From Parcubacteria group bacterium ADurb.Bin192 (GTDB taxonomy: Bacteria > Patescibacteriota > Patescibacteriia > 2-12-FULL-60-25): a stretch of DNA of 64,000 nucleotides. Each line of letters begins with the position of its first letter. Position 1 is the first letter of the stretch. Made by a program: the position numbers and the translations under genes. Positions 1-64,000 of this stretch are shown one piece after another. The DNA lies in the NCBI GenBank assembly GCA_002070095.1, contig MWCR01000001.1, forward strand, positions 1 through 64,000. The letters run 5' to 3'. The notes beneath the pieces are model-generated. The model saw nothing but the letters and a program-made list of their open reading frames with translations. It was not told the DNA's origin and made no database searches.

Positions 1-1
1 T

Positions 2-757
2 ATAACGGCGGCCGGAGGTATTTTGATCCTGCCATTTATTTGGCGAGAAATAATACCCGCCTTTGCCGACACCTCCAATTGGCTGTTAATCATCATCGCC
101 TGCGCCTTGGTCATGCTCACGGCCCTGGCCAACTTCCAGGGATTAAAGCTCGGCAAGCTGGCCGTGGTCATGCCCATTAACGGATTGGAAATCATCGTAG
201 CCGTACTCTTGGCCATGGCCATTGGCCAAGAAATCTACGATCTAAAAACTTTGTTGTTTATCATTTTGGTTTTAATCGGACTGACTCTGATTTCCGTGGT
301 TTCATTGGACAAAATTAAAAAATTACGTTTAGAAAACGGCGTGGGCTGGGCCATTATCGGAGCCATCGGCCTGGGAGCCAGCGACTATGTCATCGGCCAT
401 GCCAGCCGAACCTTTTCACCTCTTTTCGCCATCTGGCTGACCCACTCGGCCGTGGCCGTTTTCAGCGGGCTGATCATGCTTAAAACCAGAGCCTACAAAC
501 AAATCAAGCAAGATCTGAATCATTTTATGGGACTGATCGGGGCGCAATCTTTTTTGGATAATGCTTCCTGGATCAGCTTCGCCTACGCCACGATCTACAT
601 ACCCATCGGCATTGCCACCACCATCAGCGAAGGCTACCTGATAGTCGCGGTCATGCTCGGATTGCTGATCAATAAAGAAAAAATTAAAGCACATCAAACA
701 GCCGGCATGATTTTGGCTCTAATTGGGATCATGGCCTTATCATTGTTGACCGTTTAA
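2..757 (+). CDS. DMT/EamA-like integral membrane transporter, 5' end cut by the window edge
   Basis: The frame is open to the left edge, so the true start lies outside the window; the TTG at 23 is only the first possible internal start. About 250 residues are visible, almost all in hydrophobic helices (about eight), with short basic loops such as the DKIKKLRLEN stretch. A second half beginning GWAIIGAIGLGASDYVIGH looks like the second five-helix repeat of the drug/metabolite transporter superfamily, usually near 290 residues. The substrate cannot be told. It ends about 25 bases before the tRNA-Lys promoter and shares no obvious operon with what follows. Family call is from helix pattern and repeat layout, not from a specific motif. 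Confidence 0.65.
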   Translation: MTAAGGILILPFIWREIIPAFADTSNWLLIIIACALVMLTALANFQGLKLGKLAVVMPINGLEIIVAVLLAMAIGQEIYDLKTLLFIILVLIGLTLISVVSLDKIKKLRLENGVGWAIIGAIGLGASDYVIGHASRTFSPLFAIWLTHSAVAVFSGLIMLKTRAYKQIKQDLNHFMGLIGAQSFLDNASWISFAYATIYIPIGIATTISEGYLIVAVMLGLLINKEKIKAHQTAGMILALIGIMALSLLTV

Positions 758-781
758 AAATATTTGAACGATTATTTTCTC

Positions 782-810
782 TTGACTGATTGCCATCAAT
801 CACGTATTAT
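782..810 (+). promoter_or_regulatory. Sigma-70-type promoter for tRNA-Lys
   Basis: TTGACT at 782-787, a 17-base spacer, and TATTAT at 805-810, about 80 bases before the tRNA. Spacing is ideal and no other gene follows on this strand. Confidence 0.7.
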
Positions 811-895
811 AGGCGCGAAATTACTATTTCGCGCGGTATCCATAAAACGATACAGCGTGGCATTCACGCCAAATACAAGCACCCATCATCAATAT

Positions 896-971
896 GCGTC
901 GGTAGCTCAGCTGGTAGAGCAGGGGCCTCTTAAGCCCAAGGTCCTGGGTTCAAACCCCAGCCGACGCACCA
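896..971 (+). tRNA. tRNA-Lys (anticodon CUU)
   Basis: A 76-base cloverleaf: acceptor GCGTCGG pairs with CCGACGC, D-arm GCTC/GAGC, anticodon loop CTCTTAA giving CUU, T-loop TTCAAAC, discriminator A and an encoded CCA at 969-971. The top pair of the anticodon stem (27-43) is a G-A mismatch. The encoded CCA also starts the 5' arm of a following hairpin (CACTCCCC at 970-977 with GGGGAGTG at 1003-1010). Confidence 0.95.
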
Positions 972-1306
972 CTCCCCGTCGCCTCGCATATTGCGGGGCT
1001 ATGGGGAGTGTCCCTCGTAACTTTAGTGGAGTGGGGCATCCCCCTCCGCGTAAAGCTATGGGGGATTTTAGTTTAAGGGGTTTGAAGGGAGGCGAGAGCT
1101 CTGCACGATTGCAGAGCGGTGCGCAGCCGACGCGGACTGCGAATCGGAGTGAGCAGAAACCCCAGCCGACGCACCACTCCCCGTCGCCTCGCATATTGCG
1201 GAGCTATGGGGAGTGTCCCTCACAACTGAACCCATCGGAGCTTTATGCGAAGTTGGGTTAGTGGAGTGGGACATCCCCCTTCGCGTAAAGCTATGGGGGA
1301 TTTTTA
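952..1306 (+). repeat. Duplicated tRNA-Lys 3' tail plus downstream hairpins
   Basis: The T-arm/acceptor 3' end of tRNA-Lys, the CCA and the following hairpins (952-1070) recur at 1157-1306, about 205 bases on. The second copy carries the tRNA tail but no 5' half, so it is not a tRNA gene. It also has about 25 extra bases at 1212-1257 that form their own AACCCA/TGGGTT stem. Copies are nearly identical through the shared parts, suggesting a recent local duplication or an att-like tail left by an integration event. No integrase is nearby. Confidence 0.85.
1038..1069 (+). terminator. Intrinsic terminator after tRNA-Lys
   Basis: ATCCCCC (1038-1044) pairs with GGGGGAT (1060-1066), followed by TTTA. 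The near-identical second copy is at 1273-1306 with a longer TTTTTAA run. Confidence 0.65.
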
Positions 1307-1331
1307 ATAAAAAGTAGCCCGCAGAGGGGCT
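1303..1331 (-). terminator. Intrinsic terminator of the 1330-2004 gene
   Basis: On the minus strand AGCCC (1331-1327) pairs with GGGCT (1320-1316), followed by ACTTTTTA. It overlaps the stop codon of the gene. Confidence 0.6.
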
Positions 1332-2004
1332 AGAGCACGAAAGCGTCCGGAGTGACCAGACGCGAAGATTCTTCGTCCGCACAAAAAACATCGAAGTACA
1401 TGGCCTTACCCGGAACCCAGGCAAAACCGACCAGGATGTTTTCCGTAACCCGGGTGGACGTGCGCACAAAGACGAGATCGCTCTCGCTCCGGCTGGCAAA
1501 GGGAGGCGGTTCTTCGCGCCAAGCCGTAGACGCAGCCGCGAGGTAAGCTAACTGCGTAACACTGGGCAGAATCAAGCGCTGAAAAAAGCCGCTTTGGCAG
1601 GCCGTGGTCTGACGATGCTCATCTTCGTTCTTGAAAGTGCGGCCGGACACCATGATCCAGCTTTCGTCAGTACTCTTAATCTTCATCAAGTAGTCGTGCG
1701 TAGTGCTCCTGGCCTTAAAATCCATGCCGCGGCGGACGAAGAAGGGGTAGATATGAGCATAAAGCTCGATACCCCGCGGCGACCAAAGCAACCTGCGCAA
1801 CCCGCCCTTGACCTCGCGCAGCAGACGGCTCGAACTGGCCGGCTTGGCGAATCTGGTAGGCGTGTGATAAGGAACGCGCAACGACAACATCAAGCGCGCG
1901 TGATGAGCGGACCTGGAGGCCCAATGATCCTGCATGCAGGATATGAGGTTGCAGACAGGGGTCAGATCTTCTCCCCAAACAGCGACCGAATCGCCATTAC
2001 CCAT
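1330..2004 (-). CDS. Protein of unknown function, 224 aa
   Basis: I do not recognise a family. The start is the ATG at 2004, preceded by a strong AAAGGAG site eight bases upstream and further up by TGC-TATAGT, a plausible extended -10. The protein is soluble, with no signal peptide or membrane segment, and rich in Arg and Ser; the central part (around residues 85-150) alternates short strands with charged turns. The gene is monocistronic with its own terminator and looks more GC-rich than the neighbouring transporter genes, a style shared with the kinase (6944-8743), 12535-13254 and 32619-33218. The frame is intact for 675 bases and the start and stop signals are consistent, so it is very likely real. 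Confidence 0.6.
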   Translation of the reverse strand: MGNGDSVAVWGEDLTPVCNLISCMQDHWASRSAHHARLMLSLRVPYHTPTRFAKPASSSRLLREVKGGLRRLLWSPRGIELYAHIYPFFVRRGMDFKARSTTHDYLMKIKSTDESWIMVSGRTFKNEDEHRQTTACQSGFFQRLILPSVTQLAYLAAASTAWREEPPPFASRSESDLVFVRTSTRVTENILVGFAWVPGKAMYFDVFCADEESSRLVTPDAFVL

Positions 2005-2068
2005 CGCGTGGTCTCCTTTCCGGCTGTATGTATTTTTACTATAGCACGGATGCGTTTAACTAAAAAAA

Positions 2069-3070
2069 TCAACTGAAAATTTTCTTAAGAAAAGACCAAG
2101 GATTTTTATGTTTAACCGCCCGCAACATGATTAAAATAATATTTTTGCCTGCCGGTACCCCGTTAAGCTCCAAAAAACCATGCCCTTTTAAAATCTGATC
2201 CCCCATGTTTCCGTGGACCCAAAGAGGACCTTCCCAATATCTGAAATGCGCGTGAGTCATTTCTTGATTAAGCAGTTTGGGTCCGCAGGTTAAATGCAAA
2301 TTCAGAGACGGAATATCTATTTGCCACTCCAAAGGATAACTGGCGCCGGACAAAGAACTTTTCCAACGCGTTTTAAGAGCGGTCATTTTTAATTTATGAA
2401 CCGTTTGCTGTTTGCCTCCGGGCCAAGAAATCATGCCCATGACGGTTTCAGGCTTCCGGCCGAAAGAAAAAAACATCAAATCAGCGCCATTATCCAGCTG
2501 AAAAGAAAACCAAGTCCAAGCGAATTGATTGAACAGAGTAACGGGACTCCACTGATGATCCATCCAGCCCAAGCCTTTAAATTTAATACCGCGCCGGCCG
2601 GCAACCACGTTTCCGCTGACTTCATGGCGAGGCAAAGAATAGTAATACGTGCTAGTTGTCTTTAAATCCACCAAGCCCGTATCTCCCACATAAAGCGGCG
2701 GTTTTATGGGCTTGAATCTAAGGTCAAAATCCGGGGTTTTAATCTGATAAGACGCGTCCTTATTTTTTCTCATGCCGATAGACGGACCGGCACTGAAACT
2801 CAAAGCCCCGTTCCTCAAACCCGAATCATCCGCTCCTTTCCAAAAAACTTTAAAATGCGGTTTGAATTTTTTTTGCTTAACATCCGTACTGAACCAATGA
2901 GCAAAATAAATATTTTTGACACCCAAAACAGACCCTTTGAATAAAACAAACATGAGAGCGTACTGATCGCCTTTCGCGCTCTCTCCCTGCGCGGTCCAAT
3001 ACCACCATTCAACCGGCTCTTTGTGCAGACCTTCGTCATCCGGAAGATGAATTTTTAATTTAGCCGGCAT
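2069..3070 (-). CDS. AttH/CrtC-like (carotenoid 1,2-hydratase superfamily) protein
   Basis: 333 residues. Near the N-terminus the motif EPVEWWYWTAQ matches the conserved E-W-W-Y-W block of the AttH/CrtC lipocalin-like family; later blocks such as GLGWMDHQWSP (around residue 165) and FSFQLDNGADLMFFSFG fit the same two-barrel fold. Known members include hydroxyneurosporene synthase and the Agrobacterium AttH protein; members outside carotenoid clusters have no proven reaction, and no carotenoid genes are visible here, so a hydratase role should not be assumed. No signal peptide is seen at the chosen ATG. It starts nine bases after the frameshifted MFS gene and is probably co-transcribed with it, which hints at handling of a lipophilic substrate together with transport. 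Confidence 0.75.
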   Translation of the reverse strand: MPAKLKIHLPDDEGLHKEPVEWWYWTAQGESAKGDQYALMFVLFKGSVLGVKNIYFAHWFSTDVKQKKFKPHFKVFWKGADDSGLRNGALSFSAGPSIGMRKNKDASYQIKTPDFDLRFKPIKPPLYVGDTGLVDLKTTSTYYYSLPRHEVSGNVVAGRRGIKFKGLGWMDHQWSPVTLFNQFAWTWFSFQLDNGADLMFFSFGRKPETVMGMISWPGGKQQTVHKLKMTALKTRWKSSLSGASYPLEWQIDIPSLNLHLTCGPKLLNQEMTHAHFRYWEGPLWVHGNMGDQILKGHGFLELNGVPAGKNIILIMLRAVKHKNPWSFLKKIFS

Positions 3071-3079
3071 GATTGATGG

Positions 3080-3702
3080 TTATTTTTTTATATACGGTTT
3101 AATAGGCCAAAGCAATAAAGAACCGAAAAATGAAATTATGACCACGGTCCAGATCAAAATCGCAAAACCTTCGGTGGCCGCGATATAGCCTCCAACGGCC
3201 GCAAAAGCTGCGCTGGTTAAGTCAACCAAGGTAAAATACACTCCCCACACTCCGTACCTTCCTTCTTCTTGTCGATATGGCGCGTGAACAAAGCCATATA
3301 GGTGGGAAAGGTAAAGGCTGTAAACAAACCCAAGAAGAATTGCACGATGTATAATTGCCAAGGAGTGTTAATGAACAAATAAGCCAAAGGTATCAAGGCG
3401 ATCAAAATGGAAAATATAAACATCAGCCAATAATCGTCCCATTCTCCCTTGATTCTATCAATCATGTGAGCCACCGGAATCTGCATCAGACTCTTGGTGA
3501 ATAAGTAGATGGCAGCTGCTATACCGGCCACAGCTTCATTGCCCCCGACTATGTAATCTTCAACAAAAATCGCGAAGATGGGACCGAGTAAGCCGGCCGC
3601 GCCCATGATAACCGTGTCGGAAATGATTAAAAAACGGATGACCGGATTAACATCTTTTAGGAAATAATCTCTAAAATTCAAAGATCTTTTTTTCATAAAC
3701 AC
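3080..3702 (-). pseudogene. MFS-like transporter half, broken by a 2-base insertion
   Basis: Two frames overlap. The first (3702 downward) gives about 150 residues with four or five hydrophobic helices and reads HIDKKKEGTECGE before running out; the second (ending 3080) resumes with VYFTLVDLTSAAFAAVGGY. Removing one CA dinucleotide from the CACAC at 3246-3250 restores EGTEWGVYFTL, the expected conserved turn, giving one protein of about 205 residues with six helices, i.e. half a major-facilitator fold. The start is probably the ATG at 3696. The break may be a sequencing or assembly error, a programmed slip or a true pseudogene. It precedes the AttH-like gene by nine bases. Confidence 0.75.
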
Positions 3703-3776
3703 TAATAAAATACACTACGAGCGAGCATCGGACAATTGGCCTAATTAAAAAAGGGGTGCTAATATGCGTTTCTTAT

Positions 3777-4715
3777 ATGACGGCCAAAAAAATTCCAGCT
3801 CAAAAATCCAAAAAAGTGATTATCTCGTGCGCCATTACCGGCTCAATCCATACGCCCAGTATGTCGCCTTATTTGCCGGTGACTCCGGATCAAATAGCCG
3901 AGCAAAGCGTGCAAGCCGCGCGGGTGGGGGCAGCCATAATCCATTTACATGCCAGAAAGCCGACCACTGGCGAGCCCACCTCGGACACCACGATTTTTTC
4001 TCAATTCATCCCCCGCATAGAGCAAGATTGCGACGCTATTATCAATATTTCGACCGGCGGAGGTTTGGGCATGAGCCTGGATGACCGCCTTAATGCCGCC
4101 CAAAAATTCCAACCCGAACTTTGTTCACTAAACATGGGCTCTATTAATTTTGACGTGTCCCGCGCGGCCAAAGCGGATATGAACTGGAAAAATTCTTGGG
4201 AACCGCTCTTCCTCAAGCAGACAGACAATATGGTGTTCAAAAACACCTTCCGGGATATTGCTTACATCCTGGATCGAATCAGCCCCCTGGGCACCAGGTT
4301 TGAATACGAATGCTATGACGTGGGCCATCTTTATAATCTGGCTCATTTCGCGGAACAAGGTTTGATCAAGCCGCCTTTTTTCATTCAATTCATCTTCGGT
4401 GTTATGGGCGGGATTGGCGCGGACACGCAAAACATGGAATTCATGAAACAAACGGCTGACAAACTTTTTGGGAAAGACTATCTGTGGTCGGTTTTAGGCG
4501 CCGGACGCCACCAATTCCCCATGGCCGAACATGCCATCCAGATGGGAGGCAACGTACGTGTGGGCTTGGAAGACAACCTGTATATCGCCAAAGGTCAATT
4601 AGCCAAAAATAACGCGGAACAAGTTTTGGCTATCAGAAAAATTATCGAACAAAAAGGTCTACAAGTCGCGGGTCCGGATGAAACACGGGATATGCTGGGG
4701 TTGAAGGGCAAGTAA
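3777..4715 (+). CDS. BKACE-family (DUF849) beta-keto acid cleavage enzyme, Kce-like
   Basis: 312 residues from ATG 3777. The N-terminal strand KVIISCAITGS, the metal-binding HLHARKP (H-x-H), the INISTGGG strand, FGVMGGIG and the C-terminal GAGRHQFPMAEHA are hallmarks of the TIM-barrel beta-keto acid cleavage enzymes. The founding member (Kce) splits 3-keto-5-aminohexanoate with acetyl-CoA in lysine fermentation; family members use many beta-keto acids with an acyl-CoA, so the substrate is unknown. The start is uncertain: a good AAGGGG site (3751-3756) points to an ATG at 3764 that is out of frame, while in-frame choices are GTG 3756 and ATG 3777. A terminator follows at 4722-4744. Confidence 0.88.
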   Translation: MTAKKIPAQKSKKVIISCAITGSIHTPSMSPYLPVTPDQIAEQSVQAARVGAAIIHLHARKPTTGEPTSDTTIFSQFIPRIEQDCDAIINISTGGGLGMSLDDRLNAAQKFQPELCSLNMGSINFDVSRAAKADMNWKNSWEPLFLKQTDNMVFKNTFRDIAYILDRISPLGTRFEYECYDVGHLYNLAHFAEQGLIKPPFFIQFIFGVMGGIGADTQNMEFMKQTADKLFGKDYLWSVLGAGRHQFPMAEHAIQMGGNVRVGLEDNLYIAKGQLAKNNAEQVLAIRKIIEQKGLQVAGPDETRDMLGLKGK

Positions 4716-4721
4716 AAACAA

Positions 4722-4744
4722 AAAAACTCCCCTCAAGGAGTTTT
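4722..4744. terminator. Bidirectional terminator between the Kce-like gene and tRNA-Arg
   Basis: AAAACTCC (4723-4730) and GGAGTTTT (4737-4744) form a perfect stem with a CCTCAA loop and A/T runs on both sides, so it can end the plus-strand enzyme gene and the minus-strand tRNA. Confidence 0.8.
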
Positions 4745-4746
4745 GC

Positions 4747-4823
4747 TGGTGCGCTCGAGTGGATTTGAACCACTGACCCCTTCCTTCGGAGGGAAGTACT
4801 CTATCCAGCTGAGCTACGAGCGC
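4747..4823 (-). tRNA. tRNA-Arg (anticodon CCG)
   Basis: 77 bases on the minus strand: acceptor GCGCTCG/CGAGCGC, D-arm GCTC/GAGT, anticodon stem CTTCC/GGAAG with loop CTCCGAA giving CCG (reads CGG), T-arm AGTGG/CCACT with loop TTCAAAT, discriminator A and encoded CCA. Confidence 0.95.
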
Positions 4824-4833
4824 AAACAAGCGC

Positions 4834-4862
4834 ATAATAGGCAGGATCAATCTTTTTGGCAA
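4834..4862 (-). promoter_or_regulatory. Promoter for tRNA-Arg
   Basis: On the minus strand TTGCCA, a 17-base spacer, then TATTAT, ending eleven bases before the tRNA 5' end. Confidence 0.65.
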
Positions 4863-4867
4863 GCTCT

Positions 4868-5899
4868 CTACCCTACTCCGGACATCAATCGTCTGAAAAA
4901 TATTAAATTGTACAAAGCCATATTAAGCGGCAGATCCCAAGTACCGACCAAGTCAACCTGCTCTCCTCCCCAACCGGCTTTAAAACGAGAGATTCCTTCC
5001 CAGCTTTTTTTATACAAAGGATTTGCTTTGAATTCCGGATTGACACCCCACATATCATACCAGTGATTGCCCTCTTGTTTGGCGGCTTTAATCGCCTCCC
5101 AATGCAAGGCATAAGGCGCCATGGCCTGACGCATAAGATGCGAGGAGGCGCCATAAAGATAAGTGACGGTTTTACCGTATACGACTTCCACATCAGCGGC
5201 CAGCATAGCGCCGTTCAATTCCGCAATTCTCAAACGCGCCATATTAGCGGCCGCCAAAGTTTGCAAAGTTTTATATAAATAATCGGGCGCGTGCTGAACA
5301 AAGCCGGCGCGCGCTTCGGTTTCTTGCATCAGCTTTAAAAAACGATCTATATCCGAAGGATGAGAAGTGATGCGGGTTGTCACCTCGTGTTTGCCAGCCA
5401 CCCTGATGTTGTAACGTGTTTTTTCGTGCATGCCGGCCAACAATTCCTCTTCGGTTTTATATAGATCTAAGATCCGAGTACTGGCCGGACTCATGGAATA
5501 AGTCCGTAAAAATCGCGGCGGCAAATATCTGACTTCGGATTCTTGTTTGATCAAAGGCTCCATGCGCCAAAACAAACAACGCGGCAAACGGCCTTTTTCA
5601 TGCATTAAACTCAACAGCTCACTCAAAACTTGCCCATAATTCCGTTTCTCAATTTCGGGAGCAAACAAAGGACCGCGCGGCGCAAACCAATAACCCATGC
5701 CCAGAGCTTTGGAACGATATTCGCCTTGCACCGCGCACAACCACTTGCCTTGTTCATCGGTCAAAGCCAGCCTTTGGACTTTAACGCCCTGTGTTTTGCG
5801 GAATTCTCCCCAGACCCAAGACTGCGTGAACTGCGTCCATGGCTGACTAAGCTGAAATATTTCCCAATTGGTTTGATCGCTAATTTCGAGCAGAGGCAT
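4868..5899 (-). CDS. FemAB/FemX-family peptidoglycan interpeptide-bridge aminoacyltransferase
   Basis: 343 residues, normal for the family. Features seen are the N-terminal FTQSWVWGEFRKTQG block, the GYWFAPRGPLF strand, the central MHEKTRYNIRVAGK helix and the C-terminal GNHWYDMWGVNPEF block, all typical of Fem acyltransferases with twin GNAT folds. Such enzymes add amino acids from aminoacyl-tRNA to the lipid II stem peptide at the cytoplasmic face. It starts four bases after the ruvA stop and is very likely translationally coupled to it. No Shine-Dalgarno is needed in that arrangement. The amino acid donor cannot be read from sequence. Confidence 0.88.
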   Translation of the reverse strand: MPLLEISDQTNWEIFQLSQPWTQFTQSWVWGEFRKTQGVKVQRLALTDEQGKWLCAVQGEYRSKALGMGYWFAPRGPLFAPEIEKRNYGQVLSELLSLMHEKGRLPRCLFWRMEPLIKQESEVRYLPPRFLRTYSMSPASTRILDLYKTEEELLAGMHEKTRYNIRVAGKHEVTTRITSHPSDIDRFLKLMQETEARAGFVQHAPDYLYKTLQTLAAANMARLRIAELNGAMLAADVEVVYGKTVTYLYGASSHLMRQAMAPYALHWEAIKAAKQEGNHWYDMWGVNPEFKANPLYKKSWEGISRFKAGWGGEQVDLVGTWDLPLNMALYNLIFFRRLMSGVG

Positions 5900-5903
5900 A
5901 AAT

Positions 5904-6461
5904 TTATTTGCTCAAATACCTTAAAGCAACACGTACTCTTTCGCCCGGATCTTGAATTTCGGCCGGAATTTGTTTGGCCGCTTCTCTGGCCTGAAAAGCC
6001 GTGTAGCCCAAGCCGGTTAAAGCCGCGACTGTTTCGCGGTCGGCCTCGGGTTTGGCGCCCACTTCAACCAATTGACCTTTTAGTTCGAGCACGATCTTTT
6101 GAGCTGTTTTTTTGCCCAAACCCGGGATGGACGCCAGCCAATCAACATCCCCTTGAACCAACTTTTGACGCAAACCATCCAAATCCGAAGCCCCACAGAC
6201 AGCTAAGGCCACTTTGGGTCCCACACCGGACACGTCCAATAATTTTTCAAACAAAACCATTTCTTCCAAGCTAAAAAAAGCGAACAAATCATAAGCGTCT
6301 TCACGGATATGTTCGTGAAGATAAACCTTAACATTCTGTCCTACGGGCGCGGAAGCCAAGGTGCGAGAATGCGCCCGCAAACGATAGCCCAGGCCGTTGA
6401 TTTCCAAAATAAAAAAATCCAAATGGATTTCCGTCACAACACCATACAAAGTAGCCAACAT
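5904..6461 (-). CDS. ruvA: Holliday junction branch migration protein RuvA
   Basis: 185 residues. The N-terminal OB fold opens MLATLYGVVTEIH and includes VYLHEHIREDAYDLFAF; the helix-hairpin-helix region contains LLDVSGVGPKVALA and SIPGLGKKTAQKIVLELK; a short C-terminal domain (residues 140-185) should bind RuvB. RuvA forms tetramers that hold four-way junctions and load the RuvB motor. ruvB and ruvC are not in this window. A TATGCT -10-like box lies nine bases before the ATG with no Shine-Dalgarno, which suggests a leaderless message. femX follows after four bases. Confidence 0.95.
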   Translation of the reverse strand: MLATLYGVVTEIHLDFFILEINGLGYRLRAHSRTLASAPVGQNVKVYLHEHIREDAYDLFAFFSLEEMVLFEKLLDVSGVGPKVALAVCGASDLDGLRQKLVQGDVDWLASIPGLGKKTAQKIVLELKGQLVEVGAKPEADRETVAALTGLGYTAFQAREAAKQIPAEIQDPGERVRVALRYLSK

Positions 6462-6483
6462 ACGTCACCCAGCATAGCTTATT

Positions 6484-6886
6484 TACGGTATAAAATCAAA
6501 ACGTACTTAACGTCCATCACGTCCTCTCACGTACCTAGCGTCCAACGTCGCTCGTCCCACGTCAAACCAACATGTCATTGCGAGGAACGAGTCCGACGAG
6601 TGACAAGCGGTCGCCTCGGACGACAGCACGCCATGCCACTGTACGGCACTCGCGAGTGCCATACAGTGTCTTCACCATCATTCATCCTCACAATGATATG
6701 ATTGTGGTATTAATTATTTGGTGACGAGATCCTGAACTAAATTCAGGATGACGGAGAGGCGGTTCCGGATGACGACGGTGCGGGCGTGGGACGTTGTTAC
6801 ATGCTACATGTTTAGTGAATGTATGACGTCATGTACGCGAGAGGACGTGATGGACGCTAGGTACGTTAAGTACGTTTGTTGTAAAT
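6484..6886. repeat. Composite repeat island, about 400 bases
   Basis: No gene here. Left edge (about 6499-6562) is a run of ACGTCC-type units, right edge (about 6776-6876) the inverted counterpart GGACGT, sharing the inverted block GAGAGGACGTGATGGACG. Inside are a GTCATTGCGAG element (from 6573), a CCTGAACTAAATTCAGG hairpin (about 6729-6746) and a single ACATGCT heptamer (6801). The layout matches the other islands at 11.9, 28.9, 33.9 and 48.6 kb. Confidence 0.75.
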
Positions 6887-6891
6887 AAAAA

Positions 6892-6943
6892 ACACCTCGT
6901 TTCGAGCTAGTTCCAGCGTAAAAGCTGGTTGCTCGAAACGAGG
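6892..6943 (-). terminator. Intrinsic terminator of the Ser/Thr kinase gene
   Basis: A 13-base perfect stem, CCTCGTTTCGAGC (6895-6907) with GCTCGAAACGAGG (6931-6943), enclosing a second small hairpin; on the minus strand it is followed by TGTTTTTTATTT. It abuts the stop codon. Confidence 0.85.
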
Positions 6944-8743
6944 CTAGTGAATGTCCGGAGGAGAGGTGCCGGGAGGCAGGCCTTCCACGGACCAAGTTTC
7001 GTCCCGGACCGTTGACCGCTTGCGGCGCGGAGCAACGTTTTTGTCCGAGTTGCCCGGATTGACGGACTCGGGCACGGCTCCCCCAAAAATCGTGGGAGCC
7101 GCGGGGACGGACGAAGAGGCCGGTGCCTGAACGCTTGGTCCGGGAGCTTGCTCCGCCGGCAAGCTTTTTTCTTGATCTGCCCCGGCGACCATCGGCCACC
7201 ATTTGTCCTTGGTGATCAAGCCCGCGGTCGCCAGGATGGCCAGCAATATGACGGCCATCATGACCCTGAAACCGCCGGGCTTGGCCGGTTGAGGGGGCGG
7301 AACAGGCTCGGGCACCGGAGCAGGCGGAGACGGGGCCGGCGGTTCAGACACGGGCACGTAAGCCACCTGCACAGGCGGATAGGCCACGGGGGCCGTTGGC
7401 TGAACAGCTGCCGGCAAGGGCGCGGGCGCTGAAATTCGCACTTCCGAGGGCGGGGTCAGACGTTTCGCGGGAATCCGTCTGGTGACAAATTCTCCGGATG
7501 ACCCGGCCTTGGGCTTGGGCGGCGGTTTGACCGGCAGAGCTACCACGCGTTGGGGCCGTCCCGGATTGGATGACTGCGCATGCACCTCCACCCGATTCTC
7601 AGGCGGAGTAGCCCGGGCCGGTTTTTTGACCGCAACAGGACGAGCTGATCTTTCGGCCGGCGTCTTCCTTGCCACGGCTACCGGGCGCTCTTTGGGCGTG
7701 GTCCTGGGCTTGGGCGGCGGAGACGGAATGTTCATAGTCCGTTCGAAGAACTCCTGCGTCGGAGTCTTTTTGACCGGCGCCTCCACGGTCTCGGCCCGCT
7801 TGTCGTGCACCGGCGGACGAGAGCTGATGCAAACCTGCGTCTCGGCCATACCCACCTGCTCTTTCAGAATATCTTTGAGCAAGTGAGCCGTCTCTTTCAT
7901 GGAGGGCCGCATCTCGGGTTCGGGGTGCAGGCCCCGCCTGACCAGCAAGACCAGATCATTGGGGATACCTTGCCGGAAGTCGGCAATGGGCCGGTAGGTC
8001 AACTCGCCCTTCTGGATCTTGGTCCAGCTGTCCACGCAGGTGTTCAGCTTGAGATCCGGAAAAGGCAGACCACCGGTCAAGCCCTCGTACATCATCACCC
8101 AGAAAGCCCACTGGTCATTGCCGGGCATGAAGTTGCCCAGCCCTTGCTCCGGACTCATGTAGAACAGAGTCCCGAGCGTGTTGCCCGTGGTCGTGAGCTT
8201 CTTGCCCACAATTTCGGCCGCCAGGTCCATGACCTTGGCCGTGCCGAAATCCGCCACCAGCGCTTTCCAACTGCCGTCTGTTTCTCTTTCGAGCAGGACG
8301 TTGCTGGGCTTCAAGTCGCGATGGATGATGCTCTGGGCATGCGCGTAGGCTATAGCCTCGGCCACGCCCACCATGATCTTGAGCAAGACGGGCAGAGACA
8401 CGTACGAGCCAGAGGCGGTCGCGCTGGTCTCAATCAGCTGGTCCAGCGTCATGCCCGACTCAACCCACTGCAAGACGCAAACCAGTATCGACTGTTCGTC
8501 GTTGACGCGCACCACCTCGGTTTCCAGCATCTTGAGGATGTTGGGATGGTTCAGCATCGCGTGAACCAACAGCTCCCGCCGAAAACGCGCGTTCAAAGCC
8601 GGGCTGATCTGCTGGAGCACTTTCAGACCGACCGTTCGCATGTCTTGCAGATCCAAAGCCCGGTAAACCAAGGCTTGCCCGCCCATGACGGGGTCGCTCA
8701 GAATCTCATATCGTTCGTTGATAATTTCGCCTGTTCTGAACAT
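6944..8743 (-). CDS. Membrane-anchored eukaryotic-type Ser/Thr protein kinase
   Basis: 599 residues. The kinase domain covers about residues 10-285: VAIK-type lysine in VGLKVLQ, catalytic loop HRDLKPSN (around 140), metal-binding DFGTAK (around 165), activation segment with TTGNTLGTLFYMSPEQ. The glycine loop (VMGGQALVY) is shortened. A Pro/Lys-rich linker (about 300-485) leads to one membrane helix (MMAVILLAILATAGLI, around 495-510) and a Pro-rich external tail of about 85 residues without PASTA repeats. ATP-dependent phosphorylation of Ser/Thr is the expected role; targets are unknown. It has an AAAGGAG site, a consensus promoter and its own terminator, and stands alone. No cognate PP2C phosphatase is visible. 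Confidence 0.92.
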   Translation of the reverse strand: MFRTGEIINERYEILSDPVMGGQALVYRALDLQDMRTVGLKVLQQISPALNARFRRELLVHAMLNHPNILKMLETEVVRVNDEQSILVCVLQWVESGMTLDQLIETSATASGSYVSLPVLLKIMVGVAEAIAYAHAQSIIHRDLKPSNVLLERETDGSWKALVADFGTAKVMDLAAEIVGKKLTTTGNTLGTLFYMSPEQGLGNFMPGNDQWAFWVMMYEGLTGGLPFPDLKLNTCVDSWTKIQKGELTYRPIADFRQGIPNDLVLLVRRGLHPEPEMRPSMKETAHLLKDILKEQVGMAETQVCISSRPPVHDKRAETVEAPVKKTPTQEFFERTMNIPSPPPKPRTTPKERPVAVARKTPAERSARPVAVKKPARATPPENRVEVHAQSSNPGRPQRVVALPVKPPPKPKAGSSGEFVTRRIPAKRLTPPSEVRISAPAPLPAAVQPTAPVAYPPVQVAYVPVSEPPAPSPPAPVPEPVPPPQPAKPGGFRVMMAVILLAILATAGLITKDKWWPMVAGADQEKSLPAEQAPGPSVQAPASSSVPAAPTIFGGAVPESVNPGNSDKNVAPRRKRSTVRDETWSVEGLPPGTSPPDIH

Positions 8744-8804
8744 GGCCCCGCTCCTTTCAGCGGTTGAATTGTCAAAGCTTCCCCCACCATTAGGGGAATA
8801 ACCG

Positions 8805-8833
8805 AAATTAGCCTAAAAAATGATATTTGTCAA
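8805..8833 (-). promoter_or_regulatory. Promoter of the Ser/Thr kinase gene
   Basis: Minus strand: TTGACA (8833-8828), 17-base spacer ending in GGC, TAATTT (8810-8805). The leader is about 60 bases and ends in AAAGGAG before ATG 8743. Confidence 0.75.
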
Positions 8834-8916
8834 TACTTAATGACAAAGCTTAAAAAAATATTTAGGCTAATTTTAGCCTAAATATTTAAATTGAATTATG
8901 TTTTTGCCGGCGTTTT

Positions 8917-11880
8917 TCAGCCAATTTTTAAGCCAATCGGCTTATCCTCCCATTTAAACACCTCAATCCCCTCTGATTGCATGTCCAAATCCATACGCAC
9001 CTCATGAGCGCGCACTTCTGCCTGAACAGCCGGCCCGAGCTCATTCAACCACTGCGTCAGGTCCTGATCTTCCGACCCGACGGCCAGCGTGATTGTGTCG
9101 TCCGGAGTCAAACCCGACTGTTTGCGCAGCTGCATAACATGGCGCACCAATTCACGGTAAAAACCTTTCTTTTTGAGTTCAGGGGTCAGATTCACATCCA
9201 GCATAATGGACCAAGGCTCAACCTGTTTGTCTTCCGCCAATTCAACCGACACTTGTTCCACATTGAGTTCATCTTTGACCAGACTCAATAAGTCATGTCT
9301 GTTGGCCAGACGATCCACTTCATTGGCGTCTTTGATTAAAATCTGCAAAGCGGCTAAGGCTTGGCGTACCGGCATTTTGGCCTGAACACGCTGTTCCAGC
9401 CCGGCCGTCACCACGCCGCGCACCCAAACCATGTCTTGTTCCAATCTCTCGTCAATCACCCGCTCATCGCACTTGGGCCAGCGATCCAAATGCACGGACA
9501 TTTTTCCGCCGTCCAAATCCTGATACAAACGCTCGGCGAAAAACGGCGCAAAAGGAGCCAAGAGCTTGGAAATTTGCAACAACACTTCACGCAAGGTACG
9601 CAAAGCATCCAAGGCGTCATCTTTATCTTGTTGTTGTTTCATTCTTTCTCTGGAACGCCTTAGCCACCAAGTGGACAAATCATCCACCAAAGGGCGCACG
9701 GGGCGCAAAGCTCCGGCCAATTCATAACCGTCCATTTTTTCGGTCATCTCTTTGGTAACGGCTTCCAAACGCGAAAACATCCAACGATCCAAAACATGCA
9801 TACTGCGCGGTTTGGATATTTCCACCCGTTCATCACCCGCGTAGGTTAAATAAAACTGACGCACATTCCACAACAAGCCAAAAACCGAACGCTGTAATTG
9901 CGCGCACTCGTCATCCGAAAAATTAATGGCTTCAGCCTGCATGACAGGTGATGACAACAGGTAAAAACGCAAAGCATCCGCTCCATATTTATCCATCAAT
10001 TCATACGGATCAGTGAAATTCTTTTGCGACTTGGACATCTTTTTGCCATCCTCGGCCAAAATCATGCCCGTGGCCACGATGTTTTTAGCGGCCGGCTTGT
10101 TGAACAAACCCGTGGCCAAAACATGCATGTTGTAAAACCAGCCGCGTGTCTGATCCTGCGCCTCACCGATGAAATCCGACGGAAAATGCGAATCAAATTT
10201 TTCGCGTTGCTCAAAAGGATAATGCACCGAGGCATAGGGCATGCTGCCGGATTCAAACCAACAATCAAAAGTAAACACCGTGCGTTTCATGGTGCCGCCG
10301 CACTCGCATTTGAATTCCACGGCATCGATGCCCGGACGGTGCATATCCCAGCCCTTGGGCAGTTTGCCTCCGGCCGCTGTTTTCAATTCATCAATGGAAC
10401 CGATGACTTTTTTAGCCTCGCATTGATCGCACAGCCAGACCGGCATGGGCGCGCCCCAATAACGCGTTCTGGAAATGCACCAGTCGGGCGCGGTTTGCAA
10501 ACCCTTGCCAAAACGGCCAACCTTAAAAGATTCGGGCACCCAGCTGATTTTTTTGGCCGCCTCCAACAATTTGGGACGCATTTTATCAATATCCACAAAC
10601 CAAGCTGTTTGCGCCTTATACATCAACAAACTATTGCAACGATAACATTCAGCTACGCTGTGCACGATTTGAGACTCGCTAACCAGCAGATCACGATCCT
10701 TAAGATCCTGCACGATCAAGGAGTCGGTCTGTTTAACCGGCAGACCCGCATACACCCCCATTTCAGGCAACATACGGCCTTCATCATCCACGGTCAGGAG
10801 CACGGGGATTTTATGCGCCTTGGACGCGTTAAAATCGTCTTCGCCGAAAGCGGGCGCCGTATGCACCAAACCCGTGCCGTCTTCAGCGCTGACATAAGGC
10901 ATATCCACCACCCTGAAAGCTTCCAAATCTTTGGGCAGAGGTAAAAACGAATACAAAGGCTCGTAGCGCCAGCCCACCATTTCTTTGCCCGTCAAACGCC
11001 GTTCCACGTGCACGGGTTGACCATAAGCATTCTGCCCGCTCAAATCCTTTTCTATATAATCCCGCAATACTTCATTCTGCCTATCTTCCGCCATAATCCA
11101 AAATTCATTCTTTTCAGGCACGCGGACTTTGACATAAGTCAAATCCGGATTAACGGCCACGGCCGTGTTGGCCGGCAAGGTCCAGGGCGTGGTGGTCCAA
11201 ATCAGCAGATAAGTATTTTCTTCGCCAACCACCTTGAGCTTAACAGTAATAGCCGGGTCTTTTTCGTCACGGTATGAATGCCCCATGGTCACTTCGGAAT
11301 TGGACAGCGGAGTGGCGCACCGAGGGCAATAATAAGACACTCTAAAATCTTTATAGACCAAACCTTTTTTATACATTTCCGCGAAAGCCCACCACACGGA
11401 TTCTATATATGAATCATCCATGGTTTTGTAGGCGTGATCCATATCCACCCAGCGGCCAAAACGGCGGATGTATTTGCGCCATTCTTGGTCATACATCAAA
11501 ACAGAAGATCGGCAGGCTTCATTAAACTTATCGATACCGTACTCCAGAATATCCCGCTTGGAACCCAGCTTTAACTGCTTCTCAATCATATTTTCAACCG
11601 GCATGCCGTGGCAGTCCCAGCCCCAGACGCGTTCCACCCGGTGGCCCTGCATGGTCCAATATCTGGGCACCGCGTCTTTTAACGCACTCTGCAATAAATG
11701 ACCGTGATGCGGCAGACCTGTAGCAAAAGGCGGGCCATCATAAAACACGAACAGTTTGTTCTCCGGCCTCTCGTCGATAGATCTTTGAAAAATTTCTTTT
11801 TTGTCCCAAAATTCCAAGATTTCTTCTTCCATTTGCGGGAAGCTTGGGGCGTTGGAGGAGGTTGGTTTAGGATTTGGCAT
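8917..11880 (-). CDS. ileS: Isoleucyl-tRNA synthetase
   Basis: 987 residues, full length for a class I IleRS. The HIGH signature appears as PHHGHLLQSALKD (near residue 58), the editing (CP1) domain contains the TWTTPWTLPANTAV-like block LIWTTTPWTLPANT, and KMSKS is intact in GKKMSKSQKNF. The tRNA-binding C-terminal domain and a following low-conservation tail (residues 780-987) are present. It charges tRNA-Ile with isoleucine in the cytoplasm and hydrolyses mischarged valine. The extended C-terminal layout resembles the eukaryote/archaeal-like IleRS group rather than the zinc-tailed E. coli type, since no C-terminal Cys cluster is seen; that placement is inference. Promoter TTGACC-N17-CAAGAT ends eight bases before the ATG. 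Confidence 0.96.
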   Translation of the reverse strand: MPNPKPTSSNAPSFPQMEEEILEFWDKKEIFQRSIDERPENKLFVFYDGPPFATGLPHHGHLLQSALKDAVPRYWTMQGHRVERVWGWDCHGMPVENMIEKQLKLGSKRDILEYGIDKFNEACRSSVLMYDQEWRKYIRRFGRWVDMDHAYKTMDDSYIESVWWAFAEMYKKGLVYKDFRVSYYCPRCATPLSNSEVTMGHSYRDEKDPAITVKLKVVGEENTYLLIWTTTPWTLPANTAVAVNPDLTYVKVRVPEKNEFWIMAEDRQNEVLRDYIEKDLSGQNAYGQPVHVERRLTGKEMVGWRYEPLYSFLPLPKDLEAFRVVDMPYVSAEDGTGLVHTAPAFGEDDFNASKAHKIPVLLTVDDEGRMLPEMGVYAGLPVKQTDSLIVQDLKDRDLLVSESQIVHSVAECYRCNSLLMYKAQTAWFVDIDKMRPKLLEAAKKISWVPESFKVGRFGKGLQTAPDWCISRTRYWGAPMPVWLCDQCEAKKVIGSIDELKTAAGGKLPKGWDMHRPGIDAVEFKCECGGTMKRTVFTFDCWFESGSMPYASVHYPFEQREKFDSHFPSDFIGEAQDQTRGWFYNMHVLATGLFNKPAAKNIVATGMILAEDGKKMSKSQKNFTDPYELMDKYGADALRFYLLSSPVMQAEAINFSDDECAQLQRSVFGLLWNVRQFYLTYAGDERVEISKPRSMHVLDRWMFSRLEAVTKEMTEKMDGYELAGALRPVRPLVDDLSTWWLRRSRERMKQQQDKDDALDALRTLREVLLQISKLLAPFAPFFAERLYQDLDGGKMSVHLDRWPKCDERVIDERLEQDMVWVRGVVTAGLEQRVQAKMPVRQALAALQILIKDANEVDRLANRHDLLSLVKDELNVEQVSVELAEDKQVEPWSIMLDVNLTPELKKKGFYRELVRHVMQLRKQSGLTPDDTITLAVGSEDQDLTQWLNELGPAVQAEVRAHEVRMDLDMQSEGIEVFKWEDKPIGLKIG

Positions 11881-11888
11881 ACGCGCAT

Positions 11889-11917
11889 ATCTTGCGGGAA
11901 AAATGCTTAATGGTCAA
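11889..11917 (-). promoter_or_regulatory. Promoter of ileS, probably leaderless
   Basis: Minus strand TTGACC (11917-11912), 17-base spacer, CAAGAT (11894-11889). Only eight bases separate the -10 from ATG 11880 and no Shine-Dalgarno exists. Confidence 0.55.
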
Positions 11918-11923
11918 CTCTTT

Positions 11924-12370
11924 AAGATGTAGCATATAACATGTAGCATATAGCATATAACAACGTACCGCGTCGCTCGTCCCGCGTCCTAATTCACAAA
12001 ACATAAAACACGTAGCATGTAACAAACAACCCAACGTCCTCCCTCCTTTCGCGAAAGGAGGGATCCCACGTCCTACGTAACCACCCCCGTCATCCTGAAC
12101 TTGGTTCAGGATCTCGTAACTAAACCATTAAAGCGACATCCGTGTCATTGCGAGCGAAGCGCGGCAATCTATTAATAAACCTTCGTCATCCTGAATTTAG
12201 TTCAGGATCTATTAACTTACCGCCCCGCTTCTCCTTCCCCTTGCCATCTCGACCACTTCTGCAAGCTCAGTGCAGGCTCTGTGGAGAGATCTCTTGAGTC
12301 CGATGAGCCAAAGCCATTTCTCTACTATCGCCCGCAATGACGGATGAGTTGGCAAAACGAACCTCACCTT
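11924..12370. repeat. Composite repeat island between ileS and the 12535 gene
   Basis: About 650 bases without a gene. 11926-11962 is a 7-base-period tract (ATGTAGC, ATATAAC units), followed by ACGTCC-type units (about 11970-12080), two GTCATCCTGAA...TTCAGGATCT hairpins (about 12089-12116 and 12186-12212) and a GTCATTGCGAG...GGCAATCT element (12144-12170). 12240-12370 contains decayed pieces of the GTCATTTCGAG family. Beyond that, 12371-12471 shows nothing recognisable. Confidence 0.7.
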
Positions 12371-12471
12371 CCCGCTTTACTGAAACTTGGCGAAACAGGA
12401 CACGGGAATAACCGATTTGAGAAGACATGATTTTTTTATGCATCCGGCATACTTGCGTATCTATTTGAAAT

Positions 12472-12505
12472 AAAAAAAATACGCCCCCGATTTTTTCGGG
12501 GACGC
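12472..12505 (-). terminator. Intrinsic terminator of the 12535-13254 gene
   Basis: Minus strand CCCCGA-AAAAA-TCGGGG stem followed by GCGTATTTTTTTT. Confidence 0.85.
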
Positions 12506-12534
12506 GACAAGTAAGCTGCCCGGAGTCCGATATG

Positions 12535-13254
12535 TCAAACTACTGAGCGGGAACGGGTGTCATCACCTGTTTGGTTAGGGAGGCGCCTGCCAACAGAGAG
12601 ATGACCCTCGCGCCAGCCGACCCCAGGCACCGTGCCATCCGTGAGCCGAGAGCCCGCACAAAGCGTGTAATTCACCAGATCCAGGTGACTGCCTGTTTTC
12701 CAGTGATACCACAACTCGAGCACTAGCCGCTCAAGCAGAGTGATACCCTGGTGCTCGTTGAGCTGAAGATCGTTGGCCGAAAGGCTCTTGTTTTCCTCAT
12801 CGGCCTCGATGCGGTTGCGCAGGCGGATAGCATATGCCAAGTCCGACTTTCTGCTGGCAGAAAACTCGGACTGACCCAGCTCGTCAACCGTGCGGGAATA
12901 GGCCGAAAATCGCTCCCGGCAGTTGCCCCAAACCGCGCCCAAGGTCAAGCCCGGCTGAATCACGACCACCCAGCCAAAGCCGGGTTGTTCAGGCGGAATT
13001 TCGACGCCGGCCAGATCCGCCTTGATCTTAAAGACCTTGGCGTAGAACGCCCGGTATTCTTCGACCCAATCTTCGCGTTGTTCGATGTCGATCGTGTCGG
13101 CAAAAGGCGCGTCGAGCACAGACGCGAAGTCAGGGCGATCCACGATGGCCTGCAACATGCGCAAAACCTGCTCGGGGTCACGCTTGCCGTCCAGGATCAG
13201 CCTCCGAATTGACGTCTCAGCTCTGTACAAATCCTCGAAATTGTCGCCGCCCAT
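12535..13254 (-). CDS. Protein of unknown function, 239 aa
   Basis: No family is recognised with confidence. The ATG at 13254 has an AAGGAGG site seven bases upstream. The first 45 residues, with RLILDGKRDPEQVLRMLQAI, form a helical segment; DGKRDPEQV resembles a short module I have the impression recurs in Patescibacteria proteins of unknown function, but that cannot be checked here. The middle (90-125) contains FGWVVVIQPGLTLGAVW, a buried strand pair, and the C-terminal part has LTLLERLVLELWYHWKTG-like helices and ends in an Arg/Ser tail. No signal peptide or membrane helix. It has its own promoter, a 150-base structured leader and a terminator, so it is regulated alone. Confidence 0.6.
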   Translation of the reverse strand: MGGDNFEDLYRAETSIRRLILDGKRDPEQVLRMLQAIVDRPDFASVLDAPFADTIDIEQREDWVEEYRAFYAKVFKIKADLAGVEIPPEQPGFGWVVVIQPGLTLGAVWGNCRERFSAYSRTVDELGQSEFSASRKSDLAYAIRLRNRIEADEENKSLSANDLQLNEHQGITLLERLVLELWYHWKTGSHLDLVNYTLCAGSRLTDGTVPGVGWREGHLSVGRRLPNQTGDDTRSRSVV

Positions 13255-13288
13255 ATCTTCCTCCTTAGTAACAGCCGCTCAAGTCAAC

Positions 13289-13373
13289 ATCCGCGACTAA
13301 CGGATGTCCGTCAACCAACATGGTTGAAAACAGCTCCTCGCAGCCCATTATTGGGCAAAGCGGAGCCGTTTTC
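13289..13373 (-). other. Structured 5' leader of the 12535-13254 gene
   Basis: Two hairpins lie between promoter and start codon. The larger (13326-13373) pairs GAAAACAGCTCC with GGAGCCGTTTTC, one A-C clash, and encloses GCCCA-TTAT-TGGGC. The smaller (about 13292-13310) pairs ACATCCG with CGGATGT. No T-run follows either, so they are not plain terminators. It could be a regulatory leader; no known riboswitch class is recognised. Confidence 0.45.
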
Positions 13374-13404
13374 AAGCCAAAAAACTTTTCAAAAAGCGAA
13401 AAAA

Positions 13405-13433
13405 ACAATGACATGTATCGGCTTAAATGTCAA
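13405..13433 (-). promoter_or_regulatory. Probable promoter of the 12535-13254 gene
   Basis: Minus strand TTGACA (13433-13428), 17-base spacer, CATTGT (13410-13405). The -35 is perfect, the -10 weak. The remaining stretch 13434-13567 holds nothing recognisable. Confidence 0.45.
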
Positions 13434-13599
13434 GTATTTGCCCGGCAAACCACCGGAATAGCAATCCAGTCGCCCAAGACTGCTAAACAACTTGTGATTC
13501 AGCTATTCAACAGCTATTTTTAGAAGCCTGTAAAGCGCCCATGACAACAACCTGTCGTCGATCCGCGGGGAGCGTGCTATGATAATTATATATATAAAT

Positions 13600-14049
13600 A
13601 TGATTATCTACCTAGCAGCCGATCATGCCGGTTTCGCGCTTAAAGACAAAATCAAGGCCATGCTGACCAAACAAGGACAGGAAGTTATTGATGTTACTCC
13701 GGTCTTTAAAGACGCTGACGATTACCCCCCAGTAGCCCAAGCCCTTGCCAAACAATTACTAAGACGCGGGACGCGGGACGAGCAACGCGGGACGAGAGGT
13801 CTGTTGTTATGCGGCAGCGGCGTAGGCGTCTGTATCGCGGCCAACAGACACAAAGGCATACGCGCGGCCGTGGGACATACGGTTGAAGAAATCAAATTAG
13901 CCCGTGAACATAATGACATTAATGCCCTATGTCTTTCAGGCAGAAGCCGGCTGAACGAAAAAGAACTCCTAAAAATCATCGACGCTTTTTTAAAAACTAA
14001 AAAATCCTCTGCAGTCAGACACGCGAGACGCGTTAAACAACTGGGATAA
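13600..14049 (+). CDS. rpiB: Ribose-5-phosphate isomerase B, with an in-frame heptamer-repeat insertion
   Basis: 149 residues from ATG 13600 (MIIYLAADHAGF, the family N-terminus). ATG 13579 is less likely because it lies inside a TGC-TATGAT -10 box. Catalytic Cys is in LLCGSGVGVCIAANRHKGIRAA, with further family blocks HNDINALCLSGR. RpiB interconverts ribose-5-P and ribulose-5-P. Residues around 55-66 (RRGTRDEQRGTRG) replace the short loop before the active-site strand and are encoded by the 7-base-period ACGCGGG/ACGAGCA tract also found between genes; the C-terminal VRHARRVKQ looks like a second remnant. rpe follows after two bases, so the pair forms a pentose phosphate operon. Confidence 0.93.
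   Translation: MIIYLAADHAGFALKDKIKAMLTKQGQEVIDVTPVFKDADDYPPVAQALAKQLLRRGTRDEQRGTRGLLLCGSGVGVCIAANRHKGIRAAVGHTVEEIKLAREHNDINALCLSGRSRLNEKELLKIIDAFLKTKKSSAVRHARRVKQLG
13761..13798 (+). repeat. ACGNRGG heptamer tract inside rpiB
   Basis: Units GACGCGG-GACGCGG-GACGAGC-AACGCGG-GACGAG repeat with period 7 and are translated as part of RpiB. The same units occur in intergenic islands. Confidence 0.8.
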
Positions 14050-14051
14050 GT

Positions 14052-14744
14052 ATGAAATTCGAAATAATTCCCGCCATCCTAACCAAGCAAAAAAAAGAAT
14101 TCATGCGTCTTTTAAAAGACGCGTCTTTATTCTCCCAAACAGTGCAAATAGACATTATGGACGGGCTGTTCGTGGATAACCAAACGCCCAAAAGTTTAAA
14201 TAACGGACACTGGTGGGCCGAATATCTCATCAACCATCCGGACCAAAAACTGCCCGACATAGAACTGCACCTCATGGTCATTGACCCCTGGTCGGTTATC
14301 AGAGAATGGCAGGAATACGCCGAACTAAAAAGAGTCATCTGGCACGTGGAAGTGCCCATCGACCATGCGGCCCTGAATGAAACCGCGCATGATCTGCGTA
14401 TACAAACAGGACTGGCCATGAATCCGGATACGGAGTTGAAAGAAATAATACCTTTCATCAATCCTAAAACAAATTCCAACCCGGAATTCGTGGATCAGAT
14501 CTTGATCATGGGAGTTGATCCCGGATTTTCCGGACAGTCTTTCAAATCGGAAGTCTTAAAAAAAATATCCAAACTGCGCTCCAAATTTCCCAAACTGAAT
14601 TTGGGAGTGGACGGAGGCGTCAGCTCGGCCAATATCAAGCAAATCAAACAAGCCGGAGCCAACCGGTTTAACGCGGCCGGCGCCATTTTTAAAGCCGCGG
14701 ACCCCCAAACCGCTTACAAACAATTAAAAAAAGCTGTCGCCTAA
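14052..14744 (+). CDS. rpe: Ribulose-phosphate 3-epimerase family protein
   Basis: 230 residues, TIM barrel. Family blocks are QIDIMDGLFV, ELHLMV, LIMGVDPGFSGQSF and LGVDGGVS, carrying the catalytic Asp residues and one metal-ligand His. The usual first metal ligand, His in H-x-D-x-M-D-G, is Gln here, which may change metal binding or substrate. The expected reaction is D-ribulose-5-P to D-xylulose-5-P, feeding the transketolase encoded 4 kb downstream. It starts two bases after rpiB and shares its promoter. An insertion around residues 55-70 (NNGHWWAEYLINHPDQKL) makes it slightly longer at that point than E. coli Rpe. An epimerase acting on a related sugar phosphate remains possible. Confidence 0.85.
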   Translation: MKFEIIPAILTKQKKEFMRLLKDASLFSQTVQIDIMDGLFVDNQTPKSLNNGHWWAEYLINHPDQKLPDIELHLMVIDPWSVIREWQEYAELKRVIWHVEVPIDHAALNETAHDLRIQTGLAMNPDTELKEIIPFINPKTNSNPEFVDQILIMGVDPGFSGQSFKSEVLKKISKLRSKFPKLNLGVDGGVSSANIKQIKQAGANRFNAAGAIFKAADPQTAYKQLKKAVA

Positions 14745-14812
14745 AACAGACACACCGTATATCCGTCATACCGCGCTGTTCACTCCGGCTAATTTTGTTA
14801 CAGGCTTTATGC

Positions 14813-14818
14813 TATAAT
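14813..14818 (+). promoter_or_regulatory. Extended -10 box of the 14827 surface-protein gene
   Basis: ATGC-TATAAT, eight bases before ATG 14827, no Shine-Dalgarno. Predicts a leaderless transcript. Confidence 0.6.
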
Positions 14819-14826
14819 CACATTAT

Positions 14827-16239
14827 ATGAAATATAAATATTTATTTGTTTTAGCGGCCGCTTGCTTGTTCGCCACCCAGGCTCAAGCGGCTACTTTATC
14901 CCCCGGGGATTTGATCAAAGCCTCGGGCCCGGCTGTTTATTATTACAGCCAAGAAGGCAAGCGTTTGGTTTTCCCCAACGAAAACACATACAAGACTTGG
15001 TACACGGATTTTTCAACAGTCAAAACCATCACAGACGCCGAACTGGCCGCCATCACCATGGGCGGCAATGTCACTTATAAGCCGGGTGTGCGCTTGGTCA
15101 AAATCGTGAGCGACTCAAAAGTTTACGCCATAGCGGCCGGCGGAGTTTTGCGGCACGTGGCCACCGAGGAAATCGCCAGAAATTTATACGGCGCTGATTG
15201 GAACACCAAAGTCGATGATATACCGGTTGGTTTTTTCTCCAATTATTCGATCGGCTCCTCCATCCTGAATTCGACCGACTATTCTCCTTCTGCCAGCACC
15301 GCACAGGCGGTCAGTATTGATACGGACCGCGCGGCCAAAACCACTCCGCCCGTATGCACCACCTGCGGATCCGAACCGGTTACACCGACCACCACCCAAG
15401 AAACGATCCAAATTGCTTTGTCCGCTTCACAAAACACAATCAAGATAAACGACGTGATAACCTTTACGGCTTCAGCTCAATACTCTGCCAGCATTAAAGA
15501 AATTCGCATTTATTTTGATAACAATCTGGTAACCGCTTGCCAAAATGCCAATGTCTGCTCCGGCGATTTTGCCATGCCCTCGGTTTTGGATAAAGAAACA
15601 TACCAAGTAAAAACCGAAGTAACCGCGCTGGATACAACCAAAGAAACCAAGACCTTGGATCTGGCCCGCGCCAGCACCACCGAACCGGATTCTGAAGTCA
15701 CTATTTCGGTGGACAGAGAAGTAATCGAACCCGGACAAACAACCGGCATCACCGTGCAAGCCGATGAAACGGTTGATGTGAAAGAAATCATCATTTATGT
15801 GGATGATGTGGCCAAAAAAGGCTGTAACTATTTGGGACGATCGTGCAAATGGAGCCAAATATTTGATGGTCCTTTGGGGACGGAATTTAATACCTACGGC
15901 CTTGTGACCAGTGTTTCGGGTGTTACTTACCGTACACAAACCAAAACCATCACCCTGGCTGCCAACAGCATCCCCTATGTCACAATTGAAACCGGCAAGA
16001 CTTATATTCTAAAAGGCGAAAGTATGGAAGCGGTGGTCAGCGCTTCGGATGAAGACGGTATTCAATCTATCGAAATACTGGACAGCCAGAAAAACGTGCT
16101 CAAAACTTGTTCGGGTGCCGCTCCCTGCACTTTATCCACCGGACCATGGGTGACCGAAGGCATGGTTACTCTTTGGGGCAGAGCTACGGATGTACCCGGA
16201 TCATCCAATGAACAATCCATCCAGTTTGAGGTTAGATGA
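14827..16239 (+). CDS. Exported protein with a YYY/GKR-FPN domain and Ig-like repeats
   Basis: 470 residues. A signal peptide (KYLFVLAAACLFATQAQA, cleavage near residue 22) is followed by a domain of about 125 residues: GDLIKASGPAVYYYSQEGKR, FPNENTYKTWY, GGNVTYKPG, an LRHV block and DIPVGFFSNYSIG. The same domain recurs in 16311-17102 and 22493-24082. A Thr-rich linker (about 158-195) leads to three beta-sandwich-like repeats of roughly 90 residues, each with paired Cys (CQNANVC, CNYLGRSC, CSGAAPC) and starting with patterns such as IKINDVITFTASAQ, typical of Ig/CARDB-like surface modules. It is likely cell-surface or secreted. The next gene encodes a paralog of the first domain, so they probably work together at the envelope. 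Confidence 0.7.
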   Translation: MKYKYLFVLAAACLFATQAQAATLSPGDLIKASGPAVYYYSQEGKRLVFPNENTYKTWYTDFSTVKTITDAELAAITMGGNVTYKPGVRLVKIVSDSKVYAIAAGGVLRHVATEEIARNLYGADWNTKVDDIPVGFFSNYSIGSSILNSTDYSPSASTAQAVSIDTDRAAKTTPPVCTTCGSEPVTPTTTQETIQIALSASQNTIKINDVITFTASAQYSASIKEIRIYFDNNLVTACQNANVCSGDFAMPSVLDKETYQVKTEVTALDTTKETKTLDLARASTTEPDSEVTISVDREVIEPGQTTGITVQADETVDVKEIIIYVDDVAKKGCNYLGRSCKWSQIFDGPLGTEFNTYGLVTSVSGVTYRTQTKTITLAANSIPYVTIETGKTYILKGESMEAVVSASDEDGIQSIEILDSQKNVLKTCSGAAPCTLSTGPWVTEGMVTLWGRATDVPGSSNEQSIQFEVR

Positions 16240-16310
16240 TCACATTGACTCGCTTATTCATTCATGACATTAATTAATGTCTGAACTAATCATTAATTTT
16301 TTTACTCTTT

Positions 16311-17102
16311 ATGTTTAAAAAATTAGCTTCACTCATGGCCACCGGTGCTTTGGTAGCCTCAACTTTAATGCCGGCCACCGCTTCGGCCGCCGTTACCCGG
16401 TCTTTTAATCCCGGATCTTTAATCAAAGGCTCCGGTCCGACCGTGTATTATTACGCGGAAGACGGCAAGAGATACGTATTCCCCAACGAAAAAACCTATT
16501 TCACCTGGTACGAAAATTTCGACACCGTGATCCAAATCCCGGACAACATGTTGTCCACTCTGCCCTTGGGCAAAAACGTGACTTACCGCCCGGGCAAAAA
16601 AATGGTCAAAATCACCACTGATCCCAGAGTTTATGTGGTTGACCGTGGCGGCATGCTAAGGCACGTGGACAGCGAGGAGATCGCCAAAACCTTATACAAT
16701 ATTAACTGGGCCAACCAAATCGACGATGTACCGGACAGCTTTTTCACCAACTACAAAGTCGGCAACAAGGTTGAATCAGCCAGCGAATACAGACCGGCGG
16801 ACGTGATGGCCGGAACCACCACCATCTCGCAAGACAAAGGCTTTGACGACACCATGGCCGCCATCTCCATCGGCAATACCATGACCGGCTTCGTGCCCAA
16901 CAGCATGACCATTAAAAAAGGCACGACCGTTACCTGGACCAACCAGGACAGTGCTTCTCATAGCGTGATCGGTACAGGCTTCCAATCAGATGCCTTGGGC
17001 TACAACAAATCATACAATTTCAAATTCAACACCGTGGGTTCGTTCGAATACAAGGATGGCATCAATCCATCCATCACGGCCACTATCCACGTGGTGCAAT
17101 AA
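16311..17102 (+). CDS. Exported protein: YYY/GKR-FPN domain fused to a ligand-less cupredoxin fold
   Basis: 263 residues. Signal peptide to about residue 27 (ASLMATGALVASTLMPATASA). Residues 33-160 repeat the domain of the preceding gene: GSLIKGSGPTVYYYAEDGKR, VFPNEKTYFTWY, GKNVTYRPG, LRHVDSEEIA, DVPDSFFTNYKVG. Residues 185-263 match plastocyanin-like cupredoxins (FVPNSMTIKKGTTVTWTNQD, SHSV, FNTVGSFEY...TATIHV). The copper site is damaged: His in SHSV remains, but the Y-H-C-x-x-H-P-x-M block reads YKDGINPSI, so Cys, His and Met are gone. Electron transfer is therefore unlikely; a binding or structural role is inferred. A terminator follows and serves both strands. Confidence 0.72.
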   Translation: MFKKLASLMATGALVASTLMPATASAAVTRSFNPGSLIKGSGPTVYYYAEDGKRYVFPNEKTYFTWYENFDTVIQIPDNMLSTLPLGKNVTYRPGKKMVKITTDPRVYVVDRGGMLRHVDSEEIAKTLYNINWANQIDDVPDSFFTNYKVGNKVESASEYRPADVMAGTTTISQDKGFDDTMAAISIGNTMTGFVPNSMTIKKGTTVTWTNQDSASHSVIGTGFQSDALGYNKSYNFKFNTVGSFEYKDGINPSITATIHVVQ

Positions 17103-17114
17103 GTTTTTAACATT

Positions 17115-17147
17115 AAAAAATCCCGTCATCAGACGGGATTTTTTTTA
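17115..17147. terminator. Shared bidirectional terminator
   Basis: AAAAAATCCCGTC-ATCA-GACGGGATTTTTT, a perfect 8-base GC stem flanked by A and T runs; it ends the plus-strand 16311 gene and overlaps the stop of the minus-strand 17129 gene. Confidence 0.85.
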
Positions 17148-18487
17148 TATATTTCAGGAACGCATTTGCCATTATTACAAATCCAGTCAACATAAGAATC
17201 TTTATATCTGATACGGACTATACCCTCGCGCGGCTGTACGTATTCAGGGGTGTCTAATAACAAATTATTCAAATTTTCGGGAATCAATTCGTTTTTTGCT
17301 TCAAAAGAAATCATGCGAGCGGGCGAAGTCAGCGCTTTATAAAGTGATTCTTGAGAAAAGAGGGATACGTCTCCATATTCTATGACATCTAAGGGTCTGC
17401 GGCCTTGCCAATCGTTAAAAACTTCAATAATGAAAGGGTCAGGATTTTTAAAATGTGTAATATCAATAACAATCGGTTCTTTATCATCTGCTACCGCTAC
17501 GGCTTCAGCGTCACGCCGCATGTCGATAGCCTCTGAAATACTTATTTTATCTTTCTCAAGATGCGGCATTTCCCAAAGTCCAACCTCTATTATTTTAGAC
17601 TCTACACGCTTAACCGGAGCCGGATTCTCCAGACGATGATCATCAACTTCACCGCTATAAGCCCGCAAGGAACTTTTAGAGCGCGGTCCGGCCAAAAATG
17701 AATCAGTCACGAAACGAGTGGGCGAATTTTTATCATAGTCTCCAGGCTCTGGAGCCATGGGCTCGGATTGAATACCCGCATAATTCTCCAGCCAGCGCCA
17801 AACCGGATATTTAAGAGTACCGGCCCATCCACCTTGAACCATGGGATTAACACCGCCCTCCATGGGATAATCAACTCCGTTCAAATTAACCACTATTCTT
17901 TTATGGTCTCCAAAATCCTGAACCATGGACGCGGACTTGATATTTAACTCTTGCAAAGCAATAGCATAAGCCTTGGATCTGGCTTCACAATTTCCCTGAC
18001 CATCATTCAACAAATCAATAACCATGCTTTTAGTGGCGCTCCACTCCCCTCCGAACTGATGGACTATTTCATGAAGGAATCCCCTTTCATCCAACTCGGG
18101 TTGAACTGAACGTAAATATGCAAGTTTTTGATCTAAAACTCTTTCAGCTTTTTGACATTCTACGGCGCTAAAAGAACGTGAGCATTCAGCGTCTAAAAAA
18201 GTACGCCGCAAATTAATCCTTTCGGGTTCCCTTGCCAATTCAGAATACAATTTCTGTCTAACACTCCGCTCTTTGAACTCATCACGATGGACTGACCTGA
18301 CGTAATTTCTAACAGCGACCTCAATAGCCTCTCCTGTAAGCCGAGCGCCCTCGGTGACTTCGTGTTTGATTTCAGGCACCAGCGGCGCATGCAAAACAGC
18401 GGCCACGGCCAATGTTTTGGCCAGAGCGGGAATTTTTCTTTTTTTGGGTTCTTCGTGACTTGGTACGAAACGCGCGATTTCAGACAT
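17129..18487 (-). CDS. Protein with a transglutaminase-like core, possibly membrane associated
   Basis: 452 residues from ATG 18487 (a TTG 15 bases upstream is possible). TATACT lies six bases before this ATG, so the message is probably leaderless. After a basic stretch (KKRKIPALAK) there is a short hydrophobic segment (LAVAAVLHAPLV). Near residues 165-215 the order GQGNCEARSKAYAIAL ... GDHKRIVVNLNGVDYPME gives the Cys, His and Asp arrangement of transglutaminase-like proteases. The C-terminal half (residues 250-452) is Asp/Glu rich without recognised domain. Members of this fold act as amidases, peptidases or cross-linkers; which applies is unknown. It diverges from the transketolase gene across about 65 bases. 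Confidence 0.55.
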   Translation of the reverse strand: MSEIARFVPSHEEPKKRKIPALAKTLAVAAVLHAPLVPEIKHEVTEGARLTGEAIEVAVRNYVRSVHRDEFKERSVRQKLYSELAREPERINLRRTFLDAECSRSFSAVECQKAERVLDQKLAYLRSVQPELDERGFLHEIVHQFGGEWSATKSMVIDLLNDGQGNCEARSKAYAIALQELNIKSASMVQDFGDHKRIVVNLNGVDYPMEGGVNPMVQGGWAGTLKYPVWRWLENYAGIQSEPMAPEPGDYDKNSPTRFVTDSFLAGPRSKSSLRAYSGEVDDHRLENPAPVKRVESKIIEVGLWEMPHLEKDKISISEAIDMRRDAEAVAVADDKEPIVIDITHFKNPDPFIIEVFNDWQGRRPLDVIEYGDVSLFSQESLYKALTSPARMISFEAKNELIPENLNNLLLDTPEYVQPREGIVRIRYKDSYVDWICNNGKCVPEIYKKNPV

Positions 18488-18514
18488 ACGGATAGTATAC
18501 AACTTAAACGTATT

Positions 18515-18543
18515 TTTTCACACGCAAACCATTGTGCTACAAT
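18515..18543 (+). promoter_or_regulatory. Promoter of the split transketolase operon
   Basis: TTTTCA, 17-base spacer ending TGTGC, TACAAT (18538-18543), ten bases before ATG 18554; no Shine-Dalgarno. The divergent TATACT of the 17129 gene is at 18494-18499. Confidence 0.55.
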
Positions 18544-18553
18544 CACTTTCAGT

Positions 18554-19471
18554 ATGCCAAAAACAATCAAACAGCTGGAAAAAATCGCCAACGCTATCCG
18601 GCAGGACATTATCAAAATGCTGGTGACAGCCGGATCCGGGCACTCGGCCGGACCATTGGGCATGGCCGATGTTTTCACGGCTTTATATTTTGGCGGGGTG
18701 GCCAAGCTGGATCCCAAAAAACGCCAAGATCCTGAACGCGACCGAATGGTTTTGTCCAACGCCCACATTTGTCCGGTTTTATACTCCGCCTTGGCCCACC
18801 GGGGTTATTTCCCAAAATCAGAACTCAAAACCTTGCGCCGGCTGGGCAGTAAATTACAAGGGCACTCCAATAATCACGCCAACATCGGCATAGAAACCAG
18901 CGGCGGACCCTTGGGCCAGGGACTATCCCAAGCCGTGGGCCTGGCCCTGGCCGCTCGCATGAACAAAAACCAGCACATCAAGACCGCATCTTCGGTTGGC
19001 AGACGTGGGACGATTGCGACGAGCGACGCGGGACGTGATTACCACACCTGGTGCGTGATGAGCGATGGCGAATTTGACGAAGGTCAGACCTGGGAAGCCT
19101 TGATGCTGGCCGGCAAATTGGATTTGCGCGAAGTAACGATTTTAATCGACCGGAACAATATTCAGATAGACGGCTTCACCGAACAAGTCATGCCTTTGGA
19201 AAATTTTTCAGACAAACTAAAAGCTTTCAATTGGTTTGTGATAGAAGTTGACGGCCACAATATCCGTGAAGTTTTGGATGCCATGAAAAAGGCCAAGGCC
19301 ATGGCCGCCAATCCGACCGCCATCGTCTGCCACACCATCCCGGGCAAGGGCGTTGATTTTATGGAAAACAAGTTTGAATGGCACGGCAAGCCGCCCTCTC
19401 CAACAGAAGCTCGTCTGGCCCTGCATGAGTTGCGAACTTTTGGCGGAAAAATTAAATGCGAACACGAATAA
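18554..19471 (+). CDS. Transketolase, N-terminal (thiamine-diphosphate) subunit
   Basis: 305 residues. The ThDP-binding motif is CVMSDGEFDEGQTWEA...LIDRNNIQIDG (G-D-G replaced by S-D-G-E as in split enzymes), with GHSAGPLGMADVFTALYF near the N-terminus and SGGPLGQGLSQAVGLAL before it. The partner subunit follows four bases after the stop, and together they equal one full-length transketolase, the arrangement seen in archaea and many CPR bacteria. They transfer two-carbon ketol units between pentose and triose/hexose phosphates. Residues around 150-162 (GRRGTIATSDAGRDYH) are an extra loop encoded by the ACG-type heptamer repeat, just before the ThDP motif. It is plausibly tolerated as a surface loop. 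Confidence 0.93.
   Translation: MPKTIKQLEKIANAIRQDIIKMLVTAGSGHSAGPLGMADVFTALYFGGVAKLDPKKRQDPERDRMVLSNAHICPVLYSALAHRGYFPKSELKTLRRLGSKLQGHSNNHANIGIETSGGPLGQGLSQAVGLALAARMNKNQHIKTASSVGRRGTIATSDAGRDYHTWCVMSDGEFDEGQTWEALMLAGKLDLREVTILIDRNNIQIDGFTEQVMPLENFSDKLKAFNWFVIEVDGHNIREVLDAMKKAKAMAANPTAIVCHTIPGKGVDFMENKFEWHGKPPSPTEARLALHELRTFGGKIKCEHE
19001..19037 (+). repeat. ACGNRGG heptamer tract inside the transketolase N-subunit gene
   Basis: Units ACGTGGG, ACGATTGCG, ACGAGCG, ACGCGGG, ACGTGAT read in frame as RRGTIATSDAGRD. Confidence 0.75.
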
Positions 19472-19475
19472 ACAT

Positions 19476-20453
19476 ATGAAAGCAGTTAAACTTAGTGATT
19501 TTTGGATGCATAAAACCGTGGAAAAACGCCCCACGCGCGACGGCTACGGCCAAGCTCTGCTCGAACTGGGAGAAAGCAACCCGGACGTGGTGGTACTGAC
19601 CGGTGATTTGGCCGAGTCCACCCGAGCCTTGCCGTTTGGCGAAAAATATCCGGAACGTTTTATCGAATGCGGGGTAGCCGAGCAAAACATGATGGGCGTG
19701 GCCGCGGGCTTGGCCTTGGGCGGTAAAATCCCTTTCATCTCATCGTACGCCGTGTTTTCACCGGGACGCAGTTGGGATCAGTTGAGAGTTTCGGTTTGCT
19801 ATGCCAAAGCCAACGTCAAAATCGCGGGCGCGCACACGGGCATCAGTGTAGGCCCGGACGGAGCTACGCACCAAGCCCTGGAAGACATGGCCATCACGCG
19901 CGTCATTCCCGATCTGATCGTCATGGCGCCGTGCGACGCGGAAGAAACCAGAAAGTGCACTTTGGCGGCCGCGAATTATCAAGGGCCCGTCTATTTTAGA
20001 TTCGCGCGCGAAAAAACGCCGGTCATGACCGTTAAACAAACCCCTTTTGAAATCGGCCAAGCCTATGTTTGCCGCGAAGGCTATGATGTGACTTTGATGG
20101 CGGCCGGACCTCTGCTCCACGCGGCCTTGATGGCCGCCGAAAAACTAGCGGCCAAAGGCATAGAAGCCGAGGTCATCAACAGTCACACCATTAAACCGCT
20201 GGACACCAAAACCATTTTGCAATCCGTTAAAAAGACGCGTTGCGCTGTGACCGTGGAAGAACATCAAATAACCGGCGGATTATTCGGCGCGGTTGCTGAA
20301 GCTTTAGCTAAAACCTATCCGGTTCCTCTGGAAGCCGTGGGCATGCATGACACTTTTGGCGAGTCAGGCACACCGGACGAACTGCTGGCCAAATACAAAA
20401 TGACCGATACCGATGTCTTTAAAGCAGCTCTTAAAGCCATTAAGAGAAAATAA
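19476..20453 (+). CDS. Transketolase, C-terminal (pyrimidine-binding) subunit
   Basis: 325 residues. Blocks typical of the PYR and C-terminal domains are VVVLTGDLAESTRA, FIECGVAEQNMMGVAAGLA (with the catalytic Glu contacting ThDP), GAHTGISVGPDGATHQALEDMA and VTVEEHQITGGLFGAVAEAL. It completes the enzyme with the upstream subunit, from which it is separated by four bases. Its expected pathway partners rpiB and rpe are 4-5 kb upstream. A small gene of unknown function starts two bases after it. No separate promoter is visible, consistent with one transcript. Confidence 0.95.
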   Translation: MKAVKLSDFWMHKTVEKRPTRDGYGQALLELGESNPDVVVLTGDLAESTRALPFGEKYPERFIECGVAEQNMMGVAAGLALGGKIPFISSYAVFSPGRSWDQLRVSVCYAKANVKIAGAHTGISVGPDGATHQALEDMAITRVIPDLIVMAPCDAEETRKCTLAAANYQGPVYFRFAREKTPVMTVKQTPFEIGQAYVCREGYDVTLMAAGPLLHAALMAAEKLAAKGIEAEVINSHTIKPLDTKTILQSVKKTRCAVTVEEHQITGGLFGAVAEALAKTYPVPLEAVGMHDTFGESGTPDELLAKYKMTDTDVFKAALKAIKRK

Positions 20454-20455
20454 TT

Positions 20456-20965
20456 ATGCGACCTGACGATCCTCTTAAACAGTGCCGGATTATAAGCCCT
20501 GAAGAAATCTCGGCCCTGCAATCCAAGGCCAAAGAACTGGGTCTGCATTCCGAAAAACAGACCGGACCCACGCCCGATAAACCAAAACCCGAAACTCCGG
20601 AGCAAAAACTGAAAAAAGAAATGAGCCAGACCCTCAATGCCCTGGATGGTATTTTAAAAATGAAAATACAGACCTCCGCTTCCAGGCTAAACTCCATGCA
20701 AAGACCGGCCATGCTCAAAAGACAAGGCGAATTCGTGAATTATCCCAAATTCAGCAAAGAGCAAATCGAATCCGTGGAAGACCAAATATTGGGTTATAAA
20801 ATGCAAAGCGAGTGCCTGACCCAAGCTGTTCAAGCATTAAACAATGAACAAGCACCGCCCCCGGATTTAATGCAAACCTTGCAACTGCTTAAAAAAGAAC
20901 TGGAACACGATCCGGATCTGGTCAAACAAATCCGCGCCCTGCAAATTAATCTGGGCGCCATGTAA
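20456..20965 (+). CDS. Small protein of unknown function, helical, 169 aa
   Basis: Not recognised. It begins two bases after the transketolase C-subunit and so belongs to that operon. The sequence is soluble and strongly helical: a Pro/Lys-rich stretch (residues 30-55), then a long amphipathic region (55-165) with KKEMSQTLNALDGILKMK and LLKKELEHDPDLVKQIRALQ, likely coiled coil. Two Cys only, no membrane segment. A clean terminator follows at 20966. Any role in sugar-phosphate metabolism is only suggested by position. Confidence 0.6.
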   Translation: MRPDDPLKQCRIISPEEISALQSKAKELGLHSEKQTGPTPDKPKPETPEQKLKKEMSQTLNALDGILKMKIQTSASRLNSMQRPAMLKRQGEFVNYPKFSKEQIESVEDQILGYKMQSECLTQAVQALNNEQAPPPDLMQTLQLLKKELEHDPDLVKQIRALQINLGAM

Positions 20966-20990
20966 ATCGAGCTTACGGCTCGATTTTTTT
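20966..20990 (+). terminator. Terminator of the transketolase operon
   Basis: ATCGAGC-TTACG-GCTCGAT stem followed by TTTTTTT. Confidence 0.85.
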
Positions 20991-21021
20991 AGATTAGAGC
21001 TTTGATGTTATACTGATGCAT

Positions 21022-21996
21022 ATGCCTCAAAAATTTGACATCGTGTGTATCGGAGAATCATTGCGCGATATTTTTTATATCATCAACGAAGCCACGGTCA
21101 GCTGTTCGCTCAATAAAGATCATTGCCAGCTGTGCTTGGAATACGCGGAAAAAATACCGGTCAAAGAAGTGGTCAAAGTGCCGGCCGCCGGCAATTCGGC
21201 CAATGCCGCGGTCAGTGCCGCGCGTTTGGGTTTTAAAAGCGCGCTTATCAGCTGGGTGGGTGATGATCCGGAAGGACAAGATATTCGAAAGTCGCTAAAA
21301 GCCGACGGTGTGAATACCAAATTGCTTTGCAGCTGCGGAGGACAAGAGACCAGCGAAGCCACTCTGCTGAGCTTTCAGGGTGAACGCACTCAATTATTGT
21401 ATTTCAAAAAAAGAAAATACACGTTGCATGATTTTCCGGATGCCGCCTGTTATTATTATTCGGCCATGGGCCATGGGCATGAAAAATTTGACCAAGCATT
21501 GATTAAAAAATTAAAAGCCAAAGCAAATTTATTTTTTGTTTTTCAGCCCGGCACCACTCACATCAGATCCGGTTTAAAAAAAATATCTCCTTTGATTGCC
21601 CTAAGTTCACTTTTTATTTTGAACAAAGACGAAGCTCATATCTTGTTGGGCAACGGCGAAAGAACCACGGTCAATCTGTTGGACGCTTTTCATAAACTCG
21701 GAGCCAAACAAGTCATCATCACGGACAGCAAAAACGGGGCTGATGCTTTTGACGGACAAAAATACTGGCACATGCCGATCTTTCCGGGCAAGGCCATAGA
21801 GAGCACGGGTGCGGGCGATGCTTTTGCCATTGGAGTAACCTGCGCTTGGCTGAATAAAAAAAATCCGGCCGAAGCCCTGCGCTGGGGCACGGCCAATGCC
21901 TGGTCCGTGGTCCAACAAATCGGCCCGCAGGCCGGCTTGCTTAAAAAAGCCGACATGCCAAAAGTCCTAAAAAAATTCAACCGGATCCAACCCTAG
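21022..21996 (+). CDS. PfkB/ribokinase-family carbohydrate kinase
   Basis: 324 residues from ATG 21022 (ATG 21016 also possible; TATACT at 21009-21014 favours the second). Family signatures: AAGNSANAAVSAARLGFKSALI near the N-terminus and STGAGDAFAIGVTCAWL near residue 255, the latter holding the catalytic Asp and anion hole. Between residues 24 and 41 it has a Cys-rich insertion (CSLNKDHCQLCLEYAEK), unusual for the family and possibly metal binding. It phosphorylates a sugar or nucleoside with ATP; the substrate is not readable. A second paralog at 29496-30512 carries a similar insertion region without the Cys cluster. Confidence 0.88.
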   Translation: MPQKFDIVCIGESLRDIFYIINEATVSCSLNKDHCQLCLEYAEKIPVKEVVKVPAAGNSANAAVSAARLGFKSALISWVGDDPEGQDIRKSLKADGVNTKLLCSCGGQETSEATLLSFQGERTQLLYFKKRKYTLHDFPDAACYYYSAMGHGHEKFDQALIKKLKAKANLFFVFQPGTTHIRSGLKKISPLIALSSLFILNKDEAHILLGNGERTTVNLLDAFHKLGAKQVIITDSKNGADAFDGQKYWHMPIFPGKAIESTGAGDAFAIGVTCAWLNKKNPAEALRWGTANAWSVVQQIGPQAGLLKKADMPKVLKKFNRIQP

Positions 21997-22066
21997 GAAA
22001 TAGTTTAAATTGGGCTAAAAACAAGGTTTTTCAGACAACATTAGCCAGACTATAACTGCTTTAGCA

Positions 22067-22095
22067 TTGACAAAAAGCATTTTTTGTGCTATATT
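22067..22095 (+). promoter_or_regulatory. Promoter of the 22200-24082 gene pair
   Basis: TTGACA, 17-base spacer ending TTGTGC, TATATT at 22090-22095, an extended -10. The leader is about 100 bases. Confidence 0.75.
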
Positions 22096-22199
22096 TAGCG
22101 GTTTATTGATGACTTTGAGTCTTGATGCGAGTCCGCTGACTACACGTGAATTTGCCTCAAAACTCAAACCCAACAGTCCTTTGACAAAGGAGAAGGATT

Positions 22200-22478
22200 T
22201 TGAACAAGCGGCAAGCCAAGACTCTGTGCTGGCAGGTGGTTTTGTTCTGTTTGGTCGGTATCGCGGTGAACGCGACGGCCAACTACCTACTCAAGCAGTG
22301 GGCAGAAGACCGCCGGCCGGCTGAACCTGTCTGGGTGCGCACGCGCCTGGGCGAGACCGAAGAACTCATCCCGGTGTGGCAGATGTGCCCGGTCATTCCG
22401 GAGTCACTCTGCAACACCAAACTCACACCCGCCCACAACGCGCCGGCCGCCACCACGGACGGACGCATTGAACTCTGA
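22200..22478 (+). CDS. Small single-pass membrane protein, TTG start
   Basis: 92 residues. The start is TTG 22200, set by a perfect AAAGGAG (22186-22192) seven bases upstream. A short basic head (MNKRQAK) precedes one hydrophobic helix (residues 11-30, VVLFCLVGIAVNATANYLL), then about 60 polar residues with two Cys (CPVIPESLC) that should lie outside, so it is a type II-like anchored peptide. No family recognised. It sits 14 bases before the lipoprotein gene and shares its promoter, so the two products probably act together at the cell surface. Confidence 0.6.
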   Translation: MNKRQAKTLCWQVVLFCLVGIAVNATANYLLKQWAEDRRPAEPVWVRTRLGETEELIPVWQMCPVIPESLCNTKLTPAHNAPAATTDGRIEL

Positions 22479-22492
22479 ACCGAAGGAGAATA

Positions 22493-24082
22493 ATGATGAA
22501 GAAGTTTTTTGCGGTTTTGATCGCTTGCGCATTGACCATGGGTTGCGGAGGCGAGCCGGACCACACCACTTTGGAATTCTATGAAGGACCGGAGAAGTGC
22601 GTGCCCGGCGAACACAAGGCCTGCTGGTGCGACGGCGTAACGGGTTTCCAGCAGTGCCGCGAAGACGGGATGGCCTTCATGCACTGCCAGTGCCCGCCAA
22701 AGGTGGAGGAGCCGGTAGAAGACGCCGGTACGGAAGCGCCGGAAGAAGCGGGCGCGGATGTCGGAGTAAACTTGCTCCGCGTCTGGCTGGCAGACGAACC
22801 GCAAGGCGGAGAAGTCCGGCCCGGAGAAAAAAACGTCCCGGTTCTAGGGCTGAACCTGCAAGCCCTACAGACCCCAGGCGACGTGAACATCCGAGTCATC
22901 AGCTTGGGTTGCCGAGCCAGCTTGAACGGGCAAGAGTACGCCGACACTGATTGTTGGCGCCGCGTCCGGGAAATCGAAGTCCTGGATGAGGACGGCCGGC
23001 AGATCGCGCCGCCTGATTCACCGGACATGGTGGCCGGAAAAGTCTACCTGCTGGTGGACTACACGGTGAAGCGAGGCGAAACCCGCAATCTGCTGGTGCG
23101 CGCCAGCTTCAACGACGAAGCATCAACCGAAGAACCCTACGACAGGGTGAGCTTCGACCTGGTACCGACCATCAACGCGGACCAAGGTATCGAAACGGAT
23201 GGCACAACGGTGGTCGTGGGTCATGGCTTCGGCCTTGGTCAACAGGGCGACGAACCCAAGGTGGAGTTCAAGATTGTGCCCGAAGACGACACAGAATGTA
23301 CGACCGACGATGATTGCGCGCAGTTCAATACCGCGTGCATGACTTTCGGTTGTTTGCAGGGTCTTTGCTTCGAAACAGAGGACACCTGCGCCGGCACGAG
23401 CGCTGAGTACTGCGAACTGATGACAGGTATCATGGTCTACGGGTACTACGGTTGTTGCGGCACGTTCAGCAAGGGCGACGTCACCCAACTCAAAACGGGT
23501 GATCTCATCAAAGCTAGCGGCAGTGGCAATTACCAGGTCTATTACTACGGCAGTAATGGAAAACGTTACCTGTTTCCTTCCTCCGTGGAACTGGACTCCT
23601 GGTACGCTCCCCTGAACATGAATGGCGTTCCGGTACACGACTCCAACGGGGTCTGCAACAATGTACTGGAAATCCCAGAGGCCCAGCTGGTACAGATCCC
23701 CACCGGAGGAAACGTCACCAAACGTCCCGGTGCCTACAGCACCGGCATCTACGTCGACATGCAGCGCTACGTCGTAGATCACTACCGGATACTGCGGCCC
23801 GTATCACAAGCTGTTCTGGACGAAATCTACGACGGCCCCATGCAAGAGCACGATTTCATCACGCCTGACATGTTCTTCGTGAACTATGTCATGGGTTCGC
23901 CGCTAACCAATGCTAACGAATTCGACCATTTGGTGAAGTACAACACCGCTATGATCGAGGTCGAACTTGGCATCAAGTCCTGCTACCCAGGGACATACGT
24001 ATATTGCGAATGCGGAGATGGCACGCCAAGCCAAACACTCTGCAACGTAAGCTACGAACCGCTGGATTGTGTGTGCAACTAA
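22493..24082 (+). CDS. Cys-rich lipoprotein with the YYY/GKR-FPN domain
   Basis: 529 residues. The signal ends ACALTMGCGG, a lipobox-like site with Cys at about 18. Residues 30-60 carry a CVPGEHKACWCDGVTG motif; residues 75-250 form a beta-rich domain (VNLLRVWLADEP...VLVDYTVKRGET); residues 255-300 hold CTTDDDCAQFNTACM...GLC, a pattern common in Myxococcota surface lipoproteins. Residues 330-480 contain the domain shared with 14827 and 16311 (GDLIKASGSG, VYYYGSNGKRYLFPS, GGNVTKRPG, FFVNYVMGSP). A Cys-rich tail (CYPGTYVYCECGDG) repeats the N-terminal Cys module. SD-led (AAGGAG) and GC-rich. It may be a recent fusion between imported lipoprotein modules and a native domain. Confidence 0.7.
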   Translation: MMKKFFAVLIACALTMGCGGEPDHTTLEFYEGPEKCVPGEHKACWCDGVTGFQQCREDGMAFMHCQCPPKVEEPVEDAGTEAPEEAGADVGVNLLRVWLADEPQGGEVRPGEKNVPVLGLNLQALQTPGDVNIRVISLGCRASLNGQEYADTDCWRRVREIEVLDEDGRQIAPPDSPDMVAGKVYLLVDYTVKRGETRNLLVRASFNDEASTEEPYDRVSFDLVPTINADQGIETDGTTVVVGHGFGLGQQGDEPKVEFKIVPEDDTECTTDDDCAQFNTACMTFGCLQGLCFETEDTCAGTSAEYCELMTGIMVYGYYGCCGTFSKGDVTQLKTGDLIKASGSGNYQVYYYGSNGKRYLFPSSVELDSWYAPLNMNGVPVHDSNGVCNNVLEIPEAQLVQIPTGGNVTKRPGAYSTGIYVDMQRYVVDHYRILRPVSQAVLDEIYDGPMQEHDFITPDMFFVNYVMGSPLTNANEFDHLVKYNTAMIEVELGIKSCYPGTYVYCECGDGTPSQTLCNVSYEPLDCVCN

Positions 24083-24184
24083 TCCTTCCCCCACCCGCGC
24101 CCCACAGCGCGCGGCCTGCTTCCCGACACACTTCGTCGGGTCCCTCAAAAAGCATGATTCCATCGTGCTTTCCGAGGGCCATAC

Positions 24185-24204
24185 AAGACGCTCCGGCGTC
24201 TTTT
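24185..24204 (+). terminator. Terminator after the lipoprotein gene
   Basis: AAGACGC-TCCG-GCGTCTT followed by TT. Moderate T-run. Confidence 0.6.
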
Positions 24205-24306
24205 ATGTTGCCCGGGTTCTATTTATCCGGCGTCTGGACTATAATCATGATAATGAGAGTAATCCTGAATTAATAATTTTATAATTTATATTTGATAATT
24301 AATCCT

Positions 24307-25224
24307 ATGTTGGTTCCCGCCATAAAAATCCTCAAAAAAGCCCGGGCCGGACATTACGCCATTCCGGCTTTTAACATTAATAATCTGGAAGCCTTGAAAG
24401 CCATCATGGCGGCGGCCGTCAAACTGCGTTCACCGCTGATCGTGCAAACTTCGGAAGGCGCCATTGAATACGCGGGCCTGGATTATTTAATTGCCATGGT
24501 TAAAGTGGCGGCCAAAGCTCCCGTCCCTATCGCCCTACATGTAGATCATGGCAAAGATTTGAAACTTATTAAACAGGCCATCCAACAAGGCTATACCAGC
24601 GTCATGTTTGACGGTTCAGCCTTGCCGCTCAAAGAGAATATCGCCAAGACCAAACAGGTGGTTAAATGGGCCAGAGCCAAAAAAGTGAGCGTGGAAGCGG
24701 AAATCGGGGCCATCGCGGGCATTGAAGATTTTGTGAGCGTGGCCGAAAAAGACGCGCATCTGACCAATCCTGAACAAGCGGCCTCGTTCGTCAAACAAAC
24801 CGGTTGCGATTCTTTGGCTGTGGCTATTGGCACAGCGCATGGCGCTTACAAATTCAAAGGTGAAACCCATTTGGATATTGAACGGCTGAAAAAAATTGCC
24901 AAACTGGTCACAATCCCGATTGTTTTGCACGGCGCGTCCGGGGTTTTGGAAGACGTAGTCAAGCTGGCTGAATATCACGGTGCCAAACTGGGTGAAGCGC
25001 GCGGGGTATTGGATGCGGATATCAAGCAGGCTATAAAACACGGAGTTAGCAAAGTAAACATTGATACGGACCTGCGTATTGCTTTTACCGCCGGCGTGCG
25101 CGAAGCCGTGGATCAGATGAAAGACGTGATAGATCCGCGCAAACTGTTACAGCCGGCCAATGAGCTGATGACAGAAGTGGCTGTCCGTAAGATTATGCTG
25201 TTTAAGAGCGAGGGTAAAGCGTAA
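24307..25224 (+). CDS. Class II fructose-bisphosphate aldolase
   Basis: 305 residues from ATG 24307, with GATAAT seven bases upstream and no Shine-Dalgarno. Zinc-site and active-site blocks are ALHVDHGKD (H-x-D-H), AEIGAIAGIED, AIGTAHGAYK, IVLHGASG and VNIDTDLR. The enzyme cleaves fructose-1,6-bisphosphate to glyceraldehyde-3-P and dihydroxyacetone-P. The short length and sequence around the active site fit the tagatose/fructose-bisphosphate aldolase (class IIB) group, so another ketose bisphosphate is possible. It is a one-gene unit with a terminator at 25274-25302 and sits within the wider sugar-phosphate region. Confidence 0.93.
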   Translation: MLVPAIKILKKARAGHYAIPAFNINNLEALKAIMAAAVKLRSPLIVQTSEGAIEYAGLDYLIAMVKVAAKAPVPIALHVDHGKDLKLIKQAIQQGYTSVMFDGSALPLKENIAKTKQVVKWARAKKVSVEAEIGAIAGIEDFVSVAEKDAHLTNPEQAASFVKQTGCDSLAVAIGTAHGAYKFKGETHLDIERLKKIAKLVTIPIVLHGASGVLEDVVKLAEYHGAKLGEARGVLDADIKQAIKHGVSKVNIDTDLRIAFTAGVREAVDQMKDVIDPRKLLQPANELMTEVAVRKIMLFKSEGKA

Positions 25225-25273
25225 ACAGGCCAAATTTTAAAATCAAAATTAAAAAATAATAAATTAATAGTTG

Positions 25274-25302
25274 AGACTAAAGAAATTTCTTTGGTCTTTT
25301 TT
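25274..25302 (+). terminator. Terminator after the aldolase gene
   Basis: AGACTAAAGA-AATT-TCTTTGGTCT stem with one T-G pair, followed by TTTTT. Confidence 0.8.
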
Positions 25303-25326
25303 GATTGTTTTTTGTCTCGGCCAGGC

Positions 25327-25355
25327 TTGACAAAAGGCCTTTAAACTGCCAAGTT
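25327..25355 (+). promoter_or_regulatory. Probable promoter of the 25386-27112 gene pair
   Basis: TTGACA (25327-25332), 17-base spacer ending CTGC, CAAGTT (25350-25355). The -35 and spacing are good; the -10 is weak. Confidence 0.5.
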
Positions 25356-25385
25356 TAGTTCACTCAACAGGCAAAGGAGGATGCC

Positions 25386-26330
25386 ATGTTCGTTCCTGTA
25401 ACATACCCCCAAAACGCCACAGACGAGCAGCTTCAAGCCCAAGAACAACAGTTCTTCGCTACCACCCTGGATTGCCAGATTCTGGCTGAAGTATGGGAGG
25501 CGTTGGCTAGCCAACCGCCGCTTTGGTGCTCGCCGGAAGTCCAGTTGCAAGACTGGAGCATAGCCGAGCGCATGCAAGAGCTGGCCCGGCGACCGGACGT
25601 GCGCCTGACCATCATGCTGAAAGGCGTGGTGGCCGGGCTGCCGCCCAAAACCACCCGTGCCATGCCCCCGCAGTTCCAGGCCGACTTCCTGGACCAGGTA
25701 CGGCAAAACGGTGAAAAATCAGCCGGCGAGCAGATAGGGCACTTTGGCTACGCCACGCTCATGATCCATACGGATCGCGTGAAGCGCGTGCATCAACTGC
25801 TCTTGAGATTGAACTGGGAAGATGACACGCCCGCCACCAAGAGCCTGATCGCCACGCTGATCAGTTCGGCACTGGCCACTGACCGTGAGTACCACGAGAG
25901 CGGCCAAGACAAAACGCACACGCCGCCCATCACGGCTCACGATTTGCTGTCAGCCTTGAACCCTCTGGACTATGTCACGCATGTGAGCCGCGAAGAGCTG
26001 GCCGAGATCATGCGGCGCAGACTGGAGTACGAAATCAAGCACCAGCCCCACCCGGCCGAAGAAGAACTCGAGTTCATCACGGTTGACGGTCTGTGCCGCC
26101 AGATGCCGACCAAATGCCTGCGACCGGCCGTGGAGCTGATCTTCGATCGCCTGGGTTACCCCAAGCCCGAGACAGCAAGCCAAGCGCCGGCTGACAACGG
26201 CCCGGCAACCCAAATCCCGGATGACGGGGAAACGGCCTTGGAGAGTGAACTGCCGGAATTCCATCTGGACCGGGATGAGAGCGACAGCCCTCCGATCTTG
26301 GATGAACCGGGACACTCCCCAAAAGCGTAG
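25386..26330 (+). CDS. Protein of unknown function, 314 aa
   Basis: Not recognised. The start is fixed by AAAGGAGG eight bases before ATG 25386. The protein is helical and soluble: residues 10-100 (QLQAQEQQFFATTLDCQILAE and following), residues 150-235 with DHDLLSALNPLDYVTHVSREELAEIMRRRL-like helices, then a Pro/Glu/Asp-rich tail (from about residue 258). A block near 240-257 (CLRPAVELIFDRLGYPKP) looks like a short recurrent helix also seen at the end of the helical region of its neighbour. GC-rich and SD-led. The next gene follows after a hairpin (GGCGTCCT/AGGACGCC, 26332-26372) with no T-run, which may set their ratio. Confidence 0.6.
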   Translation: MFVPVTYPQNATDEQLQAQEQQFFATTLDCQILAEVWEALASQPPLWCSPEVQLQDWSIAERMQELARRPDVRLTIMLKGVVAGLPPKTTRAMPPQFQADFLDQVRQNGEKSAGEQIGHFGYATLMIHTDRVKRVHQLLLRLNWEDDTPATKSLIATLISSALATDREYHESGQDKTHTPPITAHDLLSALNPLDYVTHVSREELAEIMRRRLEYEIKHQPHPAEEELEFITVDGLCRQMPTKCLRPAVELIFDRLGYPKPETASQAPADNGPATQIPDDGETALESELPEFHLDRDESDSPPILDEPGHSPKA

Positions 26331-26398
26331 AGGCGTCCTCATCAAACAGCGATAAGGACGCCGCTCATCCCAAATCACCCGTGCGCCCGGGCCGTTCC

Positions 26399-27112
26399 AT
26401 GGCCAACATCTTCGGCAAAGATCTGATCCAACCACCTTCAACGCTGCCGGCACCGGCTGATCCGGAAATCGAAGATGTGCTGGCACAGATCAAGCCCATG
26501 GATGAACCGGCCGAAGACTTCGGTCCGCCCGAACCATCAACCACCATCGTCATCGCCGAAGAAGACATGGAAGATGATTTCCTGGAACCCGAACAAGGCT
26601 CGGAACCGGCCGGCCCCAAGGCTATCACCGGCGTGCTGATCACGGGCCGGCAGGACGGCCTGTTCGCGGCTTTTGATGAGCCGCCGGCTCCGCCTCCTCT
26701 CCCTCCGGTCGAGACCTCGCCCAGCTCCGGCAAGTCCATGGACGACCTGGAACGGGAAGCTATCACCGAAGGGCTGTCCAAACTGGGCTTCAAGATCGAG
26801 GTGGGAGCCAAGTTCACCAACCAGGATTGGAAAGATCTGCGCCAGCTCCTCTTGGAGCGCCGATGGATCACCGACCTGCCGCGTCTGGTGCAGGCCATCC
26901 ACCTGATCCTGTCGATCTCGTCGCACGTCACAAAGGGCCGCACTTCTTTCTCTCAGCAAGAACGGCGCAACCCCATGTTCCTGGCTTCCAAACTCATGGA
27001 AAGGCTGCGCGACATGGATCTCGACAGCATTGTCGAGGAACTGACTCCGCACCTGCCATCCTTGCCTGAACGGCTGCCGCCCAAGCCGCCGCCCCTGCCG
27101 AAAAAGCCCTGA
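26399..27112 (+). CDS. Protein of unknown function, 237 aa, acidic/Pro-rich N-terminus
   Basis: Start uncertain: ATG 26399 is chosen, with GTG 26381 possible; neither has a good Shine-Dalgarno. Residues 1-110 are acidic and Pro-rich, probably disordered, with EPPAPPPLPPVETSP. Residues 120-235 are a compact helical domain (LEREAITEGLSKLGFKIEVG, DWKDLRQLLLERRWI, LVQAIHLILSISSHV, KLMERLRDMDLDSIVEELTPHLP) ending in a Pro/Lys tail. No family recognised. It follows the 25386 gene in another frame and shares its transcript. A terminator follows at once. Confidence 0.55.
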   Translation: MANIFGKDLIQPPSTLPAPADPEIEDVLAQIKPMDEPAEDFGPPEPSTTIVIAEEDMEDDFLEPEQGSEPAGPKAITGVLITGRQDGLFAAFDEPPAPPPLPPVETSPSSGKSMDDLEREAITEGLSKLGFKIEVGAKFTNQDWKDLRQLLLERRWITDLPRLVQAIHLILSISSHVTKGRTSFSQQERRNPMFLASKLMERLRDMDLDSIVEELTPHLPSLPERLPPKPPPLPKKP

Positions 27113-27139
27113 ACCACTACGGTCCAGGGCAATTTTTAT
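27106..27139 (+). terminator. Terminator after the 26399 gene
   Basis: GCCCTG with CAGGGC around a 13-base loop that can pair further (CC..GG), followed by AATTTTTA; it overlaps the stop codon region. Confidence 0.65.
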
Positions 27140-27160
27140 CTAACTGAAAAAATCCGATCC

Positions 27161-28894
27161 CTACCAGCTCCCTCCGCCTCCACCGCCGCCTCCACCGCCG
27201 GAACCTCCTCCAGAAAAACCTGATCCTCCGCTGCCCGAGGAACTGGGCGGGTTATAAGCGGTGGATGCGGTCTGGGTATGCATGGTTGACATGGCACTGG
27301 CCAAACCTACGGCCGTCAAACTACTGACATCGCCTTCAGCCCATTCCGGCGGACGCATTTGCAAATCCTTAAATTGTTCAGCCCATTCTTTTTCCACACC
27401 CAGAGCAATAGCCGCCGGTAAAAATTCCATAAATTGTTCGGGTGTGCGTGCCGGAGCATTATGAAACTTCAATCTCTCCTCTTCGGTCACGCTTAAAAAC
27501 CATTTGAAACCCTTAACCTTGGCCACCAGCTTGGTTCCTTCCAAGGTTCTTTTGGGCATAAACCAGCCAAAAACCGCAATGATAACGCCCGTGGCAAAAG
27601 CAGCCAAAGTGCCGATGGGAGCCATACCGGCCGCCACTCTAACGATGACAAAGCCTAAAATCGCGGCCGCCACATACAATGACCGGACAACATAAGGATT
27701 GGCCGCGAATATATGCTCCTGTTCCAAAACCTTGGAAGCTTTTCTGGTGGCCGACTGCACATCTTTATAAAAATCATTGGCCTTTAAATCATCAATGGTC
27801 GATTTTTGCCTTTTACCATGATTAAACAACCCGTCCCAAAGGATCTGTTCCCAAGGCAAAGCTTTTTCGGCTGGTTTATTTTTTTGAATAAAAGTATATT
27901 CATTCTTATCCGAAAACAAACCTTTCTTGACCTTGTATTCAATATGCAAATAACCCTGGCGAGCCATCTCTATAATAGTGGCCGTGATGCCGCGCGAGGG
28001 AATAACTCCGTTGCCCAAAGCTCCGGACAAAACCAAAGGGGAAAAACCCCGGGGCGCGTCATATTCGGGAATCACAATTTCCGGTTCCGGATCCTTGCCT
28101 TTGGTAAACCATAAATAGAGCATGGCCAGCAAGTCCAGCAAAGGAGCCAGCAAAATGATATTGTCCCATAAAATTCTAAACAGCATCTGACCTGTAGTTT
28201 CCTTGGCGATCAGACCGGGAGGAAAACCAAAAACCACGGTTAAACCCTCTTGCTTGTTCAAAACCCTGTCCGAAGTGACATTCAGACCTCCGTTTAAAGG
28301 CGAAAGCCGGCATTCCGCTGCCGTGGAACCAAAGGGGCCCGTAAAACAAGCAAACATCAGATTCTGATCCTGATCTCCCAAAGGCGATTTTAATTGAAAA
28401 GAAGCGTTTTCAATTTTTACCGGCCATTCATTACCCGTGACGTTCCAATATAATTCCGAGTGGCCGTCTTTAAAGAAATTAACCGCCTGACGAGTTTTAT
28501 ATTTAATGGAATACACGTGCTTACCCGTGATGGTTGTTTCAGCCCGGCCTATTTTCAGCATCAGGTTATTCCCCTGCCTGGATTTTTCGTATTTTTCAGC
28601 CTGTCCATCGCGAGCAACCGATAAAATCTCATAATGTAAACTGTAATTATAACCATCTCTGATATAGGATTCGGGAATATAACGATAAATACCGTGCTTT
28701 TCCGCTTGACCAAAGTCGTACTCGATATTTTCCGTAATAACCAACCGCCTGTCTGCGGTCAATTCGGCTGTGACTTCAAAATTACGTATAACTTCCTGAT
28801 TCAAGCTGATGGTGGTTTGACCTTCGAGTACCTGCGCTCCGGCCATGGCCGGCAAGCCCAATAAAACCAAAATTAATCCTAAAATTTTATTCAT
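27161..28894 (-). CDS. DUF2207 membrane protein with Gly-rich tail
   Basis: 577 residues. Signal peptide to about 20 (LGLILVLLGLPAMAGA). Residues 35-200 are the extracytoplasmic beta domain typical of DUF2207 (VTENIEYDFG, HGIYRYIPESY). A membrane helix near 240-262 (IILLAPLLDLLAMLYLWFT), a cytoplasmic winged-helix-like part (about 285-390), then two more helices near 405-445, and a tail ending in FSGGGSGGGGGGGGGGSW-like repeats. The family is widespread in bacteria and archaea without known biochemistry; a membrane-quality or surface role is conjecture. It is a single gene convergent with 26399 and flanked upstream by a repeat island. Confidence 0.85.
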   Translation of the reverse strand: MNKILGLILVLLGLPAMAGAQVLEGQTTISLNQEVIRNFEVTAELTADRRLVITENIEYDFGQAEKHGIYRYIPESYIRDGYNYSLHYEILSVARDGQAEKYEKSRQGNNLMLKIGRAETTITGKHVYSIKYKTRQAVNFFKDGHSELYWNVTGNEWPVKIENASFQLKSPLGDQDQNLMFACFTGPFGSTAAECRLSPLNGGLNVTSDRVLNKQEGLTVVFGFPPGLIAKETTGQMLFRILWDNIILLAPLLDLLAMLYLWFTKGKDPEPEIVIPEYDAPRGFSPLVLSGALGNGVIPSRGITATIIEMARQGYLHIEYKVKKGLFSDKNEYTFIQKNKPAEKALPWEQILWDGLFNHGKRQKSTIDDLKANDFYKDVQSATRKASKVLEQEHIFAANPYVVRSLYVAAAILGFVIVRVAAGMAPIGTLAAFATGVIIAVFGWFMPKRTLEGTKLVAKVKGFKWFLSVTEEERLKFHNAPARTPEQFMEFLPAAIALGVEKEWAEQFKDLQMRPPEWAEGDVSSLTAVGLASAMSTMHTQTASTAYNPPSSSGSGGSGFSGGGSGGGGGGGGGGSW

Positions 28895-28929
28895 ATTGCC
28901 AAAACTGTATCAAGACCGCCCGCGGACGT

Positions 28930-29475
28930 CCATTGCATGTAGCACACAACATGTTACATGTAACATGTAACATGTAACATCAAACGTCGCACGTCCTGCG
29001 TCAAAAAAACATTATGTCATTGCGAGCGGAGCATGAGCGGTGCGCGGTAATCTCGCTAATAAGCCCGTCGTCTAAGCAGATTAGCATGGGACTCGGTCAC
29101 CAGCGCCAGTTCCTCCATTGGCACTCAGAATAACAAAGCGACCTCGTAGTAACGAGGTTGAGTGATGAAATCCTGAACTAAATTCAGGATGACGTTGGGA
29201 TGGCGATTAATAGATTGCCACGGTACGGAGTTCGCGAACACCGTGCCGAGTCATTCGTCGAACTTATTCCTCGCAATGACAATGTTGGTTTTGACGTGGG
29301 GATGTCGACATTCCGCGGGACATTGTTACATGCTACATGCTACATGCTACATGCTACATGCTACATGCTATATGTTACATGTTACATGTTACATGCTACA
29401 TGCTACATGTTTCGTGACGTAGGACGCGGGACGTGCGACGAGCGATGTCATGTAAACGAGGGACGCTGGATACGG
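28930..29475. repeat. Composite repeat island with the longest 7-base tandem tract
   Basis: No gene in about 550 bases. 28936-28981: CATGTAA heptamers. 28984-29003: ACGTCC units. 29012-29281: an element bounded by GTCATTGCGAG and its inverse CTCGCAATGAC, interrupted by other repeats including GATCCTGAACT...TTCAGGATGAC (29168-29193). 29325-29410: about twelve ACATGCT/ACATGTT units in tandem. 29411-29480: ACGTAGG, ACGCGGG, ACGTGCG, ACGAGCG units running up to the promoter of the next gene. Confidence 0.85.
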
Positions 29476-29482
29476 GACGTGT

Positions 29483-29488
29483 TATAAT
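29483..29488 (+). promoter_or_regulatory. -10 box of the PfkB/BASS operon
   Basis: TATAAT seven bases before ATG 29496, directly after the repeat island. A GGAGG at 29511 is internal to the gene and points to an out-of-frame ATG. Confidence 0.6.
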
Positions 29489-29495
29489 ATATAAG

Positions 29496-30512
29496 ATGCT
29501 TAAAATAATTGGAGGTTTTGATGTCTGCGCCATCGGCGCGGGCACGCGCGACGTCTTTATCAAAAGTACGCATTTTGAAAGAACCCCGGATGCTGACGCA
29601 CCGGACGGTTTTAACGCTTGTTTTCCGATGGGCGCAAAAATAGCTTTAGATGAAGTAATTTTTGAAACCGGCGGCGGAGCCACCAACGCGGCCGTAACTT
29701 TACGGCGTTTTGGTTTAAAAACAACCTGCGTCTGCAGTTTGGGCCAAGATCAAAACGCGCAGGACGTGATCCGGGTTTTAAAAGATAACCGTGTTGATAC
29801 ACGGGGCATTCAAATAAAATCCGATTTCAAAACAGCTTATTCCATTATTTTATTGGCGGGTTCAGGCCAGCGCAGTATTTTGGTCTATCGAGGGGCGGCC
29901 AATAAATTAAACCTTCAGCAGTTGCCGTGGTCAAAAATCCGCAGCCGCTGGACGTATCTGACCTCTCTGGGCGGAGATCTCAAAAAAAATAAAGATATCA
30001 TCAATCATACCCGGCGGCTGAATAGCAAACTAGCCTGGAACCCGGGCAACAATGAACTGCGCCTGGGTTTAGCCAAGCTTAAACCGCTGATACAACAAAC
30101 GCACATCTTGATTTTGAATCGCGAAGAAAGCGCCATGCTGGCCGCCACCGGCCCTTCAAATTTGAATAAAATAGTCAAAACTTTGGGGCAATTACCGATT
30201 GCGGCCTTGGTGATCACGGATGGCAAGAAAGGCGCTTATGTTTATGATGTTCAGAACAGAGAATTCCTGTTCAGTCCGGCCCTGCCCGGAAAACGGATTA
30301 ATACCACGGGCGCGGGCGATGCTTTTGGCAGTGGTTTCACGGCCGGCTACATAAAAACTCAAGACTGTTCCGTGGGTTTGCGCACCGGCATGCTTAACAG
30401 CTTGGGTGTGATTACTCACATGGGCGCCAAGGCGGGCATTCTTAAGCAATACCCGTCAGACAGCCAAATGAAAAAAGTCAAAATCAAGTATTTGAAAATA
30501 AGCGGCAAGTAA
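29496..30512 (+). CDS. PfkB/ribokinase-family carbohydrate kinase
   Basis: 338 residues from ATG 29496, chosen because of the adjacent TATAAT. Signatures: FETGGGATNAAVTLRRFGLK (residues 55-75) and NTTGAGDAFGSGFTAGY (around 270), with the catalytic Asp in GAGD. The N-terminus has an insertion (STHFERTPDADAPDGFNACFPMG) before the first motif, in the same place as the Cys-rich insertion of the 21022-21996 paralog. It phosphorylates an unidentified sugar or nucleoside. The BASS transporter gene starts four bases after its stop, so uptake and phosphorylation of one compound is a reasonable idea, not proven. Confidence 0.87.
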   Translation: MLKIIGGFDVCAIGAGTRDVFIKSTHFERTPDADAPDGFNACFPMGAKIALDEVIFETGGGATNAAVTLRRFGLKTTCVCSLGQDQNAQDVIRVLKDNRVDTRGIQIKSDFKTAYSIILLAGSGQRSILVYRGAANKLNLQQLPWSKIRSRWTYLTSLGGDLKKNKDIINHTRRLNSKLAWNPGNNELRLGLAKLKPLIQQTHILILNREESAMLAATGPSNLNKIVKTLGQLPIAALVITDGKKGAYVYDVQNREFLFSPALPGKRINTTGAGDAFGSGFTAGYIKTQDCSVGLRTGMLNSLGVITHMGAKAGILKQYPSDSQMKKVKIKYLKISGK

Positions 30513-30516
30513 ACGT

Positions 30517-31500
30517 ATGCGCATCTGGCAAAAACTAAGGCAGGTCTTTGCTGAAAATCAAATCATGATCGTTCTGATCGGTATCGTGGCCGGTTTGTTA
30601 TTGCCCGATATCTTCAGACCCCTCTCCCCGTACGGCACCTACATGCTCATGCTGATTTTTTTCGCGTCGAGCTTGCGCCTTAACCTGCTGGAACTTTTGG
30701 GGTATGCCAAAGACTGGAAAATGCTGCTCCTATCCGGAGGTTTCATGTTGGTTTTTTTACCCTTGGCCATGTGGCTGCCGCCGCAAATCTTTGCGCCCGA
30801 CTGGGCTTTGGCTTTTTTAATCATGGGAGCCATGCCCACGGGCATGACCATCGCACTGATCGCGGATTTATTTGGAGGTAAAACATCATTGGCCTTGGTG
30901 GTTACGGCCGTCACCTCCCTGCTCGCGCCTCTGACCATTCCGGTTATTTTTTGGCTGGCCATCGGCCGAGTGGTACCCGTACCCATCCTGACATTGTTCG
31001 CCAATCTTTTTATCACGATCGTCATACCATTTATCCTGGCCGCTTTGTTACAACGACGCGCCCCCAAAACCGTGGCCAAATACGACGCCTGGTGGCGCAA
31101 TCTTTCTGTTTGGACATTCGGATTGCTGATAGCCGCCATTGTGGGCGATACCACGGGCCAGGAAACCATTGTGCTGACGGTCCGCGACGTAGGCTTGGTG
31201 ATTGTCATGCTCATCTACATCGGGGGCCTGACCGCCTTGGCGTATATGATGGCTTGGTGGCGCACCAATGCGGAAAAAGCCACTTTAGCCTTGTGCATGG
31301 TCTACTTGAATAATACACTGGCCCTGTACATTGCCAATCGATATTTTTTCAACGGCCGGCTTATGACCCAATTGGTGATTTTGCTATTGGTGATCAACGT
31401 CCTATTACCGCCCTTCAGATGGATCGCGGCCTATGCCTCACACCAAGATGAAAAAATGGGCATCAAGCCAACCAAAACCAAAAAAATCCGCATCTTCTAG
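30517..31500 (+). CDS. BASS-family (bile acid:Na+ symporter superfamily) transporter
   Basis: 327 residues, nine or ten hydrophobic helices. Helices such as MIVLIGIVAGLLLPDIF, MLMLIFFASSLRLNL and the LIMGAMPTGMTIALIADLFGG segment match the BASS/ACR3 fold with its crossing helices. Members move organic acids, bile acids or arsenite with sodium; no residue here identifies the substrate. It follows a PfkB kinase by four bases and is likely co-expressed with it. The tail is basic (KPTKTKKIR), placing the C-terminus inside. Confidence 0.75.
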   Translation: MRIWQKLRQVFAENQIMIVLIGIVAGLLLPDIFRPLSPYGTYMLMLIFFASSLRLNLLELLGYAKDWKMLLLSGGFMLVFLPLAMWLPPQIFAPDWALAFLIMGAMPTGMTIALIADLFGGKTSLALVVTAVTSLLAPLTIPVIFWLAIGRVVPVPILTLFANLFITIVIPFILAALLQRRAPKTVAKYDAWWRNLSVWTFGLLIAAIVGDTTGQETIVLTVRDVGLVIVMLIYIGGLTALAYMMAWWRTNAEKATLALCMVYLNNTLALYIANRYFFNGRLMTQLVILLLVINVLLPPFRWIAAYASHQDEKMGIKPTKTKKIRIF

Positions 31501-31549
31501 CTCACACAAAACTTTTCCTGCATTAAATAATTCATAATTTATAATTGAT

Positions 31550-32539
31550 ATGTTAGAGGTTTTCATTACCAGAAAAATACACGACTCGGGCGTGCAAATG
31601 CTTAAAAAAGCCGGTTTTAAAATTACGGTCTATCCCAAGGATCAAATCATTGACCGTAAATCTTTATTGCAGGGCTCAAAAAATAAAGACGCGGTCCTAT
31701 CTTTGCTGACCGATAAAATAGATGATGAGTTTTTTACGTCCGCGGGTTCCAAATTAAAAATCGTGGCCAACTATGCCGTGGGTTTTGATAACGTAGACTT
31801 GCAGTCAGCGCAAAAACACAAGGTTGTAGTCACCAACACGCCCAGCGATAAGGTTAACGAGTCGGTGGCCGAGCATACTTTTGCCTTGATGCTGGCTCTG
31901 GCGCGCCGGATTACCGAAGCCGACCACTTTGCCAAACGCGGACAATACAAAGGCTGGTCGCCCACGCTGTTAAACGGTACGGACGTATACGGTAAAACTT
32001 TAGGCCTGATCGGCGCCGGACGCATCGGCTCCATGGTGGCCAGAAGAGCGGTTAAAGGCTTTGGCATGAAGCTGATCTATTCCGGACCAAGTCATAATCC
32101 GGAACTGGAAAAAGAATTGGGCGCCAAAAAAGTCAGCCAAACCGCTTTATTGCAAAAATCCGATTTTGTATCATTGCACGTTCCCCTTCTGCCCTCCACC
32201 CGCCATTTGATTTCAGACAAAGAATTCAAACTCATGAAAAAAACCTCTTTCCTGATCAACACGGCGCGCGGGCCGGTAGTGGATGAAAAAGCTTTGCTCA
32301 AAGCTCTCAAAGCCAAACAGATTGCCGGCGCGGGTATTGATGTGTTTGAATGCGAACCATCGATCGATTGTGATTTAAGTGATAATTTGGCTTTAAAACA
32401 ATTCGACAATGTTATTTTAACACCTCATATTGCCAGTGCCACGGAAGAAGCTCGGCGCGCCATGTCTGAAGTGGCGGCCAAAAATATTATCGCCGTGCTC
32501 AAAGGCAAAAAACCCTTGACTCCGGCCAAAGTCAACTGA
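31550..32539 (+). CDS. D-2-hydroxyacid dehydrogenase (glyoxylate/hydroxypyruvate reductase type)
   Basis: 329 residues. NAD(P)-binding loop LGLIGAGRIGSMVARRA (around 145-160), catalytic Arg in NTARGPVVDE, Glu in FECEPS and His in LTPHIASATEEAR, all present. The family reduces 2-keto acids to D-2-hydroxy acids; closest pattern is glyoxylate reductase, but D-lactate, phosphoglycerate and related substrates remain possible. TATAAT lies four bases before the ATG with no Shine-Dalgarno, suggesting a leaderless message. Monocistronic, with a terminator at 32557. Confidence 0.93.
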   Translation: MLEVFITRKIHDSGVQMLKKAGFKITVYPKDQIIDRKSLLQGSKNKDAVLSLLTDKIDDEFFTSAGSKLKIVANYAVGFDNVDLQSAQKHKVVVTNTPSDKVNESVAEHTFALMLALARRITEADHFAKRGQYKGWSPTLLNGTDVYGKTLGLIGAGRIGSMVARRAVKGFGMKLIYSGPSHNPELEKELGAKKVSQTALLQKSDFVSLHVPLLPSTRHLISDKEFKLMKKTSFLINTARGPVVDEKALLKALKAKQIAGAGIDVFECEPSIDCDLSDNLALKQFDNVILTPHIASATEEARRAMSEVAAKNIIAVLKGKKPLTPAKVN

Positions 32540-32556
32540 TTAAACATTTTCCGGCT

Positions 32557-32585
32557 AAAAATCCTCTGTTCAGAGGATTTTTTAG
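32557..32585 (+). terminator. Terminator after the dehydrogenase gene
   Basis: AAATCCTCTG-TTC-AGAGGATTTTTT, a strong stem with T-run. Confidence 0.85.
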
Positions 32586-32587
32586 TA

Positions 32588-32614
32588 TAAAAAAAGAACG
32601 GCTTGCAAGGCCGT
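32588..32614 (-). terminator. Terminator of the 32619-33218 gene
   Basis: Minus strand ACGGC (32614-32610) and GCCGT (32602-32598) around a TTGCAAG core that is itself palindromic, followed by TCTTTTTTT. Confidence 0.75.
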
Positions 32615-32618
32615 AGAG

Positions 32619-33218
32619 CTATGGTTTGTCGGGCTTGTCCGACAAAAGATGGTGCAAACCCGACTGTTTACCGGCTTGCGGTTTCAACGCTTCCGGGTAA
32701 GGTTTGGGCGCGGGAATGGTAGGCACCGGAGCAACCGGCCCAGCTTCGATCTTCCCGGTTTCAACCTCGGACGCGTGGTATTCATCCATGGCGGTAAAGA
32801 TACCCGAAGGAAACTCGCGCGTGATACGCACATCGTCGTCTCCGGGGAACTCTTCCTGAAGCATGGTTCCAAAGTCACGCAATGAAACCACTTCCGGGAT
32901 CATGCCTTCCACCACCAGCCTTATCTCTTCCAGCCGCCGCAGAAACTGACTGCCGATCAGAGGTCCGGAATAGATGCCGCGCAAACGCTTTTCACATTCC
33001 TCCATGGCACGCTGTCTGAAAGCATCGGCTTCTTGAGACAAAGCCCGGGAAACGCCCAAAGGAGGTCGGATGGAACCGTGGAGCATTAGCCGGACAATCT
33101 CGCGTTCCTGCGGAGTAAAAGGCATTTGCAGACGGCCGGCCCGGTTTGAAGCCAGGAATTGATCGGCCGCGGCAGACCAATCCCCGATAAAAGAAAAAAG
33201 GTCAGGACTATCTGCCAT
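32619..33218 (-). CDS. Protein of unknown function, 199 aa
   Basis: Not recognised. GTG/ATG choice is clear: ATG 33218 with AGGAGG eight bases upstream and a near-consensus promoter. The protein is mostly helical and soluble, with PFTPQEREIVRLMLHGS (residues 32-50), a long helix DAFRQRAMEECEKRLRGIY (around 65-85) and RRLEEIRLVVEGMIPEV, then a Pro-rich C-terminal third ending in KPDKP. The Pro-rich tail resembles in style those of the 26399 and kinase products. Flanked by its own promoter and terminator, convergent with the dehydrogenase gene. Confidence 0.6.
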   Translation of the reverse strand: MADSPDLFSFIGDWSAAADQFLASNRAGRLQMPFTPQEREIVRLMLHGSIRPPLGVSRALSQEADAFRQRAMEECEKRLRGIYSGPLIGSQFLRRLEEIRLVVEGMIPEVVSLRDFGTMLQEEFPGDDDVRITREFPSGIFTAMDEYHASEVETGKIEAGPVAPVPTIPAPKPYPEALKPQAGKQSGLHHLLSDKPDKP

Positions 33219-33238
33219 GTTCTTACCTCCTGACTGCC

Positions 33239-33267
33239 ATATTCAATAAAAATAATGATTTTGTCAA
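33239..33267 (-). promoter_or_regulatory. Promoter of the 32619-33218 gene
   Basis: Minus strand TTGACA (33267-33262), 17-base spacer, GAATAT (33244-33239), then AGGAGG before the ATG. Confidence 0.7.
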
Positions 33268-33284
33268 TAATTAAACCCTCTAAA

Positions 33285-33325
33285 ACGAACAAGACCCGCG
33301 GGGTGTTGAGATACAACCCTGCGGG
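33285..33325 (-). terminator. Terminator of the 33356-33664 gene
   Basis: Minus strand CCCGCAGGGTT with AACACCCCGCGGG, a long imperfect stem, followed by TCTTGTTCGTTTT. The T-run is interrupted, so efficiency is uncertain. Confidence 0.55.
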
Positions 33326-33355
33326 CCAAATGAGTGGCCGGCGACGAGGATGTCG

Positions 33356-33664
33356 CTAGCCATAGATGAGGAACGGGACGAGGGTGAACGCCGCGCCGAG
33401 CGGGATGAAGAACCAGACGGCCAGCACGCCGGCCCTGGTCTCCCGCAGGTGCTCGAACGGCACGCAGGGGCTACCGCTCGTTCGCCCGGCCAGCAAACTG
33501 TAGGTTGCGTTACGACCCCAATAGATGGCCAGGGACAGCAGCCCACAGTTGACGACCAGCAGAGCCAGCCCGACCGCCAGCGCCACGTCGCCCGTCTGGA
33601 AACGTGCCAAGCCGACCGCCAAGCCCATCAGCCCGCCGCTGACCACCATCAAAATCTTACCCAT
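33356..33664 (-). CDS. Small membrane protein, three helices, 102 aa
   Basis: Three hydrophobic helices: about residues 4-20 (ILMVVSGGLMGLAVGLA), 27-47 (VALAVGLALLVVNCGLLSLAI) and 79-101 (GVLAVWFFIPLGAAFTLVPFLI), separated by an Arg/Gly/Ser-rich loop. No family recognised. A GAGGAGGGAA Shine-Dalgarno sits just before ATG 33664, with a consensus promoter about 55 bases further up. The clear start and stop signals and membrane pattern argue it is real despite its size. GC-rich relative to the flanking repeats. Confidence 0.6.
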   Translation of the reverse strand: MGKILMVVSGGLMGLAVGLARFQTGDVALAVGLALLVVNCGLLSLAIYWGRNATYSLLAGRTSGSPCVPFEHLRETRAGVLAVWFFIPLGAAFTLVPFLIYG

Positions 33665-33718
33665 TTGTCTTCCCTCCTCTGGGAAGTCACGTAACCACCT
33701 TGGTCACTATGACTGTAT

Positions 33719-33747
33719 AAAATAGCATAAAATAGCCAATTTGTCAA
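33719..33747 (-). promoter_or_regulatory. Promoter of the 33356-33664 gene
   Basis: Minus strand TTGACA (33747-33742), 17-base spacer ending TATGC, TATTTT (33724-33719). Confidence 0.75.
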
Positions 33748-33779
33748 GATATTTGGCTTAAATAAGCTAAAAACTCACC

Positions 33780-34141
33780 CCAACCCCTCTCTTAAGCTCA
33801 AGAGAGGGGCTTATGCAGGCCAATAAACGCTTCGTCTTCCTCGCGTCTTGTCCCTCAAAGCTTCAGCGGAGTGGGAAGGCGGGGATCCATTTTATTAACT
33901 CATGTGTCACTGCGGGCTTAATGAACAAAACAACGGTCATGTCATTGCGAGGATGAACGATAGTGAAGACGCGGCAATCTCGCTGATAAGCCAGTCATTT
34001 AAGCAGATTGCCGCGTTGTGCATTCGCTCCACTCGCAATGACATAATGGTTTTGACGTGGGACATGGGACGAGTGACGTAGGACGCGGGACGAGCGACGT
34101 TAAGGACGTTAAGTACGTAATTTGTAATTCGTAATTTGTAA
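33780..34141. repeat. Composite repeat island before mutM
   Basis: No gene. 33941-34043 is the cleanest GTCATTGCGAG element: terminal inverted GTCATTGCGAG/CTCGCAATGAC and an inner inverted pair GCGGCAATCTCGCT/AGCAGATTGCCGCG. It is followed at 34056-34119 by ACGTGGG, ACGAGTG, ACGTAGG, ACGCGGG, ACGAGCG heptamers and then 9-base ACGTTAAGG/ACGTTAAGT units, and by GTAATTTGTAATT repeats up to the mutM -10 box. Confidence 0.85.
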
Positions 34142-34157
34142 TTGTATATTATGTCCC

Positions 34158-34967
34158 ATGCCAGAACTCCCGGAAGTCGAAACCATTTGCCGCCAGCTGA
34201 ACGACAAGCTCAAAGGTCACGTCATTGAATGTGTCACGATTTTGCAGTCCGGACGCGAAAAGCCAGCCGGTCAAAAACTGATTGATATTTTGCGCCGTAA
34301 AAAAATCGAGTCAGTCAAACGCAGAGCAAAATTGATTGTTTGGCATTTCAGTGACGGCACGGCCTTGGTCACGCATTTAAAAATGACAGGCAGTCAAATC
34401 TTGGTTGATAAAAAATACATCCCCAAAAAACACGACCGGATGGTCTTTGAGATCGGACCTCATTGTCTAGTCTGGGCTGACATTAGAAAATTCGGGCACA
34501 TCAATTACTTGGATAGTAAGGAATTTGCAGATTTGTTGGTCAAATACGGTCCCGAACCTTTAACTCTTAAACCGGAAGAAATAGCCAAACTATTCATAAA
34601 ACCTAAAACGCGCAACATCAAATCAGCCCTCTTGAATCAACAAGTGATTGCGGGTATCGGCAATATTTACGCGGATGAATCCTTGTTCCGAGCCGGCATC
34701 AAGCCAACCCGCAGACTTGGATCGTTAAGTGCTCAAGACAGAATGAATCTGGCCAAGGCTATTCAAGAAGTACTAAAAGAAGCCATCAAATACAAAGGCA
34801 CCAGTGCCCAGAACTATTATGATGCCAACGGCCAAAAAGGCAGTTTTGTTCAACGCTTAAATGTTTATGGACGCAAAAACCAACCCTGCAAAAAATGCGG
34901 TGCTCCCATTACCCGTATCGTAGTCGCCCAACGAGGGACTCATTACTGCCCAAAGTGTCAAAAATAA
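34158..34967 (+). CDS. mutM: Formamidopyrimidine-DNA glycosylase (Fpg/MutM)
   Basis: 269 residues, standard length. The N-terminal MPELPEVETI places the catalytic Pro and Glu at positions 2-3 after Met removal; the lesion-recognition and helix-two-turn-helix parts include QQVIAGIGNIYADESLF; the zinc finger is CKKCGAPITRIV...HYCPKCQ with four Cys. The enzyme removes 8-oxoguanine and fapy bases and nicks the backbone. TATATT lies seven bases before the ATG and no Shine-Dalgarno is seen. With EndoQ at 50521 it forms the visible DNA base-damage repair set. Confidence 0.96.
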   Translation: MPELPEVETICRQLNDKLKGHVIECVTILQSGREKPAGQKLIDILRRKKIESVKRRAKLIVWHFSDGTALVTHLKMTGSQILVDKKYIPKKHDRMVFEIGPHCLVWADIRKFGHINYLDSKEFADLLVKYGPEPLTLKPEEIAKLFIKPKTRNIKSALLNQQVIAGIGNIYADESLFRAGIKPTRRLGSLSAQDRMNLAKAIQEVLKEAIKYKGTSAQNYYDANGQKGSFVQRLNVYGRKNQPCKKCGAPITRIVVAQRGTHYCPKCQK

Positions 34968-34976
34968 CCACAATAC

Positions 34977-35070
34977 GTCATCCTGAATTCAGTTCAGGAT
35001 CTCTAAACCAATTAACTTAATCAAATATGATTCGGAAGGCGAGATCCCGGATCATAGTCCGGGATGACGG
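34977..35070. repeat. Paired GTCATCCTGAA / CCGGGATGAC hairpin elements
   Basis: GTCATCCTGAATTCAGTTCAGGATCTC (34977-35003) forms a hairpin; 35040-35069 GAGATCCCGGATCATAGTCCGGGATGAC is its inverse-oriented relative. Together they could fold into one larger structure after mutM and before the PEP-swivel operon end. Confidence 0.7.
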
Positions 35071-35112
35071 ATAAGAGATTTAACACAGGAAGAGATAATA
35101 AAAAATTTATTT

Positions 35113-36543
35113 TTAGTCTTTTATTTTTTTAACAATTCCGTGGTCAGCATCAACCTCCACTCTATTCCCGTCTTTTAGGGATCTAGAAGCATTTTTTGTG
35201 CCGATGACACAAGGGATGTTTAATTCTCTGGAAACAATGGCCGCGTGACAGGTTATACCGCCCTCGTCCGTAATTATCGCAGCCGCTTTTTTCATGATAG
35301 GTAGAAATTCAGGGCGAGTCATGGACGTCACCAAGATATCACCTGATTCAAACTTATCAAAATCCTTCAGACTTAGCACTACTTTAACTATACCCGACGC
35401 CAAACCATGGCAGGCCGAGTTGCCTTTTAAAACATCATTATCGTCTGCGGCAACATGGGTAGCTTTGTCCATCTTATCCCAAGCTTGATCCGGGTCATCA
35501 AACTCAAACACCGGCCCCTGCGCATCAAAATAAACCACGCATTTCATTCTTTTTTTCAGTTCTTGTTCAAAATCATCCGCCATAAACTTACCGTCCGACC
35601 AATCAGAATAAATTGTATAAGGCGCTAATTCCAAAGCTATGGCACGGCGGCGGCACAACTCTTTAGAAGTGCCGGCTATCAATATTAAAATCATTTGCAA
35701 AGATGTTTTTCTGACATCCCTGACTTCCATGGCGAACTGCGTAAATGCGAATAGATTCTTCAATTTACCATCAAGCCGCGAGGCATATTCCAGGACGATT
35801 TTTTTATTCTCAGCAACTTCCGCCTCTACTTTGGCTATATAATTTTTAAGACCGTCCACTCCGCCTAAATCATCAACCCTGGACTGCGTTAAGGACTCAA
35901 TCTCCTCATCAGACAAGGAAAAGTAGTAATCAGTATATGTCCAAGCTATGCGCGAGATGTCACGATCAGCCACATAGTCCAAAATACACCTGTCCTGCCT
36001 TAACAAAAAAGATTCAAAAGCGGGCTTGGCAGCCATGAATAAAAATTCTTCAAATTCACCCTCATCACCACCGGCCTCGGTATACAAATCCTTAACCAAA
36101 TCCTCATAAACCGCCTCGGAAAAAATCGTGGAACTCAACAGAGAGAAAAACTTCTGATAATAAATGTCGATATCTGATACCAATCTATTTTGTTCAACGT
36201 TATTTAAATCGAGTCTACCATTTTTGTTATAAAGATCCTCGATTTCTCGTTCGACTGTTCTATAATCTTTAACCTCCTGCAATGATTCGATGTCTCCATT
36301 TTGAAGCTTATTGTAAGTCTCTTTGGCAGTCCTGACATATGAGGCCATGTTAAAAAATAAGGTGCCGTGATGAGGCTTACAGATGAATAGAAACGCTCCA
36401 AAATTAAAATCATAGTACCTGGTAAAATAAGGCGCGTAACACTCCGGCAACAAACTGAAATACAAAGCCAAAGAAAAGTTACCCTCTTGCTTGGTTATAT
36501 CTTCGGGCTTGATGCCCTGTAAATACCTGTCGACATTGCTCAT
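35113..36543 (-). CDS. Orphan PEP-swivel (phosphohistidine mobile domain) protein 6
   Basis: 476 residues, last gene of the cluster. The C-terminal domain (about 370-476) is the PEP-utilising mobile domain of PEP synthase/PPDK/rifampin phosphotransferase, with TSMTRPEFLPIMKKAAAI, the phospho-accepting His in DEGGITCHAAIVSREL (around 433) and PCVIGT. The middle (about 240-340) is a helical domain with MEVRDVRKTSLQMILILIAG, like the region between ATP-grasp and swivel domains in rifampin phosphotransferase. The N-terminal 230 residues are unfamiliar. No ATP-grasp domain exists, so phosphate must arrive in trans or from another donor. Its start overlaps the stop of the preceding paralog by four bases (ATGA). 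Confidence 0.85.
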   Translation of the reverse strand: MSNVDRYLQGIKPEDITKQEGNFSLALYFSLLPECYAPYFTRYYDFNFGAFLFICKPHHGTLFFNMASYVRTAKETYNKLQNGDIESLQEVKDYRTVEREIEDLYNKNGRLDLNNVEQNRLVSDIDIYYQKFFSLLSSTIFSEAVYEDLVKDLYTEAGGDEGEFEEFLFMAAKPAFESFLLRQDRCILDYVADRDISRIAWTYTDYYFSLSDEEIESLTQSRVDDLGGVDGLKNYIAKVEAEVAENKKIVLEYASRLDGKLKNLFAFTQFAMEVRDVRKTSLQMILILIAGTSKELCRRRAIALELAPYTIYSDWSDGKFMADDFEQELKKRMKCVVYFDAQGPVFEFDDPDQAWDKMDKATHVAADDNDVLKGNSACHGLASGIVKVVLSLKDFDKFESGDILVTSMTRPEFLPIMKKAAAIITDEGGITCHAAIVSRELNIPCVIGTKNASRSLKDGNRVEVDADHGIVKKIKD

Positions 36544-37982
36544 ATTTTTCTGACTATACCATGATTGGCATTAACCTCAACCATGTCGCCGTCTTTAAAA
36601 ATTTGAGTCGCGATTTTGGTACCAATGACACAAGGTTTGCCCAGCTCGCGAGACACGATGGCCGCGTGGCAGGTGATCCCGCCGTCATCAGTCACAATAG
36701 CTGAAGCCAATTTCATATAAGGCACATGTTCCGGCCTGGTCATGGGAATGACCAACACATCACCTTTTTCAACCTTTTTAGCATCTTCGTTGGACACCAC
36801 GACCTTAACTCTGCCATAAGACTTGCCTAAGCTGGCCGCAAAACCACGTGCTTCGGTTAAACCTTCATCCAATAATTGGACACTCTGCTCCCGAAAAGCT
36901 TTAGCCTGCTCGCCGCAAATAGATTCAACGATTTTACCGCTTTGATATAAACGCAAAAAAGGCTGCGTGCGACGCTGTTGTAAAAGATTCAGGTCAACAT
37001 GGCCATCCACGGCTTCGATCAGCTCTTCATGACTCGTAAAGACCAAATCCCGGTAAGGCAAGTTTGTTCGGCGGGCGATTTCCGTGACATATTTGGTCAT
37101 AAGACCGATGTAAGTCAGGGTCACGGCCTTGCGGTCGTCCTGCCATTTGGTAAAAATTTCCGTCAGCCTGACCAAAAGCATTATCTCTGATGAAAATTCA
37201 TACTTTTCCAACAATGCCTGTTTAGCTTTTTTGTTTTCCATTGGCACATCCTTACAAACAAGCCTGTTGCCATCAATCAACTCTTTAATTTTTTGCCGAA
37301 TAACCTCCAACGAGTATTCACTCAAGCCGCTGTAATTGGAATTAATGAACCAATACTTTTTTTGATGATCTTTGAGCGCCTCTGATAGATCCTCACCTTG
37401 CAACTGACGATTAGCCAAGGCCATTAAAGCGTTTTCTTCCTCGTTTAAGAACGAATCATTAACCGGGGCCGACATGATACTGAACAAAACATTGGCGTTT
37501 TCCTTAGTTTGATGCTCTTTTTGGTAAGCTGATAACAATGCCTGCAGTTTTTTATCCGCGTAAAACATATACGCATCAAAAAACGGGGGAAAGCCCATCT
37601 CACTCAAAAATCTATCCATTAAATCCTGCAAACCGGTTTTGATTTCCTGATTGCTCAAAGCTGAAAAATCCTTATCCCTGTCCAGTTCACATTTTTTCAT
37701 GACTCTTTCATAACGGTCTTTCCACTCCGAATAGTTTTGAGCGAATAGTCCAGAATCCTCCTGTTCCGACTCAATCAAAGACAAGGCAATACGCTCGATA
37801 TCGCTTTTTTGCGTCATCCAATCAGCCTGACCGCTTTCCATGTAACAACAGGTGAATTCATAACAAGGGAATCTGTTTTCATATGATATGGAAAAGGCTC
37901 TGGCCGGCATTTCAATGTAAATTGGATTGGCGTCAAGATGCTCAAGGTTAAATTGACGCCCTTTAATATCTTTTATGTTCAT
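36540..37982 (-). CDS. Orphan PEP-swivel protein 5
   Basis: 480 residues. The swivel domain reads PMTRPEHVPYMKLASAIVTDDGG and the catalytic His is in DDGGITCHAAIVSRELGK (around 439), with PCVIGTKIATQIFKDGD after it. The helical middle domain has WQDDRKAVTLTYIGLMTKYV followed by REL-like NLPYRDLVFTSHEELIEA, matching the dehydrating region of rifampin-phosphotransferase-type proteins. The N-terminal third shares only weak similarity with its paralogs. It overlaps both neighbours by four bases and must be translated with them. Confidence 0.85.
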   Translation of the reverse strand: MNIKDIKGRQFNLEHLDANPIYIEMPARAFSISYENRFPCYEFTCCYMESGQADWMTQKSDIERIALSLIESEQEDSGLFAQNYSEWKDRYERVMKKCELDRDKDFSALSNQEIKTGLQDLMDRFLSEMGFPPFFDAYMFYADKKLQALLSAYQKEHQTKENANVLFSIMSAPVNDSFLNEEENALMALANRQLQGEDLSEALKDHQKKYWFINSNYSGLSEYSLEVIRQKIKELIDGNRLVCKDVPMENKKAKQALLEKYEFSSEIMLLVRLTEIFTKWQDDRKAVTLTYIGLMTKYVTEIARRTNLPYRDLVFTSHEELIEAVDGHVDLNLLQQRRTQPFLRLYQSGKIVESICGEQAKAFREQSVQLLDEGLTEARGFAASLGKSYGRVKVVVSNEDAKKVEKGDVLVIPMTRPEHVPYMKLASAIVTDDGGITCHAAIVSRELGKPCVIGTKIATQIFKDGDMVEVNANHGIVRKI

Positions 37983-39424
37983 AATTTAATTACGGTTCCA
38001 TGATTAGCATTAACCTCCACCCTATCTCCGTCTTTAATAGCTTTGGTAGCCACTTGAGTTCCGATGATACACGGAATACCTAATTCGCGAGACACGATGG
38101 CCGCGTGGCAGGTTATACCACCTTCGTCGGTAATGATAGCAGAGGCCAGCTTCATGATAGGTAAATATTCTGGGCGTGTCATGGACGCGACCAAGACATC
38201 GTCCTTTTGCATCTTATTGAAATCATCCTGACTCAAGATGACACTCGCCGTACCTATGGCCTTGCCTGGACTGGCGATATTGCCTCTAATTTCGGTCTTC
38301 TGCAGCCCTGCCTCAATCTTACGATAAACCTCCATAACCTGTTCACCAGTTACAAATTCCAAACTATCATTTTCAGAGTATGACAAACAGCCAAACCGAG
38401 CTCGCTTTTCCAGCTCTTGAGTCAATCCCTTATTATCCAATAGTTTAGGCAACTCTTCCGCGTGAGCCCATAAAACCGTTTTTAAATCAAAACCTCTTTC
38501 TTTGGCTACATACTGAGCCGCTACAGTTAAATAATAGCTACTGATATTGTTGTATTTCTTCCTATCATCTCTAAGATTGGTGAAAAGATTCAATAATTCC
38601 AACTTAGACTTAACATCTTGACCAAGATTTAATGACTCAATAAGAGCAACCTTATTTTGAACCAATTCAGAGGTTTTGGCGATTGATTGCCTGGCTTCGT
38701 CTGCTAAAAATTGATTGGCCAGCCAAGTATCCAACACACCACGAAAATAGGACTTATCGAGATAAACCACTTTTTCGTAATCATTCTTGATCCAATAATA
38801 GTTTTCAACGTGCTGCTGTAATTTTTCTTCGACCTCCGTGTTTTGAGATCCTTTAGCTTTGGCTAAATCATAAATTTGCAGCATATCAGCCTGCTCTTTT
38901 TGTAAATTTGATGGATCCTTAGGGCTCAAAAGTAAGTTTATATCTTTCTTACTCAGAGAATTGACCTTATCACCAAAAATATGCGCTATCACCATCTCTT
39001 CAACGGGATCCAACAAGTCAACAAACAATGAATTCTCCCAAAACTGATAATTCTGTTCTAAAAATTCAGCATAAATCTTTTTAAAGGTTGCATTATCCCC
39101 GTTGATCCCGACCAACTTGGCGCCCACAGTCTCCATTGTCCTGCCAGCCTTATAGAACTTATCTGACAGCTGATAAAAATACTGCAAATCCTTATCCATG
39201 GTATTAACTATTTTTTCAGCCTGTAACAAGTTTAAGTCATAATCAAAATAATGCCCCATGATGGTTCTTGAATCCTCATTAACCACTATCAAAATATCGT
39301 TGGGAAAAACAAAACCGGAAGCTTTTTCCATACGGCTTTTTATACAAAGCCATGGCATGCTAATAGTTAACATGTTGGTAGCACATGATTGCTTATACCA
39401 ATTTATATTTTCGTACTTAAACAT
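37979..39424 (-). CDS. Orphan PEP-swivel protein 4
   Basis: 481 residues. Swivel motif TRPEYLPIMKLASAIITDEGGITCHAAIVSREL broken here into its parts: TRPEYLPIMKLASA and GGITCHAAIVSREL with His near 440, followed by PCIIGTQVATK. The middle helical domain contains LRDDRKKYNNISSYYLTVAAQYV and LKTVLWAHAEELPKLL. Most similar by eye to the 40181 paralog (shared QVATK, EIRGNIASPGKAIG/EIRGSSASLGKAIG and the KKDINLLLS/LKPRDLTVL region). It follows the HD gene by two bases. Confidence 0.85.
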   Translation of the reverse strand: MFKYENINWYKQSCATNMLTISMPWLCIKSRMEKASGFVFPNDILIVVNEDSRTIMGHYFDYDLNLLQAEKIVNTMDKDLQYFYQLSDKFYKAGRTMETVGAKLVGINGDNATFKKIYAEFLEQNYQFWENSLFVDLLDPVEEMVIAHIFGDKVNSLSKKDINLLLSPKDPSNLQKEQADMLQIYDLAKAKGSQNTEVEEKLQQHVENYYWIKNDYEKVVYLDKSYFRGVLDTWLANQFLADEARQSIAKTSELVQNKVALIESLNLGQDVKSKLELLNLFTNLRDDRKKYNNISSYYLTVAAQYVAKERGFDLKTVLWAHAEELPKLLDNKGLTQELEKRARFGCLSYSENDSLEFVTGEQVMEVYRKIEAGLQKTEIRGNIASPGKAIGTASVILSQDDFNKMQKDDVLVASMTRPEYLPIMKLASAIITDEGGITCHAAIVSRELGIPCIIGTQVATKAIKDGDRVEVNANHGTVIKL

Positions 39425-39426
39425 AT

Positions 39427-40032
39427 TTATAAAGATATTTTATTCAGATTTTCCTCCGCTTTTTTTCTAACCTCCGGAAAAATAAAATTATCCAACAATC
39501 GGCTTAATTCTTTTAAGATTTCATCCATGTCATACATGCCCGAATCAACCATGCTTCGCAAACGTTTTTCCGTGTACCTGTCCAAGGCATCCAAATCGTG
39601 AAAAACTTTTTTGTTCTGCGTTTCATACCACGATTTCCAGTCTTCAATCTTTAATTGATCGGTATCGTGCATAGCGATTATCTCCACGATTTCTTTAGCT
39701 TTTTCCGAATCATAACCAATTTTATGCAATAAATCATGGGCTATTTTGGCACCGGCCAGCATATGTACCAGCTTGCCGTTAACCAACTTGTTTTGACCTG
39801 TAATGTATTTGAAATGCTCAGGCAGAATCGCGGAATGACCAATATCATGCAGCATGGCCACCGGAATTAAGACGTCAGCGTCAAATTCAAGACGTCCCCG
39901 GTAATCGAGCACCAGCTTAACGGTTTCGGCCGCATGCTCATCATCTCCGGGGCGGCCCAGTTTTAATAATGGCAGACATTCCGCCCATAATGTTTGATAT
40001 TTTTCCGGTAGATTTTCTATGGTCATACTCAT
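39427..40032 (-). CDS. HD-superfamily phosphohydrolase
   Basis: 201 residues. The metal-binding series is complete: His in DDEHAAETV, the HD pair in VAMLHDIGHSA, His in HMLAGAKIAHDLL, His/Asp in IIAMHDTDQL and Asp in HDLDALDRY. HD proteins of this kind hydrolyse phosphate mono- or diesters, often nucleotides; the substrate is unknown. The gene lies within the PEP-swivel cluster, 148 bases after paralog 3 and two bases before paralog 4, so it is part of the same transcript. Start is ATG 40032 or 40026. Confidence 0.85.
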   Translation of the reverse strand: MSMTIENLPEKYQTLWAECLPLLKLGRPGDDEHAAETVKLVLDYRGRLEFDADVLIPVAMLHDIGHSAILPEHFKYITGQNKLVNGKLVHMLAGAKIAHDLLHKIGYDSEKAKEIVEIIAMHDTDQLKIEDWKSWYETQNKKVFHDLDALDRYTEKRLRSMVDSGMYDMDEILKELSRLLDNFIFPEVRKKAEENLNKISL

Positions 40033-40067
40033 TTAATTACGAATTAAAATTACGAATTTCACGCTTT

Positions 40068-40148
40068 GTCATTTCGAGTGTTAATCGAGAAATCCCTTTT
40101 CTGTGCGTTTAATGACTTGAGGGATCTCTCCACCTTGGTCGAGATGAC
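40068..40148. repeat. GTCATTTCGAG hairpin element, copy 1
   Basis: 81 bases bounded by GTCATTTCGAG and TCGAGATGAC inverted ends. The 45 bases after it (to about 40188) also match the sequence after copy 3 at 41844-41886, so spacer and element were duplicated with a PEP-swivel gene. Confidence 0.85.
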
Positions 40149-40180
40149 AGAAGGTGAATGATCAAGCTGACAAAAAAAAT

Positions 40181-41629
40181 TCATAATTTTATAATTCTGC
40201 TGTGATTAGCGTCTACTTCCACCATGTCCCCGTCTTTTAAGATTTTGGTGGCCACCTGTGTACCGATGATGCAGGGCACGCCCAGCTCGCGCGATACAAT
40301 GGCCGCGTGGCAAGTCAACCCTCCCTCATCCGTGATAACGGCCGCGGCTTTCTTCATAATAGGGACGTATTCGGGCCGGGTCATGGACGCCACCAAAACA
40401 TCGCCCGGCATAAATTTATCAAAGTCGGCCTGGTTCAAAATCACTCGAACCGGCCCAATGGCTTTACCCAAGCTGGCGGACGAACCCCTGATTTCGGACG
40501 AAGCGACCCGCTGTTCGAGAGCTTCGTAATATTCCCTGATGGACGGGCCGGAAATGATCTCCTGATGGTCATTTTCATTGACATGGAACAAAACTCCGAT
40601 ATCTTGTCTGATTTGGATTGCTGATTTGACCTTCTCATCACCGCACAACAACGGCAGAAGTTCCATAGGCAAGGCGTATTGCATCCAGCTCATATCCAAG
40701 CCCATAGCCGTGGCCACCTTCTCCCCCGCGCCGTACATGTAATAATTGGTGATTTGCGCCAAACGCTTACGCTCATCGCGGAAAGAGGCCATCCAGTTGA
40801 AGAAATCCAATTTCCCTTTGATCGCATCCCCCAAACCCAGTTTAGATAATAGCGCTGCTTTTTCCTTCTGGGCTTCATCGAAGCGCGCCAGGCCGGTCTC
40901 GATATCTTTAATCATGCCGGGGTCAGCAAGCATCGTCTCCAGCTGTACCATGTAATGTTCCACGCCTAAATACTCTACCCTTTCAAAATCGTTCTTGAGC
41001 CAATGATACTTAACTGCATGCTCATGAACCAAGCGATCCACCGCCTTTAGCCCATCCTTGGCCGCCACTTTGTATATGGCCAGCAGATCCTTTTGTTGTC
41101 TTTGGACATACGAGAGTTCATCGGGCATGGTCAAAACAGTCAGATCCCGTGGTTTGAGACTGTCGGCCCGGTCTCCAAAAATAAAGCTGAATATTTTCTT
41201 TTCAAAAGGATCAAGTATATCCAAAAACAAAGACGATCCCCATCCTTTAACCGCGGTTCGAATGAAAAGTTCATAGTCAGCCTTGAATTCAGGGGACCCT
41301 ACCCGCTCTTCGAGCATCCTCCGCCCCACAGCTTCTGCCGTAAACGCAGTTTCTGATAATTGAGAGTACAAACCACGGAACCAATTCTTATCTCCATCTA
41401 CCTTGTGCAGTATCGAATCCGCCTCCTTCTCCACCAACGCATAATCAAGGTAGTTATAGAAGGAAAAAGCATCGCCTGTCTTGATTATCAGGCCGACCAA
41501 GGGCATCCTAAACCCCGAGTACTCATGCATGCGCGGCACGCCCATGTGCACCAAGCCACCGATGAGGGGTATTCCCGCACCGGACTGCCTATACCATTTG
41601 CTGTGTTTGATTTGTTCCTTGGTTAACAT
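40181..41629 (-). CDS. Orphan PEP-swivel protein 3
   Basis: 482 residues. Swivel domain with SMTRPEYVPIMKKAAAV, GGLTCHAAIVSRELGV (His near 441) and PCIIGTQVATKILKDGD. Middle helical domain ASFRDERKRLAQITNYYMYGAGEKVATAM. The first 60 residues (LIGGLVHMGVPRMHEYSGF) differ from the paralogs, so the N-terminal part may recognise a different partner or ligand. It is flanked on both sides by spacers carrying the same GTCATTTCGAG element, strong evidence for tandem gene duplication. Confidence 0.85.
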   Translation of the reverse strand: MLTKEQIKHSKWYRQSGAGIPLIGGLVHMGVPRMHEYSGFRMPLVGLIIKTGDAFSFYNYLDYALVEKEADSILHKVDGDKNWFRGLYSQLSETAFTAEAVGRRMLEERVGSPEFKADYELFIRTAVKGWGSSLFLDILDPFEKKIFSFIFGDRADSLKPRDLTVLTMPDELSYVQRQQKDLLAIYKVAAKDGLKAVDRLVHEHAVKYHWLKNDFERVEYLGVEHYMVQLETMLADPGMIKDIETGLARFDEAQKEKAALLSKLGLGDAIKGKLDFFNWMASFRDERKRLAQITNYYMYGAGEKVATAMGLDMSWMQYALPMELLPLLCGDEKVKSAIQIRQDIGVLFHVNENDHQEIISGPSIREYYEALEQRVASSEIRGSSASLGKAIGPVRVILNQADFDKFMPGDVLVASMTRPEYVPIMKKAAAVITDEGGLTCHAAIVSRELGVPCIIGTQVATKILKDGDMVEVDANHSRIIKL

Positions 41630-41671
41630 ATCTAATCAATTACGAATTACGAATTAAAAATTACGATCTTT

Positions 41672-41749
41672 GTCATTTCGAGTGCTAATCGAGAAGTTCC
41701 TTTCGGGGCTATCGGGCTTAAGGGATCTCTCCACCTTGGTCGAGATGAC
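41672..41749. repeat. GTCATTTCGAG hairpin element, copy 2
   Basis: 78 bases, same inverted ends as copy 1 with a diverged centre (TTTCGGGGCTATCGGGC). Confidence 0.8.
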
Positions 41750-41763
41750 AATACCCCCCTTCT

Positions 41764-41844
41764 GTCATTTCGAGCGATAGTCGAGAAATCCCTTTTCTGT
41801 GCGTTTAATGACTTGAGGGATCTCTCCACCTTGGTCGAGATGAC
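41764..41844. repeat. GTCATTTCGAG hairpin element, copy 3
   Basis: 81 bases, almost identical to copy 1 including the central TTTTCTGTGCGTTTAATGAC block. Confidence 0.85.
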
Positions 41845-41885
41845 AGAAGGTGGATGATCGAACTGACAAACGAAATTCATAATTT

Positions 41886-43421
41886 TTATTTTTTATTTTT
41901 TATTTTTAATTTGTTCACTCTCCCTCGGTCAGCATCAACCTCCACCATATCTCCGTCCTTCAAAACTTTAGTGGCTATCCGGGTTCCGATGACGCAAGGG
42001 ATCTGCAGTTCACGCGCCACGATGGAGGCGTGCGAAGTTATGCCTCCCATATCAGTCACAATGGCGCCCGCCTTTTTCATGGCCAGAATCAAATCAGGAT
42101 TGGTGGCGTTTGAGACCAAAACTTCACCCGCCTGCAGTTTGCCAACATCTTCTGCCACTAAAATTATTTTGGCTATTGCTCTGACCAAGCCCGGATAAGC
42201 GGTAGAACCGCGCAATTCCTGATCCGGTTCTTCCGCCTCATCCGCAGGCATGTATTCTTCCATCATGGCCTGGCCTTCAGGGCCCGTGTAAATCTTAATT
42301 TGACCGTCTTCGACCAAATAACAACACTCCACCAGGCGATCCTTGGCTTGCTTGGCAAAATAATCACGTTTGCCCTTCAACAAAGCCTCTTCCACCTCTT
42401 CCAAAAATAAAAACTTTAATTCATCCAAAGAAATTCGCAGTCTGCGGCTGATTTCTGCCAAGACCTTATCCATGATTACGTATGATTGCTGATAAATGCC
42501 TTTACGGTAATCCTTAAGATGCATAAAACCGGCCGATACATTTAGCAGGCGGACTAAATCTTGTGACAATTCCAAAGATTTAATCAGCTTGGCTTTTTCT
42601 TGAGCCAAATTAGCGTATTTATTCAATAAACATTGGTATTGCTCGTCCAAATCGCCGCGCTCAAGAGTGTCTTGGCAGACGGATAGTAAATGTTCTAAAG
42701 ACATGACCGGTCCGATATAAGCATAAGTTAACCATTCAAATCTTTGTCTGTGCTTTTCCAGTAACTCCATAGCCTGAATATTCTTGCGCAAAGCGGAAAT
42801 ATCACGCTTTTTAATGGCCAGAAAAATCTCTTCATGTTCGGCCAATTGTTTTAAGTCTAATAACATCTTAAGGCGCGCGATTTCCTCCTGTTGCACTTCG
42901 CTGGGCTTATCAGCCGAGCTTAAAAACGAGTAGATCTCATTTAAGCGCTCCACCTGCCCCAACTCTGTTAATCGTATCTTTAAGCCTTGCGTCACATAAT
43001 CCGTAATATACGGCTGATCAAAACCATCTACAAACACCGGTACCCAGCCCCAAACCCTCATAACTCTCAGTAATTTAAGATATTCTCGATATATATCAAT
43101 TAAATCTTGGTCTGACTTGTGCGTTACATCCATGGCTTTGACCGAATCGCAAAAACTTAAAAGCCGCCCGCCATGGTCTTCGATCTTGGCAAACACCTGG
43201 TCCACAAAATCTTTTTCCCTAACCACCCGGTCAAACAAGCTCCGGCAAAGAAGCTTATAAGAATCATCATAAGCCATAACAAATCTCGCTTTCTTGATAG
43301 AACAAAAAACCCGTTCCACCGGCTTAACGCCCAAATCAGCGATATCACGCGTGGCCACGATATCCATCAAATATATGGGATACAGATAAATACGATCGCG
43401 CTCAAATATTTTTTTCAGCAT
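41886..43421 (-). CDS. Orphan PEP-swivel protein 2, diverged
   Basis: 511 residues, one base after the regulator. The swivel domain has NATNPDLILAMKKAGAIVTDMGG, catalytic His retained in MGGITSHASIVARELQI (around 464) with Ser replacing the usual Cys, PCVIGTRIATKVLKDGD, and a Lys-rich tail. The middle domain reads FMHLKDYRKGIYQQSYVIMDKVLAEI, so the DxR motif persists as KDYRK. The N-terminal region starts MLKKIFERDRIYLYPIYLMD. It is the most divergent of the His-bearing paralogs and the first enzyme-like gene after the regulator. Confidence 0.83.
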   Translation of the reverse strand: MLKKIFERDRIYLYPIYLMDIVATRDIADLGVKPVERVFCSIKKARFVMAYDDSYKLLCRSLFDRVVREKDFVDQVFAKIEDHGGRLLSFCDSVKAMDVTHKSDQDLIDIYREYLKLLRVMRVWGWVPVFVDGFDQPYITDYVTQGLKIRLTELGQVERLNEIYSFLSSADKPSEVQQEEIARLKMLLDLKQLAEHEEIFLAIKKRDISALRKNIQAMELLEKHRQRFEWLTYAYIGPVMSLEHLLSVCQDTLERGDLDEQYQCLLNKYANLAQEKAKLIKSLELSQDLVRLLNVSAGFMHLKDYRKGIYQQSYVIMDKVLAEISRRLRISLDELKFLFLEEVEEALLKGKRDYFAKQAKDRLVECCYLVEDGQIKIYTGPEGQAMMEEYMPADEAEEPDQELRGSTAYPGLVRAIAKIILVAEDVGKLQAGEVLVSNATNPDLILAMKKAGAIVTDMGGITSHASIVARELQIPCVIGTRIATKVLKDGDMVEVDADRGRVNKLKIKNKK

Positions 43422-43422
43422 A

Positions 43423-45078
43423 TTACTTTAAAACACGTACCGTGCGGTGATTAGCGCGCACTTCAATCATATTGCCCTCCTGTATGCCGGTTAAAGCCTC
43501 TTTAACCCCGGTTACACAAGGTGTTTCATGGTTACGCACCTGTTGTTCCACGGACGGCGATAATTTATCCTGAACCAGAATAATGGCTCCGGCCTTATCC
43601 AAAACCAAGGGCAAAAATACATCCTGCGCCAAAACAGCCACTTCACCTTTTTTCAATGAATACGCGTCGTTTTGCGACTTGATAATTCTGGCCAGGCCGC
43701 GCGCGAAACCGCGGGCCACCAAATTGCCATACAAAGTCAGCGGAGCTTCGCCTGAAATACGAGCTTCCAGTTCAGACCTGATAGCATCAGCTTCTTCGCC
43801 CACAGCCAGAGTGTAATCCAATCCTCTAACCTCAATCAGCAAACCCTGATCATGGCGTTCTTTTAATATTTCCGCGCTAACCAGGCCTTTGAGCGCACCT
43901 TCAAACTCTTCATAGCTCAAATATTGCAGATATTCTTTGGACAAACCCGTCTTGTTTCCCATGGCCGCGATGATCTGATCCATCACATACACGCCCATTA
44001 AAATGGCGTGCTTTTTAGCTTCTCTCCAAAAAGCCACTCGGTTAAAAAACCACAATGGATTTTGAGGCAGATTGTATTTACGACAAACATCCTTTATTCT
44101 TTTTTTCTGTTCTTTAGAATATGAGGCCAAACGCTCGTATTGAGAGTTAAAAAATTGTTTATTGGCCAAATAATTTTCTACTTCGCGCGCCAAATCAGCA
44201 TCTTCAATAGGCTTGTGCCCGGCATAATCCATTTCTCCATAATAAAACTCCCGTCTGAAGGCTTGATAACCCGGATCATGTTTAACAAAATCCAGGGCGT
44301 CAAACTTGCGTTTGTCTCTGTACGGCAACAATAAAGTCAATAAAGCCAAACGACGCTCCTCATCATAAGTTAATTCTTCAGGTGCCAACAAAACCAAAAC
44401 ATCAGACTGGCTGATTTTATATTTGTCGGTCAGACGTTTAATCTCACGGTGATCAAAACCCGCGTAATAAGCTTCTGAAAAATAACAATAGCCGTACATT
44501 CTTTGGCATGAGTTATATATCTGATTAAAATAGTCAGTCAGTTCGGTGTTGGACATCTTATTCAAAGCATCCAAATCCACGGTGCTGTAAAATTTTTCAA
44601 CGTCGCGCATAGACCTCTCAAACACGCGATATAATCGTTCAAAATGCAAAGGATTGCTGTATCTTTCGTAAACTTCTTGGGCGATTGTATTCATGCGGTT
44701 AACATCCCAATAAACATAGGCTTGTTTATCCCGAATGTAGGTGTACATGACGCCAAAAGTGGCATTGAAATATTCTTTGGGAAATTTATTGGAACTCATC
44801 AAAATGGGCCAGATATAATAAGGAACGGCTTTGGTCTGTTGGGAATAAATGGCCGCCGGCATTTGGTCAGCCGCGCCTTCTGCCACGTATTCCACCAAAT
44901 CCTGAATTTTTAAATCATAGACACCGCACAATTTGTCCAAGGTGGCGAACTTTAAACCATCCACCTTGTTATGCATCAAAGCATTGATGGTATTGCGGTT
45001 AATTTCAGCTTCACGCGCGATTTCCGAGCTGTTTTTGCCTAATCTACGCGCAATTTCGTTTAATTTTAGTTTGATCAT
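43423..45078 (-). CDS. HTH regulator fused to a degenerate PEP-swivel domain (paralog 1)
   Basis: 551 residues from ATG 45078 (an upstream TTG 45108 falls inside the operator). Residues 1-60 are a Cro/CI-type helix-turn-helix: LNEIARRLGKNSSEIAREAEINRNTINALM followed by LDKLCGVYDLKIQDLVEY, split here only for length. The rest is a full paralog of the swivel proteins, but the catalytic block reads VQDKLSPSVEQQVRNHETPC: the T-D-x-G-G-I-T-C-H core and its His are lost while PCVTGVKEALTG and VRANH survive. It probably senses something through the enzyme-like domain and represses the operon, including itself, through the palindrome at its transcription start. Confidence 0.82.
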   Translation of the reverse strand: MIKLKLNEIARRLGKNSSEIAREAEINRNTINALMHNKVDGLKFATLDKLCGVYDLKIQDLVEYVAEGAADQMPAAIYSQQTKAVPYYIWPILMSSNKFPKEYFNATFGVMYTYIRDKQAYVYWDVNRMNTIAQEVYERYSNPLHFERLYRVFERSMRDVEKFYSTVDLDALNKMSNTELTDYFNQIYNSCQRMYGYCYFSEAYYAGFDHREIKRLTDKYKISQSDVLVLLAPEELTYDEERRLALLTLLLPYRDKRKFDALDFVKHDPGYQAFRREFYYGEMDYAGHKPIEDADLAREVENYLANKQFFNSQYERLASYSKEQKKRIKDVCRKYNLPQNPLWFFNRVAFWREAKKHAILMGVYVMDQIIAAMGNKTGLSKEYLQYLSYEEFEGALKGLVSAEILKERHDQGLLIEVRGLDYTLAVGEEADAIRSELEARISGEAPLTLYGNLVARGFARGLARIIKSQNDAYSLKKGEVAVLAQDVFLPLVLDKAGAIILVQDKLSPSVEQQVRNHETPCVTGVKEALTGIQEGNMIEVRANHRTVRVLK

Positions 45079-45085
45079 ATTATTT

Positions 45086-45111
45086 AAATTGACTACTTTA
45101 CTAGTCAATTT
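45086..45111. promoter_or_regulatory. Operator palindrome at the regulator's transcription start
   Basis: AAATTGACTA (45086-45095) and TAGTCAATTT (45102-45111), a perfect 10-base inverted repeat with a 6-base gap, lies directly downstream of the -10. A weaker relative, TGACTA (45153-45158) and AGTCA (45170-45174), lies before the divergent SixA-like promoter. The palindrome is the natural binding site for the HTH product. Confidence 0.75.
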
Positions 45112-45116
45112 TTATT

Positions 45117-45145
45117 ATAATAGACTATTTTAGGCCTTTTGTCAA
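45117..45145 (-). promoter_or_regulatory. Promoter of the PEP-swivel operon
   Basis: Minus strand TTGACA (45145-45140), 17-base spacer, TATTAT (45122-45117). The predicted start near 45110 puts the operator at +1 to +26. Confidence 0.8.
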
Positions 45146-45177
45146 TCAAACATGACTAGTATGCTATGCAGTCACTC

Positions 45178-45206
45178 TTGACGGTTGGCAAGATTCGTGA
45201 TATATT
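45178..45206 (+). promoter_or_regulatory. Promoter of the SixA-like gene
   Basis: TTGACG (45178-45183), 17-base spacer, TATATT (45201-45206); leader of about 75 bases ending in GGAGG (45274-45278). Confidence 0.75.
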
Positions 45207-45285
45207 AATGCGTCACACTGGAAGTACCGAAGACAACACGAACTTTCCCAACAACGGGCAACAGCCCACCACCGGAGGATTCAGA

Positions 45286-45834
45286 ATGAAGAAGTCATAC
45301 ACGATCGAAGTCCGTCGCCACGCGCTCAAGGGAACCGGAAGCCAGAAGGACATGCTCTCCCCCGAGGGGTACGAGCAGGCCCGCCAGGTCGGCAGGGACA
45401 ACATGCGGGACAAGGGGTTTACGCACATCGCGGTCTCGCCGTATTTCAGAACGGCCCAGACCGCAGCCGCCATGGCCGAAGGAGCCGGCGACTTCACCGC
45501 CGCCACGTTCACCGTCTCCCCCGCGCTCTTCACCGGGCGTCTGGACGAGTGGATGGTTTACCACAAGGAACACGGCGCCGTGGTCAAGCCAGAAAGCGAC
45601 TTGATCGAGGAAGAAGCAGGCCGCATGGCCAACGACCTCAAGGACTTGGTCAGCTCTCTGCCCGAAGGGTCGCATCTGCTCTGCGTTGGGCACACGCCGT
45701 TCGTCGAGACGCTCATCTACGGCCTGACCGGGGAGGTGATCGATCCCTTGGCCGAATGTGAGGGAGTGGAAATCGAAGCCGAAATCGACTCCGAAACCTT
45801 CTTCGCGAAGCACGTCCACGAACTACGCCTCTAG
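45286..45834 (+). CDS. SixA-like histidine phosphatase
   Basis: 182 residues from ATG 45286, fixed by GGAGG eight bases upstream; longer readings would include the promoter and leader. Phosphohistidine intermediate in VRRHALKG (R-H motif), second Arg in SPYFRTAQTAAAMA, and the second His in LCVGHTPFVETLIYGL: the branch-1 histidine-phosphatase fold, in the size range of SixA. SixA of E. coli removes phosphate from phosphohistidine proteins; other family members act on small phosphoesters. Its divergent position next to six phosphohistidine-domain paralogs makes a protein-phosphohistidine substrate attractive but unproven. GC-rich and SD-led. Confidence 0.85.
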   Translation: MKKSYTIEVRRHALKGTGSQKDMLSPEGYEQARQVGRDNMRDKGFTHIAVSPYFRTAQTAAAMAEGAGDFTAATFTVSPALFTGRLDEWMVYHKEHGAVVKPESDLIEEEAGRMANDLKDLVSSLPEGSHLLCVGHTPFVETLIYGLTGEVIDPLAECEGVEIEAEIDSETFFAKHVHELRL

Positions 45835-45935
45835 TACCTTCACCTATCAACCTGCGCCGGGCAGGATACACTCACCACCCCGGCACTTTCCACATTTTCA
45901 TGATTCTGTCGTGAAAATATGCAAGGTTACAATTC

Positions 45936-45964
45936 AAAAAACACGGCCCAGGCCGTGTTTTTTG
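45936..45964 (+). terminator. Terminator of the SixA-like gene
   Basis: AAAACACGGCC-CA-GGCCGTGTTTTTT, strong stem and T-run. Confidence 0.85.
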
Positions 45965-45985
45965 TCTATGACATCTAATAAATCA

Positions 45986-46231
45986 TTAAAAATGAAAAGC
46001 TATCTGCCCCAGATCTCTGACAAACAAAATCTCATCATTCAATATCTTTTGAAAAGCCGCCATGTCGCGATTCTTAAAAGCCACCCGCTTGAGCACAAAA
46101 AATTCCTGCAACCTGGGCAAGGCGGCTACGATTTTAGGTTCTATGGCCGGGTCTGAATCAGGAATCTTTTCCAGAATTTTAACAAAACCCGGATCAGGAT
46201 CTTTTAGGGTTTGAATAATGTCTTGGCGCAT
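45986..46231 (-). CDS. Small protein of unknown function, 81 aa
   Basis: From ATG 46231, one base after the stop of the 54-residue gene before it (TGATATG). Soluble, mixed charge: TLKDPDPGFVKILEKIPDSDP, then LPRLQEFFVLKRVAFKNRD. A longer TTG start at 46270 would overlap the upstream gene. No family recognised; the tight coupling supports a real two-gene unit. Confidence 0.5.
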   Translation of the reverse strand: MRQDIIQTLKDPDPGFVKILEKIPDSDPAIEPKIVAALPRLQEFFVLKRVAFKNRDMAAFQKILNDEILFVRDLGQIAFHF

Positions 46232-46232
46232 A

Positions 46233-46397
46233 TCAGTCTTGTTCCAAAACAGCCCGGGAACCGGCCTCAATGATACCGGCCACGCCTTTTTGCAAAGCGG
46301 TTTCGGCTACAGCCTCTAACTCGGCCGCCTGGCTCGCGATAGCGGACTCAAATCTTTCCCTCTCCGGAATAGGATTTTCAAATGATGGTTCTGGCAT
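46233..46397 (-). CDS. Small protein of unknown function, 54 aa
   Basis: ATG 46397 to TGA 46233. The product begins MPEPSFENPIPERERF and continues as one amphipathic helix rich in Ala and Glu (ASQAAELEAVAETALQKG). TTGCTC-N17-TATGCT lies about 14 bases upstream, with no Shine-Dalgarno, so it may be leaderless. It overlaps by position the terminator of the exported-protein gene. Support is coupling with the next gene plus the regular helix pattern. Confidence 0.45.
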   Translation of the reverse strand: MPEPSFENPIPERERFESAIASQAAELEAVAETALQKGVAGIIEAGSRAVLEQD

Positions 46398-46432
46398 ATT
46401 TGAAAAGCATACAACTAAACACCATTTTGAGC

Positions 46433-46457
46433 AAAAAAAAATACGGCCTCATGGCCG
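46433..46457 (-). terminator. Terminator of the 46449-48035 gene
   Basis: Minus strand CGGCC-ATGA-GGCCG followed by TATTTTTTTTT; overlaps the stop codon. Confidence 0.8.
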
Positions 46458-48035
46458 CGAAGAAGTTTTGTCTTCAAGTATTTGCCGGTAGAACAACGAA
46501 GCCGAGTCATTGCCCGCCCAGCCGACGCCGACGATGTATCTTTTTTCCATTAAATCGGTGGCGCGATTCCAGCTCCAGTCCTCCTCCCAGGGAACGGGCA
46601 TGAAACGAACACCGAAGTTGGCAGTCATGCCGGCGAAAGCCGCGACCGAAACACCCAATCCTCCGCTAGGACGCAACTTTAAGCTACCGCTATCACTCCC
46701 CAACATCATAGAAAAGTCCGCGTGACTGGAAAAACTGGGAGTGGTCAGGCTCACCTGCCCTCCGGCTTCAACAGGCACAAAGACTCCCCGGTTATGGTTA
46801 TACTGCATACCGCCGTAAGCCAGTCCGGATAGATACCAATCAAGTGATCCTTCGTAGGTATACCAGAAGCGGGTCAATTCCGACGAAGTACCTATGACGC
46901 TGGCAGCCGCGCTCTTGGCATGTTGCCGCAGACAATCCCTGAAGCCTTGGCGCGCGGCCTCTTTATGCTTCGGTGCCTGTTGCAGTTGGCACATCTCTTT
47001 ATCCTCTTCGTTCGCACAAGCTTTGGTCATTTCATCTTTAATGTTTTTCACCTTCGCTTTCAAACACTCGGCCAGGGACGAATTAAGCAACGGATCATGA
47101 TCATTGGCATGCTGGAAGGATAGAGCTACCGCGCCATCGGTCGAAGCGGACGTGCCCATTTGCCCGGGGTTGCGCGTAGCACCCAGAGACACATTCATGC
47201 GTTTTAGAAACACACCCAAGAGTGGTACTTTTTCCAGCGCGCCAATATCATCGCCGGTATCCGATTCCAGCTGATAGATCTTGTAAGGAGAAAAAGCTAC
47301 GCCAGCCGTGCCGTAGGTTCCATTCTCAGTGACGACAAACGGCAACTGCATGGAGGTCATGCGCGTGTCGCTCGGCCGCAACAGGCCAACCTGGGTTCCA
47401 AACACGCTATCCGTGGGAACCTGGGGCTGCAGCGGTTCCGGAGCTTCGGGACTAACCGGCTTTTTGGAACGGTCGTCCTGTCCAAGCTCCACCTCAATAT
47501 CCAAGTTATAGACAAAGGAGTTGTGATTAATAACGGTTCCCGACCCTGCTGACGGCAGGTACATCACCGGCCAAATAGCGATAGTTTCTCCGCAGCCGTT
47601 TTGAGGTTTTTCCGGATCGCAAGGCGTCGGCACCTCGATAGGATTGTCCGGAGCCGCACACAAAACAGCTCCCCGGTTATAATGTTGAGCATAGATCTTG
47701 AGCAGGTAGCGCGGGTCGTAGCAACCATGCAGGACATACCGTTGATCGGCGACCTGCAGTACCGGATCTATATACCGGCACTCTTCGGACAGATTGACGC
47801 TCGGCCGTTTACCCGCTTCGGTAATAAAATCTCCTACGATTTTATGGACATCCGCCATTTTATCAGGCTTTTTAGCGCATAGCGCGCTCAACTCCCCCAA
47901 CAAACTGCCCGCGTAAACACGGTAATTACTGCAACAGGTTTTAGGCGGGGTTTGGCTTCTTGCAGGTACACTCACTAACAAAGCCAGAGCGACAGTCATC
48001 AGCCAACCAAAAGCGTATACTGGCGACCTCTTCAT
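46449..48035 (-). CDS. Exported protein of unknown function, 528 aa
   Basis: Signal peptide to about residue 27 (FGWLMTVALALLVSVPARS). The mature protein has Cys near the N-terminus (TCCSNYRVY), a region with C..C pairs around 120-150 (CAAPDNPIEVPTPCDPEKPQNGC is a Cys-rich loop), a helical Lys/Glu-rich part around 330-380 with four Cys, and a C-terminal beta-rich stretch (about 400-528) with alternating polar and aromatic residues, such as GGLGVSVAAFAGMTANFGVRF, reminiscent of beta-barrel strands. A barrel would be surprising in a cell without an outer membrane, so a secreted beta domain is the safer view. GGGAGGTGATTC Shine-Dalgarno, own promoter and terminator. Confidence 0.6.
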   Translation of the reverse strand: MKRSPVYAFGWLMTVALALLVSVPARSQTPPKTCCSNYRVYAGSLLGELSALCAKKPDKMADVHKIVGDFITEAGKRPSVNLSEECRYIDPVLQVADQRYVLHGCYDPRYLLKIYAQHYNRGAVLCAAPDNPIEVPTPCDPEKPQNGCGETIAIWPVMYLPSAGSGTVINHNSFVYNLDIEVELGQDDRSKKPVSPEAPEPLQPQVPTDSVFGTQVGLLRPSDTRMTSMQLPFVVTENGTYGTAGVAFSPYKIYQLESDTGDDIGALEKVPLLGVFLKRMNVSLGATRNPGQMGTSASTDGAVALSFQHANDHDPLLNSSLAECLKAKVKNIKDEMTKACANEEDKEMCQLQQAPKHKEAARQGFRDCLRQHAKSAAASVIGTSSELTRFWYTYEGSLDWYLSGLAYGGMQYNHNRGVFVPVEAGGQVSLTTPSFSSHADFSMMLGSDSGSLKLRPSGGLGVSVAAFAGMTANFGVRFMPVPWEEDWSWNRATDLMEKRYIVGVGWAGNDSASLFYRQILEDKTSSRP

Positions 48036-48081
48036 GAATCACCTCCCTTTCTGTCGAATGTTCAGATTGCACAGCACCCCT

Positions 48082-48110
48082 CTTTTAGCAAAGTTATAAC
48101 TTAAAATCAA
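48082..48110 (-). promoter_or_regulatory. Promoter of the 46449-48035 gene
   Basis: Minus strand TTGATT, 17-base spacer ending TTTGC, TAAAAG. Confidence 0.55.
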
Positions 48111-48194
48111 GCCTCAATACTAATGGCGCGCCACGTGAAGCCACGGGCTCGTTAGCCGATCCGCCTCGTAAAATCGACAAATCGATCACGAGGC

Positions 48195-48233
48195 ACTAAA
48201 AAAGCCGGCTCTTGAGAGCGGCTTTTTTAGTGG
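48195..48233 (-). terminator. Long palindromic terminator after the candidate ncRNA
   Basis: CACTAAAAAAGCC...GGCTTTTTTAGTG, a 39-base near-perfect palindrome with one unpaired G. The 48111-48194 stretch beyond it holds a further hairpin (CCTCGT/ACGAGG, about 48168-48194) of unknown meaning. Confidence 0.85.
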
Positions 48234-48355
48234 TGGACCTTGAGGGAATCTCACATCGCAGCGCTCTTTCAAGAACCTTCGGGTTCTCGAATAACTCTCC
48301 TCCGCATGTAAGAAACTACCGTTTCCTACCACCTTCCCGTTCGAATCCCTCAAGT
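48232..48355 (-). ncRNA. Candidate structured RNA ending in a tRNA-Ala-like CCA tail
   Basis: On the minus strand the 5' end CTTGAGGGA pairs perfectly with TCCCTCAAG near the 3' end, leaving GTCCACCA as a single-stranded tail, identical to the end of the nearby tRNA-Ala. Two inner hairpins are clear: GTAGGAAAC-GGTA-GTTTCTTAC (48324-48303) and CGAGAACC-CGAA-GGTTCTTG (about 48291-48271). It has no anticodon arm. A strong terminator follows at once. Not tmRNA, SRP or RNase P RNA by any motif I can see. It may be a stable CCA-ended RNA or a decayed tRNA-derived element. Confidence 0.5.
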
Positions 48356-48386
48356 ATGAATATTGGTTATTGAAATTACATATTAC

Positions 48387-48412
48387 AAAAAAACCGTCTT
48401 AAACGGTTTTTT
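48387..48412 (-). terminator. Terminator of tRNA-Ala
   Basis: Minus strand AAAACCGTTTAAGACGGTTTTTTT, stem AAACCGT/ACGGTTT with T-run, just after the CCA. Confidence 0.8.
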
Positions 48413-48414
48413 GT

Positions 48415-48491
48415 TGGTGGACCTTGAGGGATTCGAACCCTCGACCCCCGCGTTGCAAACGCGGTGCTCTAGCCAGCTGAGCTAAAGGCCC
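48415..48491 (-). tRNA. tRNA-Ala (anticodon UGC)
   Basis: 77 bases on the minus strand. Acceptor GGGCCTT/AAGGTCC with one G-T pair, D-arm GCTC/GAGC, anticodon stem CCGCG/CGCGG with loop TTTGCAA giving UGC, T-arm GAGGG/CCCTC with TTCGAAT, discriminator A and encoded CCA. Confidence 0.95.
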
Positions 48492-48599
48492 GGATCGATA
48501 ATTAAATTACAATTTTCAAATATCAATTATCAAATTTAGGATTATCGATATTGAAGACTGAAACTTGTTATTTGTGGGGCTATATTAGGGCTTAAACTA

Positions 48600-49020
48600 C
48601 AAAAAGTCAACAATTCATAGAGCATGTAGCATATAGCATGTAGCATATAGCATGTAACGTGTAACAAAAGACTAACTATAGGGCGTTTACGTAACAATAT
48701 TATATTTATTGTATGTTATGTGTGGATGGGGGCTAGGCTCTGACGTGGTGAGGGAAGTTGTTTTTAGCAGATTGCCACGGCACGGCGTTCGCGAACGCCG
48801 TGCCGTGGCACTCGTCGGACTCGCTCCTCGCAATGACATGGTTGAGTAATGAGATCCTGAACCCCCACTATGTCTTACGACTTCGAGGGGCACGGTAAAT
48901 TCAGGATGACGGGGGGTGGTTACGTAGGACGTAGGATGTTGGATTGTTTGTTACATGCTACGTGCTACATGTTTCGTGACGCGGGACGTAGGACGTTATG
49001 GACGTTAAGTACGCTAGGCA
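48600..49020. repeat. Composite repeat island
   Basis: No gene. 48621-48662: heptamers CATGTAG, CATATAG. 48775-48838: GGCAATCT/CTCGCAATGAC element with a palindromic GGCACGGCGTTCGCGAACGCCGTGCC core, cited in two parts for length. 48850-48912: GATCCTGAA...TTCAGGATGAC hairpin split by a 33-base insert. 48950-48972 ACATGCT-type and 48976-49015 ACGCGGG/ACGTAGG units plus ACGTTAAGT. Confidence 0.8.
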
Positions 49021-49030
49021 AGTTATCCTC

Positions 49031-49059
49031 TCGACCTGACCGCGTTCTGTAATTATACT
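49031..49059 (+). promoter_or_regulatory. Promoter of the 49070 gene
   Basis: TCGACC, 17-base spacer, TATACT (49054-49059), ten bases before ATG 49070; leaderless arrangement. Confidence 0.6.
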
Positions 49060-49069
49060 GGCACAAACT

Positions 49070-49798
49070 ATGAGAAAAGCTTGGTCAATTCTGCTTTCCA
49101 TACTATTGGGAGCTTTGGTGGTGGGTATTGGCACCGGATATTTTTTACACTTGGCCAATAAAGACCGCCAACTGCTGGCTCTAGAGGCCCAGCAGGCCAA
49201 AGCCACGGCCATCCGCACACAGCAAGAACAGCAGAACGCCATCCACGAAGCCAACGAAAAACTGGCCAAGGCCAACGAAGAAGTCAAAAAAGCCCAAGAC
49301 GTATTAAAGGCCGTGGAACAAGAAAGAGCCTTATTGGGACAGGCCACTCCCCTGGCTGAACCGCCGGCTAAAAATATCAAAGACTGGCAAATACTGATTT
49401 CAACCAATCAAGACATTTCTTTTAAATACCCGTCTGATTCGATCGTTACGGAAGACGATAATAAGAATTTGACCATAGCCGAAAAAAAGGCCGGTCAACC
49501 TCTTCAATCCGAACCCTGGCTGATGGTTCAGCCTTATTCTGAGCAAGCCGAAGACCGGCTTAAAAATCAAATCACCAGCTCAACACCGGCGGTTTATTTT
49601 ATCAAAGGCAAAATACTGGCCGGAGAGACGGGCTATAAAAATGGTCAATCTCAAGAGGGAGCCTACTATAGAATTTATAAAGACGGGGTTACAACTCATT
49701 TGCTTTGGATTGAAGATTACAAATACGGACAAGGAAAACAGGTTAAGCCATTGCTGTTTGAAGATCTTTTGGGGACATTGGACTTTCCTAAAGAATAA
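49070..49798 (+). CDS. Membrane-anchored coiled-coil protein
   Basis: 242 residues. An N-terminal membrane helix (WSILLSILLGALVVGIGTGYF) precedes a coiled coil (about 30-88; LLALEAQQAKATAIRTQQE, KLAKANEEVKKAQDVLKAVE) and a globular domain (105-242) beginning WQILISTNQDISFKYPSD and ending LLFEDLLGTLDFPKE. The FKYPSD start and the FDxLLxTxxF end resemble small PsbP-like or DUF domains found in CPR exported proteins, but I cannot name the family. It is probably extracytoplasmic and membrane tethered. The Cys-rich mini-gene follows after 18 bases and may be co-transcribed. Confidence 0.6.
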   Translation: MRKAWSILLSILLGALVVGIGTGYFLHLANKDRQLLALEAQQAKATAIRTQQEQQNAIHEANEKLAKANEEVKKAQDVLKAVEQERALLGQATPLAEPPAKNIKDWQILISTNQDISFKYPSDSIVTEDDNKNLTIAEKKAGQPLQSEPWLMVQPYSEQAEDRLKNQITSSTPAVYFIKGKILAGETGYKNGQSQEGAYYRIYKDGVTTHLLWIEDYKYGQGKQVKPLLFEDLLGTLDFPKE

Positions 49799-49816
49799 AG
49801 TTTATTTTTGTAAAAT

Positions 49817-49972
49817 ATGAAATGCGTAAAATGCGGACAAGAAATTATTGATGAAGAGTGTTCATGCCCGGTCTGTCACGGCCCCATGATCTGCGAAAAA
49901 GGAATCTGCCATTGTGATTGCGGAAATAAATTAAAAGAAGACCAGTGCTACTGCGCGGACTGCACCAAATAA
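49817..49972 (+). CDS. Cys-rich mini-protein with zinc-ribbon-like motifs, 51 aa
   Basis: ATG 49817 to TAA 49972. Twelve of 51 residues are Cys: C-x2-C at 3-6, C-x-C-x2-C at 15-20, C at 26, C-x4-C-x-C-x-C at 31-35 and C-x-C-x2-C at 44-49. The pattern suggests two or three small metal sites, likely zinc or iron-sulfur. It contains no signal peptide. Similar tiny Cys-rich proteins are usual in bacteria but this one is not matched to a named family. Confidence 0.65.
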   Translation: MKCVKCGQEIIDEECSCPVCHGPMICEKGICHCDCGNKLKEDQCYCADCTK

Positions 49973-50219
49973 AAATTTTTACATTAAAAAACTTTTTTTA
50001 AGATGATGTTGTGGATAATCCCATGACATTTTTTATATTTTGTTTTATTCAAAATAACGGATTGTAATAAAAAAACAGCCATTGAAAAATATTTATCAAA
50101 ATAAGCCAATAAAAACAAGCATTTAATCAAAGTTTAACGGTTAGCGATAGAGAAAAAAATTTTTTATTTTTTATGATAAGAAAAATTATATTTTATTTTT
50201 TTTAATCTTGCATATCTTC
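49973..50219. other. AT-rich stretch without a gene
   Basis: About 250 very AT-rich bases with no ORF. TGTGGATAA at 50010-50018 is a perfect DnaA-box match but is isolated. Nothing else recognised. Confidence 0.5.
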
Positions 50220-50245
50220 TTGACATGTCTTTTTTGTGTTATAAT
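50220..50245 (+). promoter_or_regulatory. Promoter of the histone-tail-like gene
   Basis: TTGACA (50220-50225) and TATAAT (50240-50245), both perfect, with a short 14-base spacer. The short spacing may lower basal activity or mean an activator is needed. Confidence 0.6.
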
Positions 50246-50257
50246 TATTTTGTGCTT

Positions 50258-50297
50258 ACAGATGTCGAACTCTGTGAACATGAATTCCGACATCTGT
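50258..50297 (+). other. Leader stem-loop of the histone-tail-like gene
   Basis: ACAGATGTCG (50258-50267) pairs perfectly with CGACATCTGT (50288-50297) around a 20-base loop, within the 5' leader, before a GTGAGGTG Shine-Dalgarno. It could be an operator in DNA or a hairpin in mRNA. Confidence 0.65.
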
Positions 50298-50334
50298 CAG
50301 TCATGATCTTAATAAAGAAAGTGAGGTGATAAAC

Positions 50335-50475
50335 ATGCCAGCTAAGAAGAAGACAACCAAAAAGAAGGTAGCCAAGAAGCCGGTAGCCAAGAAGAAGGTC
50401 GCCAAGAAAAAGGTAGCTAAGAAACCGGTAGCCAAGAAGAAGGTCGCCAAGAAAAAGGCCACCAAGAAGCGCTAG
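50335..50475 (+). CDS. Lysine-rich histone H1 tail-like DNA-binding peptide, 46 aa
   Basis: ATG 50335 to TAG 50475. The product is MPAKKKTTKKKVAKKPVAKK followed by four more repeats of the type VAKK(K/P) and ends ATKKR; more than half the residues are Lys and there are no acidic residues. Such AKKP/VAKK repeats match the C-terminal tail of histone H1 and of chlamydial/bacterial Hc1-Hc2-type proteins. It should bind and compact DNA or RNA in the nucleoid. The codons are near-perfect repeats, so length may vary between strains. It has its own promoter, leader hairpin and strong terminator, fitting tight control. Confidence 0.85.
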   Translation: MPAKKKTTKKKVAKKPVAKKKVAKKKVAKKPVAKKKVAKKKATKKR

Positions 50476-50491
50476 TTCTTTTTGCAGGAGG

Positions 50492-50523
50492 AATCCCACT
50501 GTTTAATACGGTGGGATTTTTTA
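50492..50523 (+). terminator. Terminator of the histone-tail-like gene
   Basis: AATCCCAC and GTGGGATT around an 11-base loop, followed by TTTTT. Confidence 0.85.
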
Positions 50524-51765
50524 TTCAAACAAACCGGACTGTTTTAAACCCCCTGAACCCACATCGACTTTAATCTCTCCATATACACCATCATAACCCG
50601 GCCTCGTATCCACTTTTCCTTGGCGCATCATTAAAACAGCCCGCGCTATATCCGGCTCGGCTACGGAAGCCAAAGCTTGAGCGTCCAGATCCAGCAAAAT
50701 GGCGAATTCACTGGCAAGACTCATCATTTTTTCAACTTCTCTTTGCACGACTTTGCTGGCCTTGCTCTTGCCGCGGCACTGGGCCACCAATTCTTTTAAG
50801 GGGACAATACTTTTAAAAGGCACAGCTCCGGGCGGACGATCCGGATTAGGCGGTCTGTCAGCCAAATCACTGACACGGGAGAGAACACCTACGGTTAAAG
50901 GACGTCCGCATTTGGGACACAGGCCTTTATTTTTTTTAGTCGCATCCGGCGCGCACCAATAACCGCAGTCAGCATGTCCATCCGCGTGATACTTGCCCTC
51001 TTCCGGAAAAAATTCGATTGTTTCGATAAATTTTGACTGATCATGTTCCAACAAAATTCGGCGCAGTTCATGGTAGCTGGGTTTATCCATCTCAAAAACA
51101 TTAGCTTCTCTTCCCAGATTTTCACACGAATGCGCGTCCGAATTGCTGACCAAAAAAATTTTGTCCAAGGCGCTGATCCGCCAGTTCATAAGAGGGTCGG
51201 ATGATAAGCCTGTTTCCAAGGCATAAATATATTGAGCGTAATCGCCAAAACACTCTTCCAAAGAATCAAACCCGGACTTGGAGCCAAAAACCGCGAACCA
51301 AGGCGTCCAAATATGAGCTGGAATTAGCAAGATTCTTTCATCAATATCCAAAAGCATTTTTAGTAATAACTCCGAATCCAAGCCCATAATAGGCCGTCCG
51401 TCGCTTTTCAGATTAAATCCCCGGTCCGAAAGAGCTTGTGTCACCTTGTCCAAAGTGATCAAATCCGGAAAAAGCAAAACATGGTGCACTCTCCTGGTTT
51501 TATCACCGCGCTTATAGATACAAGAAACTTCAGTGGTCAAACAAAAAGCCGTGGGACAATCGCTATTTTTTAAATAAAAGGCGCCTTCACGTTCTTCGAG
51601 CAGGTCTCCGATCTCGCGTCTCCAGACAGGATGCAGAGCATCACCCGTGCCGATATATTGGATGCCCTTGCGCACTCCATAAAGCCCGATATTGGGCAAA
51701 GTTAAATCCTTGGAGCAAGAACGGGAAAATCTGGAATGGATATGCAAATCCGCGATAACACGCAT
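50521..51765 (-). CDS. Endonuclease Q-like PHP-domain DNA repair nuclease
   Basis: 414 residues from ATG 51765, which has TATATT eight bases upstream; an upstream TTG/ATG reading is less likely. The PHP metal motif DLHIHSRFSRSCSKDL at the N-terminus, TGDALHP, the IPAHIWTPWFAVFGSKSG block and SNSDAHS supply metal ligands. Near 250-300 is the zinc site (GHADCGYWC...GLCPKCGRPLTVGVL), then the helical C-terminal domain. This order matches EndoQ, described in Thermococcales and some bacteria, which nicks DNA 5' of uracil, hypoxanthine and abasic sites. The family also includes uncharacterised bacterial proteins, so substrate range is inferred. Confidence 0.85.
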   Translation of the reverse strand: MRVIADLHIHSRFSRSCSKDLTLPNIGLYGVRKGIQYIGTGDALHPVWRREIGDLLEEREGAFYLKNSDCPTAFCLTTEVSCIYKRGDKTRRVHHVLLFPDLITLDKVTQALSDRGFNLKSDGRPIMGLDSELLLKMLLDIDERILLIPAHIWTPWFAVFGSKSGFDSLEECFGDYAQYIYALETGLSSDPLMNWRISALDKIFLVSNSDAHSCENLGREANVFEMDKPSYHELRRILLEHDQSKFIETIEFFPEEGKYHADGHADCGYWCAPDATKKNKGLCPKCGRPLTVGVLSRVSDLADRPPNPDRPPGAVPFKSIVPLKELVAQCRGKSKASKVVQREVEKMMSLASEFAILLDLDAQALASVAEPDIARAVLMMRQGKVDTRPGYDGVYGEIKVDVGSGGLKQSGLFE

Positions 51766-51971
51766 AGACAGCCAATATACTACAAAATCAAGCCGAACAA
51801 CAAGCTCAATAGACCCCGACAACAAAGATACTTGTCCGAGATTAATACCAAATTTTATATTTTATATTTTATATTTGATAATTGTTATCTTATCTCAATC
51901 CCAAAGGTTGGTTCCGTACCTCGCACCGCCATGCAAGAAACGGAAGCCACCTCTAAGATCGACGAACGATC

Positions 51972-54900
51972 TTATGTCCCCTCACCTCCTTCCGCAGACT
52001 CAATAATTTCAGGTTCTATAATTACTTCTGGCAACTCAAGCGGTTCAATGATCGCTTCCGTTTCTTGCTCGTCATCTGATTGATTTTCTTGAGTATCGAG
52101 CTCGACAACTGGTAACATCGCTTCTTCTAAAGGCGGATCAACCACATCCGCCGGCTCGACAACTTGTTCGGGCAATGTTTCTGGTTCGCTGATGATTTGA
52201 GTTTCGCTATTTTCCGGTTCAACAACCTGCTCTGACTCCGGATTATCTCCGATAGCTGTCGTCGTAGTCGTATCAGATGCATTGTTATCATCAGCCTCTT
52301 CATCCAAACTCAAAGCTTGAGACTGCACGCCTACGGCCATCCAATTGAATTTCATGGTTCTGCCGCAATCAGCCGGGTTAAGACACGAGCCTTCGTCCAC
52401 CTCGATCCTAAAGCCTTCCTTGGTCTTTTTAGCGATACGGAACCTGCCCAGCCAAGGAGTAAAATATTCTTCAGCATCAGACTCGGGCGTCACCACCACA
52501 ACAGGCACCTCATCAAAAGGAGTCTTAAAGACAATCTCCACCCAGGCTTGACCGGCCGGCACATCAACCACTCCGGCGGTGTTTTCAGAGACTATAACGC
52601 GTCCCATAAGGCGAACATCCCCGCCCACGGTCAAGTCTCCGGCTATCAAAGCCGCTGTTCTGACTATTAATACATCCAATTGGGCGCTTGAGACGTTATT
52701 TATGGACGAGCCATCCGCTACTTGCGGATTGATTAATCCACCCATAACTTGCTCAATGGCATAGGCGTCACCATTAAAAGCTTGTTGAATAATTTGAGTT
52801 GACGTTGTCTCCCCTAAAAATCCGGCTATTTGGCCCAAAGGCGAATCTTGACTGCCGAAATAATAACCTGTTTGAACCACCATCATAACTGTGCCTGTTA
52901 AAGCGTCGCTCGTCCCGCGTCCTGCGTCCTGCGTTGAAGAAGAAAATGATTCCAAAGCATGACCAATGATCATGCCCGGTTTGGTGGCTTTCATGGCATA
53001 ACCCGAAATTGAAGCTGAGGTTAGCGGATCACCAACCGCGACCTCTCCGTTTTCCAAACTGACTTTTACCGGCACACGGCCAACCAAGGCTATAGCCCGC
53101 AAATCTTGACCTTTTTCTTTGCCTGACAATAAGAAGCCGGGCTTGGCGGAAACAACTCCCAGCAAACTCTTTTCATAACTTGCTTCGCTCTTTTTAACAT
53201 ATCCCGCGTTTTGAGCATCTAAAACGACCACATCACCGGCTGTGATGCTGGCATCCAAGGTAGGATACATTTCCGCCAAGTCATAAGCTCCAGCTTCGGT
53301 AATCAAACCGTGTGAAAACTTAAAGGCGCCGGTTTGCGCATCATAACCCGTGCCCGCACCCTGGTAATTTAATGATTCACTGGAAAACCACATGGAACCC
53401 GTAGATGAACCGGCTTCCATTTTTAAAGCATAAGAAGATTCGCGGGCTTTCTGGTAATAATAAACCTGACCATTGCCCGAGGCATTACCACGGCCCGCAT
53501 ACAACACACCGTTTAATTCAGCGAAAGAATATGTGGCCTCAAAACCCGTACCAGCATCACTAGTAATAGGATCGGTTACTCTATACTCAACGATATCACC
53601 ATCATTACCACCGCCTTCGTAGCCCAAAAATAGCGAGCCATCATAAACCTGCATAGCCGGTACACGGGTGATTTGCCCGCCGTTATCTATCACCGTGCTA
53701 AAGTCACCGGCATTGTCGCATAAAAGATCATTACCGGCCGCCTGTGGCTCGCACCTCTGGATATCACCGTCAGCATTGCTGGTACCATTGGAGATGTACA
53801 AATAACCATTATAAACCACCGCCTCTTCAATGGTTTCATAAGTGCCGGCCGTATTATTAAACGGACGCGTCCAGTCTCCGGCTGCATCGCATCTGGCAAT
53901 ATCGCCGGCTGTATCCGGTTCGCAATAAAAAGTATCACTATCATCCGTACTCTGGCCCGTGAAAGCATATAAACGACCCAGATAGACCGCCAACGCATTA
54001 GCTCTCTCAAAGCCGGCCACAGGCAAAGCTACATTGGTCCAATCAGCTGCATTATCACAAGCCGTGGCCACACCTCCGCCGGCCGGATTACACACGCCCA
54101 CCGAAGCGCTGCCCGCCACCCCCGTATCATTGGACGCGTATAGATAACCATTGAACTCAATTAATTGACTAATACGCGCCGGCCCGGCCGGGAAAACCGC
54201 GTCAGACCAATCGCCTGCGTCGCAAACATCCGCATTGCCCGTAGCGACCGGATTACACACCATGACATCTCCCAATCCCGCACCATTACCCATACCGGCA
54301 TACAATCTGCCTTTATAAACAAGCAAGCTTAAAACTTGTGAATACGTTGCGCCACTGTATGAAGCGCTCCAATCAGCCGCATTATCACACAAAGTCGTAT
54401 CACCTCCTCCAGCCGGATTACACACTTGAATATCACCGTCACCCGCACTGTCGCCTTGGCCGGCATACAGATAACCATTAAAGACCGCCAAAGCACGAAC
54501 CGATTCAATGCCCGTAGCCGGTATGTTGGCCGTGGTCCAGGAGACTTCGGTTTTGGAAGGCGCGGGCGTGATCGTTACGTTGCCGCGGGCTTTGGTTTCG
54601 CCGTTAATATCCAGCTTGGCTTCGGGGTCGGAGATGCCAACACCTACATTACCGCTATAGGCGATAGTCAATCTTTCAATACTGGCTGTATAAAATCTCC
54701 AATTTTGGCCGGAATAAGGAGTAAAAATAACATTATCCACCCAACCCGCGTCAGAACCTTCGGATATACTTATATCCTTATCATAAGCCCATCTGATGGT
54801 GTGCAGTCCGGCGGAAATCGGAATGCTCACGGTTGCAAAATTTGTTTCACCCGAAATCCTGGAATAATAACCGCCGCCTGCATTGGAACAATTAACTGAA

Positions 54901-57900
54901 TTGTCAATACAAACCATCAAATAATCATAGTTAACTTCCGAGCTGACCCGCCAGTCAAATTCCAAAACTCCATTGCCTGTAAAATTATAAGTGATTTCCA
55001 TCCAGGAAATTTGGTTATCAGTTATATCTCCATTCGTAGCTGAATAGGTACCTTCCGTAGAAGTCGAGGCATCCTGCAGCCAATTGGCATTACCGCCCGT
55101 GGTCCATCCGGCCGGCGGAAAAGATCCTTCGAAACCCGAAATAGATTCTTGCGAAGCGGCTACATCGGCGAATTGGAATAAATAATCACCGCTGTCTTGT
55201 TTATACAAACTCGACTTACCGTATATGGTGCTGGTAGCACCCACGCGCAAATCCGTACCCGCATATAAACTGCCGCCCACACCCAATTTATCCGCGTAAT
55301 AAGCATCATTGCCGCTCAAAACAAAGGTACTGTCCAGACCACTGGTATAAGTAGTGGTGGCAAATAATAAATTTCCAGCATTATCCACGCGCATTTTCTC
55401 ATTGCCATTATTACTAACCGCAAATTGCTGACCTGAAAGCTCAGTCAAACTCCAAGGCGTAGAAGTGCCAACAAGCAAGGAATTGCCGTAAATATTATTC
55501 CATCTTAAACTCGCGGATCCCAGATTATATAAATCTGTTGTGCCCGGCAAAATCGATCCCGTAGAAGTCCCCCCTCCAAACTGAATGGCATTGGCCGTTA
55601 CATTGCCTTGCGTTGTCACTTGATTCAAAGTCGGCACCGAAGTTGTTACCGCCTGACCATTGATGTACATGGCAGAGGAGGAAACATAACCCGTAGCCAA
55701 CACATTGGTTGAAGTTACGTAGTTGACGACCAATCCTTGCCAGCGATGAGTTGCATCACCCAGAGCATAAGTATCCGTAACAGCTGGCGATAAATTCGAG
55801 TTGATGTATCCCAAAACCGCCAAGTTCGTTCCCGTGGCATTGATAAATAACGCTGACGTCGAACTCACGTTACCATCGATCCAAACATCTTGTTGAAATC
55901 TGAAATTCGCAGTTGATGTTCCTCCCGCAAACTGAATGTCATGTGTAGTGGTATTCCCGGCATTGGTAACAGTTTGTAATGTCGCAGCCGCCGCGGATGG
56001 ACAATTGGTGCCATCAGCCAAACAGGGCAAAATGCCGTTAATTCGAGTATCGGATGATAATCTGGTTGGGCCTGTAACACGCAAGCTTGTACCCGTGGCA
56101 TTAGTCCAAATCAAATTACTCGACGTGGCGGTATTCACTGTTAAAGCGTCAGAAACAATCAAGCCCGAAATATTCATCGAATTACCTGTTGCGTGCGTAA
56201 ATTGGATACCTTGCACTTGGGTCGTACCTACCACATGCAAAGTACTGGAAGGATTATCAGTACCCAAACCCAAACGCTTGCTCGTATTGTTCCAATAAAA
56301 ATTATCGGCATCATCTGTCATGAAATCATTAGACGTCCCAAAAACTACCCCGCCATCCGAGATCCTTCCGTTGCGGGGTGATCCCAAAGAAACCAAAATA
56401 ATACCTTCTGTGGCGTGCGACTGTACAACAACTCCAATCTCAACGGTTATACCGGGTGATTCCGGCCTGATGGCCGTATAGTAACCGGGCGTCACCGCTG
56501 AAAGATACAGGCTGGTACCCGAAGCAAAACTTGAAGTATCAAGAAAATGCACTTTTCCAAAACGCGTAATGTAACCATGATCGCCAATACCGATGTCATG
56601 AGTAGCCATTCCCATGATGCGCGCCGTGGAACTGCTGGCCGCGGAAGCCAGCTCTATGGTTGGATGTCCATCATTATCAGCGCCTGTAATATATACGACT
56701 TGTCCATTGGTAATCACGGATCCCGAATCATTATAAACTTTAATTATGCTTTCTTCCGCCAGATTGACTGTCATTTCGGAAACTTCATTATAGTATGATA
56801 AAGCGGCTTGACTCTTATCATAAAACAATCTGCCTTCAAAATATGCGGGATTGTCAGCGGTGGTTATAAAATCAACATATGTACCGGTAGCATTGATAAA
56901 CAAAGCCGAAGTAGAGCTGACGTTTCCGGATACTATTAAATTTTGTTGCATCCAAAAATCAGCGGTCGATGTACCTCCGGCAAATTGCAACCAGTTGGTT
57001 GTGGTATTTCCGGTATTGGTAACAGTTTGCAAATCCGGCGAAGTGGATGACGGACAATTAGTGCCGTCCAAAAGACAAACATTGACTCCGCCAATCATTG
57101 TATTGGATGGCAAGCGAGCTAAGTTGGTAACATAAAGTTTTGTGCCCGTGGCATCTCCCCAAAATAATTCGGATGTTGTAGCCGAACTCAAAGTCAACAA
57201 ACCCGTAAATCTGCCGTCGCCGTCAACATCCAGCGTGTGCGAAGGGGTGGTGGTTCCGATGCCCACATATTGATCAGAAGTGATGCGCATGACTTCGTTG
57301 TTTGCCAATGTGCCGCCGACCGCAAATTTGATAACTGAAGATGAAGTAGCGGCCACGATTATCAAATCAGAAGAGTTACCCATCAAATAACTATCAAGTG
57401 GATTGGCGATCGTAAAAAATGGACTATTGAATCCAGAGTTGGCTATGCCAAGAGCAGTATTAAAATTATTACCCGGAGTCGCCACATCGGCAGAAGCTAC
57501 AAAATTAGCTGTGGCAAAATTTCCAGCATTGGTATTTCTGGCATTGACCACTAAATAATTATTAAAGTCGCCTCCAAATTGAGCGATGGACGCACCCAAA
57601 ACCGGAAAATCACCGCTGCCAACTTTCAATGTTTCGATGTTCAAATTGGTTGCCGTGGCATTTTGCATTATAGTATTGGCCAATACGGCATCACCTGAAA
57701 TCAATGAAGTGCTGGAAACCAGCCCGGATAAAATCAGGTTGGTTCCCGTGGCGTTGACAAACAAAGCCGAGGTAGAACTAACGTTGCCATCCACGCGTAC
57801 GTCTTGCTGGAACCAGAAGTCAGCCGTGGATGTACCTCCGGCAAACTGCAACCAATTAGTCGTCGTATTACCTGTATTTGTAACAGTATGCAAATCCGGC

Positions 57901-60900
57901 GAAGTGGATGACGGGCAATTAGTGCCATCCAAAAGACAAACACTGATTCCGCCAATCATGGTGTTGGCAGGCAAACGAGCCAAACCGGTAACATAGAGGC
58001 TGGTGCCGGTGGCATCTCCCCAGAATAATTCGGAAGTTGTAGCCGAACTCAAAGTCAACAAACCGGTAAATCTGCCGTCACCGTCAACATCAAGAGTATG
58101 CGAGGGGGTTGTGGTTCCGATGCCCACGTAATGGTCAGCTGTAATGCGCATGACCTCATCTGCCAACTCCGTTCCTCCGGCATGAAACAAAATAGCTGAC
58201 GAAGCGGTAGCGGTTCCTATGGTCAAATTAGCTGAATTGGCATACAGGTACGCGTCCAACGGACCGGTGATGGAAAAATCGGGGTTGCTGTAATTGGAAC
58301 TGTTAATACCCAAATCAACATAATAATTGGAGTCATCGCCGATATCGGCTGTCACTATATAATCACCTGATGCATTGGTTCCGGATGAATGGTTTTGCAA
58401 GTTAACCTGTAAATACGAATCCACGGTTCCTCCGAATTGCGCCACCGAATCACCGACAATCGGAAAATCACCGATACCAACTCGCAAAGACTCATCAACA
58501 ATCATATTATGCGCCGTAGCATAGCCCAAGATAGATTGAGCGACGTTGATAAAGGTGGAAGAGACAGTACCATATGTTACCAAATTTCCTCCCGTGGCAT
58601 TACTGAAAGTTAAATTTTGTATCGTGGTATTATCCATGACAACCAATTGAGTAAAGGTGGCGTTAGTAGCAGTCAAATCTGTAAACGACGCTTGATTACC
58701 TGTTAATTTTGTTATGAAAGCATTGGTTCCGGTGGCATTTGTCCAAAATAAATCAGTGGTATTTAACAATCCTGCGGAAGCATTGGTAAAATTCGCGCTC
58801 GAAGCGAACAGATTGGTGGAAGTAACATCGCCAACCGTCAGCGTGGTCAGCAAGGAGGTACCGCTGACATATAAATTGGATGACAAATTGAGGTTGGTAA
58901 AAAACGCGGCACCGGAGTTGGTTATTCTGGTGGTTGAGGCTAAAAGCAAATCACCATCAATAATATCCAAACTGGCCGTTCCCGCAAAAGTATTATCGAT
59001 AGTAATCTTGGTGTTTGTCGTAGCATTGGCCAATAAAGTAAATGCACCTCCATTATTGGAACTAAAATTCAAACTGTTTTCCGCATTAAATCCGCTGGCT
59101 GTTAAATGATAATACTCATCCGCTTGTCCGCCCTGAAGACCTGATAAATCATTATGATTCACTATGCCTGATCCAGCCCCGTTTCCATCTCTATCAATAA
59201 TTACGGGTCGCAAATCTCTTATAGCCTCAACCGAATCTTGTCCTTGTTTAAATATAATGGCTCCAATTAAAAACGCATGTTCACTGTTTAAAAAATCTTC
59301 CGGTAAAATATCAGGCGGTCTTGCGGATTGAGCATTGGCCAAATCCGTGTATGCGGCTTGTCCATACAACAAGCTGACAGATCCATGTTCATGAATATAT
59401 ACCCAATGCACGCCATACTCATCTCCGGCAAGCGCTTGTAAAACACCGCTGTTATTATCATAATTCAAATTATTCCATTGTGTAAAACCATGTGCATGAA
59501 CAAAACCCCCGCTGCCATTGCGATAATATATATCAAATGAATCTGCACCCGATGAATCAAAAGCTGGGATTATTCTTTCAAAGGCCGCGTACCAATTGGT
59601 ACATTGACTGACTGCAATATTTCTGGTTCCTACATCACTGATTATACATCCATCTGTAACAATTTGTCCTACGCCATTTTCAAGAAAATCTACAATACGG
59701 TTAATTGGCCGTGTTTCAATCGATCTTTCATCATGAATATGCAAGTATCCATCACCTTCGTTATAAACTTTAGCCAATTTATAATAAGTCCAATCACCGG
59801 AGTAATCGGTTGTTGTGGCTACTATGCTGGGATTGCCTGCATTATAATGAAGGTAAATATTAAACCATTCAAAAAATGGAACGCTGATACCCGATGATGT
59901 AGCCCAAGCGGTATAATAAACATTAGCACCGGGATTTGTTGGATCAGAAGCAATCAAGCCTTGACCGGCCGTCACCATTACTGTACCGCTGGCCGTTTGA
60001 ATTGTTTCACCTCCATAAGCTCTGCCATTGGCCACCAACATGTTGAGGTACGATTGCAAATCTAAATTATTAGGCGTATTAATGCTCGCCAACGAAATTT
60101 GTGAAGCCGGTAAACTGCCTGTAATGGAACCGAAAGAATCCAGACTCAACACCACATTGGCATTACCCAAAACCCCTGAATTGATCGAAGTGGCGCTCAC
60201 ATTACCCAATGCCCCGATGGTCAATGTATCCGAAGCCATCGCATCCGTGACACTGTCATTTGGCAAACTCAATGTACTGGTGACTGTCAAATTTCCCAAA
60301 ATCGAATTTGTGCCTGTAGCATTCAGCCAAATCAGGTTGGATAGATCCAATTCAGTGTCTATTGTCAAAGTAGTGACGGAAAGCGACCCAATATCAGCTG
60401 ATCCGAAAATCGCATCAGTCGAGCTGACTGTTCCCGATGCTAAAATATTGCGCCATGAGGAAGTCAAAGACCCTAAATCATATAAATTATGCTGTGACGG
60501 ACCGATTGTTCCATTAACCTCAAGATCAAATAATGATGGCGTGGAAGTTCCAATTCCCACTCTGCCATCTTCGGTAATCGCGAAATAATTGCCAAAAGTA
60601 TCTTCCGAAATCAAAAAAGTATTGTTTGAATCTGTTTCGATTGTCCATGAATCGGTACCAATACGTGTTCTGCGAATCCAAATCTCATCCCATCTGCGGC
60701 CGGGACCGCCCAAATCATAAGTCAAATGCGCGCCGGGCATTAAATTACCGGTTGAAGTTCCTCCTTCGAACTGCAGTGTTCCATTAATAATACTATCACC
60801 CTCAACTTCCAATTTGGCGGAAGGAGTGGATGTTCCGATGCCTACGTTACCCAAACCATCAATTCTAAATCTTTCTCCATTCAAATCATCGGCAATGTAA

Positions 60901-62018
60901 AAATCTCCTCCGGCTTCTTCTCCTAAAGTCCAAGACGAAGCTCCTAAACGCACAAAACGTGTCCAAACTTCATACCAACGCCGTCCCTGCCCGCCCAAAT
61001 TGTAAGTTAAGTGAGCGGATGGATATAAACTAGCTGTTGATGTTCCACCCGCGAATATCAATGGATTGGTTGTCGTGTTTCCATTATTCGTCACATCCTG
61101 CAAAGTCAAACCCATGGCCGAAGATGAGACGTTACCTATCGCTGTATCCAAATCTTTCAAGGCCGCTTGAACCGTCGTAGCGGACGAAAATGTAAATTCA
61201 TCATAAACACCAACCAAATAGGCACCTGATGTTAAAGGATTGCTGCCAACAGCGTCCAGCCGGATGCCATTAATCTTCAAATAATCACCAATGGCCAGAT
61301 ATCCGGTAGTAGTGGCATTACCTTGCCGGTTGACCGTAAACACATCGGATGTGCCGTCCGACATGCGCAAAAGATAGTCATATACATTGGACGTACCTTG
61401 AGTTTCTACAAACAAAGCCGTCCTCAAAGCCGTAGCCGCGTCATTAGAGGCTTGATTCAAAGCAAAAAGGTTGCCTCCGGTATTTGAAATTGAGCTTGAG
61501 GCGTGCTGACCTTGAAGCATTTCGGCGTTCAAGGCGTAAGGCACGGCCGTTAGTCTTTTGCGGGGCGACATTTCAGAGTCAGCGCCGACTTTAACCCCCA
61601 AATACAGCGCGTCCTGGTTCCAATCAATGTCCAGCGGTACCTGGCCGGCCGAGGTGTCGCCCAGTAAAACCGTAAACAAACCGCTTTTGACGTTCACGGA
61701 TACGTCAGCCGGAGTACCGGTGGGCAAGCCGTTGGTAGTGGAAGCAGACCAAATAGGCGAGCCGCCGCTGGCCTGGGTATATAAACTGAAACGCATCTGA
61801 TAGTTACCATCTCCCACATTGATACCCGAGCCGTCCATCAGCCTGCCTTGATAGTTGATCTGTCGATTAATACCGGAAGCCGCCTCTGTTTTGAGAACCG
61901 CCATTCGCAATACAGAAGCCGCTGCCAGCATCAAAATAACAAACAAAAATCCACCGTTAAAAACGGATTTTTGTCTATTATATTGTTTAAAAAGATGGCG
62001 GTCTTTTTGTTTGTTCAC
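51972..62018 (-). CDS. Giant modular surface protein, 3348 aa
   Basis: GTG start at 62018, membrane/signal segment at about 22-46, then NYQGRLMDGSG and the first CPR-type surface module. Residues 250-2200 are a long run of fibre-like beta repeats (LQTVTNTGNTTTNWLQFAGG, STADFW, SALFVNATGT), several almost identical in DNA. About 2290-2445 resembles a choice-of-anchor/MAM-like jelly roll (FPPAGWTTGG...VLEFDWRVSS). About 2500-2860 holds seven beta-propeller-like repeats (YLYAGQGDSAGDGDIQVCNP and variants). About 2900-3030 is a domain with AYDLAEMYP, then an Asp/Glu/Pro-rich tail (3200-3348). Likely an adhesin or host-contact fibre. No frameshift over 10 kb. Contains one in-frame heptamer repeat (DAGRGTSDA). 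Confidence 0.85.
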   Translation of the reverse strand: MNKQKDRHLFKQYNRQKSVFNGGFLFVILMLAAASVLRMAVLKTEAASGINRQINYQGRLMDGSGINVGDGNYQMRFSLYTQASGGSPIWSASTTNGLPTGTPADVSVNVKSGLFTVLLGDTSAGQVPLDIDWNQDALYLGVKVGADSEMSPRKRLTAVPYALNAEMLQGQHASSSISNTGGNLFALNQASNDAATALRTALFVETQGTSNVYDYLLRMSDGTSDVFTVNRQGNATTTGYLAIGDYLKINGIRLDAVGSNPLTSGAYLVGVYDEFTFSSATTVQAALKDLDTAIGNVSSSAMGLTLQDVTNNGNTTTNPLIFAGGTSTASLYPSAHLTYNLGGQGRRWYEVWTRFVRLGASSWTLGEEAGGDFYIADDLNGERFRIDGLGNVGIGTSTPSAKLEVEGDSIINGTLQFEGGTSTGNLMPGAHLTYDLGGPGRRWDEIWIRRTRIGTDSWTIETDSNNTFLISEDTFGNYFAITEDGRVGIGTSTPSLFDLEVNGTIGPSQHNLYDLGSLTSSWRNILASGTVSSTDAIFGSADIGSLSVTTLTIDTELDLSNLIWLNATGTNSILGNLTVTSTLSLPNDSVTDAMASDTLTIGALGNVSATSINSGVLGNANVVLSLDSFGSITGSLPASQISLASINTPNNLDLQSYLNMLVANGRAYGGETIQTASGTVMVTAGQGLIASDPTNPGANVYYTAWATSSGISVPFFEWFNIYLHYNAGNPSIVATTTDYSGDWTYYKLAKVYNEGDGYLHIHDERSIETRPINRIVDFLENGVGQIVTDGCIISDVGTRNIAVSQCTNWYAAFERIIPAFDSSGADSFDIYYRNGSGGFVHAHGFTQWNNLNYDNNSGVLQALAGDEYGVHWVYIHEHGSVSLLYGQAAYTDLANAQSARPPDILPEDFLNSEHAFLIGAIIFKQGQDSVEAIRDLRPVIIDRDGNGAGSGIVNHNDLSGLQGGQADEYYHLTASGFNAENSLNFSSNNGGAFTLLANATTNTKITIDNTFAGTASLDIIDGDLLLASTTRITNSGAAFFTNLNLSSNLYVSGTSLLTTLTVGDVTSTNLFASSANFTNASAGLLNTTDLFWTNATGTNAFITKLTGNQASFTDLTATNATFTQLVVMDNTTIQNLTFSNATGGNLVTYGTVSSTFINVAQSILGYATAHNMIVDESLRVGIGDFPIVGDSVAQFGGTVDSYLQVNLQNHSSGTNASGDYIVTADIGDDSNYYVDLGINSSNYSNPDFSITGPLDAYLYANSANLTIGTATASSAILFHAGGTELADEVMRITADHYVGIGTTTPSHTLDVDGDGRFTGLLTLSSATTSELFWGDATGTSLYVTGLARLPANTMIGGISVCLLDGTNCPSSTSPDLHTVTNTGNTTTNWLQFAGGTSTADFWFQQDVRVDGNVSSTSALFVNATGTNLILSGLVSSTSLISGDAVLANTIMQNATATNLNIETLKVGSGDFPVLGASIAQFGGDFNNYLVVNARNTNAGNFATANFVASADVATPGNNFNTALGIANSGFNSPFFTIANPLDSYLMGNSSDLIIVAATSSSVIKFAVGGTLANNEVMRITSDQYVGIGTTTPSHTLDVDGDGRFTGLLTLSSATTSELFWGDATGTKLYVTNLARLPSNTMIGGVNVCLLDGTNCPSSTSPDLQTVTNTGNTTTNWLQFAGGTSTADFWMQQNLIVSGNVSSTSALFINATGTYVDFITTADNPAYFEGRLFYDKSQAALSYYNEVSEMTVNLAEESIIKVYNDSGSVITNGQVVYITGADNDGHPTIELASAASSSTARIMGMATHDIGIGDHGYITRFGKVHFLDTSSFASGTSLYLSAVTPGYYTAIRPESPGITVEIGVVVQSHATEGIILVSLGSPRNGRISDGGVVFGTSNDFMTDDADNFYWNNTSKRLGLGTDNPSSTLHVVGTTQVQGIQFTHATGNSMNISGLIVSDALTVNTATSSNLIWTNATGTSLRVTGPTRLSSDTRINGILPCLADGTNCPSAAAATLQTVTNAGNTTTHDIQFAGGTSTANFRFQQDVWIDGNVSSTSALFINATGTNLAVLGYINSNLSPAVTDTYALGDATHRWQGLVVNYVTSTNVLATGYVSSSAMYINGQAVTTSVPTLNQVTTQGNVTANAIQFGGGTSTGSILPGTTDLYNLGSASLRWNNIYGNSLLVGTSTPWSLTELSGQQFAVSNNGNEKMRVDNAGNLLFATTTYTSGLDSTFVLSGNDAYYADKLGVGGSLYAGTDLRVGATSTIYGKSSLYKQDSGDYLFQFADVAASQESISGFEGSFPPAGWTTGGNANWLQDASTSTEGTYSATNGDITDNQISWMEITYNFTGNGVLEFDWRVSSEVNYDYLMVCIDNSVNCSNAGGGYYSRISGETNFATVSIPISAGLHTIRWAYDKDISISEGSDAGWVDNVIFTPYSGQNWRFYTASIERLTIAYSGNVGVGISDPEAKLDINGETKARGNVTITPAPSKTEVSWTTANIPATGIESVRALAVFNGYLYAGQGDSAGDGDIQVCNPAGGGDTTLCDNAADWSASYSGATYSQVLSLLVYKGRLYAGMGNGAGLGDVMVCNPVATGNADVCDAGDWSDAVFPAGPARISQLIEFNGYLYASNDTGVAGSASVGVCNPAGGGVATACDNAADWTNVALPVAGFERANALAVYLGRLYAFTGQSTDDSDTFYCEPDTAGDIARCDAAGDWTRPFNNTAGTYETIEEAVVYNGYLYISNGTSNADGDIQRCEPQAAGNDLLCDNAGDFSTVIDNGGQITRVPAMQVYDGSLFLGYEGGGNDGDIVEYRVTDPITSDAGTGFEATYSFAELNGVLYAGRGNASGNGQVYYYQKARESSYALKMEAGSSTGSMWFSSESLNYQGAGTGYDAQTGAFKFSHGLITEAGAYDLAEMYPTLDASITAGDVVVLDAQNAGYVKKSEASYEKSLLGVVSAKPGFLLSGKEKGQDLRAIALVGRVPVKVSLENGEVAVGDPLTSASISGYAMKATKPGMIIGHALESFSSSTQDAGRGTSDALTGTVMMVVQTGYYFGSQDSPLGQIAGFLGETTSTQIIQQAFNGDAYAIEQVMGGLINPQVADGSSINNVSSAQLDVLIVRTAALIAGDLTVGGDVRLMGRVIVSENTAGVVDVPAGQAWVEIVFKTPFDEVPVVVVTPESDAEEYFTPWLGRFRIAKKTKEGFRIEVDEGSCLNPADCGRTMKFNWMAVGVQSQALSLDEEADDNNASDTTTTTAIGDNPESEQVVEPENSETQIISEPETLPEQVVEPADVVDPPLEEAMLPVVELDTQENQSDDEQETEAIIEPLELPEVIIEPEIIESAEGGEGT
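52903..52936 (-). repeat. ACGNRGG heptamer tract inside the giant surface-protein gene
   Basis: On the minus strand ACGCAGG-ACGCAGG-ACGCGGG-ACGAGCG-ACG, perfect period 7, translated in frame as STQDAGRGTSDA. Confidence 0.8.
56900..58160 (-). repeat. Two near-identical direct repeat units inside the giant gene
   Basis: About 400 bases at 56900-57300 recur at about 57757-58160 with few changes, an offset of roughly 857 bases. Both encode the sequence from TNTGNTTTNWLQFAGG to the QYVGIGTTTPSHTLDVDGDG module. Likely recombination-active. Confidence 0.8.
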
Positions 62019-62197
62019 AAAAATTTGTTCCGGGCCAAATCACACTCATCCGGCCCAAGAACGTTTTGGTTTTGGTGGATACACCGACTCATGATGGAGT
62101 GGCATCATAAGCCCCGCTCCAAACAGGCGAACATGACCGATGATTCTGATGGCGGTTCAAAATCATCACTCGCCGATTTGAGATATTAAAAAGCTAC

Positions 62198-62350
62198 ATG
62201 CGATCCCATATAAATCACGTGCAGCTCCTCAATATTACCCAAGCATGGGCAGTAAATTGTTGGCCGTCACTAATTTTGGTGATCTGGCTTTTTATTTTGG
62301 TTTTTATCCACAAACTAATGTTGCGGATGATGAAAGGTGCTCGCCTTTGA
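62198..62350 (+). CDS. Possible small single-pass membrane peptide, 50 aa
   Basis: ATG 62198 to TGA 62350. Residues 20-38 (LILVIWLFILVFIHKLMLR) form one clear membrane helix with a basic end (MMKGARL). No Shine-Dalgarno and no obvious -10 nearby, so it could be chance in AT-rich DNA. Confidence 0.3.
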   Translation: MRSHINHVQLLNITQAWAVNCWPSLILVIWLFILVFIHKLMLRMMKGARL

Positions 62351-62467
62351 TGGCTTATAACCAGTATAAGGCTATATATATATTAATAAAAACATTAAAT
62401 AATTGTGGCTTAAGTTAGCTAAATAATAATCTTAAATAAACTAAATTAGACTGTTGATAACTTGTTT

Positions 62468-62500
62468 AAAAAAATACCCGGCGCTTGCCGGATATTTTAT
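62468..62500 (-). terminator. Terminator of the LytR_C gene
   Basis: Minus strand ATCCGGC-AAGC-GCCGGGT, stem with one mismatch, followed by ATTTTTTT. Confidence 0.75.
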
Positions 62501-62515
62501 GTGATCTATCGCTGT

Positions 62516-63343
62516 TTATTGATAATTGGCACCGATGATAATCAAAATATCCGACTTACCCGGCGCCTCCCCGGTCGGCAATTCAACTACTTCTGCCTGA
62601 AGCAAGGACTGCAAAGAAGCTATCGTGGCCGATGAAGGATTGTCTGACGTCTTAATGATCATGGTTTTCGAGTATTCCTTGCCGACCGCGTCTCCGATAC
62701 CATAGACCGTGTAGCCCTTGGCCTTTAGTGATTCCGAAGCAGATCTGGCCAAACCTGCGGTCTTGGTGCCGTTCCTGATTTCCAAGGATACCTTTTCTAC
62801 CACTCCGTCAGTACTTGTTGAACTATTAACATCATTGACAGCCGGTGTACCCGTGGCCGTTCCGGCGGCAGGCTGTTCACCCACAATTGGCATTACTGAC
62901 AATAATCTATCTTGTTTGACACTGTACAAAACAGCTTTATCAGACCAAACCAATAACCTGTCTCCATTCTCCACGTCTTTATAGAAGACCGGATTGCTGG
63001 TTTTCAGCATTTCCGAATCTTGAACCGTAGCAACCGTTGGTTCTTCTCCGGGTTTAACCGTAATCAATTGAGAAACACGGCTGATTAAAGCGGCGATATC
63101 GCTTTTTTCCATGGGCTTGCCGGCCTGTACCTGATCTTGTTGACCGGCCGCACCGCGTCCGGCGTCAGCTTGTTGCGAATTACGCTGTTTTACCTTGTTG
63201 CCTATCATCAAAGCTCCGGCCGTAACAACCACTACTATGATAATCAGAACGAAAAACGCTGTTCTTGAACCTGCTGTCTTGGGCGCATCCTCGATTATCT
63301 TTTCAGGTTCAACTTTGGTTGGAGACTTTCTTTTTTTGATCAT
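62516..63343 (-). CDS. LytR C-terminal domain (LytR_C) membrane protein
   Basis: 275 residues. Basic N-terminus (MIKKRKSPTKVEPEK), one membrane helix (about 30-48, FFVLIIIVVVVTAGALMIG), a linker containing QQADAGRGAAGQQ that echoes the heptamer-encoded peptides, a middle segment of about 90 residues, and the LytR_C domain from about 185 (VSLEIRNGTKTAGLARSASESLKAKGYTV...YSKTMII), split only for length. The domain is found at the end of LCP cell-wall ligases and in stand-alone anchored proteins such as this; wall or glycopolymer binding outside the membrane is inferred. The LCP catalytic domain is absent. TATAAT at 63372-63377 (extended GTGC) is its promoter element. Confidence 0.85.
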   Translation of the reverse strand: MIKKRKSPTKVEPEKIIEDAPKTAGSRTAFFVLIIIVVVVTAGALMIGNKVKQRNSQQADAGRGAAGQQDQVQAGKPMEKSDIAALISRVSQLITVKPGEEPTVATVQDSEMLKTSNPVFYKDVENGDRLLVWSDKAVLYSVKQDRLLSVMPIVGEQPAAGTATGTPAVNDVNSSTSTDGVVEKVSLEIRNGTKTAGLARSASESLKAKGYTVYGIGDAVGKEYSKTMIIKTSDNPSSATIASLQSLLQAEVVELPTGEAPGKSDILIIIGANYQ

Positions 63344-63371
63344 AAAATTTTAGACTTAAGTAATTGATGTC

Positions 63372-63377
63372 ATTATA
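63372..63377 (-). promoter_or_regulatory. Extended -10 box of the LytR_C gene
   Basis: Minus strand GTGC-TATAAT, 28 bases before ATG 63343; no good -35. Confidence 0.55.
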
Positions 63378-64000
63378 GCACAAAATAAAATTTTTTTGTG
63401 TATAAATATTTATCAAGAACGCAAATCATCGGGTGAGAGTGTTTTTGACTTCTTTATTCTAAAAAATGACTTAACTAAAACGATTCACCCGACCTTCAAA
63501 AAGACTATGTCCTCAAAATTAAAATTACATCTCTTTGCTTAATCCGCCGCTCGATCTCCATGACGATTAACCGCCAGACCTCGGATCAAGAATACAAAAT
63601 CGACCTGCAAGAATCTCCGGACACAGGGCAGACCTTTGACCGGCCAAGCCCGATCAAGACAGCAACCCTTAGACTCTTTCACCGGGTACATACTTGAGAG
63701 ATTGCTCTCGAAAGGTGAACTTCCTCAGGCGTCTTATCAGTCAACCACCCCTCCTCAAGTAACGGAAAATAAAAGACGGCCCCCATCGGGCCGTCTTAAT
63801 TTTGATTTATTTAAATATTTATTTTGATTTCCCACCACAATCAATATTATATAGGAATAATAATATTTTATTTTTTGGCTAAAATAAGCTTTTTATTTAA
63901 CAAGTACGCATGTTGATAAAATGTTAATTGTAAAATAAAGAGTTTACTCGCCTTCTATACCATCTACAACTTATACACAATATATTTTAGCCAAAAAAGA
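63378..64000. other. Right-end stretch without a clear gene, with one intrinsic terminator
   Basis: An inverted pair TCGGGTGA/TCACCCGA spans about 63429-63492. A 45-codon plus-strand ORF (63560-63697) has no start signals. AAGACGGCCC/GGGCCGTCTT (63773-63797), flanked by A and T runs, is a good terminator, so something upstream of it is transcribed. 63830-64000 is AT-rich with GGCTAAAAT and TTATACACA motifs near the edge. Confidence 0.5.
63770..63803. terminator. Terminator-like hairpin, orphan
   Basis: 10-base perfect stem AAGACGGCCC/GGGCCGTCTT, loop CCATC, followed by AATTTT. No assigned gene precedes it on either strand. Confidence 0.65.

Follow-up and report, generated by a model that had tools for sequence, protein, structure and literature searches.

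Introduction

SLH domains (PF00395) are short repeats that occur several together, three to an SLH module, at one terminus of S-layer proteins and of further surface proteins. Two Strigamonas MAGs hold 10 and 8 SLH genes, and the SLH proteins of Strigamonas and Absconditicoccus illustrate genomes in which several surface proteins share one anchoring-type module (PMC13059738). Short repeats of another kind are found in EccB, an actinobacterial (mycobacterial) type VII secretion protein that has one TM helix, four R-repeats placed round a core domain, and T7SS neighbours. The R-repeats of EccB1 each consist of a four-stranded sheet and two helices in a PlyCB-like arrangement and pack as R1/R4 and R2/R3; peptidoglycan binding by these repeats is a proposal only, and a structural role is also suggested (PMC4769845). 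PlyCB is the wall-binding subunit of the phage lysin PlyC, and its likeness, reported for the EccB1 repeats, makes a second-hand link to the module described here (PMC4769845).

We analyzed a module that recurs in exported proteins encoded in a 64,000-nucleotide stretch of DNA (the window) from Parcubacteria group bacterium ADurb.Bin192. A sequence-only reading of the window had described this module as an unnamed domain, about 125 residues long and common to three genes with different partners, that may serve in surface binding or anchoring.

Results

The three ORFs were confirmed, all on the + strand, with the following features:

14827-16239, + strand: ORF of a 470-aa exported protein with signal peptide, tandem-unit module and Big_7 Ig-like repeats (Big_7 E=5e-5)
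14905-15075, + strand: module unit 1 of the 14827 protein (single-unit profile match)
15094-15264, + strand: module unit 2 of the 14827 protein (single-unit profile at residues 93-149 of the L235 frame; ends approximate)
16311-17102, + strand: ORF of a 263-aa exported protein with signal peptide, tandem-unit module and cupredoxin domain (predicted structure)
16413-16583, + strand: module unit 1 of the 16311 protein (single-unit profile match; predicted elements)
16602-16772, + strand: module unit 2 of the 16311 protein (predicted elements; ends approximate, from analogy with 14827)
22493-24082, + strand: ORF of a 529-aa exported protein, Cys-rich and lipoprotein-like, whose C-terminal half contains a divergent module
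23498-23920, + strand: divergent module copy of the 22493 protein (E=1.2e-11 to the 14827 copy)

Searching the source genome with the 14827 copy as sole query returned the 16311 copy with E=1e-44 at 52% identity and that of 22493 with E=1.2e-11 at 37% identity, which bears out the common ~125-residue stretch. The genome-wide copy count that the sequence-only reading had called for was extended by the same search to three further close copies outside the window, at C5:39075-39440, C4:2483-2842 and C1:161661-161996, in proteins of 1300, 284 and 333 aa, respectively. A profile search of the genome added a seventh, weak place at C2:36758, whose protein contains four units of the module's kind. At its N-terminus this four-unit protein has a domain that resembles, by eye and with support from no model, a lysozyme or lytic transglycosylase; phmmer against the PDB returned no match for the domain. 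Low complexity does not account for the similarity, because it extends over the full ~125 residues and includes 14 columns that are invariant in six module copies.

The different partners assigned to the three genes were recovered. Big_7 supports the Ig-like repeats of the 14827 protein, and the predicted structure of the 16311 protein contains a cupredoxin domain that aligns to 5fc9 with a Z of 14.9 and an rmsd of 1.0 over 81 aligned residues. This cupredoxin retains only the first His of the four type-1 copper ligands (His, Cys, His, Met), the full set of which is present in 10 of 38 aligned proteins. The 22493 gene (GC 0.568) is indeed Cys-rich, encoding 26 Cys; its lipobox, LTMGC as read by eye, is non-canonical.

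The span of ~125 residues holds, and within it lies a tandem make-up that the sequence-only reading did not notice. On the combined evidence of profiles and predicted structure, the module is a tandem of ~58-residue units, present in two copies or, often, three in the ~1,300-residue or S-layer-like proteins. Both halves of the module gave full-length matches to a generic unit profile (prob 97.7 and 93.9). AlphaFold predicts for each unit, with high confidence, the order strand-strand-strand-helix-strand-helix(-strand), or βββαβα(β). In the 16311 protein, predicted unit 1 comprises strands at residues 37-39, 45-48 and 54-56, a helix at 60-66, a strand at 73-75, a helix at 78-83 and a strand at 86-89, and predicted unit 2 comprises strands at 98-101, 107-111 and 115-119, a helix at 122-129, a strand at 137-140 and a helix at 142-145. 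The element order is thus predicted twice in the 16311 protein, and it is predicted three times in a three-unit protein. When unit 1 and unit 2 were compared directly by profile, the score of 12.3 stayed below the highest shuffle score of 24.5 and was not significant, so the two units are linked only through the generic unit and the predicted structure. The VIA-align lists are filled with rows for the partner domains, at residues 197-351 and 179-263, and barely probe the module fold; the absence of a family from them is therefore meaningless.

Profile comparison also revealed a relationship that had gone unseen behind the earlier suggestion of anchoring: as judged from sequence profiles, the module unit and the EccB R-repeats are homologous. 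The single-unit profile aligned at full length to the EccB profile at positions 419-483, 89-143 and 202-258, with scores of 38.0, 36.8 and 30.8 (prob 85, 83 and 53), compared with 15.9 for the best of 100 column shuffles and 14.0 for the reversed profile. A second profile, for which just three non-module proteins supplied the 11 units, scored 40.4 against EccB, the best of 60 shuffles reaching 15.6. The unit resembles the EccB R-repeats (PF05108, TIGR03919, 3x3n) in length and in sequence pattern over three repeats, and its predicted strands and helices may also match theirs; it differs in that two or three units follow one another head to tail on surface proteins that are secreted. The window proteins had no match to whole-protein EccB models (PF05108/TIGR03919), and the highest scores in relatives fell short of the cut-offs, at 21.5 bits against 27 and 20.3 bits against 154. 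Among Patescibacteria repeat proteins, TIGR03919 reached E=2e-4 on L203 and PF05108 reached E=1.1e-4 on L231, both below cut-off, and in an HMM search only 4 of 11 EccB proteins attained E<1e-3. Foldseek placed EccB1 (3x3n) at rank 21 with a prob of 0.94 and an rmsd of 23.6 over 264 columns, a match that is little proof alone.

The module had no match above cut-off in Pfam, NCBIfam or PHROGs, in keeping with its description as an unnamed family. Several candidates were rejected: AstE_AspA_hybrid (PF04952), at 13.7-15.5 bits for the 14827 and 16311 proteins against a cut-off of 25 bits, was discarded along with NdhS and other sub-threshold Pfam rows for inconsistent coverage; antibody heavy chains from a PDB profile search reflected chance likeness to short VYY-like stretches; and the PHROGs rows were scattered, with E=0.016 at best. 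Plasmid tblastn with the module consensus gave seven rows attributable to chance (best E=4), and four-unit array queries gave none. Phage tblastn returned eight records, from Streptomyces and Rhodococcus phages, at E values of 4e-5 to 4e-3. Titles and abstract openings in open-licence PMC contained no report of the module or of EccB-like repeats in Patescibacteria.

The module is present in 41/41 genomes searched in the source genome's order and in 104 of the 144 genomes of the class, the other 40 being without it by profile. In this lineage it mostly comes directly after the signal peptide, and in 104 of 106 complete non-redundant module proteins it is no further than 60 residues from the N-terminus. 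In the source genome, the 22493 and C4 copies are placed in C-terminal halves. Every protein of at least 1100 aa (34/34) starts with the module, half of the single-copy genomes (13/26) encode it within an ORF at least 1200 aa long, and module-only secreted proteins of ~180 aa occur. In the generic family, 3-7 units in tandem form the C-terminal part of proteins that start with other domains; one protein from outside the class, L237, has seven units after a wall-lytic SpoIID domain (PF08486, E=6e-12), and other repeat proteins combine them with GH123, Laminin_G_3, PA14 or Fn3-like domains. The mixing and matching proposed from three genes is strongly supported by these architectures across genomes.

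SLH domains (PF00395) were found by profile in 0 of the 144 genomes of the class, the source genome included, with a control positive in 4 of 14. In one sample of 379 genomes of the phylum, SLH occurred in 41, the unit in 99 and both in one (10.7 expected); at family level the exclusion was not significant, with 2 families in common against 4.6 expected (p=0.15).

Beyond the window, and unseen in the sequence-only reading, the genome encodes a ~1300-residue probable S-layer protein with the same module at its N-terminus. Proteins of this S-layer-like type, ~1,150-1,600 residues long and headed by the module, are probably S-layer proteins: they are large and secreted, carry an anchoring-type module at one end and are widespread in the lineage. 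Codon usage, taken as a proxy for high expression, ranks the S-layer candidate third of 60 by log-likelihood, but the background includes a fragment of the same gene and the ribosomal bias is weak.

Discussion

We consider it rather likely that the module attaches proteins non-covalently to the cell wall in the manner of SLH domains, to which it shows no profile similarity. EccB homology, architecture and taxonomic distribution point in this direction and make anchoring the best-supported part of the earlier, broader suggestion of surface binding or anchoring. In the proposed arrangement, a signal peptide would be followed by tandem EccB-like units on the exported protein; the units would adhere non-covalently to the cell wall through peptidoglycan or a wall-bound glycan; and the partner, whether S-layer body, Ig-like repeats, cupredoxin or Cys-rich region, would face outward.

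Kinship with EccB could be read differently, since the EccB repeats pack on one another and on the core domain, a structural role as opposed to ligand binding (PMC4769845). By extension, the module might dock protein to protein, the partner of a surface protein being the S-layer lattice or another surface protein instead of a wall polymer. A single genome encodes numerous distinct exported proteins with the same module, and module-only secreted proteins exist, both of which are consistent with docking. Yet the S-layer-like protein itself has an N-terminal module, so that under docking the lattice receptor would need to be something else, and the SpoIID fusion points to the wall; we regard docking as unlikely.

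The partners of the other repeat proteins, from GH123 to PA14, and the inferred episymbiont lifestyle of Patescibacteria (PMC13059738) could instead suggest an adhesin module whose units bind polysaccharide of a host or the environment, or biofilm glycans, and not the cell's own wall. The nearly invariable N-terminal position, with variable partners C-terminal to it, is more in keeping with an anchor than with the distal tip of an adhesin, and we judge the adhesin reading improbable. That same position, close to the signal peptide, would suit a ligand-free element for export or folding, either an intramolecular chaperone or a sorting signal; however, C-terminal arrays of 3-7 units in the generic family would be unusual for a sorting signal, and the C-terminal-half location of the 22493 and C4 copies also speaks against such an element, which appears very improbable.

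If the module is a wall anchor, it would hold the ~1,150-1,600-residue S-layer-like protein and smaller surface proteins in place across the class, taking on the job that SLH domains perform in other lineages. The anchoring-type module is SLH in Strigamonas and Absconditicoccus and is made of EccB-like units in the source lineage. More tentatively, it is possible, at somewhat short of an even chance, that this is a lineage-wide S-layer anchoring system that replaces SLH in a class of Patescibacteria, with EccB sharing the same ancient wall-binding repeat.

The construction of the Patescibacteria (CPR) envelope has been described as unclear (PMC5220378). A defined wall-anchor unit would make surface proteins predictable in many uncultured genomes and would provide a concrete S-layer candidate for the class, and the idea that EccB repeats grip peptidoglycan would become testable on small soluble modules.

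Results

The sequence-only reading had proposed a ~125-residue module, outside the named families, common to the exported products of the genes at 14827, 16311 and 22493, and both parts were borne out: a genome search recovered the shared module, and no Pfam, NCBIfam or PHROGs model and no PDB sequence claims it. Counting across the organism's own genome (1.44 Mb in 69 contigs) added three further close copies and a seventh, weak place (C-numbers denote its contigs, L-numbers fetched loci and their proteins, G-numbers searched genomes).

Module copies in the genome
14827 (window): 470-aa protein with Big_7 Ig-like repeats
16311-17102 (window): 263-aa protein with a cupredoxin domain
22493-24082 (window): 529-aa Cys-rich protein
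C5: N-terminus of a 1300-aa protein
C4: C-terminal end of a 284-aa protein, following a Big_1 domain
C1: N-terminus of a 333-aa protein
L219:206-1654 (contig C2), weak: exported protein of 482 aa, its unclassified N-terminal domain followed by four units; related to L203, L206, L226, L231, L242, L245 and L249

In named collections, the close relatives belong to Candidatus Uhrbacteria and other Patescibacteria; we take their GTDB class to be ABY1. Some module matches (L132, L133, G417, G026, G449) contain one or two in-frame stops (TAA/TGA), the mark of either decay or an assembly error.

The module repeats a single kind of ~58-residue unit in tandem, with wide divergence between copies one and two. 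When modelled with AlphaFold alongside 37 relatives, the 16311 protein (pLDDT 91, pTM 0.82) runs strand-strand-strand-helix-strand-helix-strand and then repeats this order as far as the second helix; in the 419 N-terminal residues of L094, a relative of the 1300-aa type, the order appears three times (pLDDT 86, pTM 0.47), and by eye a third unit directly follows the module in 25 of 34 proteins of this type. A generic unit profile, built from 11 units of three proteins lacking the standard module (L203, L205, L206), matches units 1 and 3 in many module proteins (best reversed decoy E=1.8); its match to unit 2 is clear in four divergent proteins (L198, L200, L201, L202). Direct profile comparison of units 1 and 2 was not significant, yet each aligns to the generic unit over its full length (unit 1, prob 97.7, score 56.8, maximum 20.9 in 60 shuffles; unit 2, prob 93.9, score 36.5, maximum 15.4 in 60 shuffles), which argues for a tandem of drifted copies.

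Compared with a profile of 11 plasmid-borne actinobacterial EccB proteins, a 26-unit profile aligned at EccB 419-483, 89-143 and 202-258 with scores of 38.0, 36.8 and 30.8, against 15.9 at most in 100 column shuffles. Because an excerpt of PMC4769845 places the EccB1 repeats R1, R2 and R4 at 74-124, 185-241 and 391-445, these stretches probably represent R4, R1 and R2. In an HMM search, a Patescibacteria-only unit profile found four of the 11 EccB proteins at E<1e-3 (best 1.6e-6; best reversed decoy 0.56), three of them from Streptomyces; the 453 ORFs of a mycobacterial plasmid all scored E 8 or worse against the unit, among them the plasmid's EccB (listed values E=12 to 15). Two Patescibacteria repeat proteins gave matches to curated EccB models that stayed under the models' cut-offs, and Foldseek with the 1300-aa-type model placed EccB1 at rank 21 (prob 0.94), by itself a weak hint. 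In Streptomyces and Rhodococcus phages (records H68-H75), coding stretches resemble roughly two units of the four-unit array, with E-values of 4e-5 to 4e-3. The module protein is not an EccB protein and the module is not an SLH member; here an EccB-type repeat occurs in a new arrangement that has no name, and literature searches over titles and abstract openings of open-licence PMC articles yielded no published description.

Among 148 non-redundant module proteins from the fetched loci and the window, 135 begin with a signal-peptide-like stretch by a crude rule. Of the 106 complete ones, 104 carry the module no more than 60 residues from the N-terminus; in eight it lies at most 30 residues from the C-terminus, and most of these eight are module-only proteins of ~180 residues. 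The other size classes are ~265 (cupredoxin), ~470 (Ig-like) and 1150-1600 residues. For 19 of the 24 complete ~470-residue genes (L042-L121) the very next gene is a module gene of cupredoxin size, the arrangement seen in the window; one more lies at a contig end, and five are preceded by a module-alone gene; the Ig-like and cupredoxin genes at 14827-17102 thus form a pair conserved across named-collection loci. A short linker, roughly [S/T]-I-x-x-D-K-G, stands behind the module in several partner classes, including 16311-17102. Outside the standard module, units form C-terminal arrays of three to seven behind other domains.

Partners of unit arrays
L237: SpoIID plus PA14
L234: GH123
L205: Fn3-like domains
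L203, L206 and own-genome L219: unclassified N-terminal domain, read from sequence as possibly lysozyme-like

The cupredoxin at 16311-17102 keeps only one of four type-1 copper ligands; 10 of the 38 aligned proteins retain all four, which means that many of them have lost copper binding. The 22493-24082 gene, with a GC content of 0.568 (background genes 0.49 +/- 0.06), 26 Cys and codon usage little like that of ribosomal genes, was possibly acquired. The S-layer-like protein's first body domain (L094:4992-6248, model residues 205-350) is similar to the beta-sandwich at the N-terminus of Bacteroides-type sialidases (Z 11.4, rmsd 2.8, 130 aligned).

The module occurs in all 41 genomes of the order, here equivalent to the family, with 3 to 13 matches each, and, in even samples, in 104 of 144 genomes (92 of 127 genera) of the class and 65 of 379 of the phylum (32/33 inside the class; 33/346 outside, none better than E=6e-11). 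In 13 of the 26 class genomes that gave a single match, the match lies in an ORF of at least 1200 residues (G240 with a second weak match there); of the other ORFs, several apparently end early near contig ends and three encode generic proteins of three to four units with weak E-values. The single unit is wider spread (99/379 phylum genomes; 33/33 inside the class, 66/346 outside), reaching at least 17 matches per genome in some families.

Discussion

The tandem homology, EccB kinship, N-terminal placement and distribution observed here frame a model in which a Sec signal would export the module protein, two or three units would then bind the wall, and the C-terminal part would be displayed. 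The wall ligand is what we infer. An excerpt of PMC4769845 likens EccB repeats to the lysin wall-binding subunit PlyCB and offers peptidoglycan binding as a proposal only, a caution that extends to the module.

A protein-protein docking element is an unlikely reading of the module, an adhesin that binds a host is more doubtful still, and a sorting element appears very improbable. Wall binding by the module remains our preferred reading, and its three-unit form would serve in S-layer anchoring. SLH triplets anchor S-layers elsewhere, and three units on the largest, lineage-wide secreted protein suggest, by this analogy, an S-layer anchor; the S-layer identity of that protein is likewise putative.

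SLH was found in none of the 144 class genomes and in 41 of the 379 phylum genomes. Across these 379, with kinship ignored, unit and SLH meet in one genome (G132) against 10.7 expected (p=5e-5), and module and SLH in none against 7.0 (p=6e-4); by family, avoidance between unit and SLH was not significant (2 shared against 4.6 expected, p=0.15; 152 families, a number assumed from labels). Since other Patescibacteria lineages use SLH proteins, according to an excerpt of PMC13059738, two anchoring solutions, SLH and the EccB-type module, seem to coexist within the phylum.

Follow-up and report, generated by a model that had tools for sequence, protein, structure and literature searches.

A candidate auto-regulator derived from an RPH-like dikinase subunit, and its conserved putative operator, in Patescibacteria

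The window analysed here, a 64,000-nucleotide stretch of a contig from Parcubacteria group bacterium ADurb.Bin192, an uncultured organism with a genome of 1.44 Mb (G000), carries on its minus strand a gene encoding a 551-residue protein that combines an HTH, a helical domain resembling the substrate-binding domain of rifampin phosphotransferase (RPH), and a degenerate swivel domain (43426..45078, within an open reading frame at 43423-45108). The ATG at 45078 is the likely start, and an upstream TTG would add ten codons. The DNA-binding segment occupies approximately residues 1-67 (44878..45078, minus strand), the helical domain, referred to here as RD, approximately residues 76-440, and the swivel residues 447-551 (43426..43740, minus strand). 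Pfam assigns residues 5-67 to the Cro/C1-type family HTH_26 (9.4e-12, 45.5 bits against a cut-off of 22), and in the predicted model of the protein (mean pLDDT 89.5, pTM 0.74) the HTH matches CylR2 over 66 residues (Z 11.5, rmsd 1.7) and the swivel matches that of RPH over 106 residues (Z 16.6, rmsd 2.1). The helical domain matches the substrate-binding region of RPH over 317 residues (Z 11.0, rmsd 5.5), a score within the reach of chance for bundles of helices when taken by itself, but a sequence profile of the HTH-fused family described below finds RPH over its substrate-binding and His domains at 8.7e-29. Neither of the domains by which a PEP synthase or PPDK would be recognized, PPDK_N and the PEP-binding TIM barrel, is reported in the protein by Pfam. 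The open reading frame, the HTH_26 match, and the swivel fold bear out the first-pass annotation, which had described an HTH joined to a swivel paralog, and the predicted model gives the HTH segment a DNA-binding fold.

Downstream of the regulator gene, on the same strand, lie five RD-swivel paralogs with intact catalytic blocks, at 41886..43421 (TDMGGITSH), 40181..41629 (TDEGGLTCH), 37979..39424 (TDEGGITCH), 36540..37982 (TDDGGITCH), and 35113..36543 (TDEGGITCH), together with a gene for an HD-domain protein at 39427..40032. RD-swivel paralogs are found downstream of the regulator in its relatives as well. A similar HD-domain protein of ~200 residues occurs among RD-swivel genes both in the window (39427-40032) and in one relative (G747, L174:2702-3304), and it may therefore belong to the same system. 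The gaps at 40033-40190 and 41630-41886 are occupied by a dispersed repeat, with two 124-nt copies that are 94% alike and a 34-nt unit, CTTGAGGGATCTCTCCACCTTGGTCGAGATGACA, present three times. No convincing terminator or minus-strand promoter was found in these long gaps, and since they are filled with repeats, co-transcription of all seven genes is best regarded as putative. In the opposite direction, a putative histidine phosphatase gene (PF00300) is encoded on the plus strand at 45286..45834, its ATG at 45286 preceded by GGAGGA. The protein belongs to the PF00300 superfamily and falls far below the cut-off of the SixA equivalog model (TIGR00249, 14.2 bits against 74.5). The GC content across this gene (45250-45834) is ~62%, against ~40% in the surroundings of the regulator start, a contrast suggestive of a separate origin or constraint.

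Further proteins were recovered in which the same HTH is fused to an RD-swivel subunit. These comprise a same-genus ortholog that is 38% identical to the window protein and has the same divergent phosphatase gene (G005, L034, a Patescibacteria MAG) and nine further members from whole-genome searches (G381, G747, G274, G286, G849, G857, G840, G886, and G870), giving, with the window, eleven HTH-fused members in five Patescibacteria families. Pfam reports HTH_26 in all of them (1e-8 to 1e-15). In a tree of 98 RD-swivel proteins, built by a quick search with the fused proteins trimmed of their first 72 residues, and with several long end branches, the eleven form one clade with support of 100, so that the fusion most simply happened once. 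Viral contigs yielded no relative, matches among phage and plasmid records cover <80% of the query, those that are annotated being PEP-synthase-like, and a search for defence systems gave no convincing match.

The swivel domain of the window regulator has lost its catalytic block. Alignment with the paralogs places AGAIILVQDKLSPSVEQ opposite AAAIITDEGGITCHAAI, with LVQDKLSPSVE standing where the paralogs have TDEGGITCHAA, and neither the TxxGG nor the Cys nor the His survives, as the first-pass annotation had claimed. The PEP-utilizers model of Pfam, on which the five downstream paralogs score 1e-23 to 1e-26, gives no match here. The HpeH motif T/SxxGGxxxH, in which a change of the His abolishes activity (H581Q is inactive; PMC12167813), is likewise absent from the window regulator (LVQDKLSPS) and present in the five paralogs and in six HTH-fused relatives. 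The same annotation had described a dead swivel, and as a defining feature of the family this had to be abandoned, as the block is intact in six of the nine members with a testable swivel (G381, G274, G849, G857, G886, and G870), in the form TN(E/A)GGxxCH; the nine exclude G286, which lacks a swivel, and G747, which is cut by a contig end. The same-genus ortholog G005 keeps the His and has lost TDEGG (EDENPLNH), and the His is lost in the window regulator and G840. Loss of the full block is limited to one subclade, consisting of the window protein, G005, and G840 (support 97), and to the swivel-less G286. In the latter genome, the gene after the swivel-less HTH protein (L112:8325-9332) encodes a degenerate swivel, LDEGSYYGAA, with the His replaced by Gly, as if the regulator had been split into two chains. 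Between the window protein and its G005 ortholog, identity is 73% in the HTH, 33% in RD, and 36% in the swivel, whereas in diverged pairs with intact swivels it is 64-86% in the swivel against 28-38% in RD. That the swivel of the window branch diverges about as fast as RD while the HTH does not indicates that catalytic constraint was lost in this branch and DNA-binding constraint was kept. The C-terminal motif VRANH(R/G/A)T, present in the window protein as EVRANHRTVRVL, is exclusive to HTH-fused members and survives in the degenerate swivels too, which, from sequence comparison, suggests a regulator-specific role for this domain.

The retention of the catalytic block in most members raises the question of whether phosphorylation gates the regulator, with the swivel His charged by an ATP-grasp partner to switch DNA binding and reset by the neighboring histidine phosphatase, and with the window protein as a derived branch acting through phosphorylated paralogs, for instance in hetero-oligomers. 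Two-component RPH-like dikinases divide the work between an ATP-grasp subunit, HpeI, and a substrate-binding and swivel subunit, HpeH (PMC12167813). In G381, G870, and G886, the genes close behind the regulator include some for proteins with an ATP-grasp-type, PEP synthase-like N-terminus, PPDK_N being confirmed in G381 and recognized by eye in the other two, and the genome of the window has a swivel-less PPDK_N gene ~93 kb away (G000:C1:138288-139223), 3 bp from an RD-swivel gene. The ATP-grasp (PPDK_N) partner expected of an HpeH-type subunit is therefore present in the genome as a putative one. The split RPH-like dikinase pair to which this gene belongs (G000:C1:136851-139223, L113:6852-9224) could serve the kinase-less paralogs of the window. 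Other arrangements were observed among the relatives: in G005 (L178:2724-9202), a PPDK_N-like gene is followed by about five RD-swivel genes, so that many substrate subunits may share a single kinase domain, and in G381 (L110:4549-7641), a 1030-residue protein with one PPDK_N and two swivels, an unusual dikinase architecture, adjoins the regulator. A putative histidine phosphatase is divergently encoded in six of the eleven members (G000, G005, G381, G747, G840, and G870); some of the six are weak in Pfam and one is unreported, but none departs from the typical R-H, R, and H residues. In G886 (L189:166-4361), the gene run that holds the regulator continues downstream with two RD-swivel genes that have a phosphatase-like gene on either side. 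These two phosphatase-like proteins are 28% identical and were recognized by reading the sequence, Pfam reporting nothing. The intact blocks, the greater conservation of these swivels compared with RD, and the phosphatase and kinase neighbors all fit a phosphorylation gate, but the window protein, having neither the His nor the TxxGG loop, cannot be phosphorylated there, and several members have no phosphatase neighbor. We consider such a gate unlikely, albeit deserving of more weight than the other alternatives discussed below. As most relatives keep the block, however, pure ligand sensing is not the family-wide mode. A tentative and somewhat broader proposal would be that Patescibacteria possess one-component regulators in which a shared ATP-grasp kinase charges the His of an active swivel, an adjoining phosphatase resets it, and the swivel controls DNA binding by the fused HTH, with the window branch, its His lost, acting as a ligand-only or partner-sensing repressor. 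We would not yet favor it, but if true, it would constitute a direct switch from ATP through phospho-His to a promoter, outside two-component and PTS systems.

The reading that we prefer, a local auto-regulator that takes its signal through a ligand of RD, draws on the region between the regulator and phosphatase genes. A predicted sigma-70 promoter for the regulator operon (45117..45145, minus strand) consists of TTGACA at 45145-45140 and TATTAT at 45122-45117, separated by 17 bp, which would place +1 at ~45110. At this position lies O1 (45086..45111), a perfect 26-bp palindrome, AAATTGACTA-ctttac-TAGTCAATTT, with arms matching at 10 of 10 positions. A weaker site, O2 (45153..45170), reads TGACTAGTATGCTATGCA on the plus strand, with two mismatches, and TGCATA-N6-TAGTCA on the minus strand. 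It lies 7 bp from the -35 box of each of the two divergent promoters, that of the phosphatase gene (45178..45206, plus strand; TTGACG-17-TATATT, with TG before the -10) having its -35 at 45178. Both a perfect 10-base inverted repeat at the transcription start and a weaker copy before the divergent promoter had been proposed in the first-pass annotation, and both stand, with the start and the promoters as predictions. When the 300 bp upstream were shuffled 2000 times with their dinucleotides preserved, an exact TGACTA-N6-TAGTCA never arose. Across the 1.44-Mb genome, only O1 and O2 exceed a reversed-pattern control, which makes the regulator look local; no genome-wide regulon was found, all other sites in the genome having three mismatches and being no more common than in the control.

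The site is also conserved among the relatives, from exact to recognizable, near nine of the eleven HTH-fused genes, so that the first-pass annotation withstands its own check of conservation at orthologs. The core TGACTA-N6-TAGTCA is exact in four (the window, G005, G381, and G747), has one mismatch in G286 and G870, two in G857 (as a perfect palindrome, TTAACTA-N6-TAGTTAA) and in G840 (TGACTAGTAAACTATGCA, the form of O2 in the window), and three in G886, where one half is intact. The remaining two, G274 and G849, share a different palindrome, TTTTTGTAAT-N6-ATTACAAAAA, which counts against the reading of a local auto-regulator bound to one conserved site. In G005, O1 (ATGACTAGCTAACTAGTCAT) occupies the same place after the -10 as in the window and O2 (TGCATAGTTAACTAGTCA) lies at the same distance of 7 bp from TTGACA, so that both sites are conserved in register although the proteins share only 38% identity. 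Four relatives (G381, G747, G870, and G857) have the site 4-6 bp upstream of the -35, roughly where O2 stands in the window and beyond the predicted transcript of the gene. Bacteria usually encode several XRE proteins, and the site could in principle be owned by another XRE regulator, with the fused protein binding elsewhere. In the 880,474 bases of loci examined, however, every exact core match adjoins an HTH-fused gene, as do all one-mismatch matches except at one locus that was chosen by the pattern search itself, and within the genome of the window the site is confined to this place. Furthermore, the two members with the changed palindrome, G274 and G849, also have changed HTH residues, KADGVWF and KAEGVWF, respectively, in place of the KVDGIKF of the other members. 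Ownership by another regulator is accordingly improbable. Even less credence can be given to the idea that the window protein is a decaying, functionless paralog with an HTH kept by chance: a degenerate catalytic block and a swivel evolving as fast as the rest would be expected of such a protein, but the 551-codon frame is intact, the HTH is far more similar than RD to that of the G005 ortholog (73% against 33%), the C-terminal EVRANH(R/G)T is conserved even where the swivel is degenerate, and O1 and O2 are held in register. Finally, the palindrome begins at the predicted +1 in the window and G005 and would fold in RNA, but a 5'-terminal RNA hairpin, rather than a protein-binding DNA site, was rejected as scarcely credible, given that four relatives carry this sequence upstream of the -35, that there is no Rfam match, and that O2 is conserved too.

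We therefore return to the local auto-regulator. In this model, a Cro/CI-like HTH would have been fused once to the substrate-binding and swivel subunit of an RPH-like (HpeH-like) two-component dikinase, and the product, a dimeric XRE-type regulator, would bind TGACTA-N6-TAGTCA at O1, at the +1 of its own operon, and at O2, between the divergent promoters. It would most likely repress its own operon of dikinase subunits and may also influence the promoter of the histidine phosphatase gene, which shares O2. With the near-consensus -35 and -10 of the operon promoter and O1 placed at +1, repression fits better than activation, but a position 4-6 bp upstream of the -35, as in four relatives, is also used by activators, and the sign of regulation may differ among members or be wrong. 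The signal is most likely a small molecule bound in the RPH-like helical domain, presumably the one that the paralogs phosphorylate, as the loss of catalysis in the window branch leaves the RPH-like pocket as its most likely point of entry. The swivel was perhaps phosphorylatable in the ancestor, with the window branch having lost catalysis while keeping the HTH and the operator. That this is an enzyme-derived regulator with a conserved operator is supported by the RPH-like scaffold, the HTH, and the operator itself, and the suggestion of an enzyme turned regulator in the first-pass annotation is upheld to that extent, whereas the sensing of the ligand or phosphorylation state of its paralogs, proposed there too, is a candidate function; dimerization, DNA binding, repression, and the ligand we infer. 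For the reading as a whole, with binding to O1 and O2, probable repression of the operon, and a signal through RD, we estimate a probability of roughly 60%.

To our knowledge, gene regulation in Patescibacteria has been little studied experimentally. Here, a regulator emerges from comparison alone, along with a likely operator and the genes that it likely controls, which makes the system testable in vitro. The family also displays stages in the passage from enzyme subunit to regulator, from an intact swivel, through members that keep the His and have lost the loop and members that have lost the His, to one in which the swivel is gone. The findings also offer a route to the substrates of the many RPH-like dikinase subunits in these genomes, as a compound that lifts the regulator off its operator may be the one on which they act. 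In the literature searched, we found no HTH-fused PEP-utilizers regulator, nothing on this family in Patescibacteria, and no regulator in which an HTH is joined to the phospho-carrier domain of an RPH-like dikinase subunit.

Among known systems, the closest counterparts are the HpeH-type subunits of HpeHI, CreHI, and PpsAB (PMC12167813), which likewise consist of a substrate-binding helical domain and a C-terminal swivel with the ATP-grasp subunit encoded apart, and the window paralogs, taken together with the PPDK_N gene at G000:C1:138288-139223, show the split layout of HpeH and HpeI. Unlike the window regulator, HpeH is described without an HTH and needs the His that the regulator lacks (PMC12167813). 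RPH itself (5fbs, 5hv1) is matched by profile and predicted fold over the substrate-binding and His domains, but its ATP-grasp domain is part of the same chain, its His is intact, and it lacks an HTH. The putative phosphatase resembles SixA, which is known to remove phosphate from a phospho-His carrier (PMC7948535), in being a small protein encoded beside genes for phospho-His carriers; this makes its position suggestive, although, as noted, it scores below the SixA model cut-off. One-component XRE or HTH_26 repressors such as CylR2 and SaPI2 Stl share the HTH fold and a palindrome in their own promoter, but in the window protein the effector part is an RPH-like subunit of ~480 residues. Regulators derived from enzymes are already known, BirA and PutA being listed among trigger enzymes and enzyme-derived regulators (PMC6978683, PMC6391492). 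As in BirA and PutA, a metabolic enzyme scaffold is combined with DNA binding and with feedback on the genes of its own pathway, both deduced in our case. A trigger enzyme keeps its catalytic residues, whereas the window regulator has neither the His nor the loop, and it differs from BirA and PutA in the enzyme scaffold from which it is built.
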